Shown here piece after piece: positions 1 to 64,000 of a stretch of 64,000 nucleotides of DNA. Source of the stretch: Jiella sonneratiae (GTDB lineage: Bacteria; Pseudomonadota; Alphaproteobacteria; Rhizobiales; Rhizobiaceae); NCBI RefSeq assembly GCF_017353515.1, contig NZ_JAFMPY010000009.1, forward strand, positions 124,001-188,000, read 5' to 3'. Made by a program: the position numbers and the translations under genes. Position 1 is the first letter of the stretch. Each line of letters starts with the position of its first letter. The notes under the pieces were generated by a model. The model was not told the origin of the DNA. It saw only the letters and a program-made list of their open reading frames with translations, and made no database searches.

Positions 1-810
1 CCACTCGAACTCGTCGAACTTTTCGCCCGGAATTCCGGCGAGGTCGAAGACGAAGACCGGGCGCCCGGTCGTCGCCGCCTCGCTCGGCATGGTGACGGAA
101 TCCTTGGTGACGAGGAAGGCGTCGGCCGCCGCGACGAAGTCGAGATAGGGGTTTTCCCCGCTGCGGTCCCAGACGAGGATCCGGTCGCTGCGGACGCCGA
201 GCAGCCAGTCGAAGAGCGCCGGCGGCGTGCGGCGCGACGGCGAGGCGAGGACCGTCCGCCCCTCCTTCGCAAAACCTTCGATCGCCGCCTGCAGCCGCGT
301 CAGGGTCGCGTCGTCGTAACGATAGGCCTTGGTCGGTCCGCCGACGAGGACCGCCACGACCGGCCCTCCCGACGGGGCCCACCGTGCCCGCGCCGCGGTG
401 CGGCGGGCTTCGAGCATCGCCCGCGACAACTGGTGCGGGGCCCCGAGCATTTCGCGGTAGTTCGCGGGGGGCGAGGGGATCGCCCGAAGGTCGTGGCGGG
501 CGGCGAAGACGAGGTCGAAGCGGTCGCCGAGGCCATCGTCCACCGGCTGCAGATGCACGGTGAACGGCCGGTTTCGGCAGGCCGCGGCGATGGCGGCGAC
601 GTGGCGCGTCGCGAAGCTGCCGCAGGAGACGAGGATCTCCGGCTCGGGTGCGCCGGTGCGCCGCCAGTAGGGCGAGAGCGGACCCTTGCGCCATTTCGCC
701 AGCCGCCCGTCGAGAAGAACACGGTGCGGCTCCGGGTCGAAATGGCGTGCGACGCCGAGGCTCTGGGTGAGGGTGCCGGCCTTCGGGTCGCAGACCGTCC
801 AGGCGCGCAT
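1..810 (-). CDS. ELM1-like glycosyltransferase (mitochondrial fission ELM1 family), 3' end outside the window
   Basis: The protein begins MRAWTVCDPKAGTLTQ and reads to the window edge without a stop, so its C-terminus is missing. It parallels the gene at 2940-3926 along its length: KAGTLTQ near the start, VLVGGPTKAYRYDD in the middle, WDRSGENPYLDF and a final VTKDSVTMPSEA-type motif. These mark the ELM1-like family (PF06258), which has a GT-B-like fold; the bacterial members are presumed glycosyltransferases. The ATG at 810 is chosen because the frame above it is closed by a TGA touching the start. It follows the GT29-like gene by about 50 nt, so the two are probably co-transcribed. Sugar donor and acceptor are unknown. 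Confidence 0.8.
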   Translation of the reverse strand, partial: MRAWTVCDPKAGTLTQSLGVARHFDPEPHRVLLDGRLAKWRKGPLSPYWRRTGAPEPEILVSCGSFATRHVAAIAAACRNRPFTVHLQPVDDGLGDRFDLVFAARHDLRAIPSPPANYREMLGAPHQLSRAMLEARRTAARARWAPSGGPVVAVLVGGPTKAYRYDDATLTRLQAAIEGFAKEGRTVLASPSRRTPPALFDWLLGVRSDRILVWDRSGENPYLDFVAAADAFLVTKDSVTMPSEAATTGRPVFVFDLAGIPGEKFDEFEW

Positions 811-862
811 CAGCGACCGCCCCCGGGGGCGGTGCTCCGGCAGTGCCGACGTGCCGGCGGCG

Positions 863-1567
863 TCATGGCTGCCGCTCCGCGACGGGCTTCCAGAGCGGGA
901 TTCCGGTCATCTCGGCCAGCGCCGGCTCGCTGGTGACGACCTGCGGCGCGACGGCGGCGATCCGCCGAAGCGCCGCACGGTCCTCGGCCTGATGCCGGCG
1001 GTTGCGGATCGTCGGATCGTAGTCGTAGCCGTCGGCCTCCAGTGAGATGCCGGCGACGACGATCGTCGGGATGCCCATGGCGATGGCGTAGCAGATCATC
1101 GCGACGCCGTTGGAGGGGCGAACGTCCCGGCCGCCGGAGGCGAACAGCGAGCCGAGGGTCCTTTCGATCAGGAGATCGCGCTCCGCATGGGTGATCACCG
1201 CCTCGCGGAAGCCCGCGATGCCGACGCGCCGGCCGAGCCGCGCGAGGCGCGAGGGTCTGCGGCGCATCCTGAGGACGTTGCGGATCGTCAGCCCGGCGAC
1301 GTCCCTGGCCGTGGTCTTGTGGAGGAGCAGCGTCAGATCGGCCGGCGGCAGCCCGTTCCGGCGGGCGGAATGGCCGGAATACTTGACGTGGACATGGGCG
1401 ATGCCGGCGGGCAGCGGGCTCGGGATGGTCGGGCCGGGCGCCGCCCCGAGGATCAGCCACGGCCTGCCGGAGAGCCCGCGGCGGGCGAGCCAGCGCCGTT
1501 GCAGGCCGACGAGCCGGGCAAAGTGCCCGTCGTCGGTCTGCTCGTCGACTGCCGCCACTTCCGTCAA
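863..1567 (-). CDS. Sialyltransferase(GT29)-like protein, paralogue 1
   Basis: A 234-residue protein if it starts at the TTG at 1567, which overlaps the kdsB stop by 4 nt; a GTG at 1558 is an alternative. I see no Shine-Dalgarno site, so translational coupling to kdsB is likely. RPWLILGAAPGP (residues 35-46) resembles the nucleotide-binding sialylmotif L, and PSNGVAMICYAIAMGIP followed by VVAGISL (151-176) resembles sialylmotif S (P-S/T-x-G). This suggests a CMP-sugar transferase fold. CMP-Kdo, the product of the overlapping kdsB gene, is an attractive donor, but that is inference. The paralogue at 3923-4588 shares both motifs with otherwise low similarity. Confidence 0.75.
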   Translation of the reverse strand: MTEVAAVDEQTDDGHFARLVGLQRRWLARRGLSGRPWLILGAAPGPTIPSPLPAGIAHVHVKYSGHSARRNGLPPADLTLLLHKTTARDVAGLTIRNVLRMRRRPSRLARLGRRVGIAGFREAVITHAERDLLIERTLGSLFASGGRDVRPSNGVAMICYAIAMGIPTIVVAGISLEADGYDYDPTIRNRRHQAEDRAALRRIAAVAPQVVTSEPALAEMTGIPLWKPVAERQP

Positions 1568-2304
1568 GACGCTGCCTGCATCATCGCCCGCACGCGCTCG
1601 AGGTCGCTCAGCGTGTCGACCGGGATCGCCCCGTCGCTCGGCGTCTCGACCATCAGCACGTCGGCGCCGTGTTCGAGAAAGCGGAACATCTCGACGCCCT
1701 CGGCCTGTTCGATCGGCCCCGGCCGATGCGTCGAGAAATGCCGGAGGCCGGCGCGGCGGAAGGCGTAGAGGCCGAGCTGGCGCAGGAAGGAGACCTTGGC
1801 TCCCTTCGGGAAGGGGATGGGCATGCGGGAATAGGCGAGCGCCCGGCCGTCGATCCGCATGATCACCTTCACGACGTTGGTATCGATGACGTCGGAGGCG
1901 GAATCGAAGGCTGCATAGCCGTTGGTGACGAGGATGTCGTCGCTTGCCGCGGCCAGCGAGGCGGCGACGAGATCGATCGCCCGCGGGTCGATCATCGGCT
2001 CGTCGCCCTGGACGTTGACGAAGATGTCGCCCTCCAGCCGCTCGGCGCATTCGGCGACGCGGTCGGTTCCCGACACGTGGTCGTTGCGGGTCATCATCAC
2101 GTTGAGGCCGAGGACGTCGCAGGCCTTGCGGATCCGGTCGTCGTCGGTGGCGATGATCGCGTCGTCGATCGAATCCGCCTTCAGCGACTGCTGGTAGACG
2201 TGCCACAGCATCGGCTTGCCGGCGATGTCGGCGAGCGGCTTGCCGGGAAACCGCACGGCGCCGTAGCGGCAGGGGATCACCGCGATGGTTCTTGCTTCAG
2301 ACAT
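1564..2304 (-). CDS. kdsB: 3-deoxy-manno-octulosonate cytidylyltransferase
   Basis: KdsB activates Kdo with CTP to give CMP-Kdo, the donor for lipopolysaccharide inner core and some capsules, in the cytoplasm. The 246-residue length is normal for the family. The N-terminal nucleotide-binding signature (PCRYGAVRFPGKPL, residues 11-24), the NVQGDEP metal/nucleotide motif (97-103) and the YSRMPIPF segment are all present. It sits 6 nt after the HAD phosphatase stop and overlaps the next GT29-like gene. The cluster thus contains both donor synthesis and candidate transferases. Whether it is the only kdsB in the genome cannot be seen here. Confidence 0.95.
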   Translation of the reverse strand: MSEARTIAVIPCRYGAVRFPGKPLADIAGKPMLWHVYQQSLKADSIDDAIIATDDDRIRKACDVLGLNVMMTRNDHVSGTDRVAECAERLEGDIFVNVQGDEPMIDPRAIDLVAASLAAASDDILVTNGYAAFDSASDVIDTNVVKVIMRIDGRALAYSRMPIPFPKGAKVSFLRQLGLYAFRRAGLRHFSTHRPGPIEQAEGVEMFRFLEHGADVLMVETPSDGAIPVDTLSDLERVRAMMQAAS

Positions 2305-2310
2305 CGGCCT

Positions 2311-2943
2311 TCATCCGAAAAGCTGGGTGGTGAGCATTGCGGGGGTTTCGGCGACGAAGGCGCATTGCGCCGGCCGCTCGCCGTAGCCCCATTCGGCATG
2401 AGCATAGTCGATCCCGGCGCGGCGCGCCGCCTCGGCGTCGGATTCCATGTCGCCGACGAAGATCGTCTCGACCGGATCGATGTTGCAGGTCGCCATGGCG
2501 TAGAGGAGGTGGTCTGGCGCCGGCTTGCCGCGAAGCCTGTCCTCCGGGGTCATGACGACCATGAAGGAGACGTCGAGCCTGTCGAGCACGAGCTGCGTGC
2601 GGGCGCTGTCCTTGGAGGTGACGATGCCGAGCTTGACGCCCGACGCCGCCGCGGTCGCCAGCATCGCTTCCACCCCGTCGAAGATCGGCGACTCGGCGAT
2701 CAGAAGGCTCGAGGCGCGGCGATAGGCGGCCTCGATGCGGCGGCCCTGATGCGCGAGGCCGAGCCGCGCCATGATGTCCTGGAACGGCCGGCCGATCTCG
2801 GCGAAATAGGCGCTGAACGGCACGCCGACGCCGAGGTCGCGTCTCACCGCGGCCCAGGCGGCCTCCATGTTGGAGCGCGAATCGACGATGACGCCGTCGA
2901 GATCGAAGAGGACGAGGCTCTTTCGGCGGGGAACGAGGCTCAT
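2311..2943 (-). CDS. HAD-superfamily phosphatase (phosphoglycolate phosphatase-like)
   Basis: A 210-residue HAD hydrolase with the canonical motifs: DLDGVIVDS (residues 14-22, nucleophile D14), TSK (109-111), K140 in GKPAP, and GDMESD (164-169). A helical cap lies between motifs I and II, as in the phosphoglycolate phosphatase/beta-phosphoglucomutase group rather than the capless tetrameric KdsC type. Its ATG overlaps the ELM1-like stop by 4 nt and kdsB follows 6 nt later. A role as a sugar-phosphate phosphatase in Kdo or glycan precursor supply is likely from context only. The substrate is not predictable from sequence. Confidence 0.85.
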   Translation of the reverse strand: MSLVPRRKSLVLFDLDGVIVDSRSNMEAAWAAVRRDLGVGVPFSAYFAEIGRPFQDIMARLGLAHQGRRIEAAYRRASSLLIAESPIFDGVEAMLATAAASGVKLGIVTSKDSARTQLVLDRLDVSFMVVMTPEDRLRGKPAPDHLLYAMATCNIDPVETIFVGDMESDAEAARRAGIDYAHAEWGYGERPAQCAFVAETPAMLTTQLFG

Positions 2944-3926
2944 GGAGCGATCCTTCCGGTGCGTTCGGCGAGGCGCGCCTCGACCATCGACGCGATCCGC
3001 CGCGATTCCTGCGGCGGATCGTAGGCGTATGGGGCGAGCGACCCCTCGAAGCGGCGTGTCAGGCCGAGAGTCTCGGACATGTCGGCGTGATAGCGCTCGA
3101 ACTTGTCGAGATGCGGGTTGGCGGGGCGGTGGGCGAGATCGAAGGCGTAGACCGGCTTGCCCGTCGCCAGCGCCTCGCAGAGCATCGTCACCGAATCCTT
3201 TGTGATGACGAGCGCGTCGGCGGCGGCGAGATAGTCGCGGAAGGGGTTCTCGCCCTGCCGGTCCCAGATGACGATGCGCGGCTCGCCGAGCCCCGCGAGG
3301 CGCTCCTGCAGCGCCGCGGGCGAGCGGCGGGAGGTCGAGACGAGAACGGTCCATCCCTCGGCGGCAAGGCCGCGGATGGTTGCGACGAGCCGCGCGACCG
3401 TCGCCTCGTCGTAGTGATAGGCCTTGTTCGGGCCGCCCACGAGGACGGTCGCGACCGGCCCTTCCTGCGGCGCAAGACGGGCCTTCGCCGCCGGCCGGCG
3501 AGCCTCCATCTCCTCCGTGTCGACGCGGTGCGGCACCCCGATCATCGGGTGGAAGTTCGGCTTTTTCTCCCGCTCGCTCGTCCAGTCGTGACGAGAAACG
3601 AAGACGAGGTCGTAGCGGTCCTCGTATTCCGGTTTCGGCCCGGCGAGGTGGACGGTGAGCGGACGCCTGCGGCAGAGGCCGGCGATCAGCATCGTGTGGG
3701 AGAGCGCCTGGCCGCCGCAGGAGATGATCACGTCCGGCTGCCGCAGCCTCCAAAGGTCGAACAGGTGCGAGAGCGTCGGCTTCCACCACCGGAATTCCTT
3801 GCGCACGGTGACGACGTGCGGGTCGGGGTCGATGAAGCGGGCGACGCCGAGGCATTGGGTCAGCGTTCCGGCCTTCACCTCGCTGACCGTCCAGACATGC
3901 GGGCGGGTCCGGTCGGCCGCGGTCAT
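2940..3926 (-). CDS. ELM1-like glycosyltransferase, paralogue 2
   Basis: A complete 328-residue member of the ELM1-like family (PF06258), named for plant mitochondrial fission protein ELM1 and predicted to be a GT-B glycosyltransferase in bacteria. Visible motifs are VWTVSEVKAGTLTQ (11-24), VLVGGPNKAYHYDE, the WDRQGENPFRDYL block and VITKDSVTMLCEALATGKP, which resembles the nucleotide-sugar pocket of GT-B enzymes. The start ATG overlaps the preceding GT29-like stop (ATGA), and the HAD gene overlaps its own stop, so the three genes form a translationally coupled chain. It is homologous to the truncated gene at 1-810. Confidence 0.85.
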   Translation of the reverse strand: MTAADRTRPHVWTVSEVKAGTLTQCLGVARFIDPDPHVVTVRKEFRWWKPTLSHLFDLWRLRQPDVIISCGGQALSHTMLIAGLCRRRPLTVHLAGPKPEYEDRYDLVFVSRHDWTSEREKKPNFHPMIGVPHRVDTEEMEARRPAAKARLAPQEGPVATVLVGGPNKAYHYDEATVARLVATIRGLAAEGWTVLVSTSRRSPAALQERLAGLGEPRIVIWDRQGENPFRDYLAAADALVITKDSVTMLCEALATGKPVYAFDLAHRPANPHLDKFERYHADMSETLGLTRRFEGSLAPYAYDPPQESRRIASMVEARLAERTGRIAP

Positions 3927-4588
3927 GCTGCGCCGGTCCACAGGCGGATGCCGGATTCGGCGGCAAGCTCCGGCTCGGTGGTCGACAGCCTCGGATGGGC
4001 GGCCAGTGCCGTCAGCACCGCCCGGTCCTCGTCGACCTGCCGCCGGCGCCGGCCGAGCTGGTCGTAGGAATGGCCGAGCTTGGTGAGGGAGATGCCCGCG
4101 AGGACCACTTCCGGCACGCCGAGCAGGAGCCCGTAGCAGGCCATGGCGACGCCGTTGGTCACCTTGCCGAGGTCGCCGAACCCCTCCAGCGGCACGCCGC
4201 TGACCTGAAGCACCATCGCCTCCCGGTCGCGCCGCCGCAGCGGGCGCACCCTGCCGATGTGGTCGTAGGGCTTGTTGAGGAGGAGGAGCGGCAGCGCGAA
4301 GCCCGGAACCGTGTGGATCCAGAGCAGCATCTTCGTGTCGGTATGCGGATGCTCGGCCCAGGACTTCTTCTTCGCCCGGACCGTCAGGTCGGCGCGGCCG
4401 AGGCCCATCTCCTGCGCGGTCCGGCCGACATTGTTGATGTCGATCCGGGCATGGGTCGAAAGGATGCCGGCCGGGATCGCCGGCTGCGGCGCCGAGCCGA
4501 GGATCAGCCAGGGACGCTCCAGGATGCCGAGCGGCCGGAGCCATTTCCTGTGGGTCTCGACGAAATGCGACAGGTCGGTCTCGGGCAT
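3923..4588 (-). CDS. Sialyltransferase(GT29)-like protein, paralogue 2
   Basis: A 221-residue protein. RPWLILGSAPQPAIP (residues 25-39) then IDINNVGRTAQEMGL (49-63) resemble sialylmotif L, and VTNGVAMACYGLLLGVP (143-159) then VVLAGISL (161-168) resemble sialylmotif S. The protein is shorter than animal GT29 enzymes and has no membrane segment, so it should act on the cytoplasmic side of the inner membrane. It is paired by an ATGA overlap with an ELM1-like gene, as a second GT29-like/ELM1-like pair is found below it. Donor use of CMP-Kdo is an inference from kdsB in the same cluster. Confidence 0.75.
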   Translation of the reverse strand: MPETDLSHFVETHRKWLRPLGILERPWLILGSAPQPAIPAGILSTHARIDINNVGRTAQEMGLGRADLTVRAKKKSWAEHPHTDTKMLLWIHTVPGFALPLLLLNKPYDHIGRVRPLRRRDREAMVLQVSGVPLEGFGDLGKVTNGVAMACYGLLLGVPEVVLAGISLTKLGHSYDQLGRRRRQVDEDRAVLTALAAHPRLSTTEPELAAESGIRLWTGAA

Positions 4589-4591
4589 CGC

Positions 4592-5503
4592 TTAAAGGGC
4601 TTCCGCCTCGTTCTCCCGGGCCTCGCCCAGCGCCGCCGCCTTCGCCGCGAGAAAGGCGGGGGAGTTCTTGCGCTGCCAGCTCTTCGCCGTCCAGATCACC
4701 GACCCGTCGGAAAAGTCGTGGTCGGCGAAGGCGAGCGGCATTGCGGCGGTCGTCAGCCGGTTCTCCCGCTCCAGCCGTTCGACGAGGAGGTGGATGACCA
4801 GCTGATCGACGTGATAGCGCGGCTTCAGCGCCAGGGCGCCGGCGACGGCCCGCCGCAGCATGGCGGCAAAGGCGAAGCCGCCCGGCGTCGGCCGGATCGA
4901 AAGCGCGCTCGCCAGCACCTTGCGCACGTGCTTTTCCTGCGGCCGCTTGATCAGGACGACGTCGGCCGCCGCCTCGCCCAGCGCGGCGAGGGCCGGGCCG
5001 ACGGGCCGCCGGGCGATGCCGTCGACGTCGAGGCAGAGGACCTCCGAACGCGCCGCCTCGAGGACGAGCGGCGCGACGAGGAAGCGGACCGCGGCCCAGT
5101 AGATCGTCGGATAGTGCGGCAGCAGCGCACCGCTGCCGTCGTCCTGCGAATGCGTCAGTTCGACGGTCTGCAGCGATGCGGCGAGGCGCGCGACGTCGGC
5201 GAGAACCTCCGCAGAAGGCGCGCTCAGATGCAGGTGGAATCGCTCGCGGCCGCCCAGACGGTCGATCGAGCGGATGAAGGTCGGCGCGAATTCCCGGTAG
5301 TAGTGATCGTTGCAGGCGCAGAGCAGGATCGGCCCGCCACGCGCCTCGGGAAACGTGCCCTTGATCGAGCGGCGGAGCCTATCGAACTCGGGGAGGAAGG
5401 CGGCCTCGTTCCGGACCGCCTTTGCGACGCGCCGGCCGATCCGCCAGCGCATCAGCGGCGAATGGCGCTTCCTGGCAATGACGATCGGCTGCGGCTCGGC
5501 CAT
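4592..5503 (-). CDS. GT-A family glycosyltransferase
   Basis: A 303-residue protein with a basic N-terminus, then LLCACNDHYYREFAPTFIRS (about 60-80), typical of the start of a GT8-like GT-A domain, and CLDVDGIARRPV around residue 155, whose DVD matches the DxD metal/nucleotide-sugar motif. No membrane segment is seen. It is the first minus-strand gene of the glycan cluster, only 3 nt before the GT29-like gene. Its upstream region carries the two TAGTGG hairpins. The sugar and the linkage are unknown. Confidence 0.75.
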   Translation of the reverse strand: MAEPQPIVIARKRHSPLMRWRIGRRVAKAVRNEAAFLPEFDRLRRSIKGTFPEARGGPILLCACNDHYYREFAPTFIRSIDRLGGRERFHLHLSAPSAEVLADVARLAASLQTVELTHSQDDGSGALLPHYPTIYWAAVRFLVAPLVLEAARSEVLCLDVDGIARRPVGPALAALGEAAADVVLIKRPQEKHVRKVLASALSIRPTPGGFAFAAMLRRAVAGALALKPRYHVDQLVIHLLVERLERENRLTTAAMPLAFADHDFSDGSVIWTAKSWQRKNSPAFLAAKAAALGEARENEAEAL

Positions 5504-5522
5504 CCCTGGCTCCGGAGGATCC

Positions 5523-5594
5523 TAGTGGTCCGATTCCGACATTTGCTACCGTCTTCTGGAGACCGCGCAGCAGATGTCGGAATCGGAAGTCCAC
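5523..5594. repeat. TAGTGG hairpin element 1
   Basis: An imperfect inverted repeat whose left arm reads TAGTGGTCCGATTCCGACAT. The right arm, on the other strand, reads GTGGACTTCCGATTCCGACA, so it pairs except for an extra ACT bulge in the right arm. The loop is about 25 nt. Related elements lie at 5613-5690, 12129-12207 and 12223-12297; all share the outer GTGG and the inner GACAT. It lies upstream of the minus-strand glycosyltransferase, in the divergent region 5504-5933. Confidence 0.85.
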
Positions 5595-5612
5595 GAGCCA
5601 AGTTTATGATGC

Positions 5613-5690
5613 TATTGGATTTTTTCGAATTTGACATTTGATATGACGCTTCACCCGATTGGGGCACAAACGTCAAATTCAATCCACTGG
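5613..5690. repeat. TAGTGG-family hairpin element 2
   Basis: An inverted repeat with left arm TTGGATT, an unpaired TTTTC, then GAATTTGACATTTG. The right arm, read on the other strand, is CCAGTGGATTGAATTTGACG. The arms pair apart from the bulge and an A/G change. Its core, GGATTGAATTTGACATT, is nearly that of element 3 at 12129. Element 1 lies 18 nt to the left. In the rest of the divergent gap (5691-5933) I see no gene or further repeat apart from the expected start region of the GT8-like gene. Confidence 0.8.
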
Positions 5691-5933
5691 CATCGTCGCA
5701 GGCCCGCGACCTGCCGGGCTCGATAGACGGTCTTGTCGCAAATGGCCAGCGGCGGGAGGTTTCGTCGGGCCGATTGACCTCGATCAAGGCGCCTCTGCTG
5801 CACTGCCGCGAAACCCTTCGTCACGCGCCGCCCCGCCGTCGCCACCATTCCGGGCCGGTCCGTTGCTAAGCCCGGCTTCAAGTGGCGCAGCCTTCTTGCT
5901 AGGAGAGGCGCAAACGGAAAGGGAAACCCGTCA

Positions 5934-6623
5934 ATGTCCATCGATACCGCCCGCGTCTTCATCGGCTTCGACACCAAGGAGGTGATCGCCTATCACGTCC
6001 TCGCCCAGAGCATCCTCGAGAATGCGTCGATGCCCGTGCAGTTCACGCCGATCGTGCTGAGCAATCTCAAGGGTATCTTCGAGCGCGAGCGCAACAATCT
6101 CCAGTCCACCGAATTCTCCTTCTCGCGCTTCCTGGTGCCGGCGCTGTCGGGCTTCGAGGGCTGGAGCCTGTTCATGGACTGCGACATGATGCTGCGCGCC
6201 GACATCGCCGAACTGTGGAAGCTGCGCGACGACCGCTACGCGGCGATGTGCGTCAAGCACGACTACGTCCCGAAGATCGAGACGAAGTTCCTCGGCCAGA
6301 CGCAGACCAAGTACGAGAAGAAGAACTGGTCGAGCGTCATCCTGTTCAACAACGCCAAGTGCCGCGCCCTGACGCAGGATTACGTCAACAGCGCCACTGG
6401 GCTGCAGCTCCACCAGTTCAAGTGGCTGGAGAACGACGATCTGATCGGCGAACTGCCGAAGGAGTGGAACTGGCTGGTCAACGAATACGACTACAACCCC
6501 GACGCCAGGAACGTCCACTTCACCGATGGCGGTCCGTATTTCGAGGAATACAAGGACTGCGACTATGCCGACGAATGGTTCGCCGCGCGCGAGCGCACGC
6601 TGTTCGTCCAGCAGCGGGCCTGA
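5934..6623 (+). CDS. GT8-like glycosyltransferase
   Basis: A 229-residue cytosolic GT-A glycosyltransferase. RVFIGFDTKEVIAYHVLAQS at residues 7-26 is the typical opening of GT8-like proteins. FMDCDMMLRADIAEL (around 81-95) carries the DCD metal-binding motif, and NVHFTDGGPYFEEY near residue 195 is the C-terminal donor-site histidine block. The ATG at 5934 lies behind an AAAGGGAAA stretch. It is divergent from the minus-strand glycan cluster and followed by another GT29-like gene, so it probably works on the same glycan. Substrate unknown. Confidence 0.85.
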   Translation: MSIDTARVFIGFDTKEVIAYHVLAQSILENASMPVQFTPIVLSNLKGIFERERNNLQSTEFSFSRFLVPALSGFEGWSLFMDCDMMLRADIAELWKLRDDRYAAMCVKHDYVPKIETKFLGQTQTKYEKKNWSSVILFNNAKCRALTQDYVNSATGLQLHQFKWLENDDLIGELPKEWNWLVNEYDYNPDARNVHFTDGGPYFEEYKDCDYADEWFAARERTLFVQQRA

Positions 6624-6749
6624 GGTGGCGCAGCCGATTCGCAGATCCCCGGCCGGACGGTCGCCGAGCCGACGAAGGCCCGGCCGGCGGCCGCCGCGGG
6701 GCGCGGCCACGGCGGCCACGGCGGCCACGTCCGTGACGCCGGCCAGCCC

Positions 6750-7571
6750 ATGAACCGCCTGCCGAGCGATCCGGACGGCTGGGCCGGCTTCTTCTCGCGC
6801 CATCGCACGGTCGTCCTCGTCGCCAACAGCGAGGCGGCGAATGTCGAGGCGCTGCGCGAAAGCTTCGGCGACGGAGTCCTCTTCGTCTTCTTCAACAAGG
6901 TCTACAAGGTGCTGAAGGCGCCCTTCGACGGGCCGTCGCTGCTCGTCGCGCGCTCCTCGATCGCCGGCGCGAACATCGTCCACCGCCGCGAAGTCGAGAC
7001 GGTGTGCGGCTATTTCGAAGGCCCCGGCTTCTCCGGCATCCTCAACCTGAAGGCGCTCGCCGCCGAGCGCTTCAGCGAGGCGCGCGACTTCGGCGAGCGC
7101 TCGGTCGGCCATCTCGACCTTGCCGCGGATTTTGCCGATTTCTACCCGCCGGACTATGCGCCGACGACGGGCTTTGCCCTGGCGCTCTGGCTGTCCGAAC
7201 GGTGCGGGGGCCTGCGCATCGTGCTCGCCGGCTTCTCCGCCGAGCGCTCCGAGCGCTGGAAGCTCTTCCACGACCACGACTGGACCTTCGAGCAGATCGT
7301 CCTCAGGCTGATGGCCCGCTCCGGGCGGATCGAGATGCGGGGCGGCCGCGAGGCGACGCCGCTCGACCGGATCGCCGCCCGCTTTCCCGAGGTGCCGCCG
7401 GCCGAGGTGGCGCTGGTCGCGGCCGAGGTGCTCGCCGCCCGCCAGGAGGGCACCAACCGCTCGGTCGACCGCCTCTATTCCATCGTGAGGCCGCTTGCCG
7501 GGCTCGACGGGCTGCTGCGACGTCTGAAGCCGAAGACCCGCAAAGAGAAGCTCGCCGAATCCGGCCGCTGA
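6750..7571 (+). CDS. Sialyltransferase(GT29)-like protein 3
   Basis: A 273-residue protein. VVLVANSEAANVEAL at 21-35 fits the first nucleotide-binding motif of GT29-like enzymes. PTTGFALALWLSERCGG with RIVLAGFSAERS after it (around 137-165) is close to sialylmotif S, followed by FHDHDWTFEQIVL, a histidine-containing block I associate with bacterial GT29-like proteins. It differs clearly from the two GT29-like proteins at 863 and 3923. The 126-nt gap after the GT8-like gene contains a GGCCACGGC triplet run but no gene. Use of a CMP-sugar such as CMP-Kdo is plausible but unproven. Confidence 0.75.
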   Translation: MNRLPSDPDGWAGFFSRHRTVVLVANSEAANVEALRESFGDGVLFVFFNKVYKVLKAPFDGPSLLVARSSIAGANIVHRREVETVCGYFEGPGFSGILNLKALAAERFSEARDFGERSVGHLDLAADFADFYPPDYAPTTGFALALWLSERCGGLRIVLAGFSAERSERWKLFHDHDWTFEQIVLRLMARSGRIEMRGGREATPLDRIAARFPEVPPAEVALVAAEVLAARQEGTNRSVDRLYSIVRPLAGLDGLLRRLKPKTRKEKLAESGR

Positions 7572-7652
7572 GCGGACGGGCCGCCGCCGCCCCGGCTTGC
7601 CGCGATCACGCGAACGTCAGGGCGGCGCCGGCGCGAGGACGCGTATCTGTTG

Positions 7653-7692
7653 CAGGCAGGCAGGCAGGCAGGCAGGGCAGGGCAGGGCAGGG
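7653..7692. repeat. Simple-sequence tract (CAGG)5 then (CAGGG)4
   Basis: Five CAGG units (7653-7672) pass directly into four CAGGG units (7673-7692), ending 45 nt before the ATG of the DUF3095 gene. The reading frame of that gene is open upstream through the tract to 7597. Changes in copy number could therefore alter leader length, or the frame of an upstream-started protein. No other tract of this type was noticed in the window. Confidence 0.9.
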
Positions 7693-7737
7693 CAGGACCG
7701 GAACGGGCTCCGGCGGTGCGAGCGTGGGAGTGAGGCC

Positions 7738-8982
7738 ATGGAGGAGATGGCGGCGGCGGGCGAACGTCATGCGGCCGGGCGCGGCGAAGGCGCCGGGGCC
7801 CCGGCCGCTGCCGGTCCGCCGGGCGCGGGCGGTCTCGGCTTCTACGAGGCCCTGCCGGTCGAGACGCAGTTCGCCCGGCTTGCCGATCCTGCCGTCTATC
7901 ATCCGCTGCCCGCAGACTGGACGATCGGCCTCGCCGACATCGAGCGATCCACCGACGCGATCGCCGAGGGCCGCTACAAGGCGGTCAACACCGTTGCCGC
8001 CGCAGTGATCGCCGCGGTCGCGAACCGGCTGCCCGGCCACGACTTTCCCTTCGTCTTCGCCGGCGACGGGGCGAGTTTCGCCCTGCCTCCCGCCGCCGCC
8101 GCGCTCGGCCGCGAGGCTCTCGCGGCGGTCGCCGGGTGGGCGCGCGAGGCCTTCGGCTTTCGCCTGCGCATCGCCGCCGTCACGGTCGCGGAGATCCGCA
8201 GGCGCGGTCACGACGTGGCGGTCGCCCGCTTCGCCGCCTCCAGGGACGTCGCCTATGCGATGTTTTCGGGCGGCGGCCTCGCCTTCGCGGAAACCCGCAT
8301 GAAGGCCGGCGAGTTCACGCTCGAAGCGGCGGATCCGGAGACTGCGCGGCCGGACCTTGCGGGGCTTTCCTGCCGCTTCTCGCCGATCGCGGCGCGCCAC
8401 GGCGTCATCCTCTCGCTGATCGCCCTGCCGGCGGCGGGGGCCGATCCGGAGCGCTTCGCCGCTCTCGCCGCCGAGATACTCGGCCTCGCCGCCGCGGAAG
8501 TGCCCGACGCTGGGCGCCCGGTTCCCTCAGAGGGGCCGCCGCAGCACTGGCCGACCCGGGGGCTGGCGATCGAGGCGCGGGCGGCGGCGGCCCGCACCGG
8601 CCGGCCGCTCTGGCGCTCCTTCCTGTCGGTGGCGCTGCGCTCCTTCCTCGCCCATCTGACCTTCGTCTCGCGGCTGAAGGTCGGCGATTTCGAACCGGTG
8701 CGCTACCGCTCGGAACTCGTCCGGAACACCGATTTCCGCAAGTTCGACGACGGCCTCAGGATGACCCTCGACTGCACGCCCGAGGTCGCGGACCGGCTGG
8801 AGGCGCGGCTTGCGGCGGCGGAGCGGGAGGGCATCGCCCATGCCGGACTGCACCGCCAGGACGCCGCCCTCCTGACATGTTTCGTTCCGGCGGCCAGCCG
8901 CTCCGACCACGTCCACTTCGTCGACGGCGCGATGGGCGGCTATGCGGCCGCGGCGGCAACGGCCTTCGCCAAGCGCCGGTGA
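7738..8982 (+). CDS. DUF3095 protein (nucleotide-cyclase-like fold)
   Basis: A 414-residue protein of family DUF3095. The N-terminal 50 residues are low-complexity (Gly/Ala), then FYEALPVETQFARLADPAVYHPLP opens the conserved part. GLADIERSTDAIAEGRYKAVN (around 63-83) looks like the metal-binding start of class III nucleotide cyclases, and FVFAGDGASFALP (around 105) resembles their second metal-site hairpin. Catalytic activity is not established. The ATG at 7738 is chosen because it follows a purine-rich GGGAGTGAGG; the open frame extends back to 7597 through the CAGG tract. It stands alone between the glycan genes and tRNA-Leu. Confidence 0.85.
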   Translation: MEEMAAAGERHAAGRGEGAGAPAAAGPPGAGGLGFYEALPVETQFARLADPAVYHPLPADWTIGLADIERSTDAIAEGRYKAVNTVAAAVIAAVANRLPGHDFPFVFAGDGASFALPPAAAALGREALAAVAGWAREAFGFRLRIAAVTVAEIRRRGHDVAVARFAASRDVAYAMFSGGGLAFAETRMKAGEFTLEAADPETARPDLAGLSCRFSPIAARHGVILSLIALPAAGADPERFAALAAEILGLAAAEVPDAGRPVPSEGPPQHWPTRGLAIEARAAAARTGRPLWRSFLSVALRSFLAHLTFVSRLKVGDFEPVRYRSELVRNTDFRKFDDGLRMTLDCTPEVADRLEARLAAAEREGIAHAGLHRQDAALLTCFVPAASRSDHVHFVDGAMGGYAAAAATAFAKRR

Positions 8983-9039
8983 CATGTCCGCGACCGGCCG
9001 GTCCATGACGGTCGGGCGATGCACGCTGGTTTCGGGACA

Positions 9040-9126
9040 TGGTGCGGGTGGTCGGACTCGAACCGACACTCTGTCACCAGAAACGGATTTTGAGTCCGTC
9101 GCGTCTACCGGTTCCGCCACACCCGC
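9040..9126 (-). tRNA. tRNA-Leu (anticodon CAA)
   Basis: On the minus strand the 7-bp acceptor stem GCGGGTG pairs with CACCCGC, followed by A and a genomically encoded CCA. The anticodon stem ACGGA/TCCGT encloses the loop CTCAAAA, giving anticodon CAA (codon UUG). The T arm contains GGTTCGAGTCC, and a long variable arm as in class II leucine tRNAs is present. No integrase lies nearby, so the locus does not look used as an attachment site. Confidence 0.95.
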
Positions 9127-9553
9127 TCGCGCCTTCCGGTCGGGGCGGCCCCAGTCGGTGCCGGCGCTTCGACCGCGCGCGGCCGCTTCCATGCCACGAT
9201 CACCGCCCCGCCGTCCAGACGATGCCGGAAGATATTCAAGGCTTCCCCGCGCGTCGCCCGCCATGCGTTCGCTCCGGGGGAGGGCATCCCGCGCGCCTGC
9301 CGCCAGGGCCGCGGATGCCGGCAGCAGGCCGGGTGACGGGATTGCCTCGGCAGGCGCTTTTGCCTAGAGCATCGGGCGGCGACGTGTCTGTGGTTCGTTT
9401 CGCGCCGTGCCGCGCGCGACGACGCGGTCGGCGGTCGGGGATCTCGACCCGAAAGGGCTGCCGTTCCCAACGCGCCCTCGTCGACGCCCGATGCTTCAAT
9501 CGCGAGGGGCCGATCCGGCATCCCGTTCGCTCAAGTCCGGATCGACGCCCTCC
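9127..9553. other. Gene-poor interval between tRNA-Leu and the YqaA-like gene
   Basis: No convincing gene was found in these about 430 bases. Open frames here lack ribosome sites and family motifs. A frame from 9407 runs in phase into the YqaA-like gene, but its first 49 codons look like non-coding GC-rich sequence. No repeat of the TAGTGG type is present. Confidence 0.6.
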
Positions 9554-10135
9554 ATGCTGCGCCGCCTCTATGACCGGGTCCTGTCGCTCGCCGCGACGCG
9601 CCACGCCGAGCGTGCGCTCGCAATCGTCGCCTTCGTCGAGAGCTCGGTCTTCCCGATCCCGCCGGACGCGCTGATCATCCCGATGGTCATCTCCGACCGG
9701 CGGAAGTGGTTTCGCATCGCCCTGGTCTCGACCGTCGGCTCGGTGCTCGGCGCCTTTCTCGGCTATGCCATCGGCGCGCTGTTCTTCGACGTCGTCGGCC
9801 AGCCGATCCTCGCCTTCTACGGCAAGGCCGACGCCTTCGGCGACCTCGCCCTGCGCTACAACGAATGGGGCGGCTGGGCGGTGCTCTTCGCCGCCTTGAC
9901 CCCGTTTCCCTACAAGGTGCTGACGATCTTTTCCGGCGTCACCGGGCTGAACCTCGCGGTCTTCACCCTCGTCTCGATCGTCGGGCGCGGGGCGCGCTTC
10001 TTCCTCGTCGCCTGGCTGCTGCATCGCTACGGCGCGCCGATCAAGGGCTTCATCGAGACCAATCTCGGCCTGCTCTTCACCCTGTTCATGATCCTGCTGA
10101 TCGGCGGCTTCGTCGCGATCCGCTACCTGTTCTGA
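9554..10135 (+). CDS. YqaA/DedA-like (SNARE-associated) inner-membrane protein
   Basis: A 193-residue polytopic membrane protein. It opens MLRRLYDRVLSLAATRHAE, then FVESSVFPIPPDALIIPMV (about 30-48), the glutamate/proline re-entrant signature of YqaA-type DedA proteins, with further hydrophobic segments around 55-80, 112-135 and 170-190. DedA-family proteins act in lipid translocation and membrane homeostasis. The ATG at 9554 fits the conserved family N-terminus. The dsbB gene follows 9 nt later, so the two probably form an operon. Confidence 0.85.
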   Translation: MLRRLYDRVLSLAATRHAERALAIVAFVESSVFPIPPDALIIPMVISDRRKWFRIALVSTVGSVLGAFLGYAIGALFFDVVGQPILAFYGKADAFGDLALRYNEWGGWAVLFAALTPFPYKVLTIFSGVTGLNLAVFTLVSIVGRGARFFLVAWLLHRYGAPIKGFIETNLGLLFTLFMILLIGGFVAIRYLF

Positions 10136-10144
10136 GGCAAGCGA

Positions 10145-10678
10145 ATGTCCGTCCTCGATCTCGCCCGCCGGCCGACCGGCTTCCGCCAGGTGCTCGCCTC
10201 GGGCTTTCTCGCGACCGGCATGGCGATCGCCGTCGGGGCGGCGCTGCTCTTCCAGTATGTCGGGGGCTACATTCCGTGCGCGCTCTGCCTGGAAGAGCGC
10301 ATCCCCTATTATGTCGGCGTACCGCTCGCCGCCGTCGCCTTCGTCGCGGCGGCCGGCCGGGCGCCGGCGCCGCTGACCCGCGGCCTCCTCCTCCTCGTTG
10401 GCCTGATCATGCTCGTCTCGCTCGGCCTCGGCGTCTATCACGCCGGCGTCGAATGGCACTTCTGGGCCGGGCCCACCGGCTGCAGCCAGGTCGGCGGCGG
10501 TGGGCTCTCCTCCGGCGATCTCCTCGCCGACATCGACGCCGTGCGGCCGCCCTCCTGCGACGCGGCTGCCGGCCGCTTCCTCGGCCTCTCCTTTGCCGGC
10601 TGGAACGCCATCGCCTCGGCGCTGTTTTCGGCCGTCGGGCTCCGATCGGCCGTCGCCAGGGCGGACCGCTTCGCCTGA
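10145..10678 (+). CDS. dsbB: Disulfide bond formation protein B
   Basis: A 177-residue inner-membrane quinone reductase that reoxidises DsbA. The first periplasmic pair is C45-A-L-C48 (IPCALCLEER). The second periplasmic loop has C113 (TGCSQ) and C139 (PPSCD). Hydrophobic segments lie around 18-40, 55-70, 80-100 and 150-170, giving the usual four-helix topology. The loop carrying the second pair is glycine-rich. It directly follows the YqaA-like gene. No dsbA is in the window. Confidence 0.9.
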   Translation: MSVLDLARRPTGFRQVLASGFLATGMAIAVGAALLFQYVGGYIPCALCLEERIPYYVGVPLAAVAFVAAAGRAPAPLTRGLLLLVGLIMLVSLGLGVYHAGVEWHFWAGPTGCSQVGGGGLSSGDLLADIDAVRPPSCDAAAGRFLGLSFAGWNAIASALFSAVGLRSAVARADRFA

Positions 10679-10715
10679 ACCCTGACGGCGAGCCCGCCGC
10701 GGCCTTGGCGCTTCC

Positions 10716-11363
10716 TCACGCCGGGGCGCGGGCGAAGGCCGAGGCGATGCCGGCGCCGACGAGGCAGGCGGCGCCGAAGCGGCCGGCGGCGGTAAGTGCC
10801 CGGGGCCGGCGGAGCAGCCCGTGGGCGGAGGCGGCGAGCCGGGCATAGGCTGCGGCATTGACGAGGCCGAGGATCACGAAGGTCGCGACGAAGACCGCCG
10901 CCTGCGGCAGGTAGGCGTGCCCGGCCTCGACGAACTGCGGGACGAAGGCGGCGAAGAAGACGAGACCCTTGGGATTGAAGACGGTGACCAGGAAGGCGTC
11001 GCGGAAGATGCGCGCCGGACGGCTGCCGGCACCGCCGGCTGCCGCCGCAAGGTCCGCCGCCTCGGCCGGCCTCGGCGGATGACGCCAGAGCCTGACGCCC
11101 ATATAGACGAGATAGGCGGCGCCCGCCCATTTGAGCACGGCGAAGGCCTCGGCGGAGGCCGAAAGCAGGGCGCCGACGCCGGCGAGCGAGAGGCTCGCCG
11201 CGACGAGATCTCCGAGGCCGACGCCGAGAATGCTCGCCAGCGCGACCTTGCGGCCGTGGGCCAGCGCCTGGCCGACGACCATCACCACCGTCGGGCCCGG
11301 TATGGCGAGAAGGACGAGGGAGGCGAGCGCGAAGGCGGCGAAGGTGGTCGGTTCGACGGGCAT
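10716..11363 (-). CDS. LysE/RhtB family amino-acid exporter
   Basis: A 215-residue membrane protein with the hallmark IPGPTVVMVVGQALAHGRK near residues 20-40, GLGDLVAASLSLAGVGALL (50-70), the KWAGAAYLVYMGVRLWR segment (78-94) and VTVFNPKGLVFFAAFVPQF (around 125-145), all typical of LysE/RhtB exporters of amino acids or homoserine lactones. Six hydrophobic stretches are visible. It is convergent with dsbB. Its divergent neighbour is the Uma2 gene, 183 nt away, and nothing further was recognised in that gap. Substrate unknown. Confidence 0.9.
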   Translation of the reverse strand: MPVEPTTFAAFALASLVLLAIPGPTVVMVVGQALAHGRKVALASILGVGLGDLVAASLSLAGVGALLSASAEAFAVLKWAGAAYLVYMGVRLWRHPPRPAEAADLAAAAGGAGSRPARIFRDAFLVTVFNPKGLVFFAAFVPQFVEAGHAYLPQAAVFVATFVILGLVNAAAYARLAASAHGLLRRPRALTAAGRFGAACLVGAGIASAFARAPA

Positions 11364-11546
11364 CCGGGGCTCCTTCCGTGAGAAGACCGAGAGAGCCTCA
11401 CGACGCACCGACTTGTCCAGAGCCTCACAGATGCCGCCCGGGACCGAGCTTGCGTCGACGAGTGGCCGCGAGCACGGCGCCCCCCTGCTTCTCCGGCGAG
11501 CCGGAGATGCTATGGTGGCCCGGTCGCCAATTCCCGGAGGGACGCC

Positions 11547-12131
11547 TTGAGCGGGGCTCGGCAGACGCATTGGACGGTGGAAGAGTTTCTGGTCTGGCAG
11601 GAAGGCCGGCCGGGACGCTACGAATTCGTCGGCGGCGAGCCGGTGAAGATGATGACCGGGGCGACGGCCCGCCACGACGAGATCGTCCTCAACGTCCTAG
11701 CCGAACTGCGCCAGCGCTTGAGGGGAAACCCTTGCAGGCCCTTTACCGCAGATCTCTGCGTCAAGACCATCGACGATCGGATCCGCCGGCCGGACGCTGG
11801 CGTCGATTGTGGCCATCGCGCTCCCACCGATCTGGTCGCAAAGAAGCCCGTCCTCGTTGTCGAAGTCTTCTCGCCGTCGACGCGTGACCTCGATCGGGCG
11901 ATCAAACTCACCGAATACAAGGCGGTGCCGTCGATCCGCACGATCTTCTATGTCGAGCCGAACCGTCCGGAGGTTTATGTCTTCGAGCGGACTGACGATG
12001 ACGGTTGGAGCGAAGGGCGCCGCGTCGTCGGCCTCGAAAACGACGTCGCGATACCGGCCCTCGGCATTTCTCTGCCGCTTGCCGAAATCTACGACGGCAT
12101 CACCTTCGTTCCCGGCCCGCTGCTCGGCTAG
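11547..12131 (+). CDS. Uma2-family (DUF820) nuclease-like protein
   Basis: A 194-residue protein of the PD-(D/E)xK-like Uma2 family. WTVEEFLVWQEGRPGRYEFVGG opens the domain. RRPDAGVDC supplies the aspartate and PVLVVEVFSPSTRDLDRAIKLTEY the E-x(n)-K residues. TTG at 11547 is chosen as start because TCCCGGAGGG stands at normal spacing and the family N-terminus begins right after it. The stop codon TAG is the first triplet of hairpin element 3. A second Uma2 gene lies at 19646. The natural role of Uma2 proteins is not settled; nuclease activity is inferred from the fold. Confidence 0.85.
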   Translation: MSGARQTHWTVEEFLVWQEGRPGRYEFVGGEPVKMMTGATARHDEIVLNVLAELRQRLRGNPCRPFTADLCVKTIDDRIRRPDAGVDCGHRAPTDLVAKKPVLVVEVFSPSTRDLDRAIKLTEYKAVPSIRTIFYVEPNRPEVYVFERTDDDGWSEGRRVVGLENDVAIPALGISLPLAEIYDGITFVPGPLLG

Positions 12132-12207
12132 TGGATTGAATTTGACATTCGAACACCCTCTCGGTTTCGATTGCCCTATGGAATGTCAAAGTCGCAAAAT
12201 CCACTAG
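12129..12207. repeat. TAGTGG hairpin element 3
   Basis: An inverted repeat with left arm TAGTGGATTGAATTTGACAT. The right arm, on the other strand, reads TAGTGGATT, an unpaired TTGC, then GACTTTGACATTCC. The outer TAG at 12129-12131 is the stop codon of the Uma2 gene. The core nearly equals that of element 2, 6.5 kb away. Element 4 begins 15 nt to the right, after an AT-rich spacer containing CAATATTTTAG. Confidence 0.85.
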
Positions 12208-12222
12208 AATCAATATTTTAGA

Positions 12223-12297
12223 TAGTGGTGTCACGACCGAGACATTTGCTTTGGCGTCTGACACAAACGAGGACCAAATGTCTCGGTCACACCACTA
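12223..12297. repeat. TAGTGG hairpin element 4
   Basis: An inverted repeat with left arm TAGTGGTGT, an unpaired CAC, then GACCGAGACATTTG. The right arm, on the other strand, reads TAGTGGTGTGACCGAGACAT and continues TTGG. Outside the bulge the pairing is perfect over more than 20 bp. The right-hand TAG (12295-12297, minus strand) is the stop codon of lutC. The hairpin pair therefore fills the whole convergent gap between the Uma2 gene and lutC, where it could act as a two-way terminator. Confidence 0.85.
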
Positions 12298-12981
12298 GAC
12301 CAGATCCCCCACCACTAGGATATGCAGGCTGCGCGGGCCGTGCGCGCCGAGAAGCAGCGTCTGTTCGATGTCGGCGGAGCGCGACGGCCCGGTGACGAAG
12401 TTGACGCTCCGCGGCATGACGCCCTTGCCATGCCGTTCCCGAAGCTGCGCCAGCGCCGCCTCCATGTCGCCGACGACGTCGGCGGCGTCGAGCACCACGA
12501 GGTGGTATTCGGGCAGGAAGTTCAGACTGGTCGGATTGTCCGGTCCCGAGGTGAGGAACAGCGTGCCGGTCTCGGCGATGCCCGCCGCGGCGTGGGAAAG
12601 GCTCGACAGGTCGTCGCCGTCGCTCGGGCCGGTGGTCACCGTCAGCGCGGTGGCGGAAAAGTCGAGCCCGGCAAGGCGCGGGTCGCGTCCCATGCGGATG
12701 GCCGCCGGGAGGTTGCGCTCGCGCAGATAGCCGGCGACCTCGTCGGGCACCGCATCGTAGCACGTCAGCCGGGTCACCGTCGCGTCGGCCTTTTCGGCCA
12801 TCGCGACGAAGAGGTCGAGCCGCTCGCCCGGCGGCAGCTGCCCGCGCTTCGGAACGATGCCGGCCGGCGCCGCGCCGAGGCGGGCCGCGACGACGGCGCG
12901 GCGCTCGGCATCGTTGGCCGGGTTCGCGCCGACGGCACGGCGAATGCGGCCCATCACGGCGTCTCTGGTCGAACCGCTCAT
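12295..12981 (-). CDS. lutC: LutC/YkgG-type lactate utilization protein
   Basis: A 228-residue LUD-domain protein, the third component of the LutABC L-lactate oxidation complex. Characteristic are ALTVTTGPSDGDDLSSLSH, AGIAETGTLFLTSGPDNPTS and the C-terminal VNFVTGPSRSADIEQTLLLGAHGP with the LHILVV end. It overlaps lutB by 4 nt (ATGA). Its stop codon is the outer TAG of hairpin element 4. It closes the lutA-B-C minus-strand series, which is interrupted by a macrodomain gene and DUF29 genes. Confidence 0.92.
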   Translation of the reverse strand: MSGSTRDAVMGRIRRAVGANPANDAERRAVVAARLGAAPAGIVPKRGQLPPGERLDLFVAMAEKADATVTRLTCYDAVPDEVAGYLRERNLPAAIRMGRDPRLAGLDFSATALTVTTGPSDGDDLSSLSHAAAGIAETGTLFLTSGPDNPTSLNFLPEYHLVVLDAADVVGDMEAALAQLRERHGKGVMPRSVNFVTGPSRSADIEQTLLLGAHGPRSLHILVVGDLV

Positions 12982-14429
12982 CGTGCCGTCTCCCTGCCGC
13001 CGCTTCGCATGTGGCCGTGGCCGCTCTGGGCGTAGGCCTGCATGAAGGTGCGGCCCTCGGGCGCCGGCAGATCGCGCCACTTGGTCCAGCCGCCGGCGAG
13101 CGGCAGCTTGCGGAAGCGCCGCTTCGGCCCGGCGAGGAGCTTCAGGGCCGGCATGGCGAAGGAGACCGCCGCCCGGTAGAGCTTCGGCCGCCTGGCGAAA
13201 TAGGCCCACAGGCCGAGGCCGGCCCGGGCGGTCGCCGGCTGCAGATGGCTCTCGAACTCCTTTTCGCGCCAGTGCCGCATCATCTTCGGCAGCGGGATGC
13301 GCATCGGGCAGACCGCCTCGCAGCGCCCGCAGAAGGTCGAGGCGTTGGGCAGATGCCCGGCCTTGTCGACGCCGATCAGCGAGGGGGTGAGGACGGCGCC
13401 CATCGGCCCCGGATAGACCCAGCCGTAGGAGTGGCCGCCGACGGCGTGATAGACCGGGCAGTGGTTCATGCAGGCGCCGCAGCGGATGCAGCGCAGCATG
13501 TCCTCGAACTCCGTGCCGAGCATGTTGGACCGGCCGTTGTCGAGGAGGACGACGTGATATTCTTCCGGCCCGTCCTGGTCGTCGGGGCGTTTCGGCCCGG
13601 TCGAGAGCGTCGTGTAGACGCTCATCTCCTGTCCCGTCGCGGAGCGGGCGAGGACGCGCAGGATCTGCGCCGTGTCCTCCAGCGTCGGCACGATCTTCTC
13701 GATCGAGGCGAGCACCACGTGGCACTTTCCGAGCAGCTGGGTGAGGTCGCCGTTGCCTTCGTTGGTGACGATCACCGAGGTGCCGGTCTCGGCGATGAGG
13801 AAGTTCGCGCCGGTGACGCCGATGTCGGCCTCGCCGTATTTTTGGCGCAGGATCTGCCGCGCTTCCGACAGCAGCGTCTCGGGCTTCAGGAGGTCGCGCT
13901 TGGGATCGAGATCGACGTGGAACCTGCGGAAGTCCGCCTCGACCTGGTCGCGGTTGATGTGGACGGCGGGCGCGATGATGTGGCTCGGATGCTCGCCCCT
14001 GAGCTGGATGATGTATTCGCCGAGATCGGTTTCGACCGGGGTGATGCCGTTCTCTTCGAGGAAGGCGTTGAGGCCGATCTCCTCGGAGATCATCGTCTTG
14101 CCCTTGGTGACGGTCTTCGCCTTCCGCCGTCTCGCGATGTCGAGGAAGATCCGCCTGGCGTGGTCGGCATCCTCGGCGAAGTGGACCTTGCCGCCGGACG
14201 CTTCCACCTTCGCGACATAGGCCTCGATATAGAGGTCGAGGTGCTTCAGCGTGTGCTGCTTGATCGCCATGGCGCTGTCGCGCAGCGCCTCGAATTCCGG
14301 CAGCGCGTCGGCGGCTTTCTGGCGTTTGCCGATGAAGCCCTTCTCGACGTGTTTCAGCGCGCGCTGGAGATCGACGTCGGCGAGCGCCTTGACCGTGTTG
14401 GCCTTGAAGGTCTGTGAGGTGATCTGCAT
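12978..14429 (-). CDS. lutB: LutB-type iron-sulfur lactate utilization protein
   Basis: A 483-residue protein with an N-terminal LUD domain (NFLIAETGTSVIVTNEGNGD at 209-228) and two 4Fe-4S clusters. The first is C314-x2-C317-x2-C320-x3-C324 (CIRCGACMNHCP); the second begins C367-x2-C370-x3-C374. It passes electrons from L-lactate together with LutA and LutC on the cytoplasmic side. lutC overlaps its 3' end. Upstream there are only 8 nt to the DUF29 remnant, so transcription probably runs through from lutA. Confidence 0.93.
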   Translation of the reverse strand: MQITSQTFKANTVKALADVDLQRALKHVEKGFIGKRQKAADALPEFEALRDSAMAIKQHTLKHLDLYIEAYVAKVEASGGKVHFAEDADHARRIFLDIARRRKAKTVTKGKTMISEEIGLNAFLEENGITPVETDLGEYIIQLRGEHPSHIIAPAVHINRDQVEADFRRFHVDLDPKRDLLKPETLLSEARQILRQKYGEADIGVTGANFLIAETGTSVIVTNEGNGDLTQLLGKCHVVLASIEKIVPTLEDTAQILRVLARSATGQEMSVYTTLSTGPKRPDDQDGPEEYHVVLLDNGRSNMLGTEFEDMLRCIRCGACMNHCPVYHAVGGHSYGWVYPGPMGAVLTPSLIGVDKAGHLPNASTFCGRCEAVCPMRIPLPKMMRHWREKEFESHLQPATARAGLGLWAYFARRPKLYRAAVSFAMPALKLLAGPKRRFRKLPLAGGWTKWRDLPAPEGRTFMQAYAQSGHGHMRSGGRETAR

Positions 14430-14437
14430 GACGGGCC

Positions 14438-14752
14438 TTATTCGGGCAGGTAGTGATGATCGCGCAGCTGCGCATCCGTATTGGGGCAGGTCTGAGGGAA
14501 GGTCGAGAGCGGAAGGGCGGTCTCCTGTGCCGCAAGGCGAACCGCCCGGCGGTAGATCATCGCGATCTCCCCAGCGTCGATGGCCTTAATGTCCGATCTG
14601 AGGTCTTGTTGATCCGTGATGTTCGTGCGCTCTCGCCTGATGCTTTCGGCCCAGGAACGTGACCGCCGTTCCGGTTGAAAATGCCATTTCAACGGATGCA
14701 GCATCAGGATCCGGTAACTCGAATGGAGGGCCCTGCGATGGCGCTTGCCCAT
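14438..14752 (-). pseudogene. 5'-truncated DUF29 gene remnant
   Basis: The frame encodes HPLKWHFQPERRSRSWAESI and then RLAAQETALPLSTFPQTCP near its end. These match the central and C-terminal parts of DUF29 proteins, so roughly the last 80 residues are preserved. The N-terminal part of DUF29 (YERDFYAWxxEQ-type helices) is missing and is replaced by about 15 unrelated residues up to an ATG at 14752. Its neighbour at 14756 is an intact DUF29 gene, so this is probably the leftover of a tandem copy. A short expressed protein cannot be excluded. Confidence 0.7.
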
Positions 14753-14755
14753 AAG

Positions 14756-15238
14756 TCAATCGGTCAACGGCATGTCGGAGGGCATGGCGTCCAAGTCGCG
14801 GAGGAACGCGAGATCGAAAGGACAGACGGCTGGAAAGTTCTCGCGCTTAAGTCCCGTCGCACCCGCCGCGAGGCGGACTGCCTGCGGATAGACGCTTTCG
14901 ACGATGCGTTCCGCTCCATCGCGCAGCGACTTCGCCTCGCGCTCCTCTTCTTCGATCGTGATGCGCGCGTCCAATATCGCCTTGGCGTTCTCCCGCGTCC
15001 GCGACGAGGTTTGCGCCTCCCATTCGAGAAGTTTCGCGATGAGGTCGCGATAGGCTCTCGCGATGAGGCTTTTCACTTCCCGACCGACGCTCTCCAGCTC
15101 TTCGATCACGTTCGGCAGATCGACCTCTGAAAACCGGCCGAGGCGCAGGAGCTGCGCCTGTTCGAACGCCCAGGCGTAGACGTCGTCCTCGTAGTCCGAG
15201 GGGTGCGTGTAATAGGGCTTGTCCTTGGCGAGGCTCAT
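14756..15238 (-). CDS. DUF29 domain protein
   Basis: A 160-residue DUF29 protein. [20 protein letters not shown] (residues 14-33) and [19 protein letters not shown] (about 40-58) form the typical N-terminal helices, followed by a charged helix [19 protein letters not shown] and a family-like end ([20 protein letters not shown]). Function is unknown; the family is often multicopy and sometimes near toxin-antitoxin genes. The ATG at 15238 overlaps the macrodomain stop by 4 nt, so the two are translationally coupled. No catalytic motif was recognised. Confidence 0.85.
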
Positions 15239-15774
15239 CGTTCCGCCTCCCGTTCGAGGGCTTTGCCGTAGACTAGCGCATCCGCCTCCGAGAAGCAGCA
15301 AAGGAGGATCGCATCGAATGCACCGCTTTCTGCCGCGATGAGGCACTCGGTCGCGGCAATCCTCGCCGCGCGATCCTTCGGGAACCCGTAGACGCCGGTC
15401 GATATCGCCGGAAAGGCGATGCTCCGCAATGCGTGCCGGGCCGCGAGGGCGAAGGACGCGCGGTAGGCGCCGGCGAGCAGGTCGTCCTCGCCCTTCGTCC
15501 CGTCCTTCCAGCGCGGGCCGACCGCATGGATGATGTGGCGCGCGGGAAGGTCGAAGCCGTCGGTGATCCTGGCGTCGCCCGTCGGGCAGCCGCCGATCGC
15601 GGCGCAGGCCTCCCGCAGTTTCGCTCTTCCGGCCGCACGATGGATCGCGCCGTCCACGCCGCCGCCACCTTTGAGGCCCTGATTGGCTGCGTTGACGACG
15701 GCGTCGACGTCGAGCGTCGTGATGTCGGCCGTGATGACGGCGATGCGTGTTCCGTCCCGATCGCTCCCGGTCAC
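15235..15774 (-). CDS. Macrodomain protein, O-acetyl-ADP-ribose deacetylase (YmdB/MacroD-like)
   Basis: A 179-residue single macrodomain. [20 protein letters not shown] (22-41) contains the catalytic/binding asparagines N28 and N31 and the Gly-rich loop; HIIHAVGP and [12 protein letters not shown], the phosphate-binding loop, complete the MacroD signature. Such enzymes remove ADP-ribose from glutamate/aspartate or hydrolyse O-acetyl-ADP-ribose. The start is GTG at 15774, overlapping the lutA stop (GTGA). It is inserted between lutA and lutB and coupled to a DUF29 gene, an arrangement not explained by lactate metabolism. Confidence 0.9.
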
Positions 15775-16577
15775 AGCTTGCCGCCGATCGGCGGCTTGTC
15801 GGTCATGCCTGCCAGGACCTCGGCGACGTGCCGCACCTCGACCGCGACGTTCTCCCTTTTCAGCTTGCCGTCCATGTTCATCAGGCAGCCGAGGTCGCCG
15901 GCGAGCAGCATGTCGGCGCCGGTCGTCGCCACGTTCTTCGCCTTCTTGCCGACGATGGCGTTCGAAACGTCCGGATACTTGACGCAGAAGGTGCCGCCGA
16001 AGCCGCAGCAGACGTCGGCTTCGGGAAGCTCCGCGAGGGTCAGGCCGGCGACGGACCGCAACAGCCTGCGCGGCTGCTCACGGATTCCGAGTTCGCGCAG
16101 ACCCGAACAGGAATCGTGATAGGTGACGGTTGCCGAGAGCTGCGCCTCGACGCTCTCCACGCCCATGACGTCGGCGAGGAAGCTGACGAGTTCGAACACC
16201 TTGGCGGAAAAGCGTGTCGCCCGCTCGTACCATTCCGGCTCGTCGGCGAAGAGTTCCGGGTAATGCTTCTTCAGGGTCGAGCCGCAGGAGCCCGACGGCG
16301 CGACGATATAGTCGTATCCCTCGAAGGTCTCGATGACGCTTCTCGCGATCGCCCTGGTGTCCTCGCGATCCCCGGAATTGTAGGCCGGCTGGCCGCAGCA
16401 GGTCTGGTTGGCCGGCACGACCACCGCGCATCCGGCGTCCTCGAGCAGCTTGATCGCGGCAAATCCGACCGTCGGCCGGAACAGGTCGACGAGGCAGGTC
16501 ACGAAAAGCGCGACCGTGGGTCTGCGGCGGACGCTCGCCTCGATGTCCGCCGGGCCGTTGATGGTCAAGGCACTCAT
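15771..16577 (-). CDS. lutA: LutA-type lactate utilization protein (CCG-domain)
   Basis: A 268-residue protein with two CCG (heterodisulfide-reductase-like) domains: [13 protein letters not shown] then [12 protein letters not shown] in the first half, and [12 protein letters not shown] then [14 protein letters not shown] in the second. Together with LutB and LutC it oxidises L-lactate to pyruvate. It is the first gene of the minus-strand unit, divergent from the DUF3422 gene. A palindrome CATCACGTGATG lies 51 nt upstream of its ATG. No lactate permease or lutR-type regulator is adjacent. Confidence 0.93.
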
Positions 16578-16627
16578 TCTCCGTTGGATTTTCGCCCGGC
16601 CCAACCGTTCGGGCCCGCATCGCGGCG

Positions 16628-16639
16628 CATCACGTGATG
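16628..16639. promoter_or_regulatory. Perfect palindrome upstream of lutA
   Basis: CATCACGTGATG is a perfect 12-bp palindrome in the divergent lutA/DUF3422 gap, 51 nt before the lutA ATG. It is suitably placed for a dimeric regulator. It does not obviously match a named lactate-regulator operator, and no regulator gene is adjacent. Confidence 0.35.
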
Positions 16640-16733
16640 TAGCGATCCTCAACCAGTTTGGAAACGATCGCAAATCGGCGTTTTCTCGTCCGCCGCCATC
16701 GGCTAGCAAGGGCCCGGGCACAGAGGGTACGGC

Positions 16734-18035
16734 ATGTCGGCGATCACTTTCGGCCATCAGTCGCTCGAGCGCTTCGAGCAGGATCCGCGGCGGGCGCTCG
16801 TCCTCGGCGAACTGCATGCGCGGCCGTTTCCGCTGATCAGGCTGCCGCGGGCCCTCGTCGTCCTCGCCTTCATGAACGAGGATCACGGCGCGCGCGATCA
16901 TCAGATTCTCGCCCAGATGTCGATCCGCCGCGGCGTGCCGCCGCCGGCGCGGGACGCGCGCACCCATGCCTTTAGCTTCGGCAAGGGCAAGCTGCGCTGG
17001 GAGCGGCATACCGAATTCTGCACCTACAGCTGGGAAGGGCCGGTGCCGGAGCGCTTCGGCGATCCCGTCGCCGGCCATCCGTTCGGTGCCGACTTCGAGG
17101 CGCCGGGCCCGCTGATGGCGGGCGTCCATCTGGAACTGCGCCCTCACGACGATGCCGGCCTTGCCGCGCTGGAAATCTTCGACCGGACGAGCTTCTGCTA
17201 TTCGGTGATGGAGGCCGGGCTCGCCCATGCCGCCACCGACTTCCGCCAGGATGGCGACGGGCTGACCCGCATCCTCGTCCTCGACGACGGCCTGCCGCCG
17301 GCGCGGGCCGGGGCGCTTGCCATGCGGCTCGTCGAGATCGAGATCTATCGCACGCTCGCCTTGCTCGGCCTGCCTCTCGCCCAGACCGTCGGTCCGGAGG
17401 TGCAGGCGCTGGAGGCGCGGCTGATGCAGATCACCGAGGAGATGAAGGCCGGCCCCGGCCATTCGCGCGAACTCTTGCAGGAGATCACGCTGGCGGCCGC
17501 CGCAGTCGAGGCGTCGGCGGCTTCGGTTCTCTATCGCTTCGGTGCCAGCAGAGCCTATGACGAGATCGTGCGCGAGCGGCTCGCCGCCGTCGGCGAACAG
17601 CCGATCGCCGGTCAGGAGAGCTGGAGCGCCTTCCTGAAACGCCGCATGGCGCCGGCCATGCGAACCTGCCGGGCGATTGAGGAGCGGCAGGCGAATCTTT
17701 CGGAAAAGCTGGCGCGGGCCGCCAACCTCCTCAGGACGCGCATCGACGTCGAGCTCGAACATCAAAATCGCGACCTCCTCTCCTCGATGAACCGGCGGGC
17801 GCAGATGCAGCTGCGGCTGCAGCAGACGGTCGAGGGCCTGTCGGTCGCCGCGATCGGCTATTATGTCGTCGGTCTCTTCGGCTATGTCGCGAAGGGTCTC
17901 GAACATGAGGGTCTCCCGATCTCCTCGACGCTTCTGACGGCGATCTTCGTGCCGTTCGCGCTTCTGGCGGTATGGTGGGTGGTGGAGCGCATCCGCCGGC
18001 ACCACGCACGGCCGTCGGAGGAGGGGGAACATTGA
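16734..18035 (+). CDS. DUF3422 membrane-anchored protein
   Basis: A 433-residue protein of family DUF3422, common in alpha- and betaproteobacteria and of unknown function. LVLGELHARPFPLIRLPRAL (residues 22-41) is its signature. The body is helical with a coiled-coil region, and two hydrophobic segments near the C-terminus (around 367-385 and 398-418) anchor it in the membrane, with a basic tail. The ATG at 16734 directly precedes the conserved start. It stands between the lut and glc operons; glcD follows after 100 nt. That gap holds a small GCGCCC-AATC-GGGCGC hairpin at 18062-18077, a possible weak terminator. Confidence 0.85.
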   Translation: MSAITFGHQSLERFEQDPRRALVLGELHARPFPLIRLPRALVVLAFMNEDHGARDHQILAQMSIRRGVPPPARDARTHAFSFGKGKLRWERHTEFCTYSWEGPVPERFGDPVAGHPFGADFEAPGPLMAGVHLELRPHDDAGLAALEIFDRTSFCYSVMEAGLAHAATDFRQDGDGLTRILVLDDGLPPARAGALAMRLVEIEIYRTLALLGLPLAQTVGPEVQALEARLMQITEEMKAGPGHSRELLQEITLAAAAVEASAASVLYRFGASRAYDEIVRERLAAVGEQPIAGQESWSAFLKRRMAPAMRTCRAIEERQANLSEKLARAANLLRTRIDVELEHQNRDLLSSMNRRAQMQLRLQQTVEGLSVAAIGYYVVGLFGYVAKGLEHEGLPISSTLLTAIFVPFALLAVWWVVERIRRHHARPSEEGEH

Positions 18036-18135
18036 TGTCGGGACGAGCCTGACCCTGCCGTGCGCCCAATCGGGCGCGCCGGTGGACGTCTTCGCCGGAC
18101 GCGCTTAAGCTGATGGCATCCTTGGGAGATTGCCG

Positions 18136-19629
18136 ATGTCCGTATCGATGCCGAAGCCGTCCGAGGCGATCCTGAAGCGCCGCGCCGCGATCGTCGACGC
18201 GCTCTGCGACATCGTGCCGGGCGAGGGCGTCGTTTCCGCCGCCAACGAGATGGCTGTGTTCGAGTCCGACGGGCTCACCGCCTATCGGCAGCTGCCGCTG
18301 GTCGTCGTCCTGCCGGAGACGGTCGAACAGGTGGCGGAAGTGCTCAGATATTGCCACCGCGAGGAGATCCCGGTCGTGCCGCGCGGCTCCGGCACGTCGC
18401 TTTCGGGCGGTGCTCTGCCGCTTCAGGACGGCGTGCTTCTCGTCCTGTCGAAATTCAACCGCGTGCTCTCGATCGATTTCGACAATCGCTGCGCCGTGGT
18501 GCAGCCGGGCGTCACCAATCTCGGCATCACGCGGGCCGTGGAGCATCGCGGCTTCTACTACGCGCCCGACCCGTCCTCGCAGATCGCCTGTTCGATCGGG
18601 GGCAACGTCGCGGAGAACTCCGGCGGCGTGCACTGCCTGAAATACGGGCTGACGGCGAACAACGTGCTGGGCGTCGAATTCGTCACCATCGAGGGCGAGA
18701 TCGTCAGGCTCGGCGGCAGGCACCTCGACGCCGAGGGCTACGATCTTCTCGGCCTGATGACCGGTTCGGAGGGCCTTCTCGGCGTCGTCACCGAGGTCAC
18801 CGTGCGGATCCTGCAGAAGCCGGAGACGGCGCGGGCGGTGCTGATCGGCTTTCCGACCTCTGAAGAGGCCGGCGCCTGCGTTGCCGCGATCATCGCCAAG
18901 GGGATCATCCCCGGCGGCATGGAGATGATGGACAGGCCGGCGATCCTTGCCGCCGAGGACTTCGTCCATGCCGGCTATCCGACAAACGTCGAGGCGCTGC
19001 TGATCGTCGAACTGGACGGACCGGCGGCGGAGGTCGACCATCTCCTTGCCGAAGTCGAGCGGATCGGCATCGAGAACGGCGCGGTCGTCTGCAAGGTGTC
19101 GCAGTCGGAGGACGAGCGCGCGGCCTTCTGGGCGGGACGCAAGGCCGCCTTTCCGGCGGTCGGGCGCATCTCGCCGGACTATTACTGCATGGACGGCACG
19201 ATCCCGCGCAAGGAACTGCCGAAGGTGCTGGCCGGGATGCGGGCGATGTCGGAAAAATACGGCCTCAGGGTCGCCAACGTCTTCCACGCCGGCGACGGCA
19301 ATCTCCATCCGTTGATCCTCTACGACGCCAACCGCGAGGGCGAACTCCACCGGGCGGAGGAATTCGGCAACGACATCCTGCGGCTCTGCGTCGAGGTCGG
19401 GGGTGTCCTCACCGGCGAACATGGCGTCGGCGTCGAAAAGCGCGACCTGATGCCGGAAATGTTCGGCGACGACGACATCAAGCACCAGCAGCGGGTCAAA
19501 TGCGCCTTCGACGACAAGCATCTGCTCAATCCGGGCAAGGTGTTCCCAGTGCTTCACCGCTGCGCCGAACTCGGGCGCATGCATGTCCACAAGGGGCAGG
19601 TGGCGTTCCCCGACCTGCCACGGTTCTGA
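18136..19629 (+). CDS. glcD: Glycolate/D-lactate oxidase FAD-linked subunit GlcD
   Basis: A 497-residue flavoprotein of the FAD-binding type 4 (PCMH) fold. VVPRGSGTSLSGGALPLQDG (about 78-97) binds the FAD pyrophosphate. The C-terminal part has NVFHAGDGNLHPLILYD and the GEHGVGVEKR motif, typical of GlcD. It oxidises glycolate to glyoxylate with GlcE and GlcF at the inner membrane. The ATG at 18136 is chosen over an in-frame TTG at 18130 because GGGAG lies 7 nt upstream. The next gene is not glcE but a Uma2 gene. Confidence 0.93.
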   Translation: MSVSMPKPSEAILKRRAAIVDALCDIVPGEGVVSAANEMAVFESDGLTAYRQLPLVVVLPETVEQVAEVLRYCHREEIPVVPRGSGTSLSGGALPLQDGVLLVLSKFNRVLSIDFDNRCAVVQPGVTNLGITRAVEHRGFYYAPDPSSQIACSIGGNVAENSGGVHCLKYGLTANNVLGVEFVTIEGEIVRLGGRHLDAEGYDLLGLMTGSEGLLGVVTEVTVRILQKPETARAVLIGFPTSEEAGACVAAIIAKGIIPGGMEMMDRPAILAAEDFVHAGYPTNVEALLIVELDGPAAEVDHLLAEVERIGIENGAVVCKVSQSEDERAAFWAGRKAAFPAVGRISPDYYCMDGTIPRKELPKVLAGMRAMSEKYGLRVANVFHAGDGNLHPLILYDANREGELHRAEEFGNDILRLCVEVGGVLTGEHGVGVEKRDLMPEMFGDDDIKHQQRVKCAFDDKHLLNPGKVFPVLHRCAELGRMHVHKGQVAFPDLPRF

Positions 19630-19645
19630 GGACGAGGAGTGTGCG

Positions 19646-20254
19646 ATGAGCGCGATCGAACGACTTCCCTCGCTCAAAGACGAGCCGCCGATGGACGAGG
19701 CGCGATTCCTGAAGTTCTTGGAAGCTCGGGGCGAGGACGAACGCTGGGAACTGATCGACGGGGAGCCGGTCCTGATGATGCATCCACCGAGCCTGAAGCA
19801 TCATATCATCGGCCAGAACCTCGAGCGGCTGCTCAACGATGCCTTGGAAACTCAGGCATCGAAGTTGTTCGCGATTCGCGAGATCGGTCTGGCGGTCGAG
19901 GACAAGCCCAGTTTCCGGCCGCAGGCGGACGTCGCCGTCATAGACGATGACCATGGCGACAACCCCTATTTCGCCGAGCGCTTCTACCTCGTCGCCGAGG
20001 TGCTGTCGGACTCGAACACTCGGGAATTCATCAGCACCAAGCGCCTGCGCTATGCCGATCATGCCGACTGCCTGCACGTCCTGATCATTTCACAGGCCGA
20101 TTTTGCCGTCGAGATCTGGTCGCGATCGAACGGCTGGCAGGGCCGCGTGCTGCGATCCCCTGAAGATCTCGTCGAGCTTCCGGAATTCGGGTTCACCTGC
20201 AGGGTGGTTGATATCTACGCCCGGACCGACCTCGTGCGGCGGCACCGCGCATGA
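19646..20254 (+). CDS. Uma2-family protein inserted between glcD and glcE
   Basis: A 202-residue PD-(D/E)xK-like Uma2 protein. EDERWELIDGEPVLMMHPPS (about 31-50), FRPQADVAVIDDD (the aspartate), YLVAEVLSDSNTREFI (the glutamate) and KRLRYADH (the lysine) are in the family order. A GAGGAG ribosome site precedes the ATG at 19646. It starts 16 nt after glcD and its stop overlaps the glcE start by 4 nt, so it is fully embedded in the operon. It shows only distant similarity to the Uma2 protein at 11547. Confidence 0.85.
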   Translation: MSAIERLPSLKDEPPMDEARFLKFLEARGEDERWELIDGEPVLMMHPPSLKHHIIGQNLERLLNDALETQASKLFAIREIGLAVEDKPSFRPQADVAVIDDDHGDNPYFAERFYLVAEVLSDSNTREFISTKRLRYADHADCLHVLIISQADFAVEIWSRSNGWQGRVLRSPEDLVELPEFGFTCRVVDIYARTDLVRRHRA

Positions 20255-21495
20255 ACGATTCGGGCCGATCATTTGACGCGTCGCCGCAGGAACGCGTGAT
20301 GACGCCGGGGAGTGAAGCGGACCTCCGCGACATCGTGGCCGTGGCCGTCTTAGCCGAGGAACCGCTGGCGATCGAGGGCACCGGGTCGAAGCGCGGCCTC
20401 GGCCGGCCGGTGCAGGCGGCGCGCACGCTGTCGCTCGCCGGCATGAGCGGCGTGACCCTCTACGAGCCGGAAGAACTGGTTCTGTCGGCAAAGGCCGGCA
20501 CGCCGATCGCCGAGATCGAGGCGCTCCTCGATGCGCACGACCAGCGGCTGGAATTCGAGCCGATGGATTACGGTCCGCTGCACGGGCTGGAACCTTGGCA
20601 GGGGACGCTCGGCGGGGTCGTCGCCTGCAACCTCTCCGGCCCGCGGCGGCTGAAGCAGGGTGCGGCGCGCGATCACATCCTCGGCGTCCGCGCCGTGTCG
20701 GGGCGGGCCGAGATTTTCAAGTCCGGCGGGCGGGTGGTGAAGAACGTCACCGGCTACGACCTGTCGAAGGGCCTCACCGGCTCCTACGGCACGCTCGCGG
20801 TGATGAGCGAGATCACCGTCAAGGTGCTGCCGAAATCCGAGACCGAGGCGACGCTGGTGCTGCGCGGCCTGTCGGACGAGGAGGCGGCGGGTGCGATGGC
20901 CGCCGCGATGGGCTCGCCCGCCGAGGTCTCGGGCGCAGCGCATCTGCCGGCCTATGTCGCCGCGCGGGTCGCCGATGCAGCGCTCGGCGAGGCCTCGGCG
21001 ACGCTGATCCGCATCGAGGGTTTCGGCCCGTCGGTCGAGGCGCGGGCGGCACATCTCGGCAAGGCGCTCGAACGGGTGGCGGCGCTGGAGCGGCTCGAAC
21101 CGGAAGCCTCCCGCCGCGTGTGGCGGGACGTTCGTGACGTCCGGCCATTCGTCGACGGGACGCAGAAGCCGGTCTGGCGGCTCTCCGTCACGCCGACGAA
21201 GGGTCATGCGGTCGTCATGAGCCTCAGGATGCAGGCGGCGATCGACGCCTTCTACGACTGGCAGGGCGGTCTCGTCTGGCTGCGGATGGAGGCCGGCGAG
21301 CCGGAGGACGGTCTCGTTCGCGAGACCCTGCGGCGGTTCGGGGGCGGCCACGCCACCCTGGTCAGGGCAAGCGAAAGCGTTCGGGCGGCGACGGCGGTAT
21401 TCCAGCCGCAGGAGCCGGCGCTGGCGGGCCTCTCGAAACGGTTGAAGGCGCAGTTCGATCCGAAGGGCGTGCTCAATCCGGGTCGGATGGGCTAG
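20251..21495 (+). CDS. glcE: Glycolate oxidase FAD-binding subunit GlcE
   Basis: A 414-residue protein with the smaller FAD_binding_4 architecture of GlcE: GTGSKRGLGRPVQAARTLSL (about 44-63), TLGGVVACNLSGPRRLKQGA (about 119-138), GRVVKNVTGYDLSKGLTGSY and the C-terminal FDPKGVLNPGRMG. It forms the GlcDEF oxidase with its neighbours. Translation is probably coupled to the Uma2 gene by the ATGA overlap. The DUF433/DUF5615 pair separates it from glcF. Confidence 0.92.
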   Translation: MNDSGRSFDASPQERVMTPGSEADLRDIVAVAVLAEEPLAIEGTGSKRGLGRPVQAARTLSLAGMSGVTLYEPEELVLSAKAGTPIAEIEALLDAHDQRLEFEPMDYGPLHGLEPWQGTLGGVVACNLSGPRRLKQGAARDHILGVRAVSGRAEIFKSGGRVVKNVTGYDLSKGLTGSYGTLAVMSEITVKVLPKSETEATLVLRGLSDEEAAGAMAAAMGSPAEVSGAAHLPAYVAARVADAALGEASATLIRIEGFGPSVEARAAHLGKALERVAALERLEPEASRRVWRDVRDVRPFVDGTQKPVWRLSVTPTKGHAVVMSLRMQAAIDAFYDWQGGLVWLRMEAGEPEDGLVRETLRRFGGGHATLVRASESVRAATAVFQPQEPALAGLSKRLKAQFDPKGVLNPGRMG

Positions 21496-21539
21496 AGTGA
21501 TCGTTCGGACGAGATGGACATGCGTGAGGAGGTTTCGGT

Positions 21540-21779
21540 ATGAGGATCGACCAGGTGATCAGTTCGGATCCGGAGATCATGTCTGGCGAGGTTGTCTTTG
21601 CCGGTACGCGCGTGCCCATCGACGCGCTTTTCGAGAACATTGCCAGCGGGCTCAGTTTCGAAGATTTTCTCGACAATTTCCCGACGGTCACGCGTGAACA
21701 AGCGCAAGCTGCTTTGATCTTCGCAGGCGAACATCTGAAGTCGTTCCATCGGTGGCAGAACTTTGAAAGCGCTGCTTGA
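21540..21779 (+). CDS. DUF433 antitoxin-like protein
   Basis: A 79-residue DUF433 protein, a small winged-helix domain usually serving as antitoxin to DUF5615 PIN-like toxins. SDPEIMSGEVVFAGTRVPID (9-28) is the family signature, followed by FEDFLDNFPTVTREQAQAAL. An AGGAGG-like sequence stands before the ATG. It overlaps the toxin-like gene by 17 nt, the usual arrangement for type II pairs. It lies 44 nt after glcE and is transcribed in the same direction. Its base composition is less GC-rich than that of the glc genes, which suggests later acquisition. Confidence 0.87.
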   Translation: MRIDQVISSDPEIMSGEVVFAGTRVPIDALFENIASGLSFEDFLDNFPTVTREQAQAALIFAGEHLKSFHRWQNFESAA

Positions 21780-22128
21780 TGAGGGAGTCCCGAAAGCGGT
21801 TGCTCGACTGCTCCAGGAAAAGGCGTTGAACGTCTCGAGGTTTCCCAACGATTGGAAGGGGCTTCGCAATGGCGAACTCCTCCGCCGTCTGATCGATGGC
21901 GGCTACGACTGCCTCATCACCTGTGACAAAAACCTCATCTTCCAACAGGATACACGCGAAAGAGGGATCAGCATCATCGTGCTTCCCGGTCAGGACGTCG
22001 TTATGTTGCGCGCCATCGCCGAAAGCATCGTGACCGCGGTGGCGAAGGTTCGACCCGACAGTCCTCTTTTCATTCAACATGACGGCGCAATCAGCCGATT
22101 CAGAGCCAGAAGTCGGCAGAAGAAGTAA
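21763..22128 (+). CDS. DUF5615 PIN-like toxin candidate
   Basis: A 121-residue protein starting at TTG (21763). It begins MKALLDEGVPKAVARLLQE, with the acidic LLDE of the PIN-like family, and contains LIDGGYDCLITCDKNLIFQQ (about 44-63), matching the second acidic strand. DUF5615 proteins are predicted RNases in toxin-antitoxin pairs with DUF433. Toxic activity here is inferred. Composition is less GC-rich than its surroundings. Its stop lies 1 nt before the glcF start, so the pair is inserted with almost no spare sequence. Confidence 0.82.
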   Translation: MKALLDEGVPKAVARLLQEKALNVSRFPNDWKGLRNGELLRRLIDGGYDCLITCDKNLIFQQDTRERGISIIVLPGQDVVMLRAIAESIVTAVAKVRPDSPLFIQHDGAISRFRARSRQKK

Positions 22129-22129
22129 A

Positions 22130-23431
22130 ATGCAAACCGCCTTCACCGCAGACCAGCTCGACCAGCCCGACGTCGCGCATTCGGAAAAGATCATCCGCAA
22201 ATGCGTGCATTGCGGCTTCTGCACCGCGACCTGCCCGACCTACGTCACGCTGGGCAACGAGCTCGACAGCCCGCGCGGAAGAATCTACCTGATCAAGGAG
22301 ATGCTGGAAAACGACCGGCCGGCGGACGAGAAGGTCGTCACCCATATCGACCGCTGCCTCTCCTGCCTCGCCTGCATGACCACCTGCCCGTCGGGCGTGA
22401 ACTACATGCATCTCGTCGATCACGCCCGCGCCCATATCGAGCGAACCTATCGGCGCCCCTTCGTCGACCGGACGATCCGGCGGATTCTCGCGGCGACGCT
22501 GCCCTATCCGGCGCGGTTCCGGGCCAGCCTGACGCTGGCAAGGCTCGGCCGCCCCTTCGCGCCGCTGTTCGATGCGGTCAAGCCGCTGAAGCCGTTCGGG
22601 GCGATGCTGCGGCTTGCGCCCGTGACGCTGCCGGCGAAGTCGCCGGTCAACGCGCCGGCCGTCCATCCCGCCGCGGGGGCGCGGAAGAAGCGCGTCGCGC
22701 TGCTTGGCGGCTGCGCCCAGTCGGTGCTCGATCCGAAGATCAACGAGGCGACGGTGCGGCTGCTCACCCGGCTCGGCGTCGAGGTGGTGGTTCCGGCGGG
22801 CGAGGGCTGCTGCGGTGCGCTCGTCCACCACATGGGCCAGGAGGAGCCGGCGCTCGACTTCGCCCGCGCCAATATCGACGTCTGGGCGCGCGAGATCGAA
22901 AAGGGCGGGCTCGACGCCATCGTCATCACCGCGTCAGGCTGTGGCACGACGATCAAGGACTATCACCACATGCTGCGGCTCGATCCCGCCTATGCCGAGA
23001 AGGCGGCCGCCGTGTCGGCGCTGGCGAAGGACGTGACCGAACTCCTTGCCGAACTGGAACTGCCGGCGCCGCAGGACACCGGCGGGCTGACCGTCGCCTA
23101 TCACTCCGCCTGCTCGATGCAGCACGGCCAGCGGATCGTCCGCCAGCCGAAGGCCTTGCTAGCGAAGGCCGGCTTCAGCGTCCGCGACGTGCCGGAAGGC
23201 CATCTGTGCTGCGGCTCAGCCGGCACCTACAACATCATGCAGCCGGAAATCGCGGCGCGGCTACGCGACCGCAAGGTCAAGAACATCGAGAGCGTCGCGC
23301 CGCAGGCCATCGCCACGGGCAACATCGGCTGCATGACCCAGATCGGCGGCGCGACGAAGATCCCCGTCATCCACACGGTCGAGCTTCTCGACTGGGCCTT
23401 CGGCGGCGAAAAGCCGGCCGCGATCGCCTGA
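22130..23431 (+). CDS. glcF: Glycolate oxidase iron-sulfur subunit GlcF
   Basis: A 433-residue protein with two N-terminal 4Fe-4S motifs, CVHCGFCTATCPTY (about 24-37) and CLSCLACMTTCPSG (about 74-87). Two CCG domains follow, including EGCCGALVHHMG and HLCCGSAGTYN. It passes electrons from GlcDE to the quinone pool. The ATG at 22130 is chosen because it directly follows the toxin stop and starts the conserved MQTxF-type N-terminus; an earlier frame start at 22079 lies inside the toxin gene. Confidence 0.94.
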   Translation: MQTAFTADQLDQPDVAHSEKIIRKCVHCGFCTATCPTYVTLGNELDSPRGRIYLIKEMLENDRPADEKVVTHIDRCLSCLACMTTCPSGVNYMHLVDHARAHIERTYRRPFVDRTIRRILAATLPYPARFRASLTLARLGRPFAPLFDAVKPLKPFGAMLRLAPVTLPAKSPVNAPAVHPAAGARKKRVALLGGCAQSVLDPKINEATVRLLTRLGVEVVVPAGEGCCGALVHHMGQEEPALDFARANIDVWAREIEKGGLDAIVITASGCGTTIKDYHHMLRLDPAYAEKAAAVSALAKDVTELLAELELPAPQDTGGLTVAYHSACSMQHGQRIVRQPKALLAKAGFSVRDVPEGHLCCGSAGTYNIMQPEIAARLRDRKVKNIESVAPQAIATGNIGCMTQIGGATKIPVIHTVELLDWAFGGEKPAAIA

Positions 23432-23448
23432 GGACTGCGCCTGAGGAA

Positions 23449-24477
23449 CTACCGCGCGACCTGTTCGAGGAAACGCATCAGCCCGGTCTCGGGCGCGGTC
23501 AGCCGCTCCCGGCACCGGCCGCGCAACAGATCCTCGCCGAGGGCGCCGGCCTCGAAGGCCTCGACGATCGCCGGATGGACGTAGGACGAGCGGGCGACGG
23601 CCGGCGTGTTGCGCAGCCGCTGCGACACCGACCGCATCGCCGCTGCGACGGCGCGCTTCTTCTTGTTCGGCGTGTCGGCGTCGCCGGCATCTTCGATGAG
23701 ATAGCGCAGCGCCTCGGCCGAGCCGTGGAAGGTGCGGAAGTCCTTGGCCGAAATGTGCGCCCCGGAGGCCTCCGCGAGATACTCGTTGAGAAGGTTTGCG
23801 GTCAGTTCCCGCTGCTTCCTGGTCTTGCCGGGGAAGCGGAACAGCCGCTGCCCGCGCCCCTGGCGCATCTTCTTCAGCGAGGCAACGAGCGGGCGCTCGG
23901 CGATCTCGATCCGGTGTTCCTTGTTCGACTTGCCGACGAACTGCAGCACCGCGACCTTGCCGACGATCCTGAGGTTCTGCCGCCTGAGGGAAGCGACGCC
24001 GCGGCCGCCGTCGGCGGCGTATTTCTCGTGGCCGGGGCGCATCGCGGCGACGTCGACGAGGCGGGTCGCCACCGCCGCCGTCATCCGCCGGTCGGCCTTG
24101 CGGCGTCGCAGGTCCCGCTCGATCTGGCCGCGCAGGGTCGGCAGCGCCTTGCCGAACCGCATGAGCCGCTCGGTCTTGACCGCATTGCGCACGTTCACCC
24201 AGGCATCGTGATAGCGATACTGCAACCGCCCCTTCTCGTCGCGGCCGACGGCCTGGATGTGGCCGTTCTCGTAGACGCAGATCTTCACACCCGTCCAGGC
24301 CGGCGGGATGACCAGGGCCTTCACCCGCCGCTTCAACTGCCTGTCGTGGATCGTCTCGCCCGACCGCAGGCAGATCTTGAAGCCGCGTCCGCATTTGTGG
24401 CGCTCGATCTCGAAGGTCTCGGGATCGACCATTTCGAGCCCATAGCGCTCGGCGTGCATGGCGAGTTCGTATTGCAT
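23449..24477 (-). CDS. DNA topoisomerase IB (poxvirus-like)
   Basis: A 342-residue bacterial type IB topoisomerase. The N-terminal domain contains RHKCGRGFKI and VKALVIPPAWTGVKI; the catalytic domain carries AAMRPGHEKYAADGG, LRFPGKT-type and SAKDFRTFHGS motifs, and the active-site tyrosine in ARSSYVHPAIVEAF near residue 300. It relaxes supercoils through a 3'-phosphotyrosine intermediate. Two conserved arginine/lysine-rich stretches around KSNKEHRIEI are present. The ATG at 24477 is the first at the family N-terminus; the frame is open further upstream without motifs. It is convergent with glcF. Confidence 0.9.
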   Translation of the reverse strand: MQYELAMHAERYGLEMVDPETFEIERHKCGRGFKICLRSGETIHDRQLKRRVKALVIPPAWTGVKICVYENGHIQAVGRDEKGRLQYRYHDAWVNVRNAVKTERLMRFGKALPTLRGQIERDLRRRKADRRMTAAVATRLVDVAAMRPGHEKYAADGGRGVASLRRQNLRIVGKVAVLQFVGKSNKEHRIEIAERPLVASLKKMRQGRGQRLFRFPGKTRKQRELTANLLNEYLAEASGAHISAKDFRTFHGSAEALRYLIEDAGDADTPNKKKRAVAAAMRSVSQRLRNTPAVARSSYVHPAIVEAFEAGALGEDLLRGRCRERLTAPETGLMRFLEQVAR

Positions 24478-24649
24478 CGGCTTCGTCGGCGTCGGGTTTC
24501 GTTCGGACTCGGCAAACGCCGGCCGCGTCCCCAGCGTTCCGCACCCGCCTGCGACGATTTCGCCCCGCGGATCAGAGACTTGCCGGGGAACCGATGGTGC
24601 GGGGCGGGCTTTTCGCCGCAAACCGCATCGGCAAGAAGAGGTTGCGACG

Positions 24650-24868
24650 ATGACGAAATTCCGCAAGGGTCAGAATGTCGCCTGGTCCTGGGGCAACGGC
24701 GAAGGCGAGGGCAAGGTCAAGGACCGTTTCACCGAGAAGGTCACCCGCAAGATCGGCGGCAGCGAGATCACCCGCAATGCCAGCGAGGACAACTCGGCCT
24801 ATCTGATCGAGCAGGAGGACGGCAGCGAGGTGCTGAAGTCGGAATCGGAACTGAAGAAGCCGGACTGA
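24650..24868 (+). CDS. DUF2945 small protein (hypervirulence-associated TUDOR-like)
   Basis: A 72-residue protein, MTKFRKGQNVAWSWGNGEGE at the start, followed by GKVKDRFTEKVTRKIGGSEI and a SAYLIEQEDGSEVLKSESEL end. This is the full-length DUF2945 domain, a small SH3/TUDOR-like barrel of unknown role. A GAAGAGG element precedes the ATG. It is divergent from topoisomerase IB and converges with the YqaA-like gene. Confidence 0.88.
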   Translation: MTKFRKGQNVAWSWGNGEGEGKVKDRFTEKVTRKIGGSEITRNASEDNSAYLIEQEDGSEVLKSESELKKPD

Positions 24869-24905
24869 CGCGGCACGTGCTTTCGGGAAGAGCGGGAAAC
24901 TGCCG

Positions 24906-25352
24906 TCAGATCCACGGCCAGCTCAGCACGCCGGCCGCGACGACGAGATAGCGGCCGAGCTTTCCCAGACCGACGAGGAGCATGAAGAGCGCGGCATCGA
25001 CCCGCGCGATGCCGGCGACGAGCGTCAGCGCGTCGCCGGCCACCGGCACGAAGGCGAAGAGCAGTGTCCAGACGCCCCAGCGCCTGAAGAATGCCGTGAA
25101 ATGCTCGATCTCGTCTCGCTTCACGGGAAACCAACGCCGGTCCTGCCAGGCCATGAGGAAGCGCCCGCAGGCCCAGTTGACGAGCGAGCCCAGGGTGTTG
25201 CCGACCGTCGCAAGGCCGATCAGCAGCCAGGGATCGGCAGATTTCTCGATCAGGCCCGCCGCGAGCACCACCTCCGAGCCGCCCGGCAGGAAGGTGGCGG
25301 CGAGAAAGGCCGACCAGAACATCGCAGCGGCTGCGAGAAAACCATCCGTCAT
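24906..25352 (-). CDS. YqaA-family membrane protein
   Basis: A 148-residue membrane protein of the small YqaA type. AFLAATFLPGGSEVVLAAGL (15-34) is the re-entrant segment, NTLGSLVNWACGRFL the second conserved block, and FAFVPVAGDALTLVAGIARV (98-117) the third. It resembles DedA proteins but is shorter than the protein at 9554. Proposed roles are in membrane homeostasis. The stop lies 37 nt from the DUF2945 gene, with which it converges. Confidence 0.85.
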   Translation of the reverse strand: MTDGFLAAAAMFWSAFLAATFLPGGSEVVLAAGLIEKSADPWLLIGLATVGNTLGSLVNWACGRFLMAWQDRRWFPVKRDEIEHFTAFFRRWGVWTLLFAFVPVAGDALTLVAGIARVDAALFMLLVGLGKLGRYLVVAAGVLSWPWI

Positions 25353-25364
25353 GGCTTTGCTGGT

Positions 25365-25400
25365 AGAGCATGATCCATGAAAGTGGGAACCGGTTTTTGG
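25365..25400 (+). repeat. Partial copy of a short repeat known from rhizobia
   Basis: AGAGCATGATCC followed by AAAGTGGGAACCGGTTTTTGG matches, from memory, a short dispersed palindromic sequence common in intergenic DNA of Rhizobiales; here only one arm is seen. The rest of the gap 25353-25743 shows no supported gene, although the ChrA frame is open back to 25594. A shorter AGAGCATG fragment occurs at 43504. Confidence 0.5.
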
Positions 25401-25743
25401 AGAGACCACGCGCCCATGGGAAGAATGAGGAGGATGGCGACCGGCGCTCTTCCATCCCGCTCTCGCCGAGCCGGGACGATCCTTGAAGCGTGAAGCTCAG
25501 TGTCCCCGATCCTCGGGGCGGGCAGTGATGCGAGGCACGAGCGGGGTGGGAGATGAAAGCGCGGCGACCGCGTCACACGGTTGACACCGACGGGTGCGTC
25601 CATCGCCTGATGAAGGATGCCGACTGCCGCATCGACGCCGTCTCGACACGGCTTCCGACAATGCCGCCGCCTCTTGCGGCCGGCCCTGCTTCGTCGGGGC
25701 GCCGGCCCGCATTCGTCCTTCCCGACGCCCGAGGTGCCGCTCC

Positions 25744-27165
25744 ATGCAGCGCGTAACGGACGCAGCAAAAGCCGGCGTCTCCATCGCCCCTGTCGTCCCG
25801 TTCGGCGAGGCGACGCGGACCTTCGCGCGCATCGCCTGTCTCTCCTTCGGCGGTCCGGCCGGCCAGATCGCGGTGATGCATCGCATCCTCGTCGAGGAAA
25901 AGCGCTGGATCGACGAGGACCGCTTCCTGCATGCCCTGAATTTCTGCATGCTGCTGCCGGGCCCCGAGGCCCAGCAGCTCGCGACCTATTGCGGCTGGCT
26001 GCTCCACCGCGTCGCCGGCGGCCTCGTGGCGGGGCTGCTCTTCGTCCTGCCGGGATTCCTGGCGATCATGGCGCTCAGCATCGTCTATGCCGCCTATGGC
26101 GAGGTCGGCCTCGTCGCGGCGGCGCTTCTGGGGCTGAAGGCGGCGGTTCTCGCCATCGTCCTCCAGGCGGTGAGCCGCATCGGCGGCCGGGCATTGAAGA
26201 ATCGCTGGATGGTCGGCATCGCGGCGCTCGCCTTCACGGCGATCTCCGTCTTCGGCGTGCCGTTTCCGCTGATCGTCGCCTCGGCCGGCCTTCTCGGCTT
26301 CGCCAGCCGGTGGATCGGCGGTCCGGCCTTCGGCGGCAGCAAGGGCGGCGATGCCGGCCGGAGGGATGCGGCATCACGCGAGCCGAACGGCACCGTCGCG
26401 ACGCCCGCAGAAGCTTCCGGCGCTCCGCCTTGGCGATCGGCGCCGCGGGAGGGACGGTCCGCCCTGTTTGCCGCAGGCGCCTGCCTCCTCGCCTGGCTGC
26501 TGCCGGTGGCCGGGCTGCTGCTTTTCTTCGGCCGGGGCAACGTCTATGCCGAGATCGCGGTGTTCTTCTCCAAGATGGCGGTCGTCACCTTCGGCGGTGC
26601 CTACGCCGTCCTCGCCTATGTCGCGCAGGAGGCGGTCGGCACCCATGGCTGGCTCCGCCCGGGCGAAATGCTCGACGGGCTCGGCCTCGCCGAGACGACA
26701 CCCGGCCCCTTGATCATGGTGACCCAGTTCGTCGGCTACCTTGCCGCCTTCCGTGCGCCGGGCAGCCTCGATCCTTATTTGGCGGGGGCGCTCGGGGCCT
26801 GCCTCACGACATGGGTGACCTTCGCGCCGTGCTTCCTGTGGATCTTCGCCGGCGCGCCCCATGTCGAGGCCCTGCGCGGAAACCGGGCGCTTTCGGCGGC
26901 GCTCTCGGCGATCACGGCCGCCGTCGTCGGGGTCATCCTCAACCTCGCGGTCTGGTTCGCCCTACACGTCCTGTTCTCGAAGATCGGGACGGTTCACTGG
27001 GCCGGCCTGTCGCTCGCCGTGCCGGTGCCTTCGAGCCTTGAGCCGCTCGCCCTCGCCCTGTTCGGGCTGGCGGCGGCGGCGGTCTTCGTGCTCCGCTGGG
27101 GCGTCCTTTCGACGCTCGCCCTCTGCGTCGTCGCCAGCATCGGCGCTTCCGCCCTGCCGGGCTGA
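25744..27165 (+). CDS. chrA: Chromate transporter, long-chain ChrA
   Basis: A 473-residue membrane protein with two homologous CHR halves. The first half has ACLSFGGPAGQIAVMHRILV and LPGPEAQQLATYCGWLLH; the second has FGGAYAVLAYVAQEAV and TTPGPLIMVTQFVGYLAAF, each the family signature. A hydrophilic linker rich in Gly/Ala/Arg (about 195-235) separates the halves. It exports chromate at the inner membrane. The ATG at 25744 starts the conserved part. No chrB is adjacent. Confidence 0.92.
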   Translation: MQRVTDAAKAGVSIAPVVPFGEATRTFARIACLSFGGPAGQIAVMHRILVEEKRWIDEDRFLHALNFCMLLPGPEAQQLATYCGWLLHRVAGGLVAGLLFVLPGFLAIMALSIVYAAYGEVGLVAAALLGLKAAVLAIVLQAVSRIGGRALKNRWMVGIAALAFTAISVFGVPFPLIVASAGLLGFASRWIGGPAFGGSKGGDAGRRDAASREPNGTVATPAEASGAPPWRSAPREGRSALFAAGACLLAWLLPVAGLLLFFGRGNVYAEIAVFFSKMAVVTFGGAYAVLAYVAQEAVGTHGWLRPGEMLDGLGLAETTPGPLIMVTQFVGYLAAFRAPGSLDPYLAGALGACLTTWVTFAPCFLWIFAGAPHVEALRGNRALSAALSAITAAVVGVILNLAVWFALHVLFSKIGTVHWAGLSLAVPVPSSLEPLALALFGLAAAAVFVLRWGVLSTLALCVVASIGASALPG

Positions 27166-27176
27166 GCGTCGGAGCG

Positions 27177-28766
27177 TCAGAGCGGCTGGCCGCCCGCTCC
27201 GCCTGCTCCTTCGCCGGGGGTCGAGCCGGGGGTCGAGCCGGGGGCAGCCCCCGTCGGAGGCTCTGCGGCGGCATCGGGCCCCTTGATCGTCACGCCGTTG
27301 ATCTTCACCGAACCGTCGGCCGCCGTCTCGATCAGCCATTGCGTCCGGCCGTCCGGCAGCTGCTTGCCGAAGCCCTTGGCCATCGAGCCGAAGGCGAAGC
27401 CCTGCAGCGCCTGCTGGTCCTTCGCGCCGGCGTCCTGAAGCGCCTTCAGCGTCTTGTCGAGGCCGGTCGCGACGATGTCGAAGCGCGTCTGCGGCTTGTC
27501 GCCTTCGAAGGTCATCTGCCCGTCGACCGTCAGCTCGTAGTCGCGGGCGGCGAGCTTGACGTTCTCGAAGCGGAGTTCCGGCCGGTGCTTCTCGAAGGTC
27601 GCGGCGATCTCCTGGCCGACCTCGTCGGAGATCGGCTTTTCCGCCGAGAGATCGAGGCGCGAGACGAGGATGCGCGCCGGGGTCTCGAGATCGACCTTCG
27701 CCCCGACGACGTCGAAGGCCGCATCGGCCGGGATCAACGGCTTCGCCCATTCGGGGATCTGCGGGAAGTCGACGACCATGCCGCCGGCGGCGACGTGGTA
27801 GCGGTAGGTGCCGTCGGTGACGATCCCGTCGCCGGAGACCGCGACGGCGAAGCTGCCGATCTCGACCTTGCCGAAGGGGGTCTTCACCGAGAGACCGTCG
27901 AGGCTGGTGTCGCCGCTGATGCTCGCCCAGAGCGGCATCGCCTCGCCGATCATGTGCTTCATGTCGCTCTCGGCCGCCCGCAGGCTTCCGTCGGCCGAGC
28001 GACGCAGCAGGAAGGCGAGGAGATCGGCGATCTGCCGGGACCTGAAGTCCGTCGCATCCGAGGTGACGCCATAGGAGCCGGCGGTGATCGTCATGTCGAG
28101 GAGTTCGTCCGGCTTGGCCGGATCGAGCGGCATCCGCAGCGTCTCGGTCAGGCCGTTCGCCTTCTGGGTCAGCGTGTAGTCGACGTTGCCGTTCGGCCTG
28201 ACCAGTGATTTCGTCTCGAAGGTCTGCGGCCCGACCCGGGCCGAGACCGACCCGTTCGGCTGGGTCTGCGTCACGACGATCTCGTCGATCGTGCCGGTGC
28301 CCGTCAGGAAGCCGCGGATCGCCGGCGCGTAGACGCCCTCCATCCGCACGCCGTTGATGGCATAGTCGGTGTGGGTCTTCTGGCCGTTGACGACGAGATC
28401 GTAGGACATGGCGACCGCCCCGTCGGAGGTCACCTTCCAGTTGCCGTCGTCCTGCTGGCTGACGATCATCGCATAGGGGCTGAGATCGAAGTCGATGTTG
28501 CCGGCCTGCGGCAGGCCGGTCGACAGGCCGTTCTTGCCGCCGAAGACGATGCGGTAGCCGGCCGGGTCCGGCTCGATGCTCACGAGGCCGTTCTCGAAGG
28601 GCAGGGGGCCGAGATAGTCCTTGAGGGCGGCGGTCAGGGCGGCGGCGCCGAGGGCGGTTCCGGCCTTGCCGGCGGTGGCGTCGCCGGCCGCCGTTGCGGC
28701 AGGCTGCGCCGGTGCGGCGACGGGAATGAGGACGAGAAGGGCGGCGAGGGCGGTGCGCAGCTGCAT
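27177..28766 (-). CDS. Secreted or periplasmic protein, possibly DUF2125-like
   Basis: A 529-residue protein with a clear signal peptide (MQLRTALAALLVLIPVAAPA, then QPA cleavage region) and a long beta-rich body full of VDYTLTQKANG- and TYRYHVAAGGM-type strands. It may belong to DUF2125, which is common in alphaproteobacteria, but I am not certain. The C-terminus ends in a Pro/Gly/Ser tail with a duplicated GSTP unit (27216-27242 in DNA). No catalytic motif was recognised. It converges with chrA and its own start faces the membrane protein at 28903-30741. Confidence 0.8.
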   Translation of the reverse strand: MQLRTALAALLVLIPVAAPAQPAATAAGDATAGKAGTALGAAALTAALKDYLGPLPFENGLVSIEPDPAGYRIVFGGKNGLSTGLPQAGNIDFDLSPYAMIVSQQDDGNWKVTSDGAVAMSYDLVVNGQKTHTDYAINGVRMEGVYAPAIRGFLTGTGTIDEIVVTQTQPNGSVSARVGPQTFETKSLVRPNGNVDYTLTQKANGLTETLRMPLDPAKPDELLDMTITAGSYGVTSDATDFRSRQIADLLAFLLRRSADGSLRAAESDMKHMIGEAMPLWASISGDTSLDGLSVKTPFGKVEIGSFAVAVSGDGIVTDGTYRYHVAAGGMVVDFPQIPEWAKPLIPADAAFDVVGAKVDLETPARILVSRLDLSAEKPISDEVGQEIAATFEKHRPELRFENVKLAARDYELTVDGQMTFEGDKPQTRFDIVATGLDKTLKALQDAGAKDQQALQGFAFGSMAKGFGKQLPDGRTQWLIETAADGSVKINGVTIKGPDAAAEPPTGAAPGSTPGSTPGEGAGGAGGQPL

Positions 28767-28902
28767 CGTGTTCGGGTCCGGCTGGGGGTCGATCGAAGAA
28801 CCGACAGTGGAAAGCCGAGACGTCCCGGCCCTCCTTCGCCGAAATCTTGGCGAAAAACCGCGTCCGGGAAAAGACCCTTCGGTCAGGGGCCGGTGCCGGC
28901 GG

Positions 28903-30741
28903 TCACTGCCGCTGCGGCATCCCGGCGACTTTCGTGCCCGACTCGCTCCTGGCCGGTTCCGCCATGGCTGCGACGGCGGGGGAGACATAGGCGTCCCAGC
29001 AGGGCGTCAGCGCGATCTTCGCCTTCTCCTGCAGCGCCGTTTCGTAGAGGTCGCGCAGCTTGCGGTTCGCTCCCGTCACCGGACAGCGGGGATAGAGGAC
29101 GAGATCGGTCGCCCGGACCGCCGAAAGCACCGCGCCGTCGGGGTCGGGGACGGCGCGATAGGGGTCGGCGCCGATGGCGATGCCGTGCGGCGCCTGCCGG
29201 CCGAGGAGGAAGGGGAAGGGGTTGGTGAAGTTCAGGTTCATGATGGTGTCGAAGTGCACGCCGTGGGCCGCCTCGAAGGCCTTGATCGCCCCGACCGCCT
29301 CGTCCACCGTCATCAGCCAGGTGAGCTGGAAGTCCGGCGCGGTGTAGAGCGTGAAGTCCGGCAGCTCGCCGGCATCGGCGATCGCCTCGTAGGTGGCGGG
29401 GTGGGCGGCGTAGATGGCCTTCATCACCTCGGCATGGTGGATGATCTCGGAGCGCTGCGACACCTGGCCGAGCGGCCCGAGATGCTCGTTGGCGAGTTGC
29501 TGATAGTGAATCTGGCCGACGAAGGCGCGGGCCGCCCGCGAGGTGACCTCGGCGAGATAGGGCAGAGAGCTGGCGGCGATGAGGATCGCAAGGACTGCGA
29601 GCCGCCGGCCGGACAGCGCGCCGCGCCCGGTCCAGACGAAGAGCAGGGCCGGCCAGACGAAGATGAAGCCCTGGCCGCCGGTGTTCTGGGTCTCGACGAA
29701 CAGCGCGGCGAAGATCGATGCGCCCAGCCAGACGATCGGTCGGTCGACGAGGCCGGCGAGCCTCTCCCTGCTTGGAGAGCGCAGCAGGGCGGTCGCCGCG
29801 CCGAGAAGGCTCCGGCCGTCGAGGACGGCGAGCGTCAGCATGAGCAGCGCCAGCGGGCCGAAGACGCGGAAATGGATCGAGGCCGCCTGCAGGAAGCGCG
29901 GCAGGAGGCTGTCCTCGTTCATCGCGAGCAGCGCGGCGATGTCGCCGACATAGGCCGAGACGATGCCGAGCGAGACTTCGAGCACCGCGAGCACGGCGAG
30001 GAAGATCGCCGCCGTCGCGGCCGCGAGGCGAAGGTCGATCCGCCGCGCGAGCAGCGCCACGGCACAGAGCAGGCCGCCGCCGATGAAGCCGGTGACCTTG
30101 GTGAGGAACAGCGCGAGCATCGTGCCGGCGACGACGGCGAGCATGACCCGCCAGGAGCGGACGAAGAGGAGACCCGCGGCGAGGACGTAGAGGATCTCGG
30201 TGATCTGCCGGTTGTAGATGCCGAAGCCGTCGACGCTCGGGAAGGAATAATATTCGGTGACGTTGAACGGCAGCAGCTGGAAGACGAGAAACGGCAGCAG
30301 CAGGGCCAGCGCCAGTCCGCGCGAGCGCCGGTCGACCTCGGCCGCGACGAGGCCGATCAGCGGCCCGGTGACGAGGAACAGCGACCACTGCGCGACGAGC
30401 AGCGGCTGGCCGTGCGGGAACAGCCGCTCGACGAAGGCGAAGAGCCAGTAGCCGAGCGGGCCGACCGGGGTGAAGAAGTCCACCCCCGGCACCTGGCCGG
30501 TGAAGATGCGGTTGGCGGCGTCGAAGTAGATGAACAGGTCCCAGTACATCGCGCCGATCGGCACGGTGAGGGGGAGGACCAGGAGGAAGACGAGGATCGC
30601 CGCGATGACGCAAAGGATCAGCGGCGGCGAGGCGAGGGCCGCGAGGGATCCGAGAGGATGGGATTGTCTTGCCGTCGAGGTGAGCGTCACGATGAACGGT
30701 CCCGCGTTGCGATTTCCGGCCGCATCATGCCGCAGCGGCAT
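28903..30741 (-). CDS. Polytopic membrane protein, GT-C glycosyltransferase-like
   Basis: A protein of 612 residues from the ATG at 30741; a GTG at 30690 is an equally possible start, and neither has a good ribosome site. About ten hydrophobic segments are followed by a C-terminal soluble domain of about 170 residues. After the first segment comes MYWDLFIYFDAANRIFTGQV and DFFTPVGPLGYWLFA, an acidic first loop typical of GT-C lipid-linked sugar transferases. No family could be named. It is separate from the glycan cluster at 1-7.6 kb. Confidence 0.75.
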   Translation of the reverse strand: MPLRHDAAGNRNAGPFIVTLTSTARQSHPLGSLAALASPPLILCVIAAILVFLLVLPLTVPIGAMYWDLFIYFDAANRIFTGQVPGVDFFTPVGPLGYWLFAFVERLFPHGQPLLVAQWSLFLVTGPLIGLVAAEVDRRSRGLALALLLPFLVFQLLPFNVTEYYSFPSVDGFGIYNRQITEILYVLAAGLLFVRSWRVMLAVVAGTMLALFLTKVTGFIGGGLLCAVALLARRIDLRLAAATAAIFLAVLAVLEVSLGIVSAYVGDIAALLAMNEDSLLPRFLQAASIHFRVFGPLALLMLTLAVLDGRSLLGAATALLRSPSRERLAGLVDRPIVWLGASIFAALFVETQNTGGQGFIFVWPALLFVWTGRGALSGRRLAVLAILIAASSLPYLAEVTSRAARAFVGQIHYQQLANEHLGPLGQVSQRSEIIHHAEVMKAIYAAHPATYEAIADAGELPDFTLYTAPDFQLTWLMTVDEAVGAIKAFEAAHGVHFDTIMNLNFTNPFPFLLGRQAPHGIAIGADPYRAVPDPDGAVLSAVRATDLVLYPRCPVTGANRKLRDLYETALQEKAKIALTPCWDAYVSPAVAAMAEPARSESGTKVAGMPQRQ

Positions 30742-30990
30742 TAAGAAAGGCTGAGGATTGCCGGTCAAATCCCGTGCGGGCCCCGTGCCTTGCGGCGGGC
30801 GCGAGCGACACGGGCGGCCTGTGACGGCTTTGTGAATTGCGCCGCCGGTGCGTCGGCGTAGCGTATTGCGATGCACAAGCGGCGGCGCAACCTGGCGGGG
30901 CGTGACGGCGGGCGATCGGGCTGCGGCCCGGCCGGCGCGGCAGCCTGCGGCCGGCAGGGGCGACCGGAGATCGCGTCCGGGAAGGTCGCG

Positions 30991-31887
30991 ATGGGGCCGG
31001 TGTCGGCGATCGGCCCGGCGCTGCTGGCCATCGGTCTTTCCTTCGCAATGGTGCTTTCGCCGCTTCCGGCCGCGGCGCTCGACCGCGGCCTGTCGGATTT
31101 CGGCGCCGGCAGCCGGGCGCCGTCGGACGGCGAGCCGGTCGACGTCGAGCTCGTCCTGGCGGTCGACGTCTCCTGGTCGATGGATCAGGGCGAGCAGGAG
31201 ATCCAGCGCGACGGCTATGCCGCGGCCTTCCGCGATCCCAAGGTGCAGGAGGCGATCCTCGACGGCGTCCACGGCCGCGTGGCGGTCACCTATGTCGAAT
31301 GGGCCGGCGTCGCGTCGCAGACGATCGTCGTTCCCTGGACGCTGATCGATTCCAAGGCGGCGGCCGATTCCTTCGCCTACAAGCTCGCCACCGAACTCCC
31401 CGACCGCGAGCGCCGGACGTCGATCTCGGCCGCCATCGACCGCATCGCGCCGATGTTTGCGGGCAACGGCTTCGACGGTCTGCGCCGGGTCATCGACATT
31501 TCCGGTGACGGGCCGAACAACCAGGGCCGGATGGTCACGGTCGCCCGCGACGAGGCGGTCGCCAAGGGCATCACCATCAACGGCCTGCCGCTGATGACCT
31601 CCGACATGGGCTTTTCCTGGGGGTCGATCGCCCATCTCGACCGCTATTATTCCGACTGCGTCATCGGCGGCCCCGGCGCCTTCGTGATCCCGGTGAACGA
31701 CTGGTCGCAGTTTCCCGAAGCGGTGCGGCGCAAGCTGATCCTGGAACTCGCCGGCGGCTGGCCGGTCGGGCGCGGCGGCGGCGGTGGCGCCGTCGTGAAG
31801 GTGCAGGACGTGCCTCCGGCCGACTGCCTCGTCGGCGAGAACATGTGGATGGAGCGCCAGCAGCGCTGGATGGACGACAGCCGATAG
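30991..31887 (+). CDS. DUF1194 von Willebrand factor A-like exported protein
   Basis: A 298-residue protein from the ATG at 30991, which gives a signal peptide (ALLAIGLSFAMVLSPLPAAA); the open frame starts at 30871. VELVLAVDVSWSMDQGEQE contains the DxSxS metal-ion-dependent adhesion site, and RRVIDISGDGPNNQGR and GINGLPL-type strands follow as in DUF1194 proteins. It ends in CLVGENMWMERQQRW. The role is unknown; vWA domains mediate protein contacts. It is divergent from the GT-C-like gene. Confidence 0.85.
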   Translation: MGPVSAIGPALLAIGLSFAMVLSPLPAAALDRGLSDFGAGSRAPSDGEPVDVELVLAVDVSWSMDQGEQEIQRDGYAAAFRDPKVQEAILDGVHGRVAVTYVEWAGVASQTIVVPWTLIDSKAAADSFAYKLATELPDRERRTSISAAIDRIAPMFAGNGFDGLRRVIDISGDGPNNQGRMVTVARDEAVAKGITINGLPLMTSDMGFSWGSIAHLDRYYSDCVIGGPGAFVIPVNDWSQFPEAVRRKLILELAGGWPVGRGGGGGAVVKVQDVPPADCLVGENMWMERQQRWMDDSR

Positions 31888-32020
31888 GCGCCGGGTTGCG
31901 CGACGGCGCTGGGCGCGATTTCTCGCAGTGCCGGACGTCAGGGTTTTTGAGCCGCTGCGCCGGCTTCGCTCGTCGGCCTGCTGCCGGCGGAACGGCGGCG
32001 GTTCGGCCGGGCCGGGTGCA

Positions 32021-33073
32021 TCAGGCGGCGGAGACGGCCTTCTTCAGCCGCCCGGCGCGCTCCTGCTGCGGCGTGCGGTCGTAGAGTTCGCGGTAGCACT
32101 TGGCGAAATGCGACGCGGAGACGAAGCCGCAGGCGATCGCGATCTCGACGATCGGCAGCTGCGACTGGCGCAGGAGATGGCGGGCCCGGTCGAGCCGCAT
32201 CTCGAGATAGTAGCGGGCCGGCGAAAGCCCCATCTCCCGTTCGAACAGCCGCTCCACCTGACGCCGCGACAGGCCGACATGGTCGGCGATCTCGGCGAGC
32301 GAGAGCGGGTCGGCGAGATTGGACTCCATGATCTCGATCGCCCGCACCACTTTGGCATGCTGGACGCCGAGGCGCGCCGTCAGCGGCACCCGCTGGCGGT
32401 CGTGCGGCGCCCGCACCCGGTCGGTGATCGCCTGTTCGCAGACCCTGTTCACCACCCCGTCGCCGAGATCCTCACGGATCAGCGTCAGCATCATGTCGAG
32501 AGCGGCCGTCCCCCCGGCGCAGGTGTAGAGATTGTGGTCGATTTCGAAGAGGTCGGCATAGACCTCCGCCAGCGGAAAGGCTTCGGCGAAGCCCGCGAGA
32601 TTCTCCCAGTGGATGGCGCATTTTCGCCCGGACAGGAGGCCGGCCCGGGCGAGCAGCCAGGCGCCGGTGCAAAGGCCGCCGACCGAGACGCCGCGCTGGT
32701 GCGCCTCCCGCAGATAGGAGAAGACCTGCCGGTCGCCGAACTCCTCGACCGCGATGCCGGAGCAGGCGAAGATCATCGAGGGCCGGCCGTTCGAGACGAG
32801 CAGGCGCCGCTCCTCCTCGACGCTCGCGGAGACCGAGCAGGCGACGCCGTTCGAGGCCTCGACGCTTCCGCCGTCGGGGGAGGCGAGGCGCCAGCGATAG
32901 GTCTCGCGCCCGACGATGCGGTTGGCGATCCGCAGCGGCTCGACCGCATTGGCAAACGCGATCATCGAGAAATTCGGCACGAGCAGGAACACGATCGTGC
33001 GCCGCGGCTGATCCGCGGCGGCGCCGACCATGACGGTGCCGAGCCCCGTCCCCGATTCGTCAACAGTGTCCAT
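32021..33073 (-). CDS. GlxA-type AraC-family transcriptional regulator
   Basis: A 350-residue regulator with an N-terminal DJ-1/PfpI-like domain (FLLVPNFSMIAFANAVEPLR, 29-48; GLCTGAWLLARAGLL with the nucleophile-elbow cysteine near residue 134) and a C-terminal AraC double helix-turn-helix (LAEIADHVGLSRRQVERLFE and IVEIAIACGFVSASHFAKCY). The group includes GbdR, CdhR and ArgR-type regulators of amine and amino-acid catabolism. No catabolic genes adjoin, so the effector cannot be predicted. The 133-nt gap to the DUF1194 gene holds nothing recognised. Confidence 0.9.
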   Translation of the reverse strand: MDTVDESGTGLGTVMVGAAADQPRRTIVFLLVPNFSMIAFANAVEPLRIANRIVGRETYRWRLASPDGGSVEASNGVACSVSASVEEERRLLVSNGRPSMIFACSGIAVEEFGDRQVFSYLREAHQRGVSVGGLCTGAWLLARAGLLSGRKCAIHWENLAGFAEAFPLAEVYADLFEIDHNLYTCAGGTAALDMMLTLIREDLGDGVVNRVCEQAITDRVRAPHDRQRVPLTARLGVQHAKVVRAIEIMESNLADPLSLAEIADHVGLSRRQVERLFEREMGLSPARYYLEMRLDRARHLLRQSQLPIVEIAIACGFVSASHFAKCYRELYDRTPQQERAGRLKKAVSAA

Positions 33074-33245
33074 CGAAAGCCATCGTCGAACGAAATCGCG
33101 TCATTTCGTCGGCATTGCACGACCGGAGGGTGACGAATTTTCGTCGATCCGGCAACGCCCTGGCCGCAACGCCGCCGGCTTCGCCGAGGCGGGCGCTCCC
33201 GCCGGCCGCTCGTTCGGCCGCTGTTCGTCCGGCCCTGGCTCGGGC

Positions 33246-34901
33246 TCAGCTGACGATGCGGATCCTCAGAACGCGTTCGGCGATGTCGCTGAAGGTCTTG
33301 GTCAGTTCGCTCGCCACCGTGACCGGGAAATAGTGTTCCTCGTCCGTGGCGCAGGCCTTCAGCAGCGTCTCGTTGCCGCCCATCAGCCGGATGGTGAAGA
33401 GCTCGATGTCCTTCTTCTTGGCGTTGGCGCAGGCGGCGGCGGTGCGTGCGTCGATCAGCGACGCCTGGCTGCCGCCATACCAGCGGTTTTGGGTGTTGTT
33501 GCCGTCGGTGAGCACGATCATCACCTTCTGCGTCCGGCTGTCGGTGTTGGCTCCTGCGAGCGGGTAGGTGGGGGTGAAGGCTTCCATGCCCCACTGCACG
33601 CCGATGGTGATGTTGGTGTTGCCGGAGGGCTGCATCGCATCGACCTTGGTCTTCAGCGTGGCGAGGTCGGTGGTCAGCGGATAGACCGCGAGGAGCGTGC
33701 TCGTCGCGCAGTTGGCCTTCGGATAGAGCGTGTCGGCGATGGCCGACTGCGGCGCGTCGTCCTGGACGTCGTAGGGCTGCGTCCGGTCGATCACGCAGCC
33801 CGACCAGACCTGCGAACTGGTCAGGATCAGGTCGTTGTTGGCGGTTTCCGTGTCGTTGTTCTTGGTGGCCACCGGCGACGACGTGGTGGTCGTGATCGTC
33901 GCCGAATAGATGCGGGTGGTGCTGCCGTAGACCGTCGTCGAACAGCCATGGTGGCCGCAGGAAATCGAGGCATTCCGGCGCTCGATCACGAACAGGCTGC
34001 CGGACTTGTAGGCGCTGTAGGAATAGGACGTGCAGAAGATGATGTAGCAGCCGGTCAGGACGTCTGTCGTGCCGACCTTGAAGCCGTCGCGGGTCGGGGA
34101 GCAGAAATAGCGGTCCCAGTCGTTGGCGCTGGCATTCAGCGCGCTGCAGTTCACGACCGGATCGCTCACCGACTGCGCCGCGACGCAGGCCGCCCGGTCG
34201 GTGAGATCGGTGATCGTCGAGCAGTTCGTCGTCGCATAGGGGTTCGACGCCGTCGCCGTGTAGGTGCCCATCGTCGTGGCGTCGAGCTTGACCTGCGTGT
34301 CGAAGGGGATCAGCGCCGCCTGGACCTTGGCGTCGCCGGACTCGGCGCCGTTGAACTGCTCGAGGAACAGCTTGACCGCGGCCTTCAGCTGGACCATCCG
34401 GCTGTCGTCCTTCATCGAGCCGGAGGAATCGAGCACGAGGACGATGTCGAGCGGGATGTTGGCGCGGGCGGACACCGCCTCGACGCCGACGTCGAGCGAG
34501 GCGACGTGCATCAGGCTGAGGAAGGGCGTGTCGACGGAAAAGTCGATGGTGTACTTGTACTCGCCGTTCTCGATCGAGAGGTTTTCGCCGGAGACGTCGG
34601 CGTCGATGTCGTCGCCGACATTAGCGAGGAAATACATGTCCGCCAGCCGCTCGCGCTCGGTGGCATCGGTCCCGACATATTTCGCGGCGGCAACGACCGC
34701 GGCATCCGCGGCGGACTGCGCCTCCGCCTTGTGGCGCCAGGTGTTGGCGACGTCGACGCCGCCGCCGAGCGCCAGGATCAGCGGGATCGCCGCCAGCCCC
34801 GTCATCATGCCGAAATTGCCGGCGCTGTCGCCGGCAAGGCGACGAAGGGCGCCGACCCAGCGATCGATGCGATGGGACAGTCGGGACGGTGAGTGCGCCA
34901 T
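33246..34901 (-). CDS. TadG-like pilus assembly protein with vWA domain
   Basis: A 551-residue protein. An N-terminal TadE/TadG-like membrane segment (GNFGMMTGLAAIPLILALGG, about 28-47) is followed by NTWRHKAEAQSAADAAVVAA, the TadG signature. A vWA domain starts with IVLVLDSSGSMKDDSRM. A long Ser/Thr/Cys-rich insertion sits inside the vWA domain (roughly 230-400). The ATG at 34901 is chosen because GGCGGAGGA stands 7 nt upstream; an in-frame ATG at 34949 lacks one. No other tad or flp genes are present, so it is an orphan. Confidence 0.88.
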   Translation of the reverse strand: MAHSPSRLSHRIDRWVGALRRLAGDSAGNFGMMTGLAAIPLILALGGGVDVANTWRHKAEAQSAADAAVVAAAKYVGTDATERERLADMYFLANVGDDIDADVSGENLSIENGEYKYTIDFSVDTPFLSLMHVASLDVGVEAVSARANIPLDIVLVLDSSGSMKDDSRMVQLKAAVKLFLEQFNGAESGDAKVQAALIPFDTQVKLDATTMGTYTATASNPYATTNCSTITDLTDRAACVAAQSVSDPVVNCSALNASANDWDRYFCSPTRDGFKVGTTDVLTGCYIIFCTSYSYSAYKSGSLFVIERRNASISCGHHGCSTTVYGSTTRIYSATITTTTSSPVATKNNDTETANNDLILTSSQVWSGCVIDRTQPYDVQDDAPQSAIADTLYPKANCATSTLLAVYPLTTDLATLKTKVDAMQPSGNTNITIGVQWGMEAFTPTYPLAGANTDSRTQKVMIVLTDGNNTQNRWYGGSQASLIDARTAAACANAKKKDIELFTIRLMGGNETLLKACATDEEHYFPVTVASELTKTFSDIAERVLRIRIVS

Positions 34902-35271
34902 GTCGTGATCCTCCGCCAGACCGATTCTCGGAGGAATAGCATTCGTCATTCGACCTTAACGCGCGGCCAACTTTTCCGTCGGGCAGCGCGAAAATGCCGA
35001 TCGAGGCCGGCAAAGTGCAGAAAGGGTTAAGAATGGGTGGCGTCGCGCATCCGTCATGTCCGGATATCCGGCGGCGACAGACGATGACATCGATGCCGGC
35101 GATTCACCGGGCGATCGACTTGCCGGAATTGGGACGCCGCGACGATCGTCAGCCAGCCATCGGTCGCGCCGCCGCACCATGATTGCAAGAATGCTGAGCA
35201 GGCCCCCGCGATGCTCGAAAAATGCTTTCGTCAGCGCGCGTCCGCGCTGAACGAACCGGCGACCGGGCGGA
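34902..35271. other. Intergenic region upstream of the TadG-like gene
   Basis: No supported gene lies in these 370 bases. The part nearest the TadG-like start is relatively A/T-rich (GGAATAGCATTCGTCATTCG), as expected for a promoter, but I cannot define -35 and -10 boxes confidently. No hairpin repeat was found. Confidence 0.5.
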
Positions 35272-35643
35272 TCATTTCGACAGCCGGCGCTGGTTGGCCT
35301 TCACGCGCCGGGAATAGGGCCGCAGGCCTGCCGCCATGATCGCGTCCATCGCGTTGGCCGGGCCGCGTCCGCTCAGCGCCGCGAGGAAGGCGTCGCCGGC
35401 GGCCCGCGCGAAGGCCGTCTGCATCGCCACCGTGGCCTCGGCGGTTGCGGCGAGCTTCTCGGTGACCATCCGCGTCGCTTCGGACTTGTCCTTCGCCGTC
35501 GGGACGGTCGCCAGTGCGAACCAGAACTGCCCGAGCCGGCTGCCGATGACCAGGGGAGAGAGCGTCGCCAGGGTGACGAGTTCGGCGGCGCTCTTCGGCG
35601 CGTCGACGGTCATTTTGGGAGGAAAGGGCATCGCACGGCGCAT
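35272..35643 (-). CDS. Small helical protein, phasin-like
   Basis: A 123-residue helical protein. SPLVIGSRLGQFWFALATV is followed by EATRMVTEKLAATAEATVAM and a RPYSRRVKANQRRLSK basic end. This pattern resembles short phasin-like proteins of rhizobia, which coat polyhydroxyalkanoate granules, but the similarity is from general composition and the ATRMVxEK block. No PHA genes are near. The ATG at 35643 is behind a GTGAGG; a second ATG at 35631 is possible. Confidence 0.65.
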   Translation of the reverse strand: MRRAMPFPPKMTVDAPKSAAELVTLATLSPLVIGSRLGQFWFALATVPTAKDKSEATRMVTEKLAATAEATVAMQTAFARAAGDAFLAALSGRGPANAMDAIMAAGLRPYSRRVKANQRRLSK

Positions 35644-35742
35644 GGATCAAGCCTCACGGGTTTTCGGCAGAACGCGTGAAGCCGGGGAAAGTCGCGCGTG
35701 CCTTCGAAAGAAAGTTGCGCGGGAGGCTGCCCGTCCGGCCGC

Positions 35743-36498
35743 TCAGAAGAACTGGAAGATGGCGAAGGCCGCCGCGCCGTAGAAAGCGCCGAGGACGATC
35801 AGGCCGATCAGGCCGGTGATCAGGGCTGCGGCGAGCCAGAGCCCGTCCCGCGTGCTGATCGAGACGCCGACGAGGGCGACCGAGATGCCCGGGATGAGAT
35901 TGGTCAGCGGAAACGGGATCGCGACGATCGTCGCCATGATGAAGGAGTACCAACCGAGGATCAGAAGCAGCAGGCGCTCCGGCTCCAGCCAGTAGCGGTG
36001 CCGGGCCAGCCGCTCGATCTTGCGCAGCATCGGTCCGATCTTGTCCATCACCTGGGCGATGCGTTCGGGGCTCAGGCGCTTCGTGCCGACGAAATCCGGC
36101 AGCCAGAGGCGCGGCCGGCCGATCGCCAGCTGGAAGGTGAAGAACATCAGCGGCAGGCCGATGAAGAACGAGGCCGGCGGCGGCAGCGGGATGAGGTTGA
36201 GCCCGCCGAACAGGATGAAGAAGGCGCCGAAGGCGCGGGTGTCGAAGGCCTGCGAGAGTTCGTTGATCGTCGGCTCTTCGCGGCGACGGTGGCTGAAGGT
36301 GCGAAGGATCGCGGAAATCCGCTTCTGACGCTTGGCTCCTCGCCGCCGGAGGGCATGACGCAGGCTGGAAAAACCACCAGGGGGCACGGACGGGACTCTG
36401 TCGTATGACACTTCGATAGCTGCCGGGAACGAGGCTCGAACGGTGCCGGCCGCGATGGTGCCGCTGCGAGACGGCAGGCGGATCATCGACCGGCGCAT
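35743..36498 (-). CDS. ExoD family exopolysaccharide synthesis protein
   Basis: A 251-residue integral membrane protein of the ExoD family. AFGAFFILFGGLNLIPLPPP (about 91-110) and GLPLMFFTFQLAIGRPRLWL (about 115-134) are the conserved N-terminal helices; WYSFIMATIVAIPFPLTNLI (183-202) and the final hydrophobic pair complete it. ExoD affects exopolysaccharide and alkali tolerance in Sinorhizobium. The first 60 residues are basic and not typical, so the true start may lie later than 36498. Confidence 0.87.
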   Translation of the reverse strand: MRRSMIRLPSRSGTIAAGTVRASFPAAIEVSYDRVPSVPPGGFSSLRHALRRRGAKRQKRISAILRTFSHRRREEPTINELSQAFDTRAFGAFFILFGGLNLIPLPPPASFFIGLPLMFFTFQLAIGRPRLWLPDFVGTKRLSPERIAQVMDKIGPMLRKIERLARHRYWLEPERLLLLILGWYSFIMATIVAIPFPLTNLIPGISVALVGVSISTRDGLWLAAALITGLIGLIVLGAFYGAAAFAIFQFF

Positions 36499-36587
36499 GG
36501 GCTCACTATGCCCATTCCCGGCTTAAGTCGAGGTTTCCGGGGCGACGGCAAGACGCAATGCGGATCGATGTTGCGCGCCCGCGCCAA

Positions 36588-37739
36588 TCAGTCGCCGGTG
36601 AGGTCGAGCACGGCGACCGTGTGGGGCGGCATCCGCCGATGCACGAAGCGCGGATCGTCCAGCGTCTGCTCGGCATCGCCGAAGCCGTCGCGCCACCGCT
36701 CGTCGACCGAGCGGCGGGAGAACTCGTAGTCCTTGGAGTCGCGGCTCGCCGCCTTGCGGCGGTTGATGAGGTGGACGATCGTCACCGAAGCGTCGTTCGT
36801 CGCCGCGGAGAGGAGTTCGACGTCCGGATCGGCGGCGAGTTCGGCCGGCAGCTTGTCGAGCAGCCGGTGCAGGGCGCGCTTCAGCTTGCGCTGTTCCTTC
36901 ATCACGTCGGTGTTGAAACGCGTGCGGCTGGAGAAGCGGATGTCCTTTTCCCGCTCCGCGACGTCGAAGATCGTCCGCGGCAACGGCCCGCGGGCGGCGA
37001 AGAGATCGACCTGGAAGATGCACATGTCGTCACGGTGGTCGCGTTCGAGGACGTATTGCAGCGGCGTGTTCGAGACGAGACCGCCGTCCCAGTACCATTC
37101 GCCCTCGATCTCGACGGGCGGAAAGCCCGGCGGCAGCGCGCCGCTCGCCATCACGTGCTCGGGCCCGATCCGCGTCTCGGCCGTGTCGAAATAGCGGAAG
37201 TTGCCGGTCGCGACGTTCACCGCGCCGAGGCTCACCCGGGTCTCGCCGTCGTTCAGGAGGTCGAAGTCGACCAGCCGCTCCAGCGTGGCGCGCAGCGGCC
37301 GCGTGTCGTAGTAGCCGATGTCGGCGGGGTTGCCGTCCGGCACCAGATAGGTCGGCGGGAACCGCGGCTTGAAGAAGCCGGGAACGCCGTAGAGCGCCGT
37401 CGAGGCGGCGCTCGCCTCGTTGAACGCCGTCTGCAGGAAGAGGCCCGGAAGCGGCGGTCCGAAGGTGATGGCGGACGAGACCTCCTCCCAGAACCTGCGC
37501 ACCGCCGACGCCCGTTTGCCAGGCGGGTTGCCGGCGACGAGCGCCGCGTTGATCGCGCCGATCGAGATCCCGGAAACCCAGTCCGGCCGCGCCCCGCGCC
37601 GCTCCATCGCCTCGAACACCCCGCCCTGGTAGGAGCCGAGCGCGCCGCCGCCCTGGAAGACCAGCACCAGCAGTTCGCTTTCCCTGGTGAGGGCGGCGTC
37701 GTTCGAGATCCGCCGGTCGGTGCCGTGAGTTGGCTGCAT
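36588..37739 (-). CDS. Patatin-like phospholipase
   Basis: A 383-residue patatin-fold hydrolase. VFQGGGALGSYQGGVFEAM (27-45) is the oxyanion-hole loop, GISIGAINAALVAG has the catalytic serine in G-x-S-x-G (about residue 60), and WYWDGGLVSNTPL supplies the catalytic aspartate (DGG). The C-terminal DUF3734-like half (RFNTDVMKEQRKLKRALHRL) is as in rhizobial homologues. It should cleave acyl groups from membrane lipids or lipid-like substrates. It stands alone, upstream of and divergent from the entericidin gene. Confidence 0.9.
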   Translation of the reverse strand: MQPTHGTDRRISNDAALTRESELLVLVFQGGGALGSYQGGVFEAMERRGARPDWVSGISIGAINAALVAGNPPGKRASAVRRFWEEVSSAITFGPPLPGLFLQTAFNEASAASTALYGVPGFFKPRFPPTYLVPDGNPADIGYYDTRPLRATLERLVDFDLLNDGETRVSLGAVNVATGNFRYFDTAETRIGPEHVMASGALPPGFPPVEIEGEWYWDGGLVSNTPLQYVLERDHRDDMCIFQVDLFAARGPLPRTIFDVAEREKDIRFSSRTRFNTDVMKEQRKLKRALHRLLDKLPAELAADPDVELLSAATNDASVTIVHLINRRKAASRDSKDYEFSRRSVDERWRDGFGDAEQTLDDPRFVHRRMPPHTVAVLDLTGD

Positions 37740-37927
37740 GTCGGGAAACCCTCCGATCGTCTTGCCGGGCCGTGCGGAGCGGTTCCTCGTCGCGGCCGGT
37801 CGATCTCCGACGCTACATATTGCGGCGCAGCAAGGAAGGAACCGGCGCCGGCCTCGGCGCCCGAGGGAACTTCGCTGCGTGGCGGACGTTCACCGGCCAT
37901 CCCGTGCCGATTGTGGAGTTTTGTTCG

Positions 37928-38074
37928 ATGTCCAGGCGCAGTTCCTTCGTTCTCGCAGCCCTCGCGGGTGCCCTGATGCTCTCGGCTTGCGCCAACACCG
38001 TCCGCGGCGTCGGGCGCGACGTCGGCAATACCGTCGATGCGACCGGCTCGGCCGTGCGGGACGTGGCCCACTGA
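37928..38074 (+). CDS. Entericidin-like small lipoprotein
   Basis: A 48-residue lipoprotein. MSRRSSFVLAALAGALMLSA then C forms a lipoprotein signal with the lipobox LSAC, and the mature part NTVRGVGRDVGNTVDATGSA is typical of entericidin EcnA/B. Such proteins sit in the cell envelope; the Escherichia coli pair behaves as a stress-related antidote and toxin. A GTGGAG site precedes the ATG. No second entericidin gene is adjacent. The 208-nt gap to the cyclase holds nothing recognised. Confidence 0.88.
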   Translation: MSRRSSFVLAALAGALMLSACANTVRGVGRDVGNTVDATGSAVRDVAH

Positions 38075-38282
38075 CGGGCAGAGAGGTAACGGACGCCGTT
38101 TCGACACACGGTTCGGCGTCCGATCGAGCATGAAAGCGACGGCGGACCACTTGAGCTGCCGTCGCGGCTCGGCGTCCTCCCTCGCCGCAGAATGTGATGT
38201 CCCGCGCCGTTGCGGCCGGGGTGACCCAGCGTCAGCAATGCGATAGTTTGCGCCCTCAGTCCCGTCGTGGATCGAGGGCACG

Positions 38283-39863
38283 ATGTCCACCTTGTTCACC
38301 GCCTTGATGGCGCGGCCGATCGTCTTCGCGCTGGTGGTCGCCGCGGCGCTGGCGCTGTTGCCGGTCGCGGTCTGGCTCGATCTCCGGCATCTGTCGGACG
38401 TCGCCTTGCGCGAGCAGGCGCAGAGCCTCGACGCGATGATATCCGACATTCGCGGCTACTACGCCAAGAACGTCGTCGGGCGGGTGAACGCCGCCGGCGG
38501 CAAGGCCGTGCCGGTCCACAATTATCTCGACGTTCCCGGCGGTATCCCGATCCCGGCGACGCTTTCGCTCGAACTCGGCCAGGTGATCGGCGGGCGCGGC
38601 GAGAACATGCATTACCGGTTCGTCTCCGACTTCGTCTTCCGGTCGCGTCCGCCGCACGAACTGGACGCCTTCGAGCGCGACGCGCTGCGGACGTTCCGCC
38701 GCGAGGGGACCGGCAAGCCGGTGATCGCGGCGCTGACCGGCTCGTTCTTCGACCGGCAGATCCGTCTCGCCTCGCCCGTCCTCATGGGCGAGGCATGCGT
38801 CGCCTGCCACAACACCCACCCCGAAAGCCCGAAGCGCGACTGGAAGGTCGGCGACGTGCGCGGCATCCAGGAGGTGGAGATCTCGCAGCCGATCGCCGCC
38901 AACATCTTCTCCTTCAAGTATCTGCTGACCTATTTCGCCGGGGCCGGCATCTTCGGCGTCGCCTTCGCCTCCGTGCAGTGGCGTCAGGCGCGGGTGTTCC
39001 GGCGCATGAACCGCGAGCTCGAGGAAGCTAACTCCTTCCTCGCGGCGGTCTCGCTGAAGATCTCGAAATACCTCTCGCCCCAGGTCTATCGCAGCATCTT
39101 TTCCGGCGAGCGGGACGTGGTGATCTCCACGGAGCGCAAGAAGCTCACCGTGTTCTTCTCCGACATCAAGGACTTCACCGTCACCTCGGAGCGGCTGCAG
39201 CCGGAGGAGCTGACCCGGCTCCTCAACGAATACTTCACCGAGATGGCGCGGATCGCCCACGAGCACGGTGCCACCGTCGACAAGTTCATCGGCGACGCGA
39301 TCCTCGCCTTTTTCGGCGATCCCGAAACGAAGGGCGTGAAGGAGGATGCGCAGGCCTGCGTCCGGATGGCGATCGCCATGCAGCGGCGCATGCATGAGCT
39401 GAACGACGCCTGGCGCCGCCGCGGCATCGAAAAGCCCTTCCAGACCCGCATGGGAATCAACACCGGCTACTGCAACGTCGGCAATTTCGGCAGCGAAGAC
39501 CGCATGGACTACACGATCATCGGTGCCGAGGCGAACCTTGCCGCGCGGCTCGAACAGACCGCCGAGCCGGGCGGCATCGTGCTCAGCTACGAGACCTACG
39601 CGCTGGTGACCGACATCGTGCGGGCACGGCCGATCGAGCCGATCTCGCTGAAGGGGATCAGCCGGCAGGTCGTGCCATACGTCGTCGAGGGCCTGATCGA
39701 CGAGGCCGAGGCCGAGACCAGCGACGTCATCAACGAATATTCGGAAGGCGCGCGGATCTTCCTCGACTTCGGACAGGTCAGCGAACGCGAGCGCGAGCGG
39801 ATCGCCGCGGTTCTGAAACAGGCCATGGACCGGCTGCAAATGCGCCCTCAAGCCGGGCAGTGA
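38283..39863 (+). CDS. Membrane adenylate/guanylate cyclase with DUF3365 haem-type sensor
   Basis: A 526-residue class III nucleotide cyclase. A transmembrane helix (12-32) is followed by a periplasmic domain of DUF3365/Tll0287 type ending in CVACHNTHP (172-180), a CxxCH motif able to bind c-type haem. A second helix spans about 213-232. The cyclase domain starts FFSDIKDFTV (291-300) with the first metal aspartate, and DAILAFFGDP (338-347) gives the second; YTIIGAEANLAARLE is the nucleotide region. It probably senses redox state, NO or light and makes cAMP. It overlaps the opposite GT2 gene by 86 nt at the 3' end. Confidence 0.9.
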   Translation: MSTLFTALMARPIVFALVVAAALALLPVAVWLDLRHLSDVALREQAQSLDAMISDIRGYYAKNVVGRVNAAGGKAVPVHNYLDVPGGIPIPATLSLELGQVIGGRGENMHYRFVSDFVFRSRPPHELDAFERDALRTFRREGTGKPVIAALTGSFFDRQIRLASPVLMGEACVACHNTHPESPKRDWKVGDVRGIQEVEISQPIAANIFSFKYLLTYFAGAGIFGVAFASVQWRQARVFRRMNRELEEANSFLAAVSLKISKYLSPQVYRSIFSGERDVVISTERKKLTVFFSDIKDFTVTSERLQPEELTRLLNEYFTEMARIAHEHGATVDKFIGDAILAFFGDPETKGVKEDAQACVRMAIAMQRRMHELNDAWRRRGIEKPFQTRMGINTGYCNVGNFGSEDRMDYTIIGAEANLAARLEQTAEPGGIVLSYETYALVTDIVRARPIEPISLKGISRQVVPYVVEGLIDEAEAETSDVINEYSEGARIFLDFGQVSERERERIAAVLKQAMDRLQMRPQAGQ

Positions 39864-42081
39864 GGCGCTCGGCCACGGCGTCGGGAAGCGGCGCCGGCCC
39901 CGCCGGCGGCCGGAGGGCGGCGGGGCCGGGAGGGTGGCCGGCGTCCCCCGGCGCAGCCCGGGCGGCGGCGCGGCCGTGGGGAGTCTTTTCCCATTTGTGC
40001 GGATCGACGAGCAGTTGCAGCAGCGCGCGGGCCGAGGCGAGGGCGAGCAGCACCCAGTAGGCCGGCAGGAGAAGGTAGATCCGCCTCTTTGGCCGCTGCG
40101 CGGCAGAATGCCAGCCGCGCGCCGACAGAGCGGCGAAGAGGCCGTAGGCGAGGACGACGTTGATCATGTCGAGGATCTCGATCGGGCCGATGTCGGCGAG
40201 CGACAGCGCCCCGGTGGCGAGCGCCGCGGCTTCGAGCCCGATGCAGCCGAGAAGCAGCGGATGGGCGATCGAAGACAGGAGCATGCCGAGGAACAGGAGC
40301 TGGAACGCCGCCATCGTCCAGCCGCCGAGATCGCGCCGCAGCGCCAGCGGCCGGCGCATGTGGAGGAGATAGGTCACGAACCAGCCTTTCATCCAGCGCG
40401 TTCGCTGGCGATGCCAGACGGTCCAGCGCTCCGGCGCGTGCTCGAAGGTCGGGCGGGTGATCGTCGCGACCCGGTAGCCGGCACGGTGGAGGCGGATGCC
40501 GAGGTCGGCATCCTCGGTGACGTTGTGGGAATCCCAGCCGCCGGCTGCGACGAGGCGGCTGCGCACGAAATGGTTCGAAGTGCCGCCGAGCGGCATCGGC
40601 AGGCCTCTGCCGGCGAGCCAGGGCAGCAGCCGGCCGAACAGCGCGGCATATTCCAGCGCGAAGAGGGCGGCCAGCCAGTGCGCCGCCCCGTTGGTGACGA
40701 CCAGCGGGGCCTGCAGGCAGGCGAGGTCGTGCGGTCCGGTGCGAAAGCGCAGATAGGCTTCGCGCAACTGCCCGGGATCCGGCTCGTCCTCGGCGTCGTA
40801 GAGCACCAGGAATTCGCCATGGGCGAGGGGAAGCGCGTGGTTGAGCGCCTTGGGCTTGGTCCGCGGCGCGCTCGGCGGGACGCGGACGATGGAAAAATGC
40901 GGCTTGCCGCGGGTCGCCAGCGCCGCGGCGGTGATCGTCGCGGCATCGTCGGCCTCGCAGACGAGCTTGATGTCGAGCCGGGTCTTCGGCCAGTCGAGCC
41001 GCTCGAGCGCGGCGACGAGCTGCGGCATCATCTCGGCCTCGTCGTGAAGCGCGACGAGGACGCTGTAGACCGGCACGCCCTGCCAGCCTTTTTCGAGGAC
41101 GCCCGGCGCCGGCAGGTCGGCGAGGGCTGCCGGTCCGTACTTCTGTGTGAAAGCCGCCGGCAGCCGGAAGGCGAGGCAGGTACCGAAGAAGGTCGACGCC
41201 GCAGCATGAAGCAGTTCGAGCGAGGCATGCGGCATCGCGGCGAGACCGAGGCTCGCCAGGGCCGCCGCGGCGACGCCGAGCGCCGCCTGGCCGGCGGCGA
41301 GCGTGGTGCGGGCGGAGCGGCCCGGGGTCTCGGCCGAGAGGCTGAGCCGGGCATCGCGCAGGCGTTCGGCCATGGTCTGTCGGTCGAGCGCTTCGGCGAG
41401 GCATGAGGGCGTCGCGATTCTCAGCATCGCGCGCATCGACGGCAGGCGCTCGAGATAGGCGGCAAGTCCGTCCAGCCCCTCCAGGGTGGGGCAGACGAAG
41501 AGACGCGCGTCCAGCCGGTCGTTGCAGACACGCACAAGGCGGGGCGGCGGCAGGGCGAGGAGGGTAGAGGCATTGAGGATCCGATCCTCCGCCGCGATCG
41601 CGTCGAGGCGAAGGTCGAGTTCGATCGCGGCGATCTCGGCAAAGCGCCGCTCGTCGGTGCGGCCCGCGGCGACGAGTTCGGCAACGACGTCGCTGCCGTG
41701 GCGCTGCGCCGCCCGGACCGCTTCCAGCGCATCGCCATAGGCGATGCCGAGAATGTCGAGGACGCGCAGCTGGCGCGCGCTGAAGGGCCCGTCCGGGGCA
41801 GGCCAAAGCTCCGTCCGGCCGCCGAAGGCGACGAGGAGTTCGTCCTCCGGCCCGGCGGCCGCCGGTTGCCCCGTGGTCGGCCGAGAGCTGGAGCGGCCCG
41901 ATCCGGCGCGCGCCGTAACGGGCTTGCCGGCATCGTCCCGCCTCGGATAGATCTGCGCCCCGGGCGGAGCAGCGGAGTCGCGGTGCGTCCGCAAGGGCGA
42001 AGATCCTCGTCTACCGGGTGCAGATTGCCAAAGTTCAATCGTCGGATGATCGTGTTGCCCTTCGACCGTCGCGTAAACCAA
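39778..42081 (-). CDS. Membrane-bound family 2 glycosyltransferase (cellulose-synthase-like)
   Basis: A protein of up to 767 residues. The N-terminal part (about 95-190) is a small helical domain like the MshEN fold (LGIAYGDALEAVRAAQRHGS). The GT2 domain has VYSVLVALHDEAEMMPQLVA, DAEDEPDPGQ (D-x-D), TEDADLGIRLHRAGY and RQRTRWMKGW (the Q/RxxRW motif of processive transferases). Several hydrophobic helices lie both before and after. The first 90 residues are low-complexity and the start at 42081 overlaps the divergent gene by 36 nt, so a later start is likely. The 3' end overlaps the cyclase. Polymer unknown. Confidence 0.85.
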   Translation of the reverse strand: MVYATVEGQHDHPTIELWQSAPGRRGSSPLRTHRDSAAPPGAQIYPRRDDAGKPVTARAGSGRSSSRPTTGQPAAAGPEDELLVAFGGRTELWPAPDGPFSARQLRVLDILGIAYGDALEAVRAAQRHGSDVVAELVAAGRTDERRFAEIAAIELDLRLDAIAAEDRILNASTLLALPPPRLVRVCNDRLDARLFVCPTLEGLDGLAAYLERLPSMRAMLRIATPSCLAEALDRQTMAERLRDARLSLSAETPGRSARTTLAAGQAALGVAAAALASLGLAAMPHASLELLHAAASTFFGTCLAFRLPAAFTQKYGPAALADLPAPGVLEKGWQGVPVYSVLVALHDEAEMMPQLVAALERLDWPKTRLDIKLVCEADDAATITAAALATRGKPHFSIVRVPPSAPRTKPKALNHALPLAHGEFLVLYDAEDEPDPGQLREAYLRFRTGPHDLACLQAPLVVTNGAAHWLAALFALEYAALFGRLLPWLAGRGLPMPLGGTSNHFVRSRLVAAGGWDSHNVTEDADLGIRLHRAGYRVATITRPTFEHAPERWTVWHRQRTRWMKGWFVTYLLHMRRPLALRRDLGGWTMAAFQLLFLGMLLSSIAHPLLLGCIGLEAAALATGALSLADIGPIEILDMINVVLAYGLFAALSARGWHSAAQRPKRRIYLLLPAYWVLLALASARALLQLLVDPHKWEKTPHGRAAARAAPGDAGHPPGPAALRPPAGPAPLPDAVAERLTARLEGAFAAGPWPVSEPRRSARARVR

Positions 42082-42948
42082 TCAAGGCGTGAAGATTTCT
42101 TGCTGCGGTTGATTCTTTCGATATATCTTGTGCTTGGCTCTGCCGCGGTGGCGTGCGCCGCCGGCTCCGGCGAAGAGGAGGTTGCAACCCCGAACTTCGT
42201 CGACCAGCATCAGCGGATTGCCAAGCCGGACCTTTCCGACCGGCAGCGCATCCGCTTCCTCACCTCGACCGACTACCCGCCCTTCAATTTCCTCGACGAT
42301 CGGGGCCGGCTGACCGGCTTCAACGTCGATCTCGCCCGGGCGATCTGCGAGGAGCTCGGCGTCATCGCCAAGTGCCAGATCGAGGCGGTGCCGTTTGCCG
42401 AACTGGTTCCGGCGCTGAAGCGCGGCGACGGCGAGGCGGTCATCGCGGGTCTCGCCATGAGCGCGACGACGCGGCGGGAATTCGCCTTCAGCCAGCCCTA
42501 TTTCCGCTATCCGGCCCGCTTCGTCACGCGCAAGGCGCATCAGATCGAGGCCCCGATCGCCGAGCACCTGGCGGACAAGGTGGTCGGCGTCGCGGACGGC
42601 AGCGCCCATGCCGCGATGCTCCAGGCGTTCTTTCCCGGGGCGAAGGTGCAGACCTATCCGGATCGGGAGCAGGCGCTGGCGGCCGTGCGCGACGGCAAGA
42701 TCGACGCCTATTTCGGCGACGGCGTGAGCCTGTCCTTCTGGCTGGAGAGCGACGCGGCGAACCATTGCTGCAGCTTCGCCGGCGGCCCGTTCCTTTCCGA
42801 CCGCTTTCTCGGCGAGGGCCTTTCGGTCGCGGTACCGCCCAACGACACGGCCCTCGCAGACGCCGTCGACTATGCCGTCGCCCAGCTCGTCGGCAAGGGA
42901 CGGATGAGCGAGCTGATGCTGCGCTATTTTCCGATCAGCGCCTTCTGA
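42046..42948 (+). CDS. Polar amino-acid ABC transporter substrate-binding protein
   Basis: A 300-residue protein of the type II periplasmic binding family (SBP_bac_3). An N-terminal signal segment (LLRLILSIYLVLGSAAVACA) is followed by IRFLTSTDYPPFNFLDDRGR and LTGFNVDLARAICEELGV, the typical ligand pocket and hinge start; GLAMSATTRREFAFSQPYF is also standard. No permease or ATPase is adjacent, so it may serve a distant transporter or a signalling role. The ATG at 42046 is uncertain; starts a little downstream would still keep the signal. Confidence 0.87.
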   Translation: MIVLPFDRRVNQSRREDFLLRLILSIYLVLGSAAVACAAGSGEEEVATPNFVDQHQRIAKPDLSDRQRIRFLTSTDYPPFNFLDDRGRLTGFNVDLARAICEELGVIAKCQIEAVPFAELVPALKRGDGEAVIAGLAMSATTRREFAFSQPYFRYPARFVTRKAHQIEAPIAEHLADKVVGVADGSAHAAMLQAFFPGAKVQTYPDREQALAAVRDGKIDAYFGDGVSLSFWLESDAANHCCSFAGGPFLSDRFLGEGLSVAVPPNDTALADAVDYAVAQLVGKGRMSELMLRYFPISAF

Positions 42949-43365
42949 TCAGCGGTCGATCCGGCGATAGCGGACCCTTGCCGAATGCTCGATGGCGCCG
43001 GCCGTCAGCCGGTCGAGTTCGAAGGCGTCGCGCAGCATTTCCAGAAGCCTGAGCTCCGGCTCCGAGGCACTGACGTCGGCCGCCGTGACCTCGACGGCGA
43101 GGGCGTAGGCGGTCTCGTGGAGCGCCTTCGGCAGGGCGGCGAGCGCTGCGTCGATAATCAGGTCGATGCCGTCCTCCCGGTCGAGAAGTTCGGCGCAGTC
43201 TCCGGCGATGGCGGGCAGCCGGCTTCGCTCGAAGCCGTCGAAGGCGGGCAGCGTCGAGAGAAGCACGGTGAATTCCCGCTGCTCGATGCCGCTGATCTGC
43301 CCGTCCGCCGCCGCGGCGGCGATCATCAGGTGAATGAGGGCGTCCTGCGCCGTGAGCTCGGCCAT
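42949..43365 (-). CDS. TerB-like (tellurite resistance family) protein
   Basis: A 138-residue helical protein. ALIHLMIAAAAADGQISGIE (8-27) contains the acidic metal-binding-like motif DGxIxxxE of TerB, and a second repeat is seen in EVTAADVSASEPELRLLEML (about 92-111). TerB-like domains bind divalent metal and occur in envelope stress proteins. It converges with the binding-protein gene and lies next to lysK on the other side. Function unknown here. Confidence 0.85.
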   Translation of the reverse strand: MAELTAQDALIHLMIAAAAADGQISGIEQREFTVLLSTLPAFDGFERSRLPAIAGDCAELLDREDGIDLIIDAALAALPKALHETAYALAVEVTAADVSASEPELRLLEMLRDAFELDRLTAGAIEHSARVRYRRIDR

Positions 43366-43573
43366 TCTCTGCTACTCTCCGTCTCGGTTTTTGCCAAAGC
43401 TAGGGAGGAAGCGGCGCGCCCACAAGGATCGGCGGACGCGCCGCGGCGCCCCGCCACGGCTCCGCCCGGCCGGTTTTGTTGACCTTCGGCCGGCTTCTTT
43501 CTAGAGCATGTCCCACGAGCCGCCGGCTTTCCCGCCGCGTTGCGGCACCGTCTCCCTCGTCCCGGAAGCATCC

Positions 43574-45226
43574 ATGCCGACACCTTTCCCCGAAGCCGAT
43601 CCGATGCGCGAGGAGGCGCTCGCCTCGAACGCCTGGCCCTTCGAGGAGGCCCGCAAGATCCTGAAGCGCTACGAGGCGTCCGGCATGCCGGCGGAGGTGC
43701 TGTTCGAGACCGGCTACGGCCCCTCCGGCCTGCCGCATATCGGCACCTTCGGCGAGGTCGCCCGCACGTCGATGGTGCGCCACGCCTTCCGGATCCTGAC
43801 CGACGACAAGGTGCCGACGCGGCTTCTCTGCTTCTCCGACGACATGGACGGCATGCGCAAGGTGCCCGACAACGTCCCGGACCGCGCCTTCCTCGAGCCC
43901 TATCTGCACATGCCGCTGACCGCCGTGCCGAACCCGTTCGGCGGCGACTACCAGAGCTTCGGCGAACACAACAACGCCATGCTGCGGCGGTTTCTCGACG
44001 CCTTCGGCTTCGACTACGAATTCGCCAGCGCGACGGACTACTACCGGGCCGGCCGCTTCGACGCGGTGCTGCTCAGGGCGGCGGAGCGCTACCGGGACAT
44101 CATGGACGTCATGCTGCCGACGCTCGGGCCGGAGCGGCAGGCGACCTACAGCCCGTTCCTGCCAATCTCGCCGACCAGCGGCCGGGTGCTCTACGTGCCG
44201 ATGAAGGCCGTCGACGCCGAAGCCGGCACCGTCACCTTCGCCGACGAGGACGGGACCGACGTGACGCTCCCCGTCACCGGCGGCCGGGTGAAGCTGCAGT
44301 GGAAGCCGGATTTCGGCATGCGCTGGGCGGCGCTCGGCGTCGATTTCGAGATGTTCGGCAAGGACCACCAGACCAACGCCCCGATCTACGACCGGATCTG
44401 CGAAATCCTCGGCGGCCGCCCGCCCGAGCATTTCGTCTACGAGCTGTTCCTCGACCAGAACGGCGAGAAGATCTCCAAGTCCAAGGGCAACGGCATCACC
44501 ATCGACGAGTGGCTCGCCTACGCCTCGCCGGAGAGCCTGGCGCTCTACATGTTCCAGAAGCCGCGGGCGGCGAAGAAGCTGCACTTCGACGTCATCCCCA
44601 AGGCCGTCGACGACTACTATGCCTTCGTCTCCGCCTATCAGCGCCAGGACGTGCGGCAGCGGCTGCAGAATCCGGTCTGGCACATCCATGACGGCCAGCC
44701 GCCGGAGCAAGGCATCGCCGTGCCCTTCGCGATGCTGCTCAACCTCGTTTCGGCCTCGAACGCCGCCAACAAGGAGACGCTCTGGGGCTTCATCAGCCGC
44801 TACGCCCCGGGCGTCACGCCGCAGTCGGCGCCCGAACTCGACCGGCTGGTCGGCTACGCCATCCGCTACTACGACGACTTCGTGAAGCCGGCAAAGCGCT
44901 TCCGCGCCCCGGATGCGGTGGAGCGCGAGGCGCTCGCGGCGCTCGACGCAAAGCTCGCCGAACTGCCGCAGGACGCCGACGGCGAGGCGATCCAGGCGGC
45001 GATGCTCGACGTCGCGCGGCCGATCGAACGCTTCCAGGACCACAAGAAGAAGGGGCCGGAGGGCGGCCCCGGCGTCTCGGTCGGATGGTTCCAGGCCCTC
45101 TACGAGATCCTGCTCGGCCAGGAGAAGGGGCCGCGCTTCGGCTCCTTCGTCGCGCTCTACGGCATCGGCGAGACCCGCTCGCTGATCCGTCAGGCGCTCG
45201 AAGGCCGGCTTGCCGCCGCGACCTGA
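43574..45226 (+). CDS. lysK: Lysyl-tRNA synthetase, class I
   Basis: A 550-residue class I LysRS, unrelated in fold to the class II LysS of most bacteria and common in alphaproteobacteria. [20 protein letters not shown] (about 47-66) carries the HIGH-type motif (HIGT), and [16 protein letters not shown] the KMSKS-type motif. [12 protein letters not shown] is typical. The ATG at 43574 is behind GGAAG at 6 nt and gives the family N-terminus (an in-frame ATG at 43508 is less likely). It charges tRNA-Lys in the cytoplasm. Confidence 0.95.
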
Positions 45227-45303
45227 CGCGCGATCCGCTCGAGGCTCCGGGACCCTGCGTCGCGTCCTTTCCGCGCCGCCCGCCGCGCCGCCCGAAACGC
45301 GCG

Positions 45304-46056
45304 TCACTGCGTCGCCGCGGCCGGGGTGTCCGTCTCCCAGATGCCGCGCCGTTGCCGTTTCGCCGTCGCCTCGGCCTCGCCATAGGGACCGTCCGGCGTC
45401 GCCTTCGCCCAGCCGTTCTCGACGACCCAGCGGCCGATGTCCTCGCCGGCGACGGTGCAGGCGCTCGCCGCATCGCTGCGCCTCACCCCGAAATCCGCCG
45501 GCACGTCGCAGGCGATCGACCGGCCGCGCAGGAAGCGGCGGAGCTCCGTCCGCGCCTTCACCCCGCAGGGAAAGGCGGCAGCTCCGGCGCCGCACTGGGC
45601 GTTGAGCGGCAACGCCTCGACCCCGGGCAGGGTGACGACGCCCTGGCGATAGGCGATGCGCGCGCCGTCGAGGGCGATCGGGCGCGCGAGAAGCTGCGGT
45701 TTCGGGGTGTCCGCCCGCAGTTCGGGCGCCGAAAGCGGCGGGCGCGGCGGCAGGCGCTCCAGCGGCTCGCCGGCCGCGTCGCCGGTGGCGGCCGGCGCCT
45801 TTCCGGCAACGCCCGGCGCTGCTTGATCTTTCTCAGGGCGGGAGGCTTCGGCGGCCCTTTTGCCCGATTCCTCGTCGCTTCGCGGAGCGGCGCCCCCGGC
45901 CGGCTCTGCCACCGGACGGCGGTTCGCCGCCTCGAAGACGGTTCTCTCCGGGCCCCTGTCGGGCGCAAGCCAGATCACCAGGGCAAAGAGCAGGACGAGA
46001 CCCGCGGCCGTCGCGATGTGGCGCCGCACGGCCGCGACGTCGAAGGCAATGTTCAC
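45304..46056 (-). CDS. Membrane-anchored thermonuclease-family (SNase-like) protein
   Basis: A 250-residue protein from the GTG at 46056, which overlaps the S24 regulator stop (GTGA). One membrane helix (about 14-32, TAAGLVLLFALVIWLAP) is followed by a Pro/Ala-rich linker and a C-terminal thermonuclease-like domain (about 125-245) with YRQGVVTLPGVEALPLNA, FLRGRSIACDV and VVENGWAKAT followed by RQRRGIWET. The canonical catalytic Arg/Glu set of active SNases is not complete, so it may be a degenerate domain. It would face the periplasm. Confidence 0.8.
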   Translation of the reverse strand: MNIAFDVAAVRRHIATAAGLVLLFALVIWLAPDRGPERTVFEAANRRPVAEPAGGAAPRSDEESGKRAAEASRPEKDQAAPGVAGKAPAATGDAAGEPLERLPPRPPLSAPELRADTPKPQLLARPIALDGARIAYRQGVVTLPGVEALPLNAQCGAGAAAFPCGVKARTELRRFLRGRSIACDVPADFGVRRSDAASACTVAGEDIGRWVVENGWAKATPDGPYGEAEATAKRQRRGIWETDTPAAATQ

Positions 46057-46706
46057 TGGCTGGCCCAGAGGATGCGTGCCATCCACTCGATCTCGTCGAC
46101 GCGGAAGTGCCGGTCGGGATAGTCGGGATTGACCGAGGCGAGCTCGACCGTGCGGGCGGTCTGCCGCTGCAGGACCTTCGCCATCACCTCGCCGTCGCGG
46201 GTACGCACCACCACCCGGTCGCCGCGGCGCACCGAGGCGCCGGGCGCGACGATGACGATGTCGCCGTCCCGGTAGAGCGGCAGCATGGATTGGCCGGAGA
46301 CCTCCAGCGCATAGGTCGTCTCGTCGGCCCGCGCCGGCAGCTGGATCTCGTCCCAGCCCTGGCCGACCGGATAGCCGGCATCGTCGAAATAGCCGCCGCC
46401 GCCGGCCTGGGCAAAGCCGAGAAGCGGCACGCCGACGGAGGCGCGCCGCGCCTGCGTCGCCGCGTCGACCGCGCCGCGCCCGGCCATCAGCGTGGTGAAT
46501 TCCTCGATCGACGAACCGGTCGCCTCGATCACTTTGGCGATCGATTCCGTCGAGGGCCAGCGCGGCCGCCCGTCGCCGGCGCTGCGCTTCGACCGGTTGA
46601 AGGTCGTCGGGTCGAGGCCGGCGCGGCGGGCAAGCCCCGAGGCGGAGAGCTTGTTGCGGGCGGCCAGCGCGTCGATTGCGGCCCAGATGCGGTCATGCGA
46701 AAACAT
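46053..46706 (-). CDS. Helix-turn-helix S24 peptidase-like regulator
   Basis: A 217-residue repressor-like protein. An N-terminal HTH (ALAARNKLSASGLARRAGLD, about 13-32, then PTTFNRSKR) is followed by a C-terminal S24 domain with the serine in VSGQSMLPLYRDGD (about residue 143) and the lysine in GEVMAKVLQRQT (about 180). The AG pair in FAQAGGGGY could be the self-cleavage site. This is the LexA/CI architecture, but no phage genes surround it. It is coupled to the thermonuclease-like gene. Confidence 0.88.
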   Translation of the reverse strand: MFSHDRIWAAIDALAARNKLSASGLARRAGLDPTTFNRSKRSAGDGRPRWPSTESIAKVIEATGSSIEEFTTLMAGRGAVDAATQARRASVGVPLLGFAQAGGGGYFDDAGYPVGQGWDEIQLPARADETTYALEVSGQSMLPLYRDGDIVIVAPGASVRRGDRVVVRTRDGEVMAKVLQRQTARTVELASVNPDYPDRHFRVDEIEWMARILWASQ

Positions 46707-46970
46707 GGCGGAGGATCCGTCACGAAGAGCTTGAGGAAAATATCCCTCGATCTTCTTAGGAGGCCGCTCGCCGGTTGTCCAGAGCGAATGGCAGCCATGT
46801 GGCGAAACCGTGTCCTCCTCCGCCCCGGCAGGGAACGAATGGCGCGTCTGCGGCATTGAAGCGGTCTCGGGTGTCGATGCGGAAGGGCGACCGCCACGAC
46901 CCGCGACACCCGCTTTGAAAACAGGGCCCGGCAGCTTCGGGCGGCGGCGCACCGGCGGAGATGCTGAGAG

Positions 46971-47984
46971 GTGAGTGAGACGCGGTTCGCCGCCCAGACC
47001 AGCGAGGAAATGCGGCACCGGGCGAGCGAGCCGGGCCGCGGACGGGACGCCGACTATCCGACCAGAATCCCATGGAAGGGCTGGAAGGACATCGTCGCGC
47101 GGCTCTACGTCTCGTTCTTCGAGGACCGCGTGATGCTGATCGCGGCCGGGGCGACCTTCTATCTGCTCCTCGCCCTGTTTCCGGCCTTCGCGGTCTTCGT
47201 CTCCTTCTACGGCTTCGTCAGCGACCCGACGACGATCAGCGATCACATCGCCTTCATCGGCCGTTTCCTGCCGCAGGCCGGCACCGATCTCCTCGAAGCC
47301 CAGCTGACCAACCTGACGAAGCAGAACTCCGCCTCGCTCTCGCTCGGCTTCGTCACCGGCTTCATCTTCGCCATGTGGAGCGCCAACAACGGCATCAAGA
47401 CGCTGTTCGAGGCGATGAACGTCGCCTATGGCGAGAGCGAGAAGCGCAGCTTCCTGCGGCTCAACCTCGTCGCCTTCGGCTTCACGCTGGGCGGCATCTT
47501 CCTCGCCGTCGTGCTGTTCACCGCCATCGGCATCGTCCCCGTGCTGATGGCGATCTTCGGGCTGAGGAGCTTTTCGGAAGGCGTCATCGCCGCGCTGCGC
47601 TGGCCGGTGGTCTATCTCCTCGTGGTGTTTTCGATCGCCGTCATCTACCGCTACGGGCCGAGCCGCCGGCGCGCCCGCTGGCGCTGGGTGGTCTTCGGCG
47701 CGACGCTGACCGCGAGCATCTGGCTGCTCGCCTCGATCGGCTTCTCCTGGTACCTCCAGAACTTCGCCAACTACAACGCGATGTACGGCTCGCTCGGCGC
47801 CGTGGTCGGCTTCATGATGTGGGTCTGGATCTCCTCGCTGATCTTCATCGTCGGGGCCGAGATCAACGCCGAGATGGAGCATCAGACCGCGGTCGACACG
47901 ACGGATCCGCCGCCGAAACCGATCGGCAGGCGCGGTGCCCGGGTGGCCGACACGGTCGGCCAGCGTATCGGGCGGAAGGCTTGA
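46971..47984 (+). CDS. YihY/BrkB family membrane protein
   Basis: A 337-residue inner-membrane protein of the YihY/UPF0761 family. LIAAGATFYLLLALFPAFAV (57-76) is the signature first helix, and SANNGIKTLFEAMNVAYGE (about 136-154), YRYGPSRRRARWRWVVFGA and NAMYGSLGAVVGFMMWVW are the other conserved blocks; six helices are visible. Start GTG at 46971 is preceded by TGAGAG. Function unknown (earlier mis-assigned as RNase BN). Two small hairpins, ACGCTCC/GGAGCGT at 48000-48021 and CCCGT/ACGGG at 48023-48038, separate it from sdaA. Confidence 0.9.
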   Translation: MSETRFAAQTSEEMRHRASEPGRGRDADYPTRIPWKGWKDIVARLYVSFFEDRVMLIAAGATFYLLLALFPAFAVFVSFYGFVSDPTTISDHIAFIGRFLPQAGTDLLEAQLTNLTKQNSASLSLGFVTGFIFAMWSANNGIKTLFEAMNVAYGESEKRSFLRLNLVAFGFTLGGIFLAVVLFTAIGIVPVLMAIFGLRSFSEGVIAALRWPVVYLLVVFSIAVIYRYGPSRRRARWRWVVFGATLTASIWLLASIGFSWYLQNFANYNAMYGSLGAVVGFMMWVWISSLIFIVGAEINAEMEHQTAVDTTDPPPKPIGRRGARVADTVGQRIGRKA

Positions 47985-48063
47985 CGCGGAGGCGGGTTCA
48001 CGCTCCCCTTCTCAGGAGCGTTCCCGTCTTGCAACGGGCCGGGATGCAGCGGGAGGCGCCATC

Positions 48064-49443
48064 ATGTCGATCAGCCTGTTCGACCTGTTCAAGATCGGCA
48101 TCGGTCCGTCGTCGTCCCATACCGTCGGGCCGATGTGGGCGGCGCGCCGTTTCCTCGACCGGCTGGAGGCGCGCGGGCTGAAGCAACGGGTCGCGGGCGT
48201 CTCCGCCGAGCTCTACGGCTCGCTGGCTTTGACCGGCATCGGCCACGGCACCGACAAGGCCGTCATGCTGGGGCTGCAGGGCATGCGGCCGGACCAGCTC
48301 GATCCGGACGAAGCGGAACGCGACTATGCGACGATCCGCGAGACCGGCGTCTTGCAGTTCGACGGGGTGCGGGCGATGCCGTTCCGCGCCGAGGAAGAAC
48401 TGTCCTTCCGCAAGCGCGAGCGGTTGCCGCACCATCCGAACGGCCTGCGCTTCGTCGTCTTCGACGAGAGCGGGTCGGAGATCGACCGGGCCGACTATTA
48501 TTCCGTCGGCGGCGGCTTCGTCCTCTCCGCGGAGGAGGCGGGCAATGAGACCCCGGTCCTACGCAACGCGCTCGCCCCTTACGAATTCGCCGACGCCGCC
48601 GAACTGCTCGTCCATTGCGACACCGAGGCGCTTTCCATCGCCGACGTCGTTCTCGCCAACGAGGAGACCTGGCGCAGCCGCGCCGAGGTGCGGGCCGGGA
48701 TCCTGTCGATCCGCGACGCGATGATCGCCTCGATCGAGCGCGGATGCCGCATGGACGGCTGCCTGCCGGGCGGCCTGAAGGTGAAGCGCCGGGCGAAGTC
48801 GCTCTATCAGGATCTCGTGCACCGGCCCGAACGCGCCCTGCGCGACCCTTTGACGACGCTCGACTGGGTCAATCTCTACGCGCTCGCCGTCAACGAGGAG
48901 AACGCCGCGGGCGGGCGCGTCGTCACCGCCCCGACCAACGGCGCGGCAGGCGTGATCCCGGCGGTGCTCGCCTATTACGAGCGCTTCGTCCCCGGCTCTT
49001 CCGACGAGGGGGCGATCCGCTTTCTCGCGACGACCGCGGCGATCGGCGCGCTCTACAAACAGAACGCCTCGATCTCTGCGGCCGAGATGGGCTGCCAGGG
49101 GGAGGTGGGCGTCGCCTGCTCGATGGCGGCGGCCGGGCTCGCGGCGGTTCTCGGCGGGACGCCGCGGCAAGTGGAGAACGCCGCCGAGATCGCCATGGAA
49201 CACAATCTCGGCCTGACCTGCGATCCGATCGGCGGCCTCGTCCAGATCCCCTGCATCGAGCGCAACACCATGGGCGCGGTCAAGGCGATCAACGCCGCCC
49301 GGCTGGCGCTGAAGGGCGACGGGACGCATTTCGTCTCGCTCGACCAGGTGATCGAGACGATGCGCCAGACCGGCGAGGACATGAGCGAGAAATACAAGGA
49401 GACGGCCCTCGGCGGCCTCGCCGCCAACGTCACCTTGTGTTGA
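48064..49443 (+). CDS. sdaA: L-serine ammonia-lyase, iron-sulfur type
   Basis: A 459-residue single-chain L-serine dehydratase that converts serine to pyruvate and ammonia with a 4Fe-4S cluster. The N-terminus [20 protein letters not shown] (4-23) is the beta-domain signature, and the C-terminal alpha-part carries [17 protein letters not shown] and [15 protein letters not shown], which hold the cluster cysteines. GGGAGGCGCC precedes the ATG at 48064. It is probably an independent unit after the YihY gene. It is full length. Confidence 0.95.
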
Positions 49444-49537
49444 ATGCGATGTGGAGCCAGTGCGAGCGAGGCGGAAGCCTCGGGTGACGAGCGCGAGGGC
49501 CAGCACGCCGAGGCATGGCGGTGATCGGAAGGTTGCG

Positions 49538-49558
49538 GGCCCCGCCGAGAGCGGGGCC
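49538..49558. terminator. GC hairpin between sdaA and the SH3 gene, possible terminator
   Basis: GGCCCCGC and GCGGGGCC form a perfect 8-bp stem with loop CGAGA in the convergent gap, 8 nt beyond the SH3-gene stop. There is no clear T-run on either side, so intrinsic termination is only possible. The gap also holds GGCGGAAGCCTCGG, a weaker imperfect hairpin. Confidence 0.4.
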
Positions 49559-49566
49559 GCCGGCTT

Positions 49567-50892
49567 TCAGCCCTTCGTCTCGCGGGCGATGAACTTCTCG
49601 TAGACGTAGCCCTTTTGGCCGGCCGCGGTCTCGACCTCGCACCAGCCCTTGCAGGAAACGACGGTCACCGGATCGCCCTTGGCGAGGATCGCGACGATCC
49701 TGCCGTCATTGGTCGGCTCGGCCCGCATGTTCACCGAAGCGGTGGCGGAGCCCTTCGCCGCCGGCGAAAGGGCGGCCTCCCGGTTCGCCGGCGCTGCGTC
49801 GTCGGAGCGGGGCGGGGCCTCGTCGCTGCCGCCGCCTGCCTCCGCCGCCGGCTCTGCGCCGGCTGCATCTGCGGCCGGATCGCTCGCAGGGTTTGCGCCG
49901 ATCTCCGTCGCGGCACCGGTTGCCGCAACGGGTCGGCCGCTGGCGATCAGGATCGACGGCGAGACGGCGACGAAGTTGCCCGCCGTGCCGGCCGCGTCCA
50001 CCGTTGCCGCCGCGTTCGCAGAGGCTGCCTGCATCGTGTCGGCGGTGGCCGCGTCGCCCGCCGTCGGAGCGATGCCGCCGGTCGTCAGCGGATCGGGGGT
50101 GGCGGCGCTACCACCCCCTTCCGCCGGCTCTGGCGGCAGGCGCAGCGCCAGCGCCGCCGCCACCGGGTCGATCGCCGGCGCGCCGTTCGAGATGGCGGGC
50201 GCAGCGTCCGGACCGGTCGCGACCTCTGCGGCAGCGTTTGCCGGCTTGCTCCCGCCGGCGAATAAGGGGCCGGCGGAGGCTGCCTGGCGCAGCGTGGTGC
50301 TTCCGAGGATATTTGCCCCGGCCGCGGTCGGCTGGGAGCCGGGCGAAGCCGCAGGCGCGGCCGGTTTCCAGCCGGTCCTGCCGCCGAGCGATGCCTCTTC
50401 CTTTTCCAAGGCTTCGAAGATCGACGGCTTCGCCTCGGCGCCGGTCGTCGCCGCGAGCTGCGGATCGTCGGAGGGAGCGGACTTTTGCAGCGTCGGTCCG
50501 CCGGTCTCGCCGAGGATCGTCGGCGGCAACGGCCGCTCGCCCGTCAGCGGTTCAAAGGAGGACAATGCCAGGGGGACGAGTATCGCCGCCGACAGCGAGA
50601 CGGTGGCGCAGAAGGCGAGGATCGGTCGATCGCGCATCGCGCGGCCGATCCGCCCGCCGATCCGCACCGCCCCCTCGGGGCCGCCGCCGCGCGGAAGGAA
50701 GGGGAGGGCTGCGCTGCGTCGCAGGCGCTGGCGCAGCCGGTTCCTCACCTTGCGGTCCGCCTCGGCCGTTTCGAACGACCGGCGCCGGTCGATCAGCCGG
50801 TTGCGGATGGCTTCTTCGCTCGGGCGACCGCCCTTGACCCCGCCCGCGCCGACACGCCCGCCTTGCCGGGACGCTCCATCCCCCGCTTCCAT
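49567..50892 (-). CDS. Membrane-anchored bacterial SH3-domain protein
   Basis: A 441-residue protein. A basic cytoplasmic N-terminus (about 85 residues) is followed by one membrane helix (PILAFCATVSLSAAILVPLA, about 89-108), a low-complexity Ala/Pro/Gly region to about 375 and a C-terminal SH3b domain (SVNMRAEPTNDGRIVAILAK then VVSCKGWCEVETAAGQKGYV). SH3b domains bind peptidoglycan or peptides, so the protein probably sits across the periplasm. Its disordered middle may span the cell wall space. No operon partner. Confidence 0.83.
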   Translation of the reverse strand: MEAGDGASRQGGRVGAGGVKGGRPSEEAIRNRLIDRRRSFETAEADRKVRNRLRQRLRRSAALPFLPRGGGPEGAVRIGGRIGRAMRDRPILAFCATVSLSAAILVPLALSSFEPLTGERPLPPTILGETGGPTLQKSAPSDDPQLAATTGAEAKPSIFEALEKEEASLGGRTGWKPAAPAASPGSQPTAAGANILGSTTLRQAASAGPLFAGGSKPANAAAEVATGPDAAPAISNGAPAIDPVAAALALRLPPEPAEGGGSAATPDPLTTGGIAPTAGDAATADTMQAASANAAATVDAAGTAGNFVAVSPSILIASGRPVAATGAATEIGANPASDPAADAAGAEPAAEAGGGSDEAPPRSDDAAPANREAALSPAAKGSATASVNMRAEPTNDGRIVAILAKGDPVTVVSCKGWCEVETAAGQKGYVYEKFIARETKG

Positions 50893-51108
50893 CGATCCCC
50901 GTCTCCTTCAAGGTGCCTTCCGGCGGGTGCCTGCCCGGCGCCGGATGGCTGCGGCTTCGCCACGGCGCGGCGCGGGCCGCCTTGATGGCCGAGCCCACGC
51001 CGTCGCCCTTCGCATCGATCCGCAAGGCCCGTCCCCACCGGCCCGCCGTCGATCGCATCCAAGTCCGCGTCGCATCCCTTTCGTCGAATTTGAACCTTTA
51101 AACATGGC

Positions 51109-51156
51109 GAAGGTCTGGCGTCATCCCATTTTGGCACAGGACGACGCCAGACCTTC
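51109..51156. repeat. Perfect 14-bp inverted repeat downstream of the FadJ-like gene
   Basis: GAAGGTCTGGCGTC (51109-51122) is exactly complementary to GACGCCAGACCTTC (51143-51156), with 20 nt between, and the pairing continues partly inside (TCC/GGA). It lies 56 nt beyond the FadJ-like stop on the minus strand, followed by GTTTAAAGG. It may be a terminator or an isolated hairpin repeat. It is the only structure noticed in the 319-base gap 50893-51211. Confidence 0.7.
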
Positions 51157-51211
51157 CGGCATTGCATGTCGGCGAGGGCGGGCCGTGACCGGCCCGCCTG
51201 GGTTGCCCGGG

Positions 51212-53419
51212 TCAGGCGGCCCTTGCCGAGGCCCCGTCCGGATCGAACCGCTGGTAGAAGGTTTCGCCGCTGCGGGCCATTTCGCGCAGCAGCGGGGTCG
51301 GGGCGAAACGCTCGCCGAACCTTGCCTCGAGCTTTTCGCACAGCGCGACGAAGGCCTTGGCGCCCATGCCGTCGATGTAGCTGATCGTGCCGCCGGTATA
51401 GGGGGCGAAGCCGAATCCGAAGATCGAGCCGACGTCGGCCTCGCGCGGATCGGTGACGACGCCCTCCTCCATGGTGCGGGCGGCCTCCAGCGCCATCGTC
51501 ACGAGGAAGCGCTGCTTCAGTTCCGTAAAGTCGACGGTCTGGGGATCCTTCTGGTCGAACATCTCCTTGAGGCCGGGCCAGAGCTTCTTCTTCGCCGGCT
51601 TCTCCGGATAGTCGTAGAAGCCCTTGCCCGCCTTGCGCCCGAGCCGGCCGTCCGAGGTCATGGTCTCGACCAGCTTGAAGTGCCGCGGGTCGACGGCGCT
51701 CTCGCCCATGTCGCGCATCGTCGCCTTCATGATGCGGTGGGAGAGGTCGACGGCGGTCTCGTCGTTGAGCGCGAGCGGCCCGACCGGCATGCCGGCGAAT
51801 TTCGCGGCGTTCTCGATCATCGCCGGCGGCACCCCCTCGACCAGCATGTCGTAGGCCTCGTTCATGTAGCGAAGCACGCAGCGATTGGCGAAGAAGCCGC
51901 GGGAATCGTTGACGACGATCGGCGTCTTCTTGATCGCCCGGACGAAATCGAGGGCGACGGCGAGGGCCTTTTCACCGGTCTTCTCGCCGAGGATCACCTC
52001 GGTCAGCTGCATCCGGTCGACCGGCGAGAAGAAGTGGATGCCGATGAAGCGCTCGGGATCGTCGAAGGTCTCGGCGAGGCTGGTGATCGGAATGGTCGAG
52101 GTGTTGGAGGCATAGACCGCGTCGGCGGAAAGCACCGCCGCGACCTTCTTCGTCACCTCCGCCTTGACGTCGCGATCCTCGAACACCGCCTCGACGACGA
52201 GGCCGGCGTCGGAGAGCGCGGCATAGTCCGCGGTGGGGGTGATGCGGGCGAGAAGCGCCTCCGCCTCGCTTTGGCTCATGCGTCCCTTCGCCACGAGGCC
52301 CTCGACGAGCTTCTGCGAATGCGCCTTGCCCTTGTCAGCGGCCGCCTGCTCCTGGTCGATCAGCACGACGTCGAGGCCGCCCTTGGCCGCGACGAAGGCG
52401 ATGCCCGCGCCCATGAAGCCGGCGCCGACGATGCCGACCTTGCGAAGGTTCGAGGGCGGGACGTCCTTCGGGCGCCGGGCACCCTTCGCCAGCGCCTGGG
52501 CGGAGACGAAGAGCGAGCGGATCATCATCCGCGCCTCGGTGGTCTGCAGGACCTCGGTGAAGTAGCGCTGCTCGACCCTGAGCGCCTGGTCCATCGGCAG
52601 CAGCAGGCCCTCGTAGACGCTCTTCACGATGCATTTGACCGCGGGATAGTTGTCCGCCGTCTCCTTGCGGTAGAGCGAGGCAACCGCCGGCCAGATCTTC
52701 GCACCCTGCGGGGAATAGATCGGGCCGGAGGGAAGCTTGAAGCGCTCCTCGTCCCAGGGCTTCACCGGCGAAAGCCCCTTCTTCAGCAGAGCCTTGGCCG
52801 CATCGACGAGATCGCCGTCACCGACCACCGCATCGATGAGGCCCATCGCCTTCGCCTCGTCGGCCGAGAGCGTCGAGCCCTTGGTCAGCAGGGCGAGCGC
52901 GGCCTGCGTGTCGAGCAAGCGGGGAATCCGCTGGGTGCCGCCGGCGCCGGGCAGGATGCCGACCTTCACCTCCGGCAGACCCATCTGCGCCGAACGCGCC
53001 GCGACCCGGCCGTGGCTCGCCAGCGCCATCTCGAAGCCGCCGCCCATGCAGGTGCCGTTGATCGCCGTCACGATCGGCTTGCCGCAGGTCTCCAGCTTGC
53101 GCCACAGCCACGACATCCGGCCCGCCCGCTCGAACAGCGTCGCGATCGCCGCCTCGCGGTTCCGGCCGACTTCGGCATGGAAGTCCTCGAACATCGCGCT
53201 GATCGTCTTGAGGTCGGCGCCGCCGGTGAAGGATCCCTTCTTGCCGGAGGTGAAGACCGCCCCTTTGACGGCTTCGTCAGCCGCGAGCTGATCGATGATC
53301 CGGTCGATCTGGTCCATCACCTCTGCCGTGAAGACGTTCATCGAACGTCCCGGCATGTCCCAGGTGACGAGGGCGATGCCGTCGGCATCGGTGTCGATGG
53401 TGAAGTTCTCGTAGGTCAT
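51212..53419 (-). CDS. fadJ: Fatty-acid oxidation multifunctional protein (enoyl-CoA hydratase/3-hydroxyacyl-CoA dehydrogenase), FadJ-like
   Basis: A 735-residue protein. The N-terminal crotonase domain has GSFTGGADLK (about 61-70), NGTCMGGGFEMALA and MGLPEVKVGILPGAGGTQRI, the catalytic glutamate region. The dehydrogenase has VGIVGAGFMGAGIAFVAAKG (about 316-335), the NAD fold, and the SNTSTIPITSLAE and HFFSPVDRMQL blocks. It catalyses hydration and oxidation of enoyl-CoAs in beta-oxidation, with the thiolase at 54410. The two are separated by an EAL gene on the other strand. The exact FadB/FadJ assignment is by architecture only. Confidence 0.92.
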   Translation of the reverse strand: MTYENFTIDTDADGIALVTWDMPGRSMNVFTAEVMDQIDRIIDQLAADEAVKGAVFTSGKKGSFTGGADLKTISAMFEDFHAEVGRNREAAIATLFERAGRMSWLWRKLETCGKPIVTAINGTCMGGGFEMALASHGRVAARSAQMGLPEVKVGILPGAGGTQRIPRLLDTQAALALLTKGSTLSADEAKAMGLIDAVVGDGDLVDAAKALLKKGLSPVKPWDEERFKLPSGPIYSPQGAKIWPAVASLYRKETADNYPAVKCIVKSVYEGLLLPMDQALRVEQRYFTEVLQTTEARMMIRSLFVSAQALAKGARRPKDVPPSNLRKVGIVGAGFMGAGIAFVAAKGGLDVVLIDQEQAAADKGKAHSQKLVEGLVAKGRMSQSEAEALLARITPTADYAALSDAGLVVEAVFEDRDVKAEVTKKVAAVLSADAVYASNTSTIPITSLAETFDDPERFIGIHFFSPVDRMQLTEVILGEKTGEKALAVALDFVRAIKKTPIVVNDSRGFFANRCVLRYMNEAYDMLVEGVPPAMIENAAKFAGMPVGPLALNDETAVDLSHRIMKATMRDMGESAVDPRHFKLVETMTSDGRLGRKAGKGFYDYPEKPAKKKLWPGLKEMFDQKDPQTVDFTELKQRFLVTMALEAARTMEEGVVTDPREADVGSIFGFGFAPYTGGTISYIDGMGAKAFVALCEKLEARFGERFAPTPLLREMARSGETFYQRFDPDGASARAA

Positions 53420-53510
53420 GGCTGGCTCCCATCCCGTTTGCGGCCGAAACGCATCCGGCTACCGATTTTCCTTCGAAATGAATGCTTTGAGGCGATGCGA
53501 CGATCCGACG

Positions 53511-53525
53511 TTGAGACAGTCTCAA
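53511..53525. promoter_or_regulatory. Palindrome between the FadJ-like and EAL genes
   Basis: TTGAGAC-A-GTCTCAA is a perfect 15-bp palindrome 49 nt before the EAL start and 91 nt before the FadJ-like start. A second dyad, AAGGAT/ATCCTT, overlaps its end (53524-53549). The position suits an operator for either gene. No regulator is identified for it. Confidence 0.4.
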
Positions 53526-53574
53526 GGATTGCACGGCATCGTCATCCTTGCAGACGAAAGCAAGGAAATCCCCG

Positions 53575-54372
53575 ATGACTGCTCACGAATGCCCCGGCTG
53601 CCAGGGCTCGAAGCCGCTCGACTTCTCCTTCTCGATGGCCTTCCAGCCGATCGTCGACGCAGGGGCCGGCCGCGTCTGGGGTTACGAGGCGCTGGTCCGC
53701 GGCGAGGCGGGCGAGGGGGCCTATTCCGTCCTCGGCAGGGTCTCCGCCGAGCAGAAGTACCGTTTCGACCAGGCCTGCCGGGTCAAGGCGATCGATCTCG
53801 CCGCACGTCTGTTTCCGCGCAGGGACCTGCATCTGTCGATCAACTTCCTGCCCAACGCCGTCTACGAGCCGGCGGCCTGCCTGCGCGCGACGCTGGCCGC
53901 GGCCCGCAAGCACAGCTTTCCGCTCGAAGCGGTGATGTTCGAGTTCACCGAATCCGAGGAGATGGCGGACGTCGCGCATCTGAAGCGGATCATCACCGAA
54001 TACCGCCGCATGGGCTTCATCACCGCGCTCGACGATTTCGGCGCCGGCTATGCCGGGCTCGGCCTGCTCGCCGACTTCCAGCCCGACCTCATCAAGATCG
54101 ACATGAAGCTGGTGCGGGACGTCGACAGATCCCATCCCCGCCAGGCGATCCTCGCCGCCATCCTCTACGTCGCCCGCGAACTCGGCATCACCGTGCTCGC
54201 CGAAGGCATCGAGACGGAGGCCGAGTTCGGGGCGCTGAAGGCGGCCGGCGTCAACCTCTTCCAGGGCTACTACTTCGCCAAGCCGGCCTTCGAGGCGCTG
54301 CCGACCCTCGAAGTGTCGCTGGACGTGCCGTGGTGCGACGCCGGGCAGGAAAGGCTGGCGCAGACCGCCTGA
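53575..54372 (+). CDS. EAL-domain cyclic-di-GMP phosphodiesterase
   Basis: A 265-residue single EAL-domain protein with no membrane segment or sensor domain. A short N-terminus contains CPGC (5-8), a possible metal or redox pair. The domain has AFQPIVDAGAGRVWGYEALV (the EAL glutamate), FEFTESEEM, ALDDFGAGYAGLGLL (DDFGAGY loop), LIKIDMKLVR (lysine) and VLAEGIETEAEF, so the catalytic set looks complete. It should hydrolyse c-di-GMP. The ATG at 53575 follows AAGGAAATCC. It is inserted on the plus strand between two minus-strand beta-oxidation genes. Confidence 0.9.
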   Translation: MTAHECPGCQGSKPLDFSFSMAFQPIVDAGAGRVWGYEALVRGEAGEGAYSVLGRVSAEQKYRFDQACRVKAIDLAARLFPRRDLHLSINFLPNAVYEPAACLRATLAAARKHSFPLEAVMFEFTESEEMADVAHLKRIITEYRRMGFITALDDFGAGYAGLGLLADFQPDLIKIDMKLVRDVDRSHPRQAILAAILYVARELGITVLAEGIETEAEFGALKAAGVNLFQGYYFAKPAFEALPTLEVSLDVPWCDAGQERLAQTA

Positions 54373-54409
54373 ACGCCGCCATGCCGCCGGGGCAGACATC
54401 GCGGCGCCC

Positions 54410-55618
54410 TCACACCCGCTCGATGATCGTCGCCGTGCCCATGCCGGCGCCGATGCACAGCGTGACGAGCGCCGTCTGCTTGTCCTGGCGCTCCAGCTCG
54501 TCGAGCACGGTGCCGAGGATCATCGCGCCGGTGGCGCCGAGCGGATGGCCCATGGCGATGGCGCCGCCATTGACGTTGAGGATCGCGGGATTGATGTCGA
54601 AGGCCTGCCGAAAGCGCAGCACCACCGCCGCGAAGGCCTCGTTGAGCTCGAACAGGTCGATGTCGCCGAGCGTCATGCCGGAACGCTGCAGCAGTTTCTG
54701 GGTAACGTCGACCGGCCCGGTCAGCATCAGCGCCGGATCCGAACCGATGTTGGCGAAGGCCCTGATCCGCGCCCGCGGCCGGGCGCCGATCGCCTCGCCG
54801 CCGGCCTTCGAGCCGACGAGTACGCCCGCCGCGCCGTCGACGATGCCCGAGGAATTGCCGGCATGGTGGACGTGCTCCACCGCCTCGATCTCCGGATGGG
54901 CCTGGATGGCGACGGCGTCGTAGCCGCCCATCTCGCCGATCTGGGCGAAGGAAGCCTTCAGGCTGCCGAGCGACTGCATGTCCGTCGTCGGGCGCATGTG
55001 CTCGTCGCGGTCGAGGATCGTCATGCCGTTCTGGTCGACGACCGGGACGACAGACTTGGCGAAGCGCCCCTCGGCCCACGCCTTGCCGGCGCGTTTCTGG
55101 CTCTCGACGGCATAGGCGTCGACGTCGTCGCGGGAGAAGCCGTATTTGGTGGCGATGAGGTCCGCCGAGACGCCCTGCGGCATGAAATAGGCCGGGATGC
55201 CGACGGAGGGGTCCATCACCCAGGCGCCGCCGGACATGCCCATGCCGACCCGCGACATCGACTCGACGCCGCCGGCGATGACGAGATCGTCGGCGCCCTG
55301 TGCGACCTTCGCCGCGGCGAGGTTCACAGCGTCGAGACCCGAGGCGCAGAAGCGCGAGATCTGCATGCCGGGCGCCGAGAAGGCGTAGCCGGCCTCGAAG
55401 GCGGCCGCCTTCGGAATGACGCTGCCCGCCTCGCCGACCGGGTCGACGCAGCCGAAGATGATGTCGTCGAGCGTGGCGGTGTCGATACCGTTGCGCTCGC
55501 GCAGGGCTTCGAGAACCTTGGCGCCGAGGCGGACGGCGGGCACCTCGTGCAGCGCGCCGTCCTTCTTGCCGCGACCGCGCGGCGTGCGGACGTGATCGTA
55601 GATGTAAGCTTCGGCCAT
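54410..55618 (-). CDS. fadA: Acetyl-CoA C-acetyltransferase (thiolase), FadA-like
   Basis: A 402-residue thiolase. The first catalytic cysteine is in QISRFCASGLDAVNLA (about residue 92). The C-terminal signature NGGAIAMGHPLGATGA contains the catalytic histidine, and LCIGAGMGTATIIE the second cysteine. It cleaves 3-ketoacyl-CoA in beta-oxidation. A near-perfect palindrome upstream (55711-55728) and a divergent-side MerR-type gene suggest local control. It probably works with the FadJ-like protein at 51212. Confidence 0.93.
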   Translation of the reverse strand: MAEAYIYDHVRTPRGRGKKDGALHEVPAVRLGAKVLEALRERNGIDTATLDDIIFGCVDPVGEAGSVIPKAAAFEAGYAFSAPGMQISRFCASGLDAVNLAAAKVAQGADDLVIAGGVESMSRVGMGMSGGAWVMDPSVGIPAYFMPQGVSADLIATKYGFSRDDVDAYAVESQKRAGKAWAEGRFAKSVVPVVDQNGMTILDRDEHMRPTTDMQSLGSLKASFAQIGEMGGYDAVAIQAHPEIEAVEHVHHAGNSSGIVDGAAGVLVGSKAGGEAIGARPRARIRAFANIGSDPALMLTGPVDVTQKLLQRSGMTLGDIDLFELNEAFAAVVLRFRQAFDINPAILNVNGGAIAMGHPLGATGAMILGTVLDELERQDKQTALVTLCIGAGMGTATIIERV

Positions 55619-55710
55619 GAGCGTTGCCTCCTCTCCCATGATCCGTGGTGCCGGGCCGCGCCGCAATCGGGACGAGGCCGCATCCATCGCGTCGCCGGTC
55701 TATGGCTTAC

Positions 55711-55728
55711 ATTGACGTAAACGTCAAT
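55711..55728. promoter_or_regulatory. Likely MerR-type operator upstream of the thiolase gene
   Basis: ATTGACGTAAACGTCAAT is a perfect 18-bp palindrome, 93 nt before the thiolase ATG. On the minus strand its TTGACG could be a -35 box, followed after 18 nt by ATAGAC as a poor -10 box, so the palindrome would fill the -35 and spacer region as MerR-family sites do. The MerR-type gene lies 250 nt further upstream. Binding is inferred, not shown. Confidence 0.6.
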
Positions 55729-55978
55729 GGCGCGGTGCCCGGTGTCCGTCCGCCCAGGCGGAGGCTCCGGAGCCGGACCGGCTTGGACCGGTTTGAAGAG
55801 GGAAAGATTGCCGAGGCGGCGCCCACGGCAAGGTAGCAATCGCGTCCCGCAGGAACGCTGCGCCGGGCTCGTGCGGACGATACGACAAGGCCCTCGCCGA
55901 CGCGGGTCGGCGGAGCCATGTCCGGGTCGTTCGGCCCGTCGGCAAAGGCTCCGCCGAAAGCGGAGCCGGCCGGACGGT

Positions 55979-56452
55979 TCAGCCGGCGGCCTCGTCGAGC
56001 CGCGAGCGCGTATAGTCGATCGTCTTGTCCATCGCGCGGATCGACTCTTCGATCTCGCGCTTCTGCTCCAGCAGGATGTGGCGCTGTTCTTCGAACCGCT
56101 CGAGCGAGACTTCGAGCTGCTTCCGCTTGCCGTTCGGCTGATGGTAGAGCTCGATGAGCTGCTTGGCCTCGGTGAGGGAGAAGCCGAGCATCTTGGCGAG
56201 CAGGATGAGCCGCAGCCGTGCCCGGTCCTTGCGGCTGTAGAGCCGCGTCGTGCCGCGACGAGCCGGTGCCAGCAGGCCGCGATCCTCGTAGAACCGCAGG
56301 GTCCTCAAGGTGACGCCGAACTCCTGGGAGAGGTCGCCGATGCGGAACGTCTCCTTCTCCGCGTGGGGGTCGCCGCTGATCCCCAGGAGGAAGTCGATGT
56401 CGACCTGGGCTTCGTCTTCTTCCGGTCTCGCGACCGCTGTTAGGTTTGCCAT
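55979..56452 (-). CDS. MerR-family transcriptional regulator
   Basis: A 157-residue regulator. The MerR helix-turn-helix (FRIGDLSQEFGVTLRTLRFY then EDRGLLAPARRGTTRLYSRK) starts near residue 36, after an acidic N-terminal extension; the C-terminal coiled coil (about 105-150) mediates dimerisation. No metal-binding cysteines are visible. It resembles LiuR-type regulators of leucine or fatty-acid breakdown in proteobacteria, which fits its position upstream of the thiolase gene. The ATG at 56452 is chosen (MANLTAVARP); the frame runs open to 56503. Confidence 0.87.
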   Translation of the reverse strand: MANLTAVARPEEDEAQVDIDFLLGISGDPHAEKETFRIGDLSQEFGVTLRTLRFYEDRGLLAPARRGTTRLYSRKDRARLRLILLAKMLGFSLTEAKQLIELYHQPNGKRKQLEVSLERFEEQRHILLEQKREIEESIRAMDKTIDYTRSRLDEAAG

Positions 56453-56762
56453 TACGAATTTCCGTTTTTGCCCCGAGATCCGGGTCGACCTGCCGGAGGG
56501 CAAGCCCCGAATCCCTACCTAGAGGAATATCGATCCAAATGCGGCTCTTCAAAGACAGATTTGTAACAGAGGGTCGCCGGACACGATCGGACTCCAGCTT
56601 CAAGCCGGGTTCCGGGTCTAATCCCCTATGAGCCGTGGAGGGGACCGTCTTCGCCCCACCCGTCGGGAAATGGTGCGGAGCGGGGCCGCGCCAAGAAGGC
56701 GCGCACAGCGTGCAGAGGCTGGACCGACGGGCCGGCCCTTGGAAAACCGGGAAGAGCGGGAA

Positions 56763-59700
56763 ATGGCCGACTTGCAAGGGATGGAAAAGGGCAGGCATCG
56801 CGGTGCGGAGGAGGGTTCCTCGCTGGAATCCCTGAGCCGGACGCTCGAGGAGCTCGAAGCCCGTCTGTCGAAACTGACCGCAAGCCATGCCCGCGCCGCG
56901 GCGGATCTGCACCGCCACGAACCTGCCGCCGCCAGGCCCGATGCGGCCGAGCCCGTGCTTCTCGCCGCCTCCGCCGGTCGCCGGGCGGTCGGTGCCGCGC
57001 GGCCCTCGCCGCGCACCGATCTGTCACAGGCGGTTTCCGAAATCGTGATGCGCCAGCGCACGCTCAACCGTTCGGCGGCGGCCCGTCCCGCCGCGGCCGG
57101 AGCCGCGCTGCGCGAGGCGCCGGTCGACGACATCTCCGCGAAAGAGCGGAGCGAAGCCCAGCCCCGGGTGACGCCGCTGCCGGCCACCGACGAGGCGGCC
57201 GCAGCGCGGCTCGCCGCGCGGCCGAAGGTTCCGGCCGGCCCGAGCATCACCGAACAGCTCGAGCGGCTGCGCGAGGAACTGCGCGCCGACATGGCGAAGA
57301 GCTTCCAGCCGCGCTTCGACGACATGCGCGACGCGGTCGACGAGCTGCGCCGGATGATCGCCGAGCGGGCGAGCAGCGCCAAGATCGACGCCGAGATCGC
57401 CCGGGTCCACGAGGGCCTTGCCCGCATGGCGACGAGCGGCGCCGACGAGGTCGGCGTCGAGGGCCTGCGCTCGGAGCTCGATTCGATCAAAAGCCTGGTG
57501 AAGGACGTTGCCCGGGAGGAGAGCCTGCGGCTCGCCGACGCCAAGTGGGACGACATCCGCGAGACGATCAACGATCGCGAGGCAGCGTCGACCACGGAGC
57601 GGCGCGACATCAAGGACGAGCTCGAACGCCTGCGCATGTCGCTCGGCGGGCTGGCGAGCGAAGAGCACATCAAGGCCGTCGAGCGGCGCTGGGACGAGTT
57701 CGAGAGCCGCTATCTCGACAAGCCGGAGCGCGCCGAGGGGCCGGACCTCACCGAGCTCCTGCGCTCGGAGATGGCGAGCCTGCGCGACAAGCTCGAGACG
57801 CTCGCCTCCGAACAGTCGGTGAAGGCGGTCGAGGCGCGCTGGGGCTCGCTCGAGGAGCGCTTCGCCTCGCGGGCGATCGAGGAGAACATCGGGGCGCTTT
57901 CGGGGCGCATGGAGCAGCTCGAAAAAACCCTGAGCAGGCTGCCGGACAGCCTCGCGCTGGCGCCGATCGAGGCCCGCCTCGAGGCGCTGTCTGCGGGGCT
58001 CGACGCGCTCGGCGCGGCGCGCCGGGACGAGGCCGAGGAAGCCAATTTCCAGGCGCTCGAGGAGCGTCTCGACGAAATCTCGCGGGCCATCGTCGCGGCT
58101 GCGACCAAGGCGCCGTCGGTCGACATGTCGCCGGTCGAGCGGGTCGAGGCGCGGCTGCAGGCCCTGCAGACACGGGTCGACAGCCTCGGCGAGGCGGATG
58201 TCGAGGCGATGTCGACGCGGATCGCCGAACTCGCCGACCGGATCGAGGGGCTCTCCAACGGCCCGGCGATCGCGGCGCTCGGCGAGCGCATCGAGGCCTT
58301 TTCCTCGCAGCTCGACTCCCTCGCCTCGATGCCCGCAAATGCCGGGCCGGACGTCGCCGCCATCGAGGCGCGTCTCGTCAGCCTCAACCAGCGGCTCGAA
58401 TCCTTTGCGGCGCCGAGCCTCGACCCTGAGATCGTCGGAGCCCTCGAGGCGCAGATCACTCGGCTGTCCGAGCGGATCGCCGAGGTCGGCAGCGCCACGG
58501 CGTTGTCGGATCCCGACCTCGACGAGCGCCTTGCCACCATCGAGTTCCGCATCGAGGAGAACCGCGAGGCGATCATCGAATCGGCCCAGGCTGCCGCCGA
58601 TGCGGCCGTGCGCCGGATGATGGAAGAGGGCGAGGGGCGCCAGGGCGCCTATGTCGAGCAGCTCGCCGGCGACCTGCGGGCCCTGCAGGAAATGTCGCGC
58701 GCCAGCGGCGAGCAGAGCCAGACCTTCTACGAGGCGATGCATGCGACGCTGCTCAAGCTCGTCGACCGCATCGACCGCATCGACGCCGAGATCGGCTCCG
58801 GCCGCGAGCCGGCGGCCGCCGAGGCCGTGCACGCGGCCCCGGCCGTCGACGAAGCGCCGCGCGGCCTGCGCGGCATGCTGAAGCGCCGCTCCGCTAAGGC
58901 CGCGCCGGCCGCCGCCAGGGAGATGCGTCCGGACCCCTGGCAGGAACCGGAATTTGCCGACCACGCGGCCGCCTCGGCGCAGCCGGAAGGCTTCGGCGGG
59001 CAGCCGGATGGCGGCGACGCGGGCGATCCCCTCGACGTCGCCTCTCAGGAGGCCAACCGTCCGCTCGCGGTCGGCTCGGGCCAGCCGGACATCGTCTCCC
59101 TGATCGAGCGGGTGCGTGCCCAGCAGGCCGGCCGCTCGGAAGAGGACCACGGCGGCAAGGCCGACTTCATCGCCGCCGCACGCCGCGCCGCGCTCGCCGC
59201 CGCGGCGGAAGCCGACGTCATGCGCAACAGCCGCGCCGGCGAGGCCGACAATGCTTCGGGCGAGGGGCTCGCCGCGACGATTCGCCGCCGCCGCAAGCCG
59301 ATCCTCCTCGCCGTCAGCGCCATCCTGCTCGCGGTGCTCGCCAGCCAGATGGCGCCGCGCCTCATGTCCGGTTCGGCGCCGGAGAACCGTGCCGCCCGGG
59401 ACGCGGTCGCGACCCAGGACCAGGCACTCCCGGCGGGCGGGGAAGCGAACGTTTCCGACACGACGACGGCCGCCGAGCCCGTCTCGAAGAAGCAGGCGAC
59501 TGCCGCCGGCGATGCGGCCGGCCCCGGCATCGCCGTTCCGGCCGGAAGTGCTTCGAACCGGACCGCGGACGTTCCGGCGCCGATGACGACGGCCGGTGCG
59601 CTGCCGAGCCCGAAGGTCGGATTCTCGCTGGACGACGGCCCGAGCCAGGCGGGTTTTGCGGAAACGGCGGGACCCGCCGCCGACGCTTCCGCCATCGACG

Positions 59701-60686
59701 CGCCGAATGCACAGACGGCCTCGCAGGGCGCCGTCGCCGGCCTTGCCGAGCCGGCGCCCGCCGATGCGGGCGCGGCGACGGACGCGCAGGGGGCACAGCC
59801 GGCGATCGCGCCCGCGGACCTGCCGTCGATCCCCGAGGGGCTCGCCTCGCAGCCGCTCATGGCGGCGGCCCAGGCCGGCGATCCGAAGGCGCTGTTCGAG
59901 ATCGGCCTGAGGCTGATGGAAGGCCGCCTCGGCGAGCCGGATCCGAAGGCCGCGGCACGGTGGTTCGAACTCGCCGCGGGCCGCGACTTCGCCCCGGCCG
60001 AATACAGCCTCGGCACGCTCTACGAGAAGGGCAACGGCGTCGACCGCGATCTCGCCAAGGCGCGGGACGAGTATCAGGCGGCGGCCGACGGCGGCAACGT
60101 CCGGGCGATGCACAATCTCGCCGTCCTCTATGCCACCGGCATCGACGGCAAGTCGGATCCGGCGAAGGCCGCGCAGTGGTTCGAAAAGGCCGCGAGCTAC
60201 GGCATGCCGGACAGCCAGTACAATCTCGGCATCCTCTTTGCGCGGGGCGCCGGCGTCGACCAGGATCTCGTCAAATCCTACAAGTGGTTCTCGATCGTCG
60301 CCGGCGAGGGCGACAAGGACGCCGCCTCCAAGCGCGACGAGATCCGCAAGGCGCTGACCCCGGCGCAGCTCAAGAGCGCCGATGCCGACATCGCCGGCTT
60401 CAAGCCGCTCGCCCGCAACGAACAGGCGAACACCGTCGACATTCCGAAGGAATGGACCGGTCCGTCCGAGAAGACCGAGACCTCCTCCGTCGACATGACG
60501 CGGGCGATCCGCAACATCCAGGCAATCCTGATTAAGATCGGCTACGATCCCGGCGCGCCGGACGGCGTCATGGGCGAAAAGACCACCCAGGCGATCAAGG
60601 CGTTCCAGAAGGATTCGGGGCTGGCCGCCACCGGCAAGGTCGACGAGACGCTGATCCGCAAGCTGCTGGCCCGCAAGGACGGCTGA
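56763..60686 (+). CDS. PodJ-like Sel1-repeat and peptidoglycan-binding protein
   Basis: A 1307-residue protein from the ATG at 56763; the frame opens at 56628. A very long coiled-coil cytoplasmic part (about 60-700, many RLEAL-type heptads) is followed by one membrane helix (KPILLAVSAILLAVLASQMA, about 845-865), a disordered Ala/Pro/Gly stretch (to about 1030), Sel1-like repeats (about 1030-1190; WFELAAGRDFAPAEYSLGTL and similar units) and a C-terminal peptidoglycan-binding domain (GVMGEKTTQAIKAFQKDSGL). This is the plan of polar scaffold PodJ. It probably organises a cell pole; function inferred. Confidence 0.88.
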   Translation: MADLQGMEKGRHRGAEEGSSLESLSRTLEELEARLSKLTASHARAAADLHRHEPAAARPDAAEPVLLAASAGRRAVGAARPSPRTDLSQAVSEIVMRQRTLNRSAAARPAAAGAALREAPVDDISAKERSEAQPRVTPLPATDEAAAARLAARPKVPAGPSITEQLERLREELRADMAKSFQPRFDDMRDAVDELRRMIAERASSAKIDAEIARVHEGLARMATSGADEVGVEGLRSELDSIKSLVKDVAREESLRLADAKWDDIRETINDREAASTTERRDIKDELERLRMSLGGLASEEHIKAVERRWDEFESRYLDKPERAEGPDLTELLRSEMASLRDKLETLASEQSVKAVEARWGSLEERFASRAIEENIGALSGRMEQLEKTLSRLPDSLALAPIEARLEALSAGLDALGAARRDEAEEANFQALEERLDEISRAIVAAATKAPSVDMSPVERVEARLQALQTRVDSLGEADVEAMSTRIAELADRIEGLSNGPAIAALGERIEAFSSQLDSLASMPANAGPDVAAIEARLVSLNQRLESFAAPSLDPEIVGALEAQITRLSERIAEVGSATALSDPDLDERLATIEFRIEENREAIIESAQAAADAAVRRMMEEGEGRQGAYVEQLAGDLRALQEMSRASGEQSQTFYEAMHATLLKLVDRIDRIDAEIGSGREPAAAEAVHAAPAVDEAPRGLRGMLKRRSAKAAPAAAREMRPDPWQEPEFADHAAASAQPEGFGGQPDGGDAGDPLDVASQEANRPLAVGSGQPDIVSLIERVRAQQAGRSEEDHGGKADFIAAARRAALAAAAEADVMRNSRAGEADNASGEGLAATIRRRRKPILLAVSAILLAVLASQMAPRLMSGSAPENRAARDAVATQDQALPAGGEANVSDTTTAAEPVSKKQATAAGDAAGPGIAVPAGSASNRTADVPAPMTTAGALPSPKVGFSLDDGPSQAGFAETAGPAADASAIDAPNAQTASQGAVAGLAEPAPADAGAATDAQGAQPAIAPADLPSIPEGLASQPLMAAAQAGDPKALFEIGLRLMEGRLGEPDPKAAARWFELAAGRDFAPAEYSLGTLYEKGNGVDRDLAKARDEYQAAADGGNVRAMHNLAVLYATGIDGKSDPAKAAQWFEKAASYGMPDSQYNLGILFARGAGVDQDLVKSYKWFSIVAGEGDKDAASKRDEIRKALTPAQLKSADADIAGFKPLARNEQANTVDIPKEWTGPSEKTETSSVDMTRAIRNIQAILIKIGYDPGAPDGVMGEKTTQAIKAFQKDSGLAATGKVDETLIRKLLARKDG

Positions 60687-60818
60687 GGGCGTCGGGGCGG
60701 GGCGCGAAAGACCGGTGCAGCAGGCCTTTCGCCATTTGACACCGGGTGCCCTTCGGGTCAGAAGATTGAGCATCCGCCGCAGTGCGGAATCCCGACAAGA
60801 TCCATTGGCCGCGCTCCC

Positions 60819-61748
60819 GTGAATCTCTACCTGCCGATCGCGGAAATCTCTCTCAACGTCTTCGTGCTGGTGGGTATGGGCGCGGCGGTCGGCTTCATCT
60901 CCGGCCTCTTCGGCGTCGGCGGCGGCTTCCTGATCACGCCGCTCCTCATCTTCTACAACATCCCGCCGGCGGTGGCCGTCGCGACGGGGGCGAACCAGGT
61001 CATCGCGGCGTCGTTTTCCGGCGCGCTCGCGCACTATCGCCGGGGCACGGTCGATCTGCGTCTCGGCACCGTGCTGCTGTCGGGCGGCTTCGTCGGTTCG
61101 TTGGCGGGCGTGCTGCTGTTCACGCTGCTGCGGCGTCTCGGGCAGCTCGATCTCGTCGTCTCGCTCCTCTACGTCGTCTTTCTCGGCGGCATCGGCGGGC
61201 TGATGCTGGTGGAAAGCCTGCAGTCGATGCTGCGGGCGCGGTCCCAGGGCACCGGCGAAATCCGCCGGCCGGGCCAGCACAGCTGGGTCCACGGCCTGCC
61301 GCTGAAGATGCGGTTCCATCGCTCGAAGCTCTACGTCTCGGTCATCCCGGTGCTCGTGCTCGGCTTCCTGATCGGCCTGCTCGCCGGCATCATGGGCGTC
61401 GGCGGCGGCTTCATCGCGGTTCCGGCGATGATCTATCTCCTGAGGGTGCCGACCAGCGTCGTCATCGGCACCTCGCTGTTCCAGATCATCTTCACGGCCG
61501 CCGCGACCACCATCCTGCAGGCGGCGACGAACCGCACCGTCGACGTCGTCCTCGCATTCCTGCTGATGCTCGGCGGCGTCATCGGCGCGCAGTTCGGCAC
61601 CGAGGCGGGCCGCAAGCTGCGCGGCGACCAGCTGCGCGCGTTGCTCGCGCTTCTCGTCCTCGCCGTCGGCCTGCGCCTCGGCTGGGAACTGGTCGCCAAG
61701 CCCGACGAGCCCTTCAGCATCAGCCTGCCGACGGGAGAGATCGGGTGA
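60819..61748 (+). CDS. TSUP family (TauE/SafE) transporter
   Basis: A 309-residue membrane protein. FISGLFGVGGGFLITPLLIF (27-46) and LLAGIMGVGGGFIAVPAMIY (about 189-208) are the two internal repeats of the TSUP family, and eight or nine helices are visible. Family members export sulfonates, sulfite or similar anions. Start GTG at 60819 gives the family N-terminus. The TIGR02186 gene overlaps its stop by 4 nt, a combination widespread in alphaproteobacteria, so the two probably act together. Confidence 0.9.
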   Translation: MNLYLPIAEISLNVFVLVGMGAAVGFISGLFGVGGGFLITPLLIFYNIPPAVAVATGANQVIAASFSGALAHYRRGTVDLRLGTVLLSGGFVGSLAGVLLFTLLRRLGQLDLVVSLLYVVFLGGIGGLMLVESLQSMLRARSQGTGEIRRPGQHSWVHGLPLKMRFHRSKLYVSVIPVLVLGFLIGLLAGIMGVGGGFIAVPAMIYLLRVPTSVVIGTSLFQIIFTAAATTILQAATNRTVDVVLAFLLMLGGVIGAQFGTEAGRKLRGDQLRALLALLVLAVGLRLGWELVAKPDEPFSISLPTGEIG

Positions 61749-62698
61749 AGGGCGCGGTGCAGGCGGCGTCCCTCGGCCTTGGTGCGATCCGGCGGCCTGC
61801 GGTCCTCGCGCTCGCATCGGGCTTCGCCTTCGCGCCGTTGCCGGCGCTCGCCCAGCAGGAGGGCAACGAAACCTTCGAGATCGGCCTTTCGACCGGCACC
61901 ATCTCGATCACCTCCGATTTCACCGGCGCCCGGCTCGTGGTCTTCGGCGCCCTCGACAATGCCGATCCGAAGCTCTTGCGCCAGCAGCGCTACGACATCG
62001 TCGTCGTTCTGGTCGGGCCGCGCAGCCCGGTGGTGGTGCGCGAGAAGGAGCGGACCTTCGGCCTGTGGATCAACCGCGGCTCGGAGACCTTCGACGCCGT
62101 GCCGGGTTCCTACGCGCTCGCCGCGACGCGCCCGCTCGGGGACGTCGCCCGCAGGGAGCTGCGCGAGCGTCTGTCGCTCGGGATCGAAGACCTGCGGCTC
62201 GACCGCGCGCCGGCCGCCGGCCCTCCCGGTACCGCCGCCGACCCGGCGCTCGACGATCCCGACCCGGCGAAGGGGCAGGCGAATGTCAGCCTCGGCGAAC
62301 GCCGGGCGCGGGCGAGCGTCGGCGGCGGCCCCGTTCCCGAATCCGACGAGAACGGACCGGGCGGTCGCTATGCCGAGGCGCTGAAGCGCATCCGCGAGGC
62401 GAAGGGCCTCTACAACCAGTCGGTCGGGACGGTGCAGTTCGTCAGCCCGACGCTGTTTCGGGCCGACCTCTATCTCCCGGCCGACCTGCCGACCGGGACC
62501 CACATGGCGCGCGCCTATCTCTTCCGCAGCGGCGTGTTCATCCGGGAGAGCTCCGAGCCGCTCTACGTCCGCAAGTCCGGCTTCGAGAGCTACATCGACG
62601 ACGTCGCCACCCGCTACGGCGTGCTCTACGGCATCGTCGCCGTGCTCCTCGCCATCTTCACCGGATGGTTCGGCCGGCTGGTCTTCAAGCGCGATTGA
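61745..62698 (+). CDS. TIGR02186 family exported, C-terminally anchored protein
   Basis: A 317-residue protein starting at GTG 61745. A signal peptide (ALASGFAFAPLPALA) precedes the conserved ETFEIGLSTGTISITSDFTG and FGALDNADP blocks, then YDIVVVLVGPRSPVVVREKE. A helix near the C-terminus (GVLYGIVAVLLAIFTGWFGR) anchors it. The protein thus lies in the periplasm, coupled to a TSUP transporter through the GTGA overlap. TIGR02186 proteins have no known function; a partner or accessory for TSUP transport is inference. An unusual Asp/Pro/Gly-rich insert lies at about 165-210. Confidence 0.87.
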   Translation: MKGAVQAASLGLGAIRRPAVLALASGFAFAPLPALAQQEGNETFEIGLSTGTISITSDFTGARLVVFGALDNADPKLLRQQRYDIVVVLVGPRSPVVVREKERTFGLWINRGSETFDAVPGSYALAATRPLGDVARRELRERLSLGIEDLRLDRAPAAGPPGTAADPALDDPDPAKGQANVSLGERRARASVGGGPVPESDENGPGGRYAEALKRIREAKGLYNQSVGTVQFVSPTLFRADLYLPADLPTGTHMARAYLFRSGVFIRESSEPLYVRKSGFESYIDDVATRYGVLYGIVAVLLAIFTGWFGRLVFKRD

Positions 62699-62809
62699 CG
62701 CGGCGCCCGCGTCGGCCGCGGCGGCAGGGCCGGCAGGGGCGGGACGGCGCCTGATGGACGTGACGCCGCGCCCGGTGACCTTGCTGCGCTCCCGCCTATC
62801 TTCTGCTCC

Positions 62810-63325
62810 ATGAGCACGATTGATCAGAGCGAGGGTGACGACGTTTCCGGGCCGGCGGCTGCCGGGCCGCGCGCCGGCGGGCGCCACCGCGACCACCGGC
62901 GCACGGCCTGGACGCTCGGGCTCTTCGGTCTCGTTCCCTTCGTGGTCATGACCGCGCTGCTCGTCTATGCCGGGCGGAACTTCATCGCCTATCCCCAGCT
63001 GATCCTCGCCTTCGGTGGCTATTCGGCGACCATCCTCGCCTTTCTCGGCGGCATCCGCTGGGGCTTTTCGCTGGCGCCGCAGCACCAGGCGATCGGCACC
63101 CTCGTCGCCGCGGTGCTGCCGTCGCTCCTCGGCTGGGCGCTGCTTTTCGCCCCGAGCCCCTGGAGCTTCGCCGGCTTTGCGGCGGGCTTTGCCCTGACCG
63201 GCCTGTGGGACGTCGTTTCGGCGCGCCGCGGCGAACTGCCCGCTTGGTTCGGTCGGCTGCGCCTCGTCCTCGCCTCGGTCGTCACGCTGTGCCAGATCGC
63301 CGCCTTTGCGTCGACCTGGGGCTGA
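62810..63325 (+). CDS. DUF3429 membrane protein
   Basis: A 171-residue protein of family DUF3429. A hydrophilic N-terminus (1-32) is followed by four or five helices: LGLFGLVPFVVMTALLVYAG (36-55), ILAFGGYSATILAFLGGIRW (about 65-84, containing the family SATILAFLGGIRWG block), TLVAAVLPSLLGWALLF and SVVTLCQIAAFASTW. Function unknown. It stands 111 nt after the TIGR02186 gene. Confidence 0.85.
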   Translation: MSTIDQSEGDDVSGPAAAGPRAGGRHRDHRRTAWTLGLFGLVPFVVMTALLVYAGRNFIAYPQLILAFGGYSATILAFLGGIRWGFSLAPQHQAIGTLVAAVLPSLLGWALLFAPSPWSFAGFAAGFALTGLWDVVSARRGELPAWFGRLRLVLASVVTLCQIAAFASTWG

Positions 63326-63337
63326 CCTGCACCAGGG

Positions 63338-64000
63338 TCAGCCGGCGGACAGCGCGCCGAACCGGACCGGATAGATGCCGGCATGGCCGATCATGCAGGC
63401 AAGCGCCCGGCTGGCGTCGAACAGCCCGTGAAACGCCCGGTCGAGAACGTTCAGCCCGCCGGTGGTGACGCCGAAGGAGGGCAGGATCATCCGCTCCCCG
63501 TCGGTGGCGAAGCAGGCCCGGCGCGAGCCGCGGCCGGCGAGCTGCGCGACGGGATGGAGATGGCCGGACACTTCGCCCCGGCGCCGGCCGGCACTCGGCT
63601 CGTGGCGGAAGGCGAGGGCGCCGATCGCGACCTCCGCCAGCGTCTCGCCGCCGATCCCGACCGGCGGCTCCGGATCGTGGTTGCCGGCGATCCAGATCCA
63701 GTCGCGGCCGGCCATCAGCGAACGCAGGGACGCGCGCTCGCCGGCCGGCATCAGGGCGGCGCCCTTCACGTCGTGGAACGAATCGCCGAGGCAGACGACG
63801 CGTGCCGGGCAATAGCGATCGAGGCAGGCGGCGAGCAGAGACAGCGTCGCGGCGGTGTCGTAGGGCGGCAGGAACATGCCGCGCCGGGCGAAGGCCGCGC
63901 CCTTTTCGAGATGAAGGTCCGAAACGACGAGGCAGTTTTCCGCGGCAAGGTAGAGGACGCCGGCGGGATCGCAGGCGACCCTTTCGCCCGCCAGCGCCAT
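63338..64000 (-). CDS. pdeM: Ligase-associated DNA-damage-response endonuclease PdeM
   Basis: A 220-residue metallophosphoesterase. VVSDLHLEKGAAFARRGMFL (26-45) has the D-x-H metal motif, VCLGDSFHDVKGAALM the GDxxH-type motif, IAGNHDPEP the GNHD motif, and VSGHLHPVA the GHxH motif. This set is that of PdeM, normally encoded beside a DNA ligase and helicase of a repair cassette. The ATG occupies the last three bases of the window, so the start is probable but a longer form outside cannot be excluded. The partner genes would lie beyond the edge. Confidence 0.88.
   Translation of the reverse strand: MALAGERVACDPAGVLYLAAENCLVVSDLHLEKGAAFARRGMFLPPYDTAATLSLLAACLDRYCPARVVCLGDSFHDVKGAALMPAGERASLRSLMAGRDWIWIAGNHDPEPPVGIGGETLAEVAIGALAFRHEPSAGRRRGEVSGHLHPVAQLAGRGSRRACFATDGERMILPSFGVTTGGLNVLDRAFHGLFDASRALACMIGHAGIYPVRFGALSAG

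Follow-up and report, generated by a model that had tools for sequence, protein, structure and literature searches.

A twin-hairpin, probably mobile and MITE-like repeat at CTAG sites in Alphaproteobacteria

Results

The analysis of the window (the whole stretch of 64,000 nucleotides of Jiella sonneratiae DNA) has revealed that its four bulged hairpins make up two composite elements of about 170 bp, and that elements of this type are very probably mobile, with CTAG as target. The composites are best explained as a MITE-like, REPIN-shaped non-autonomous element of Alphaproteobacteria that is moved in trans, a reading to which a probability of about 0.6 is given.

Architecture and folding of the twin-hairpin element

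In each composite a 14-nt linker joins hairpin A to hairpin B, which is inverted (Table 1). Hairpin coordinates were assigned with the model R1 (window offset 124000), and the four inverted repeats proposed in a preliminary description of this DNA were found at positions agreeing within a few bases. Both hairpins carry CTAG-TGG feet and inner GACATTTG arms, the outer arms being about 20 nt long (TGG-NN-Y-GANT-NN-GACATTTG) with an imperfect match between A and B. The stem of the A hairpin of composite 1 includes two GANTC sites, at 5532 and 5580. As had been described, the bulge is one-sided, and in both composites the arm turned towards the partner hairpin is the one that carries this asymmetric bulge. 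The second and third repeats, for which a common stem had been noted, are both of type B, and the first and fourth, whose stems had been considered different but self-complementary, are both of type A, the fourth being a rare stem variant. The preliminary description took the single hairpin as the repeated element; single-hairpin units do occur elsewhere, but the usual unit is the pair.

Table 1. Features of the two composites and of the genes adjoining composite 2 (positions of the window).
Feature	Position	Strand	Remarks
Composite 1 (A hairpin, linker, inverted B hairpin)	5522..5690	+	169 bp; outer right foot degenerate (CTGG)
A hairpin of composite 1	5522..5597	+	Outer foot CTAG, inner foot CGAG
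Linker of composite 1, CCAAGTTTATGATG	5598..5611	+	Many copies in own genome have a similar linker
B hairpin of composite 1	5612..5690	-	Bulged arm towards linker
Composite 2 (B hairpin, then inverted A hairpin)	12128..12298	-	171 bp; both outer ends CTAG
B hairpin of composite 2	12128..12207	+	
Linker of composite 2	12208..12221	.	
A hairpin of composite 2	12222..12298	-	Rare stem variant TGTGACCGA/TCGGTC, pairing kept
Left CTAG of composite 2	12128..12131	.	TAG at 12129-12131 serves as stop of the upstream Uma2 gene
Right CTAG of composite 2	12295..12298	.	TAG stop of the convergent LUD-domain gene on the complement
Uma2 (PF05685) gene	11547..12131	+	Ends in left CTAG of composite 2; neighbour, outside the element
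LUD-domain (PF02589, LutC-like) gene	12295..12999 (start end approximate)	-	Ends in right CTAG of composite 2; neighbour, outside the element

When the four window hairpins were folded as DNA and compared with 200 dinucleotide shuffles each, z values of -6.1, -4.1, -6.2 and -7.2 were obtained, and none of the 200 shuffles folded as well in any of the four cases. Watson-Crick pairing reached 84% in 176 unique stems, a figure computed without a pairing-favouring filter, versus 57% with shuffled arms (1000 shuffles, maximum 61%). A lack of covariation between the arms had been named beforehand as a result that would speak against the family, and the arms do covary strongly between copies. No Rfam match to the element at the gathering score was found in the window, where only a tRNA was matched, or in 11 loci submitted.

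Copy number and distribution

The search for further copies in the genome and its relatives, also set beforehand as a test, yielded many of them. The J. sonneratiae genome (G000) contains at least 34 composites, and hairpin matches were found in 19 of the 61 genomes of the family (own genome included) and in none of the other 42, with counts that range from 0 up to 71 and at least 78 matches. The copy-richest family genomes are G000, G016, G025 and G032, followed by G019 with 15 matches. Within the genus to which G016 belongs many genomes carry copies, Brucella also hosts the family, and nearly all of the 80 listed loci that carry the element are named as Alphaproteobacteria. The length is 165-172 bp in 182 of 192 composites. 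Copies are dispersed and sometimes tandem, nested or tandem copies having one CTAG in common; in G016, five tandem arrays have both units complete and all of them are head-to-tail. At locus L004, two copies that share TAG are inverted relative to each other.

Insertion at CTAG and at gene ends

The outer CTAG is present on both sides of 117 of the 192 composites, and 55 of the remaining 75 still have it on one side. The comparison of filled and empty loci that had been proposed earlier was achieved cleanly at one locus, in genome G086, where the filled site reads GACGGCGAG-CTAG-TGG...CCA-CTAG-AATAG and corresponds to one insertion into a single CTAG. The element was absent from this site in all 12 relatives examined, among 34 other genomes of that genus, and the bases at the empty site were CTAG (followed by AGTAA) in five of them, TTAG in three, CTGG in two and unlike bases in two. 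G070 has the element at the same place as G086, as seen in an ungapped alignment of both loci (L293 and L303). The target duplication at this site is CTAG or its TA. Two more filled/empty pairs (about 85% identity) were not clean, one having other bases at the target and the other 18 extra bases, and at a further filled/empty site the left junction alone was readable. In a viral contig (L414), a DNA-methylase-like gene is interrupted by the element at CTAG, and the open frames from both sides run into a CTAG copy. At the window site, no copy was found beside the orthologous downstream gene in nine other genomes of the genus, in which the intergenic DNA is too diverged for the junction to be read.

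A clear coding signature extends as far as the foot in 59 flanks, and in 47 of these the TAG of CTAG is in frame as the stop, when a third would be expected (p 4e-13). Among 76 composites for which both flanks were tested, two, including composite 2 of the window, have outer TAGs that each terminate one of a pair of convergent genes. A gene whose stop codon lies within the CTAG is still terminated there after the insertion. Because CTAG is rare and can contain a stop codon, insertion of the element at the end of a gene need not destroy that gene, a property that may have contributed to its abundance in so many alphaproteobacteria.

Solo units consist of hairpins of 72-75 nt formed by two unbulged outer arms alone, and 9 of the 13 solo loci viewed are flanked by CTAG on both sides. 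Because these arms alone also sit between CTAGs, the outer arms behave as terminal inverted repeats.

Discussion

In the mechanism proposed, a transposase acting in trans would read the outer arms (TGG-NN-Y-GANT-NN-GACATTTG) as terminal inverted repeats and would cut CTAG in a staggered manner, with duplication of either the whole CTAG or its TA alone, and the bulged inner arms would preserve the ability of both ends to form hairpins. IS630/Tc1-type and IS5/IS427-type DDE enzymes make such staggered, target-duplicating cuts, and the mover is probably a DDE rather than an HUH enzyme. The defined target site and ends provide a handle for finding the missing transposase, and the element is also useful as a genome-comparison marker.

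A parent element was sought in several ways. In G016, no opposed outer-arm partner was seen by eye 0.4-5 kb away, array units apart, among the 100 of 101 matches listed. Neither a transposase nor a longer element with the same ends was found beside those unpaired hairpins that were viewed in the own genome or in G101, and no parent element was seen in plasmids (short-arm BLAST), in seven viral contigs or among the 40 largest clusters of open frames of the 80 loci. ABC-transporter components formed the clusters that recurred most, with 13 and 9 of 80 loci, followed by a LysR-type regulator with 5; these names were assigned from the sequence.

Some points weigh against this mechanism: an HUH cut between CT and AG would leave identical CTAG ends, and the head-to-tail arrays of G016 are not predicted by a palindromic target alone, although the inverted neighbour at L004 does exist. 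The conserved inner bulged arms are not required by a plain model of terminal inverted repeats, and the clean empty site is a single one. Joint changes of the inner and outer feet in some copies suggested that the inner foot might select the target by base pairing, as a 'guide'; this idea was dropped because few matching non-CTAG pairs exist among 294 hairpins and 55 of the 75 composites mentioned above have a one-sided CTAG.

It is regarded as rather unlikely that the element is an already described repeat found in new genomes, either Bru-RS or one of the CIR classes (CcrM-associated intergenic repeats, present in alphaproteobacteria such as Caulobacter and Brucella). CIR elements were reportedly described by Chen and Shapiro in 2003. 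According to a later review, they consist of two long inverted repeats as two arms plus a linker, with TA termini and a conserved GANTC, measure about 110 bp with GANTC at the terminal loop, and are said not to occur inside genes (PMC2229807). The present element also has two arms, a linker and TA ends, 78 of its 116 unique A outer arms contain GANTC, and it too is spread over many genomes, as in the genus that includes G016. However, GANTC is located here in the A stem rather than in the terminal loop and B has it in only one of 60, the L414 copy lies inside a gene, and the composite lengths given above and the 72-75 bp of the solos differ from about 110 bp and from the 103-106 bp cited for the Bru-RS palindromes. 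A different two-arm, CIR-like-looking sequence, separate from the element, abuts a copy at locus L109. In favour of Bru-RS, an IS711 insertion has been described at a YTAR site within a Bru-RS1 (PMC3163539). No published name for the twin-hairpin family was found among the papers listed by the literature searches, CIR and Bru-RS being compared by description only.

We consider it unlikely that the element is REPIN-like and moved by a Y1 (HUH) REP-associated transposase, the bulged hairpin being recognised as single-stranded DNA, cut beside CT and rejoined into another CT|AG. The bulged hairpins, mirrored pairs, single-hairpin units, head-to-tail arrays and variable but paired stems would all fit such an enzyme, as would the need for the bulge and the cut at CT published for the E. 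coli enzyme (PMC8266576). The look-up of a RAYT/Y1 transposase suggested in the preliminary description gave no match in the own genome, where PF01797 was not found, and neither was it in G016, G025 or G032. This domain was found in six of the 61 family genomes, three of the 19 with hairpins and three of the 42 without; the copy-rich G019 has one Y1_Tnp match above the cut-off, and G020 and G050 one each, but it is absent from the other 16 hairpin-bearing genomes. Moreover, no orientation or replication-strand bias of the copies was seen against the local GC skew (91 of 172, a weak test), the tag is CTAG rather than GTAG or CGTC, and the solos lack the bulge. A Y1 transposase as mover is not supported, though three of 19 hairpin-bearing genomes have one. 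The likeness to REP/BIME elements noted earlier holds for the mirrored bulged hairpins, the high copy number, the gene 3' ends and the tandem arrays, but not for the Y1 link.

It seems quite improbable that these are class-wide, structure-read hairpins without a known transposase. In such a system, an enzyme of a new kind would recognise the ends in their folded form, with pairing and bulge conserved but the stem letters free to vary, and insert them into CTAG, and CcrM methylation of GANTC in the A-end stem would link the system to the cell cycle. A structured RNA or bidirectional terminator selected at gene 3' ends, and not primarily mobile, would account for the stop-codon position, sometimes between convergent genes, and for the paired stems, but is very improbable and appears already disfavoured on the pattern of presence and absence in the genomes compared, with the element missing from all 12 relatives at one site and from the nine at the window site, counts running from no match in 42 of 61 family genomes to 71 and at least 78, and no Rfam match.

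Comparison with known systems

CIR, as described, resemble the present family in their occurrence in Alphaproteobacteria including Brucella, two hairpin arms with a linker, TA ends, GANTC, intergenic location and high copy number, and differ by description in their length of about 110 bp, the GANTC in the loop and the one-hairpin solos found here. Bru-RS1 and Bru-RS2 are likewise palindromic repeats, contain a YTAR site into which IS711 inserts, and occur in a genus that also hosts the present family; by description only, they are set apart by their 103-106 bp.

REP, REPIN and BIME elements with their RAYT (TnpAREP) share with the composites the mirrored bulged hairpins, a constant foot tetranucleotide, tandem arrays and an extragenic location. 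Nevertheless, REP and REPIN have a GTAG or CGTC tag beside a hairpin of 20-40 nt, whereas the present element has CTAG and hairpins of 72-80 nt, leaves CTAG on both sides and is without a RAYT (Y1_Tnp) gene in 16 of the 19 hairpin-bearing genomes.

As in MITEs, the element is short, non-coding and dispersed in many copies, its outer arms fall within the 15-30 bp of terminal inverted repeats, and a target site duplication was found at the one clean site. Bacterial MITEs whose movement is attributed to IS630-type transposases, such as RUP of pneumococcus (PMC2229807), are also below 200 bp, without a gene, and have terminal inverted repeats, TA ends and a target duplication; in the present element each end is a complete bulged hairpin, and a parent IS was not found among the copies and contigs viewed. 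The element joins the bulged, covarying hairpins of the REPIN type with the terminal repeats and target duplication of the MITE type, features that are usually found apart.

Structure and covariation of the hairpins

The four inverted repeats of the preliminary description have been confirmed (Table), and the folding of each is far stronger than that of its shuffled versions (z from -4.1 to -7.2). They form two composites, in each of which a type A and a type B hairpin are mirrored about a 14-nt linker, with the bulge of both hairpins in the linker-side arm. The second and third repeats, described as having a common stem, are both of type B, and the first and fourth, described as differing yet self-complementary, are both of type A, the fourth being a rare stem variant in which pairing is kept.

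Table. Coordinates of the composites and associated features
Feature	Sequence	Position	Content
Composite 1	window	5522-5690	two hairpins (5523-5594, 5613-5690)
Composite 2	window	12128-12298	two hairpins (12129-12207, 12223-12297)
Uma2-type putative nuclease gene	window	11547-12131	terminates in composite 2
Copy splitting a DNA-methylase-like gene	viral contig L414	5961-7436	

Covariation of the arms was found in 176 unique stems from all fetched loci, counted with no pairing filter, in which 84% of pairs at nine variable positions were Watson-Crick versus 57% with shuffled arms (maximum 61%, 1000 shuffles); the values were 84 versus 66% within type A and 86 versus 75% within type B. A covariance model of the hairpin (R1) was built from 20 hairpins, and in its 150-row alignment, itself structure-fitted, 18 of 23 pairs were changed on both sides, which was matched by none of 500 shuffles. 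Pairing is mostly missing at stem position 10 (27%), which is part of an internal loop that usually has 3-6 bases, mostly A-rich, on the inner arm. The outer-arm consensus is CTAG-TGG-NN-Y-GANT-NN-GACATTTG. GANTC, the CcrM site, was present in the outer arm of 78 of 116 unique type A stems and 1 of 60 type B stems; since independent column shuffling already gives 76 in type A, this count follows from the composition of the columns and cannot serve as a functional test. In the window (1-64000), GANTC occurs 80 times, versus about 186 predicted from base composition.

Copies and distribution

The element is real and widespread. The view that the hairpins constitute a family was borne out in the Jiella sonneratiae genome (5.15 Mb), with 44 matches to the hairpin-B pattern at up to 3 mismatches (reversed control, 0) and at least 146 matches to R1 among the best 150 of 1757 candidates scored, both strands counted; at least 34 composites were recognized there, 32 picked by hand from R1 matches and the two of the window. 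Copies were also found in relatives, R1 being matched at E<=0.001 in 19 of 61 family genomes (own included), with the highest numbers in the own genome and G016 (at least 78 each), G025 (71), G032 (20), G019 (15) and G003 (14). A scan of named genomes yielded at least 117 stretches with a match, and the 80 identified by title were from Alphaproteobacteria or just 'Proteobacteria', except one titled Marinicella (L174). The titles included Brucella, Rhizobium, Mesorhizobium, Agrobacterium, Chelatococcus, Pleomorphomonas, Methylocystis, Sphingobium, Novosphingobium, Kiloniella and Hyphomonadaceae. Plasmids seldom carry the composite (11 of 72,556 records).

Probable insertion at CTAG

The presence/absence evidence indicates that the element is mobile. 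One clean empty site was obtained: the filled site of G086 reads GACGGCGAG-CTAG-TGG...CCA-CTAG-AATAG, and it is empty in all 12 relatives selected for comparison, with CTAG in five (G074, G075, G095, G097, G098), TTAG in three, CTGG in two and unlike bases in two; G070 carries the element at the same site (ungapped alignment). Two more filled/empty pairs (about 85% identity) show presence and absence with junctions that are not clean, TTGCAG replacing the ends in the empty site of one and 18 additional bases being found in the other. A site in G016 could be read at its left junction alone, with CAG-CTAG versus CAGCTAAC, CAGTTAAC and similar sequences in 10 relatives. The outer feet of 192 composites were CTAG on both sides in 117, on one side in 55 and on neither in 20, two of these last having identical other four bases at both ends. 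The window (1-64000) contains 15 CTAG sites, five inside or adjoining the two composites.

The coding-flank test covered 222 CTAG outer feet in G+C-rich surroundings; a clear coding signature extended up to the foot in 59. The TAG of the foot was an in-frame stop in 47 of these and fell in the other two frames in 12 (expected, one third; p 4e-13, related-species copies not being independent). Both flanks could be tested in 76 composites, and in two of these the outer TAGs were both stops of convergent genes. One of the two is composite 2, whose left CTAG ends the Uma2 gene and whose right CTAG ends a LUD-domain gene (domain match to residue 230 of 234). The simplest account would be that both genes formerly ended on one common CTAG, doubled by insertion. 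No recurrent Uma2 neighbour was recognized among the 40 largest open-frame clusters of the loci.

In the metagenomic viral contig L414 the element interrupts a gene at CTAG, which both flanking open frames reach; the right piece matches a DNA-methylase domain end and the left piece no Pfam family. Because this copy splits a viral-contig gene and L414, L415 and L418 carry two copies each, phages may spread the element.

Solos, arrays and neighbouring repeats

Single hairpins of 72-75 nt (solos), in which an A-type outer arm is combined with a B-type outer arm and the bulge is lacking, were found in Novosphingobium genomes and one other such record. Among 13 loci viewed out of 30 fetched, 9 held solos with CTAG on both sides, 1 had CCAG on one side, 1 was unclear, and the pattern was not found in 2. 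As solos consist of outer arms only and have CTAG on both sides in 9/13, these arms appear sufficient for movement. Five G016 tandem arrays have both units complete and shared CTAGs, every one head-to-tail; an own-genome locus (L004) has an inverted pair with a common TAG.

Other repeats were observed nearby. A sister class of hairpins, whose feet are CTAGTG-like and in which GAAGTTC replaces GACATTTG beside the loop (to the right of the composite in L091; also L104 and L162), is at times chained to, or nested within, the CTAG twin-hairpin family. At L109, a two-arm repeat of about 100 nt, starting AGCGCATCCCGAAAAGTG and with GATTC near the loop, adjoins CTAG directly right of a composite and appears CIR-like, judged solely from how such elements have been described in print. 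At another own-genome place (L375, same as L029) a B hairpin is broken by a palindromic repeat, CGGTTTCCGGCAGATCACTTCG..., and a stretch similar to it lies beside a second degenerate hairpin in L374.

Candidate movers and known relatives

The previously suggested link to a Y1 (HUH) transposase (Pfam PF01797) was not supported: this enzyme was not found in the four copy-richest genomes, the own genome among them; it was detected in 6 of 61 family genomes, 3 of 19 with hairpins (G019, fifth in copy number, G020 and G050) and 3 of 42 without. No longer element bounded by these arms at a spacing of 0.4-5 kb was found among 100 of 101 G016 arm matches, array units aside, and no orientation bias was detected. 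CTAG or TA duplication together with inverted end repeats fits IS630- and IS5/IS427-type elements, and a DDE enzyme acting in trans is therefore the preferred mover. An HUH enzyme cutting beside CT is a less probable alternative, with which identical ends would result. For the DDE comparison, the YTAR/TA rule of IS711 was taken from PMC2266754 and PMC3163539, and RUP with IS630-Spn1 from PMC2229807.

On its ordinary side this is a small non-autonomous repeat; its unusual side is the combination of covarying bulged hairpins with CTAG-duplicating, stop-codon-tolerant insertion. The literature considered included work on TnpAREP (PMC8266576), a survey of GTAG/CGTC REPs (PMC3733652) and RepRanger (PMC12306157). 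Bru-RS1/2 and RIME were also considered as possible relatives, and Br-REP1 and Br-REP2 of Bradyrhizobium differ from the present element in consensus sequence (PMC5082802). The closest described architecture is CIR of alphaproteobacteria, which likewise has a pair of arms joined by a linker, with TA at the ends (PMC2229807); going by that description, it differs in length and GANTC place.
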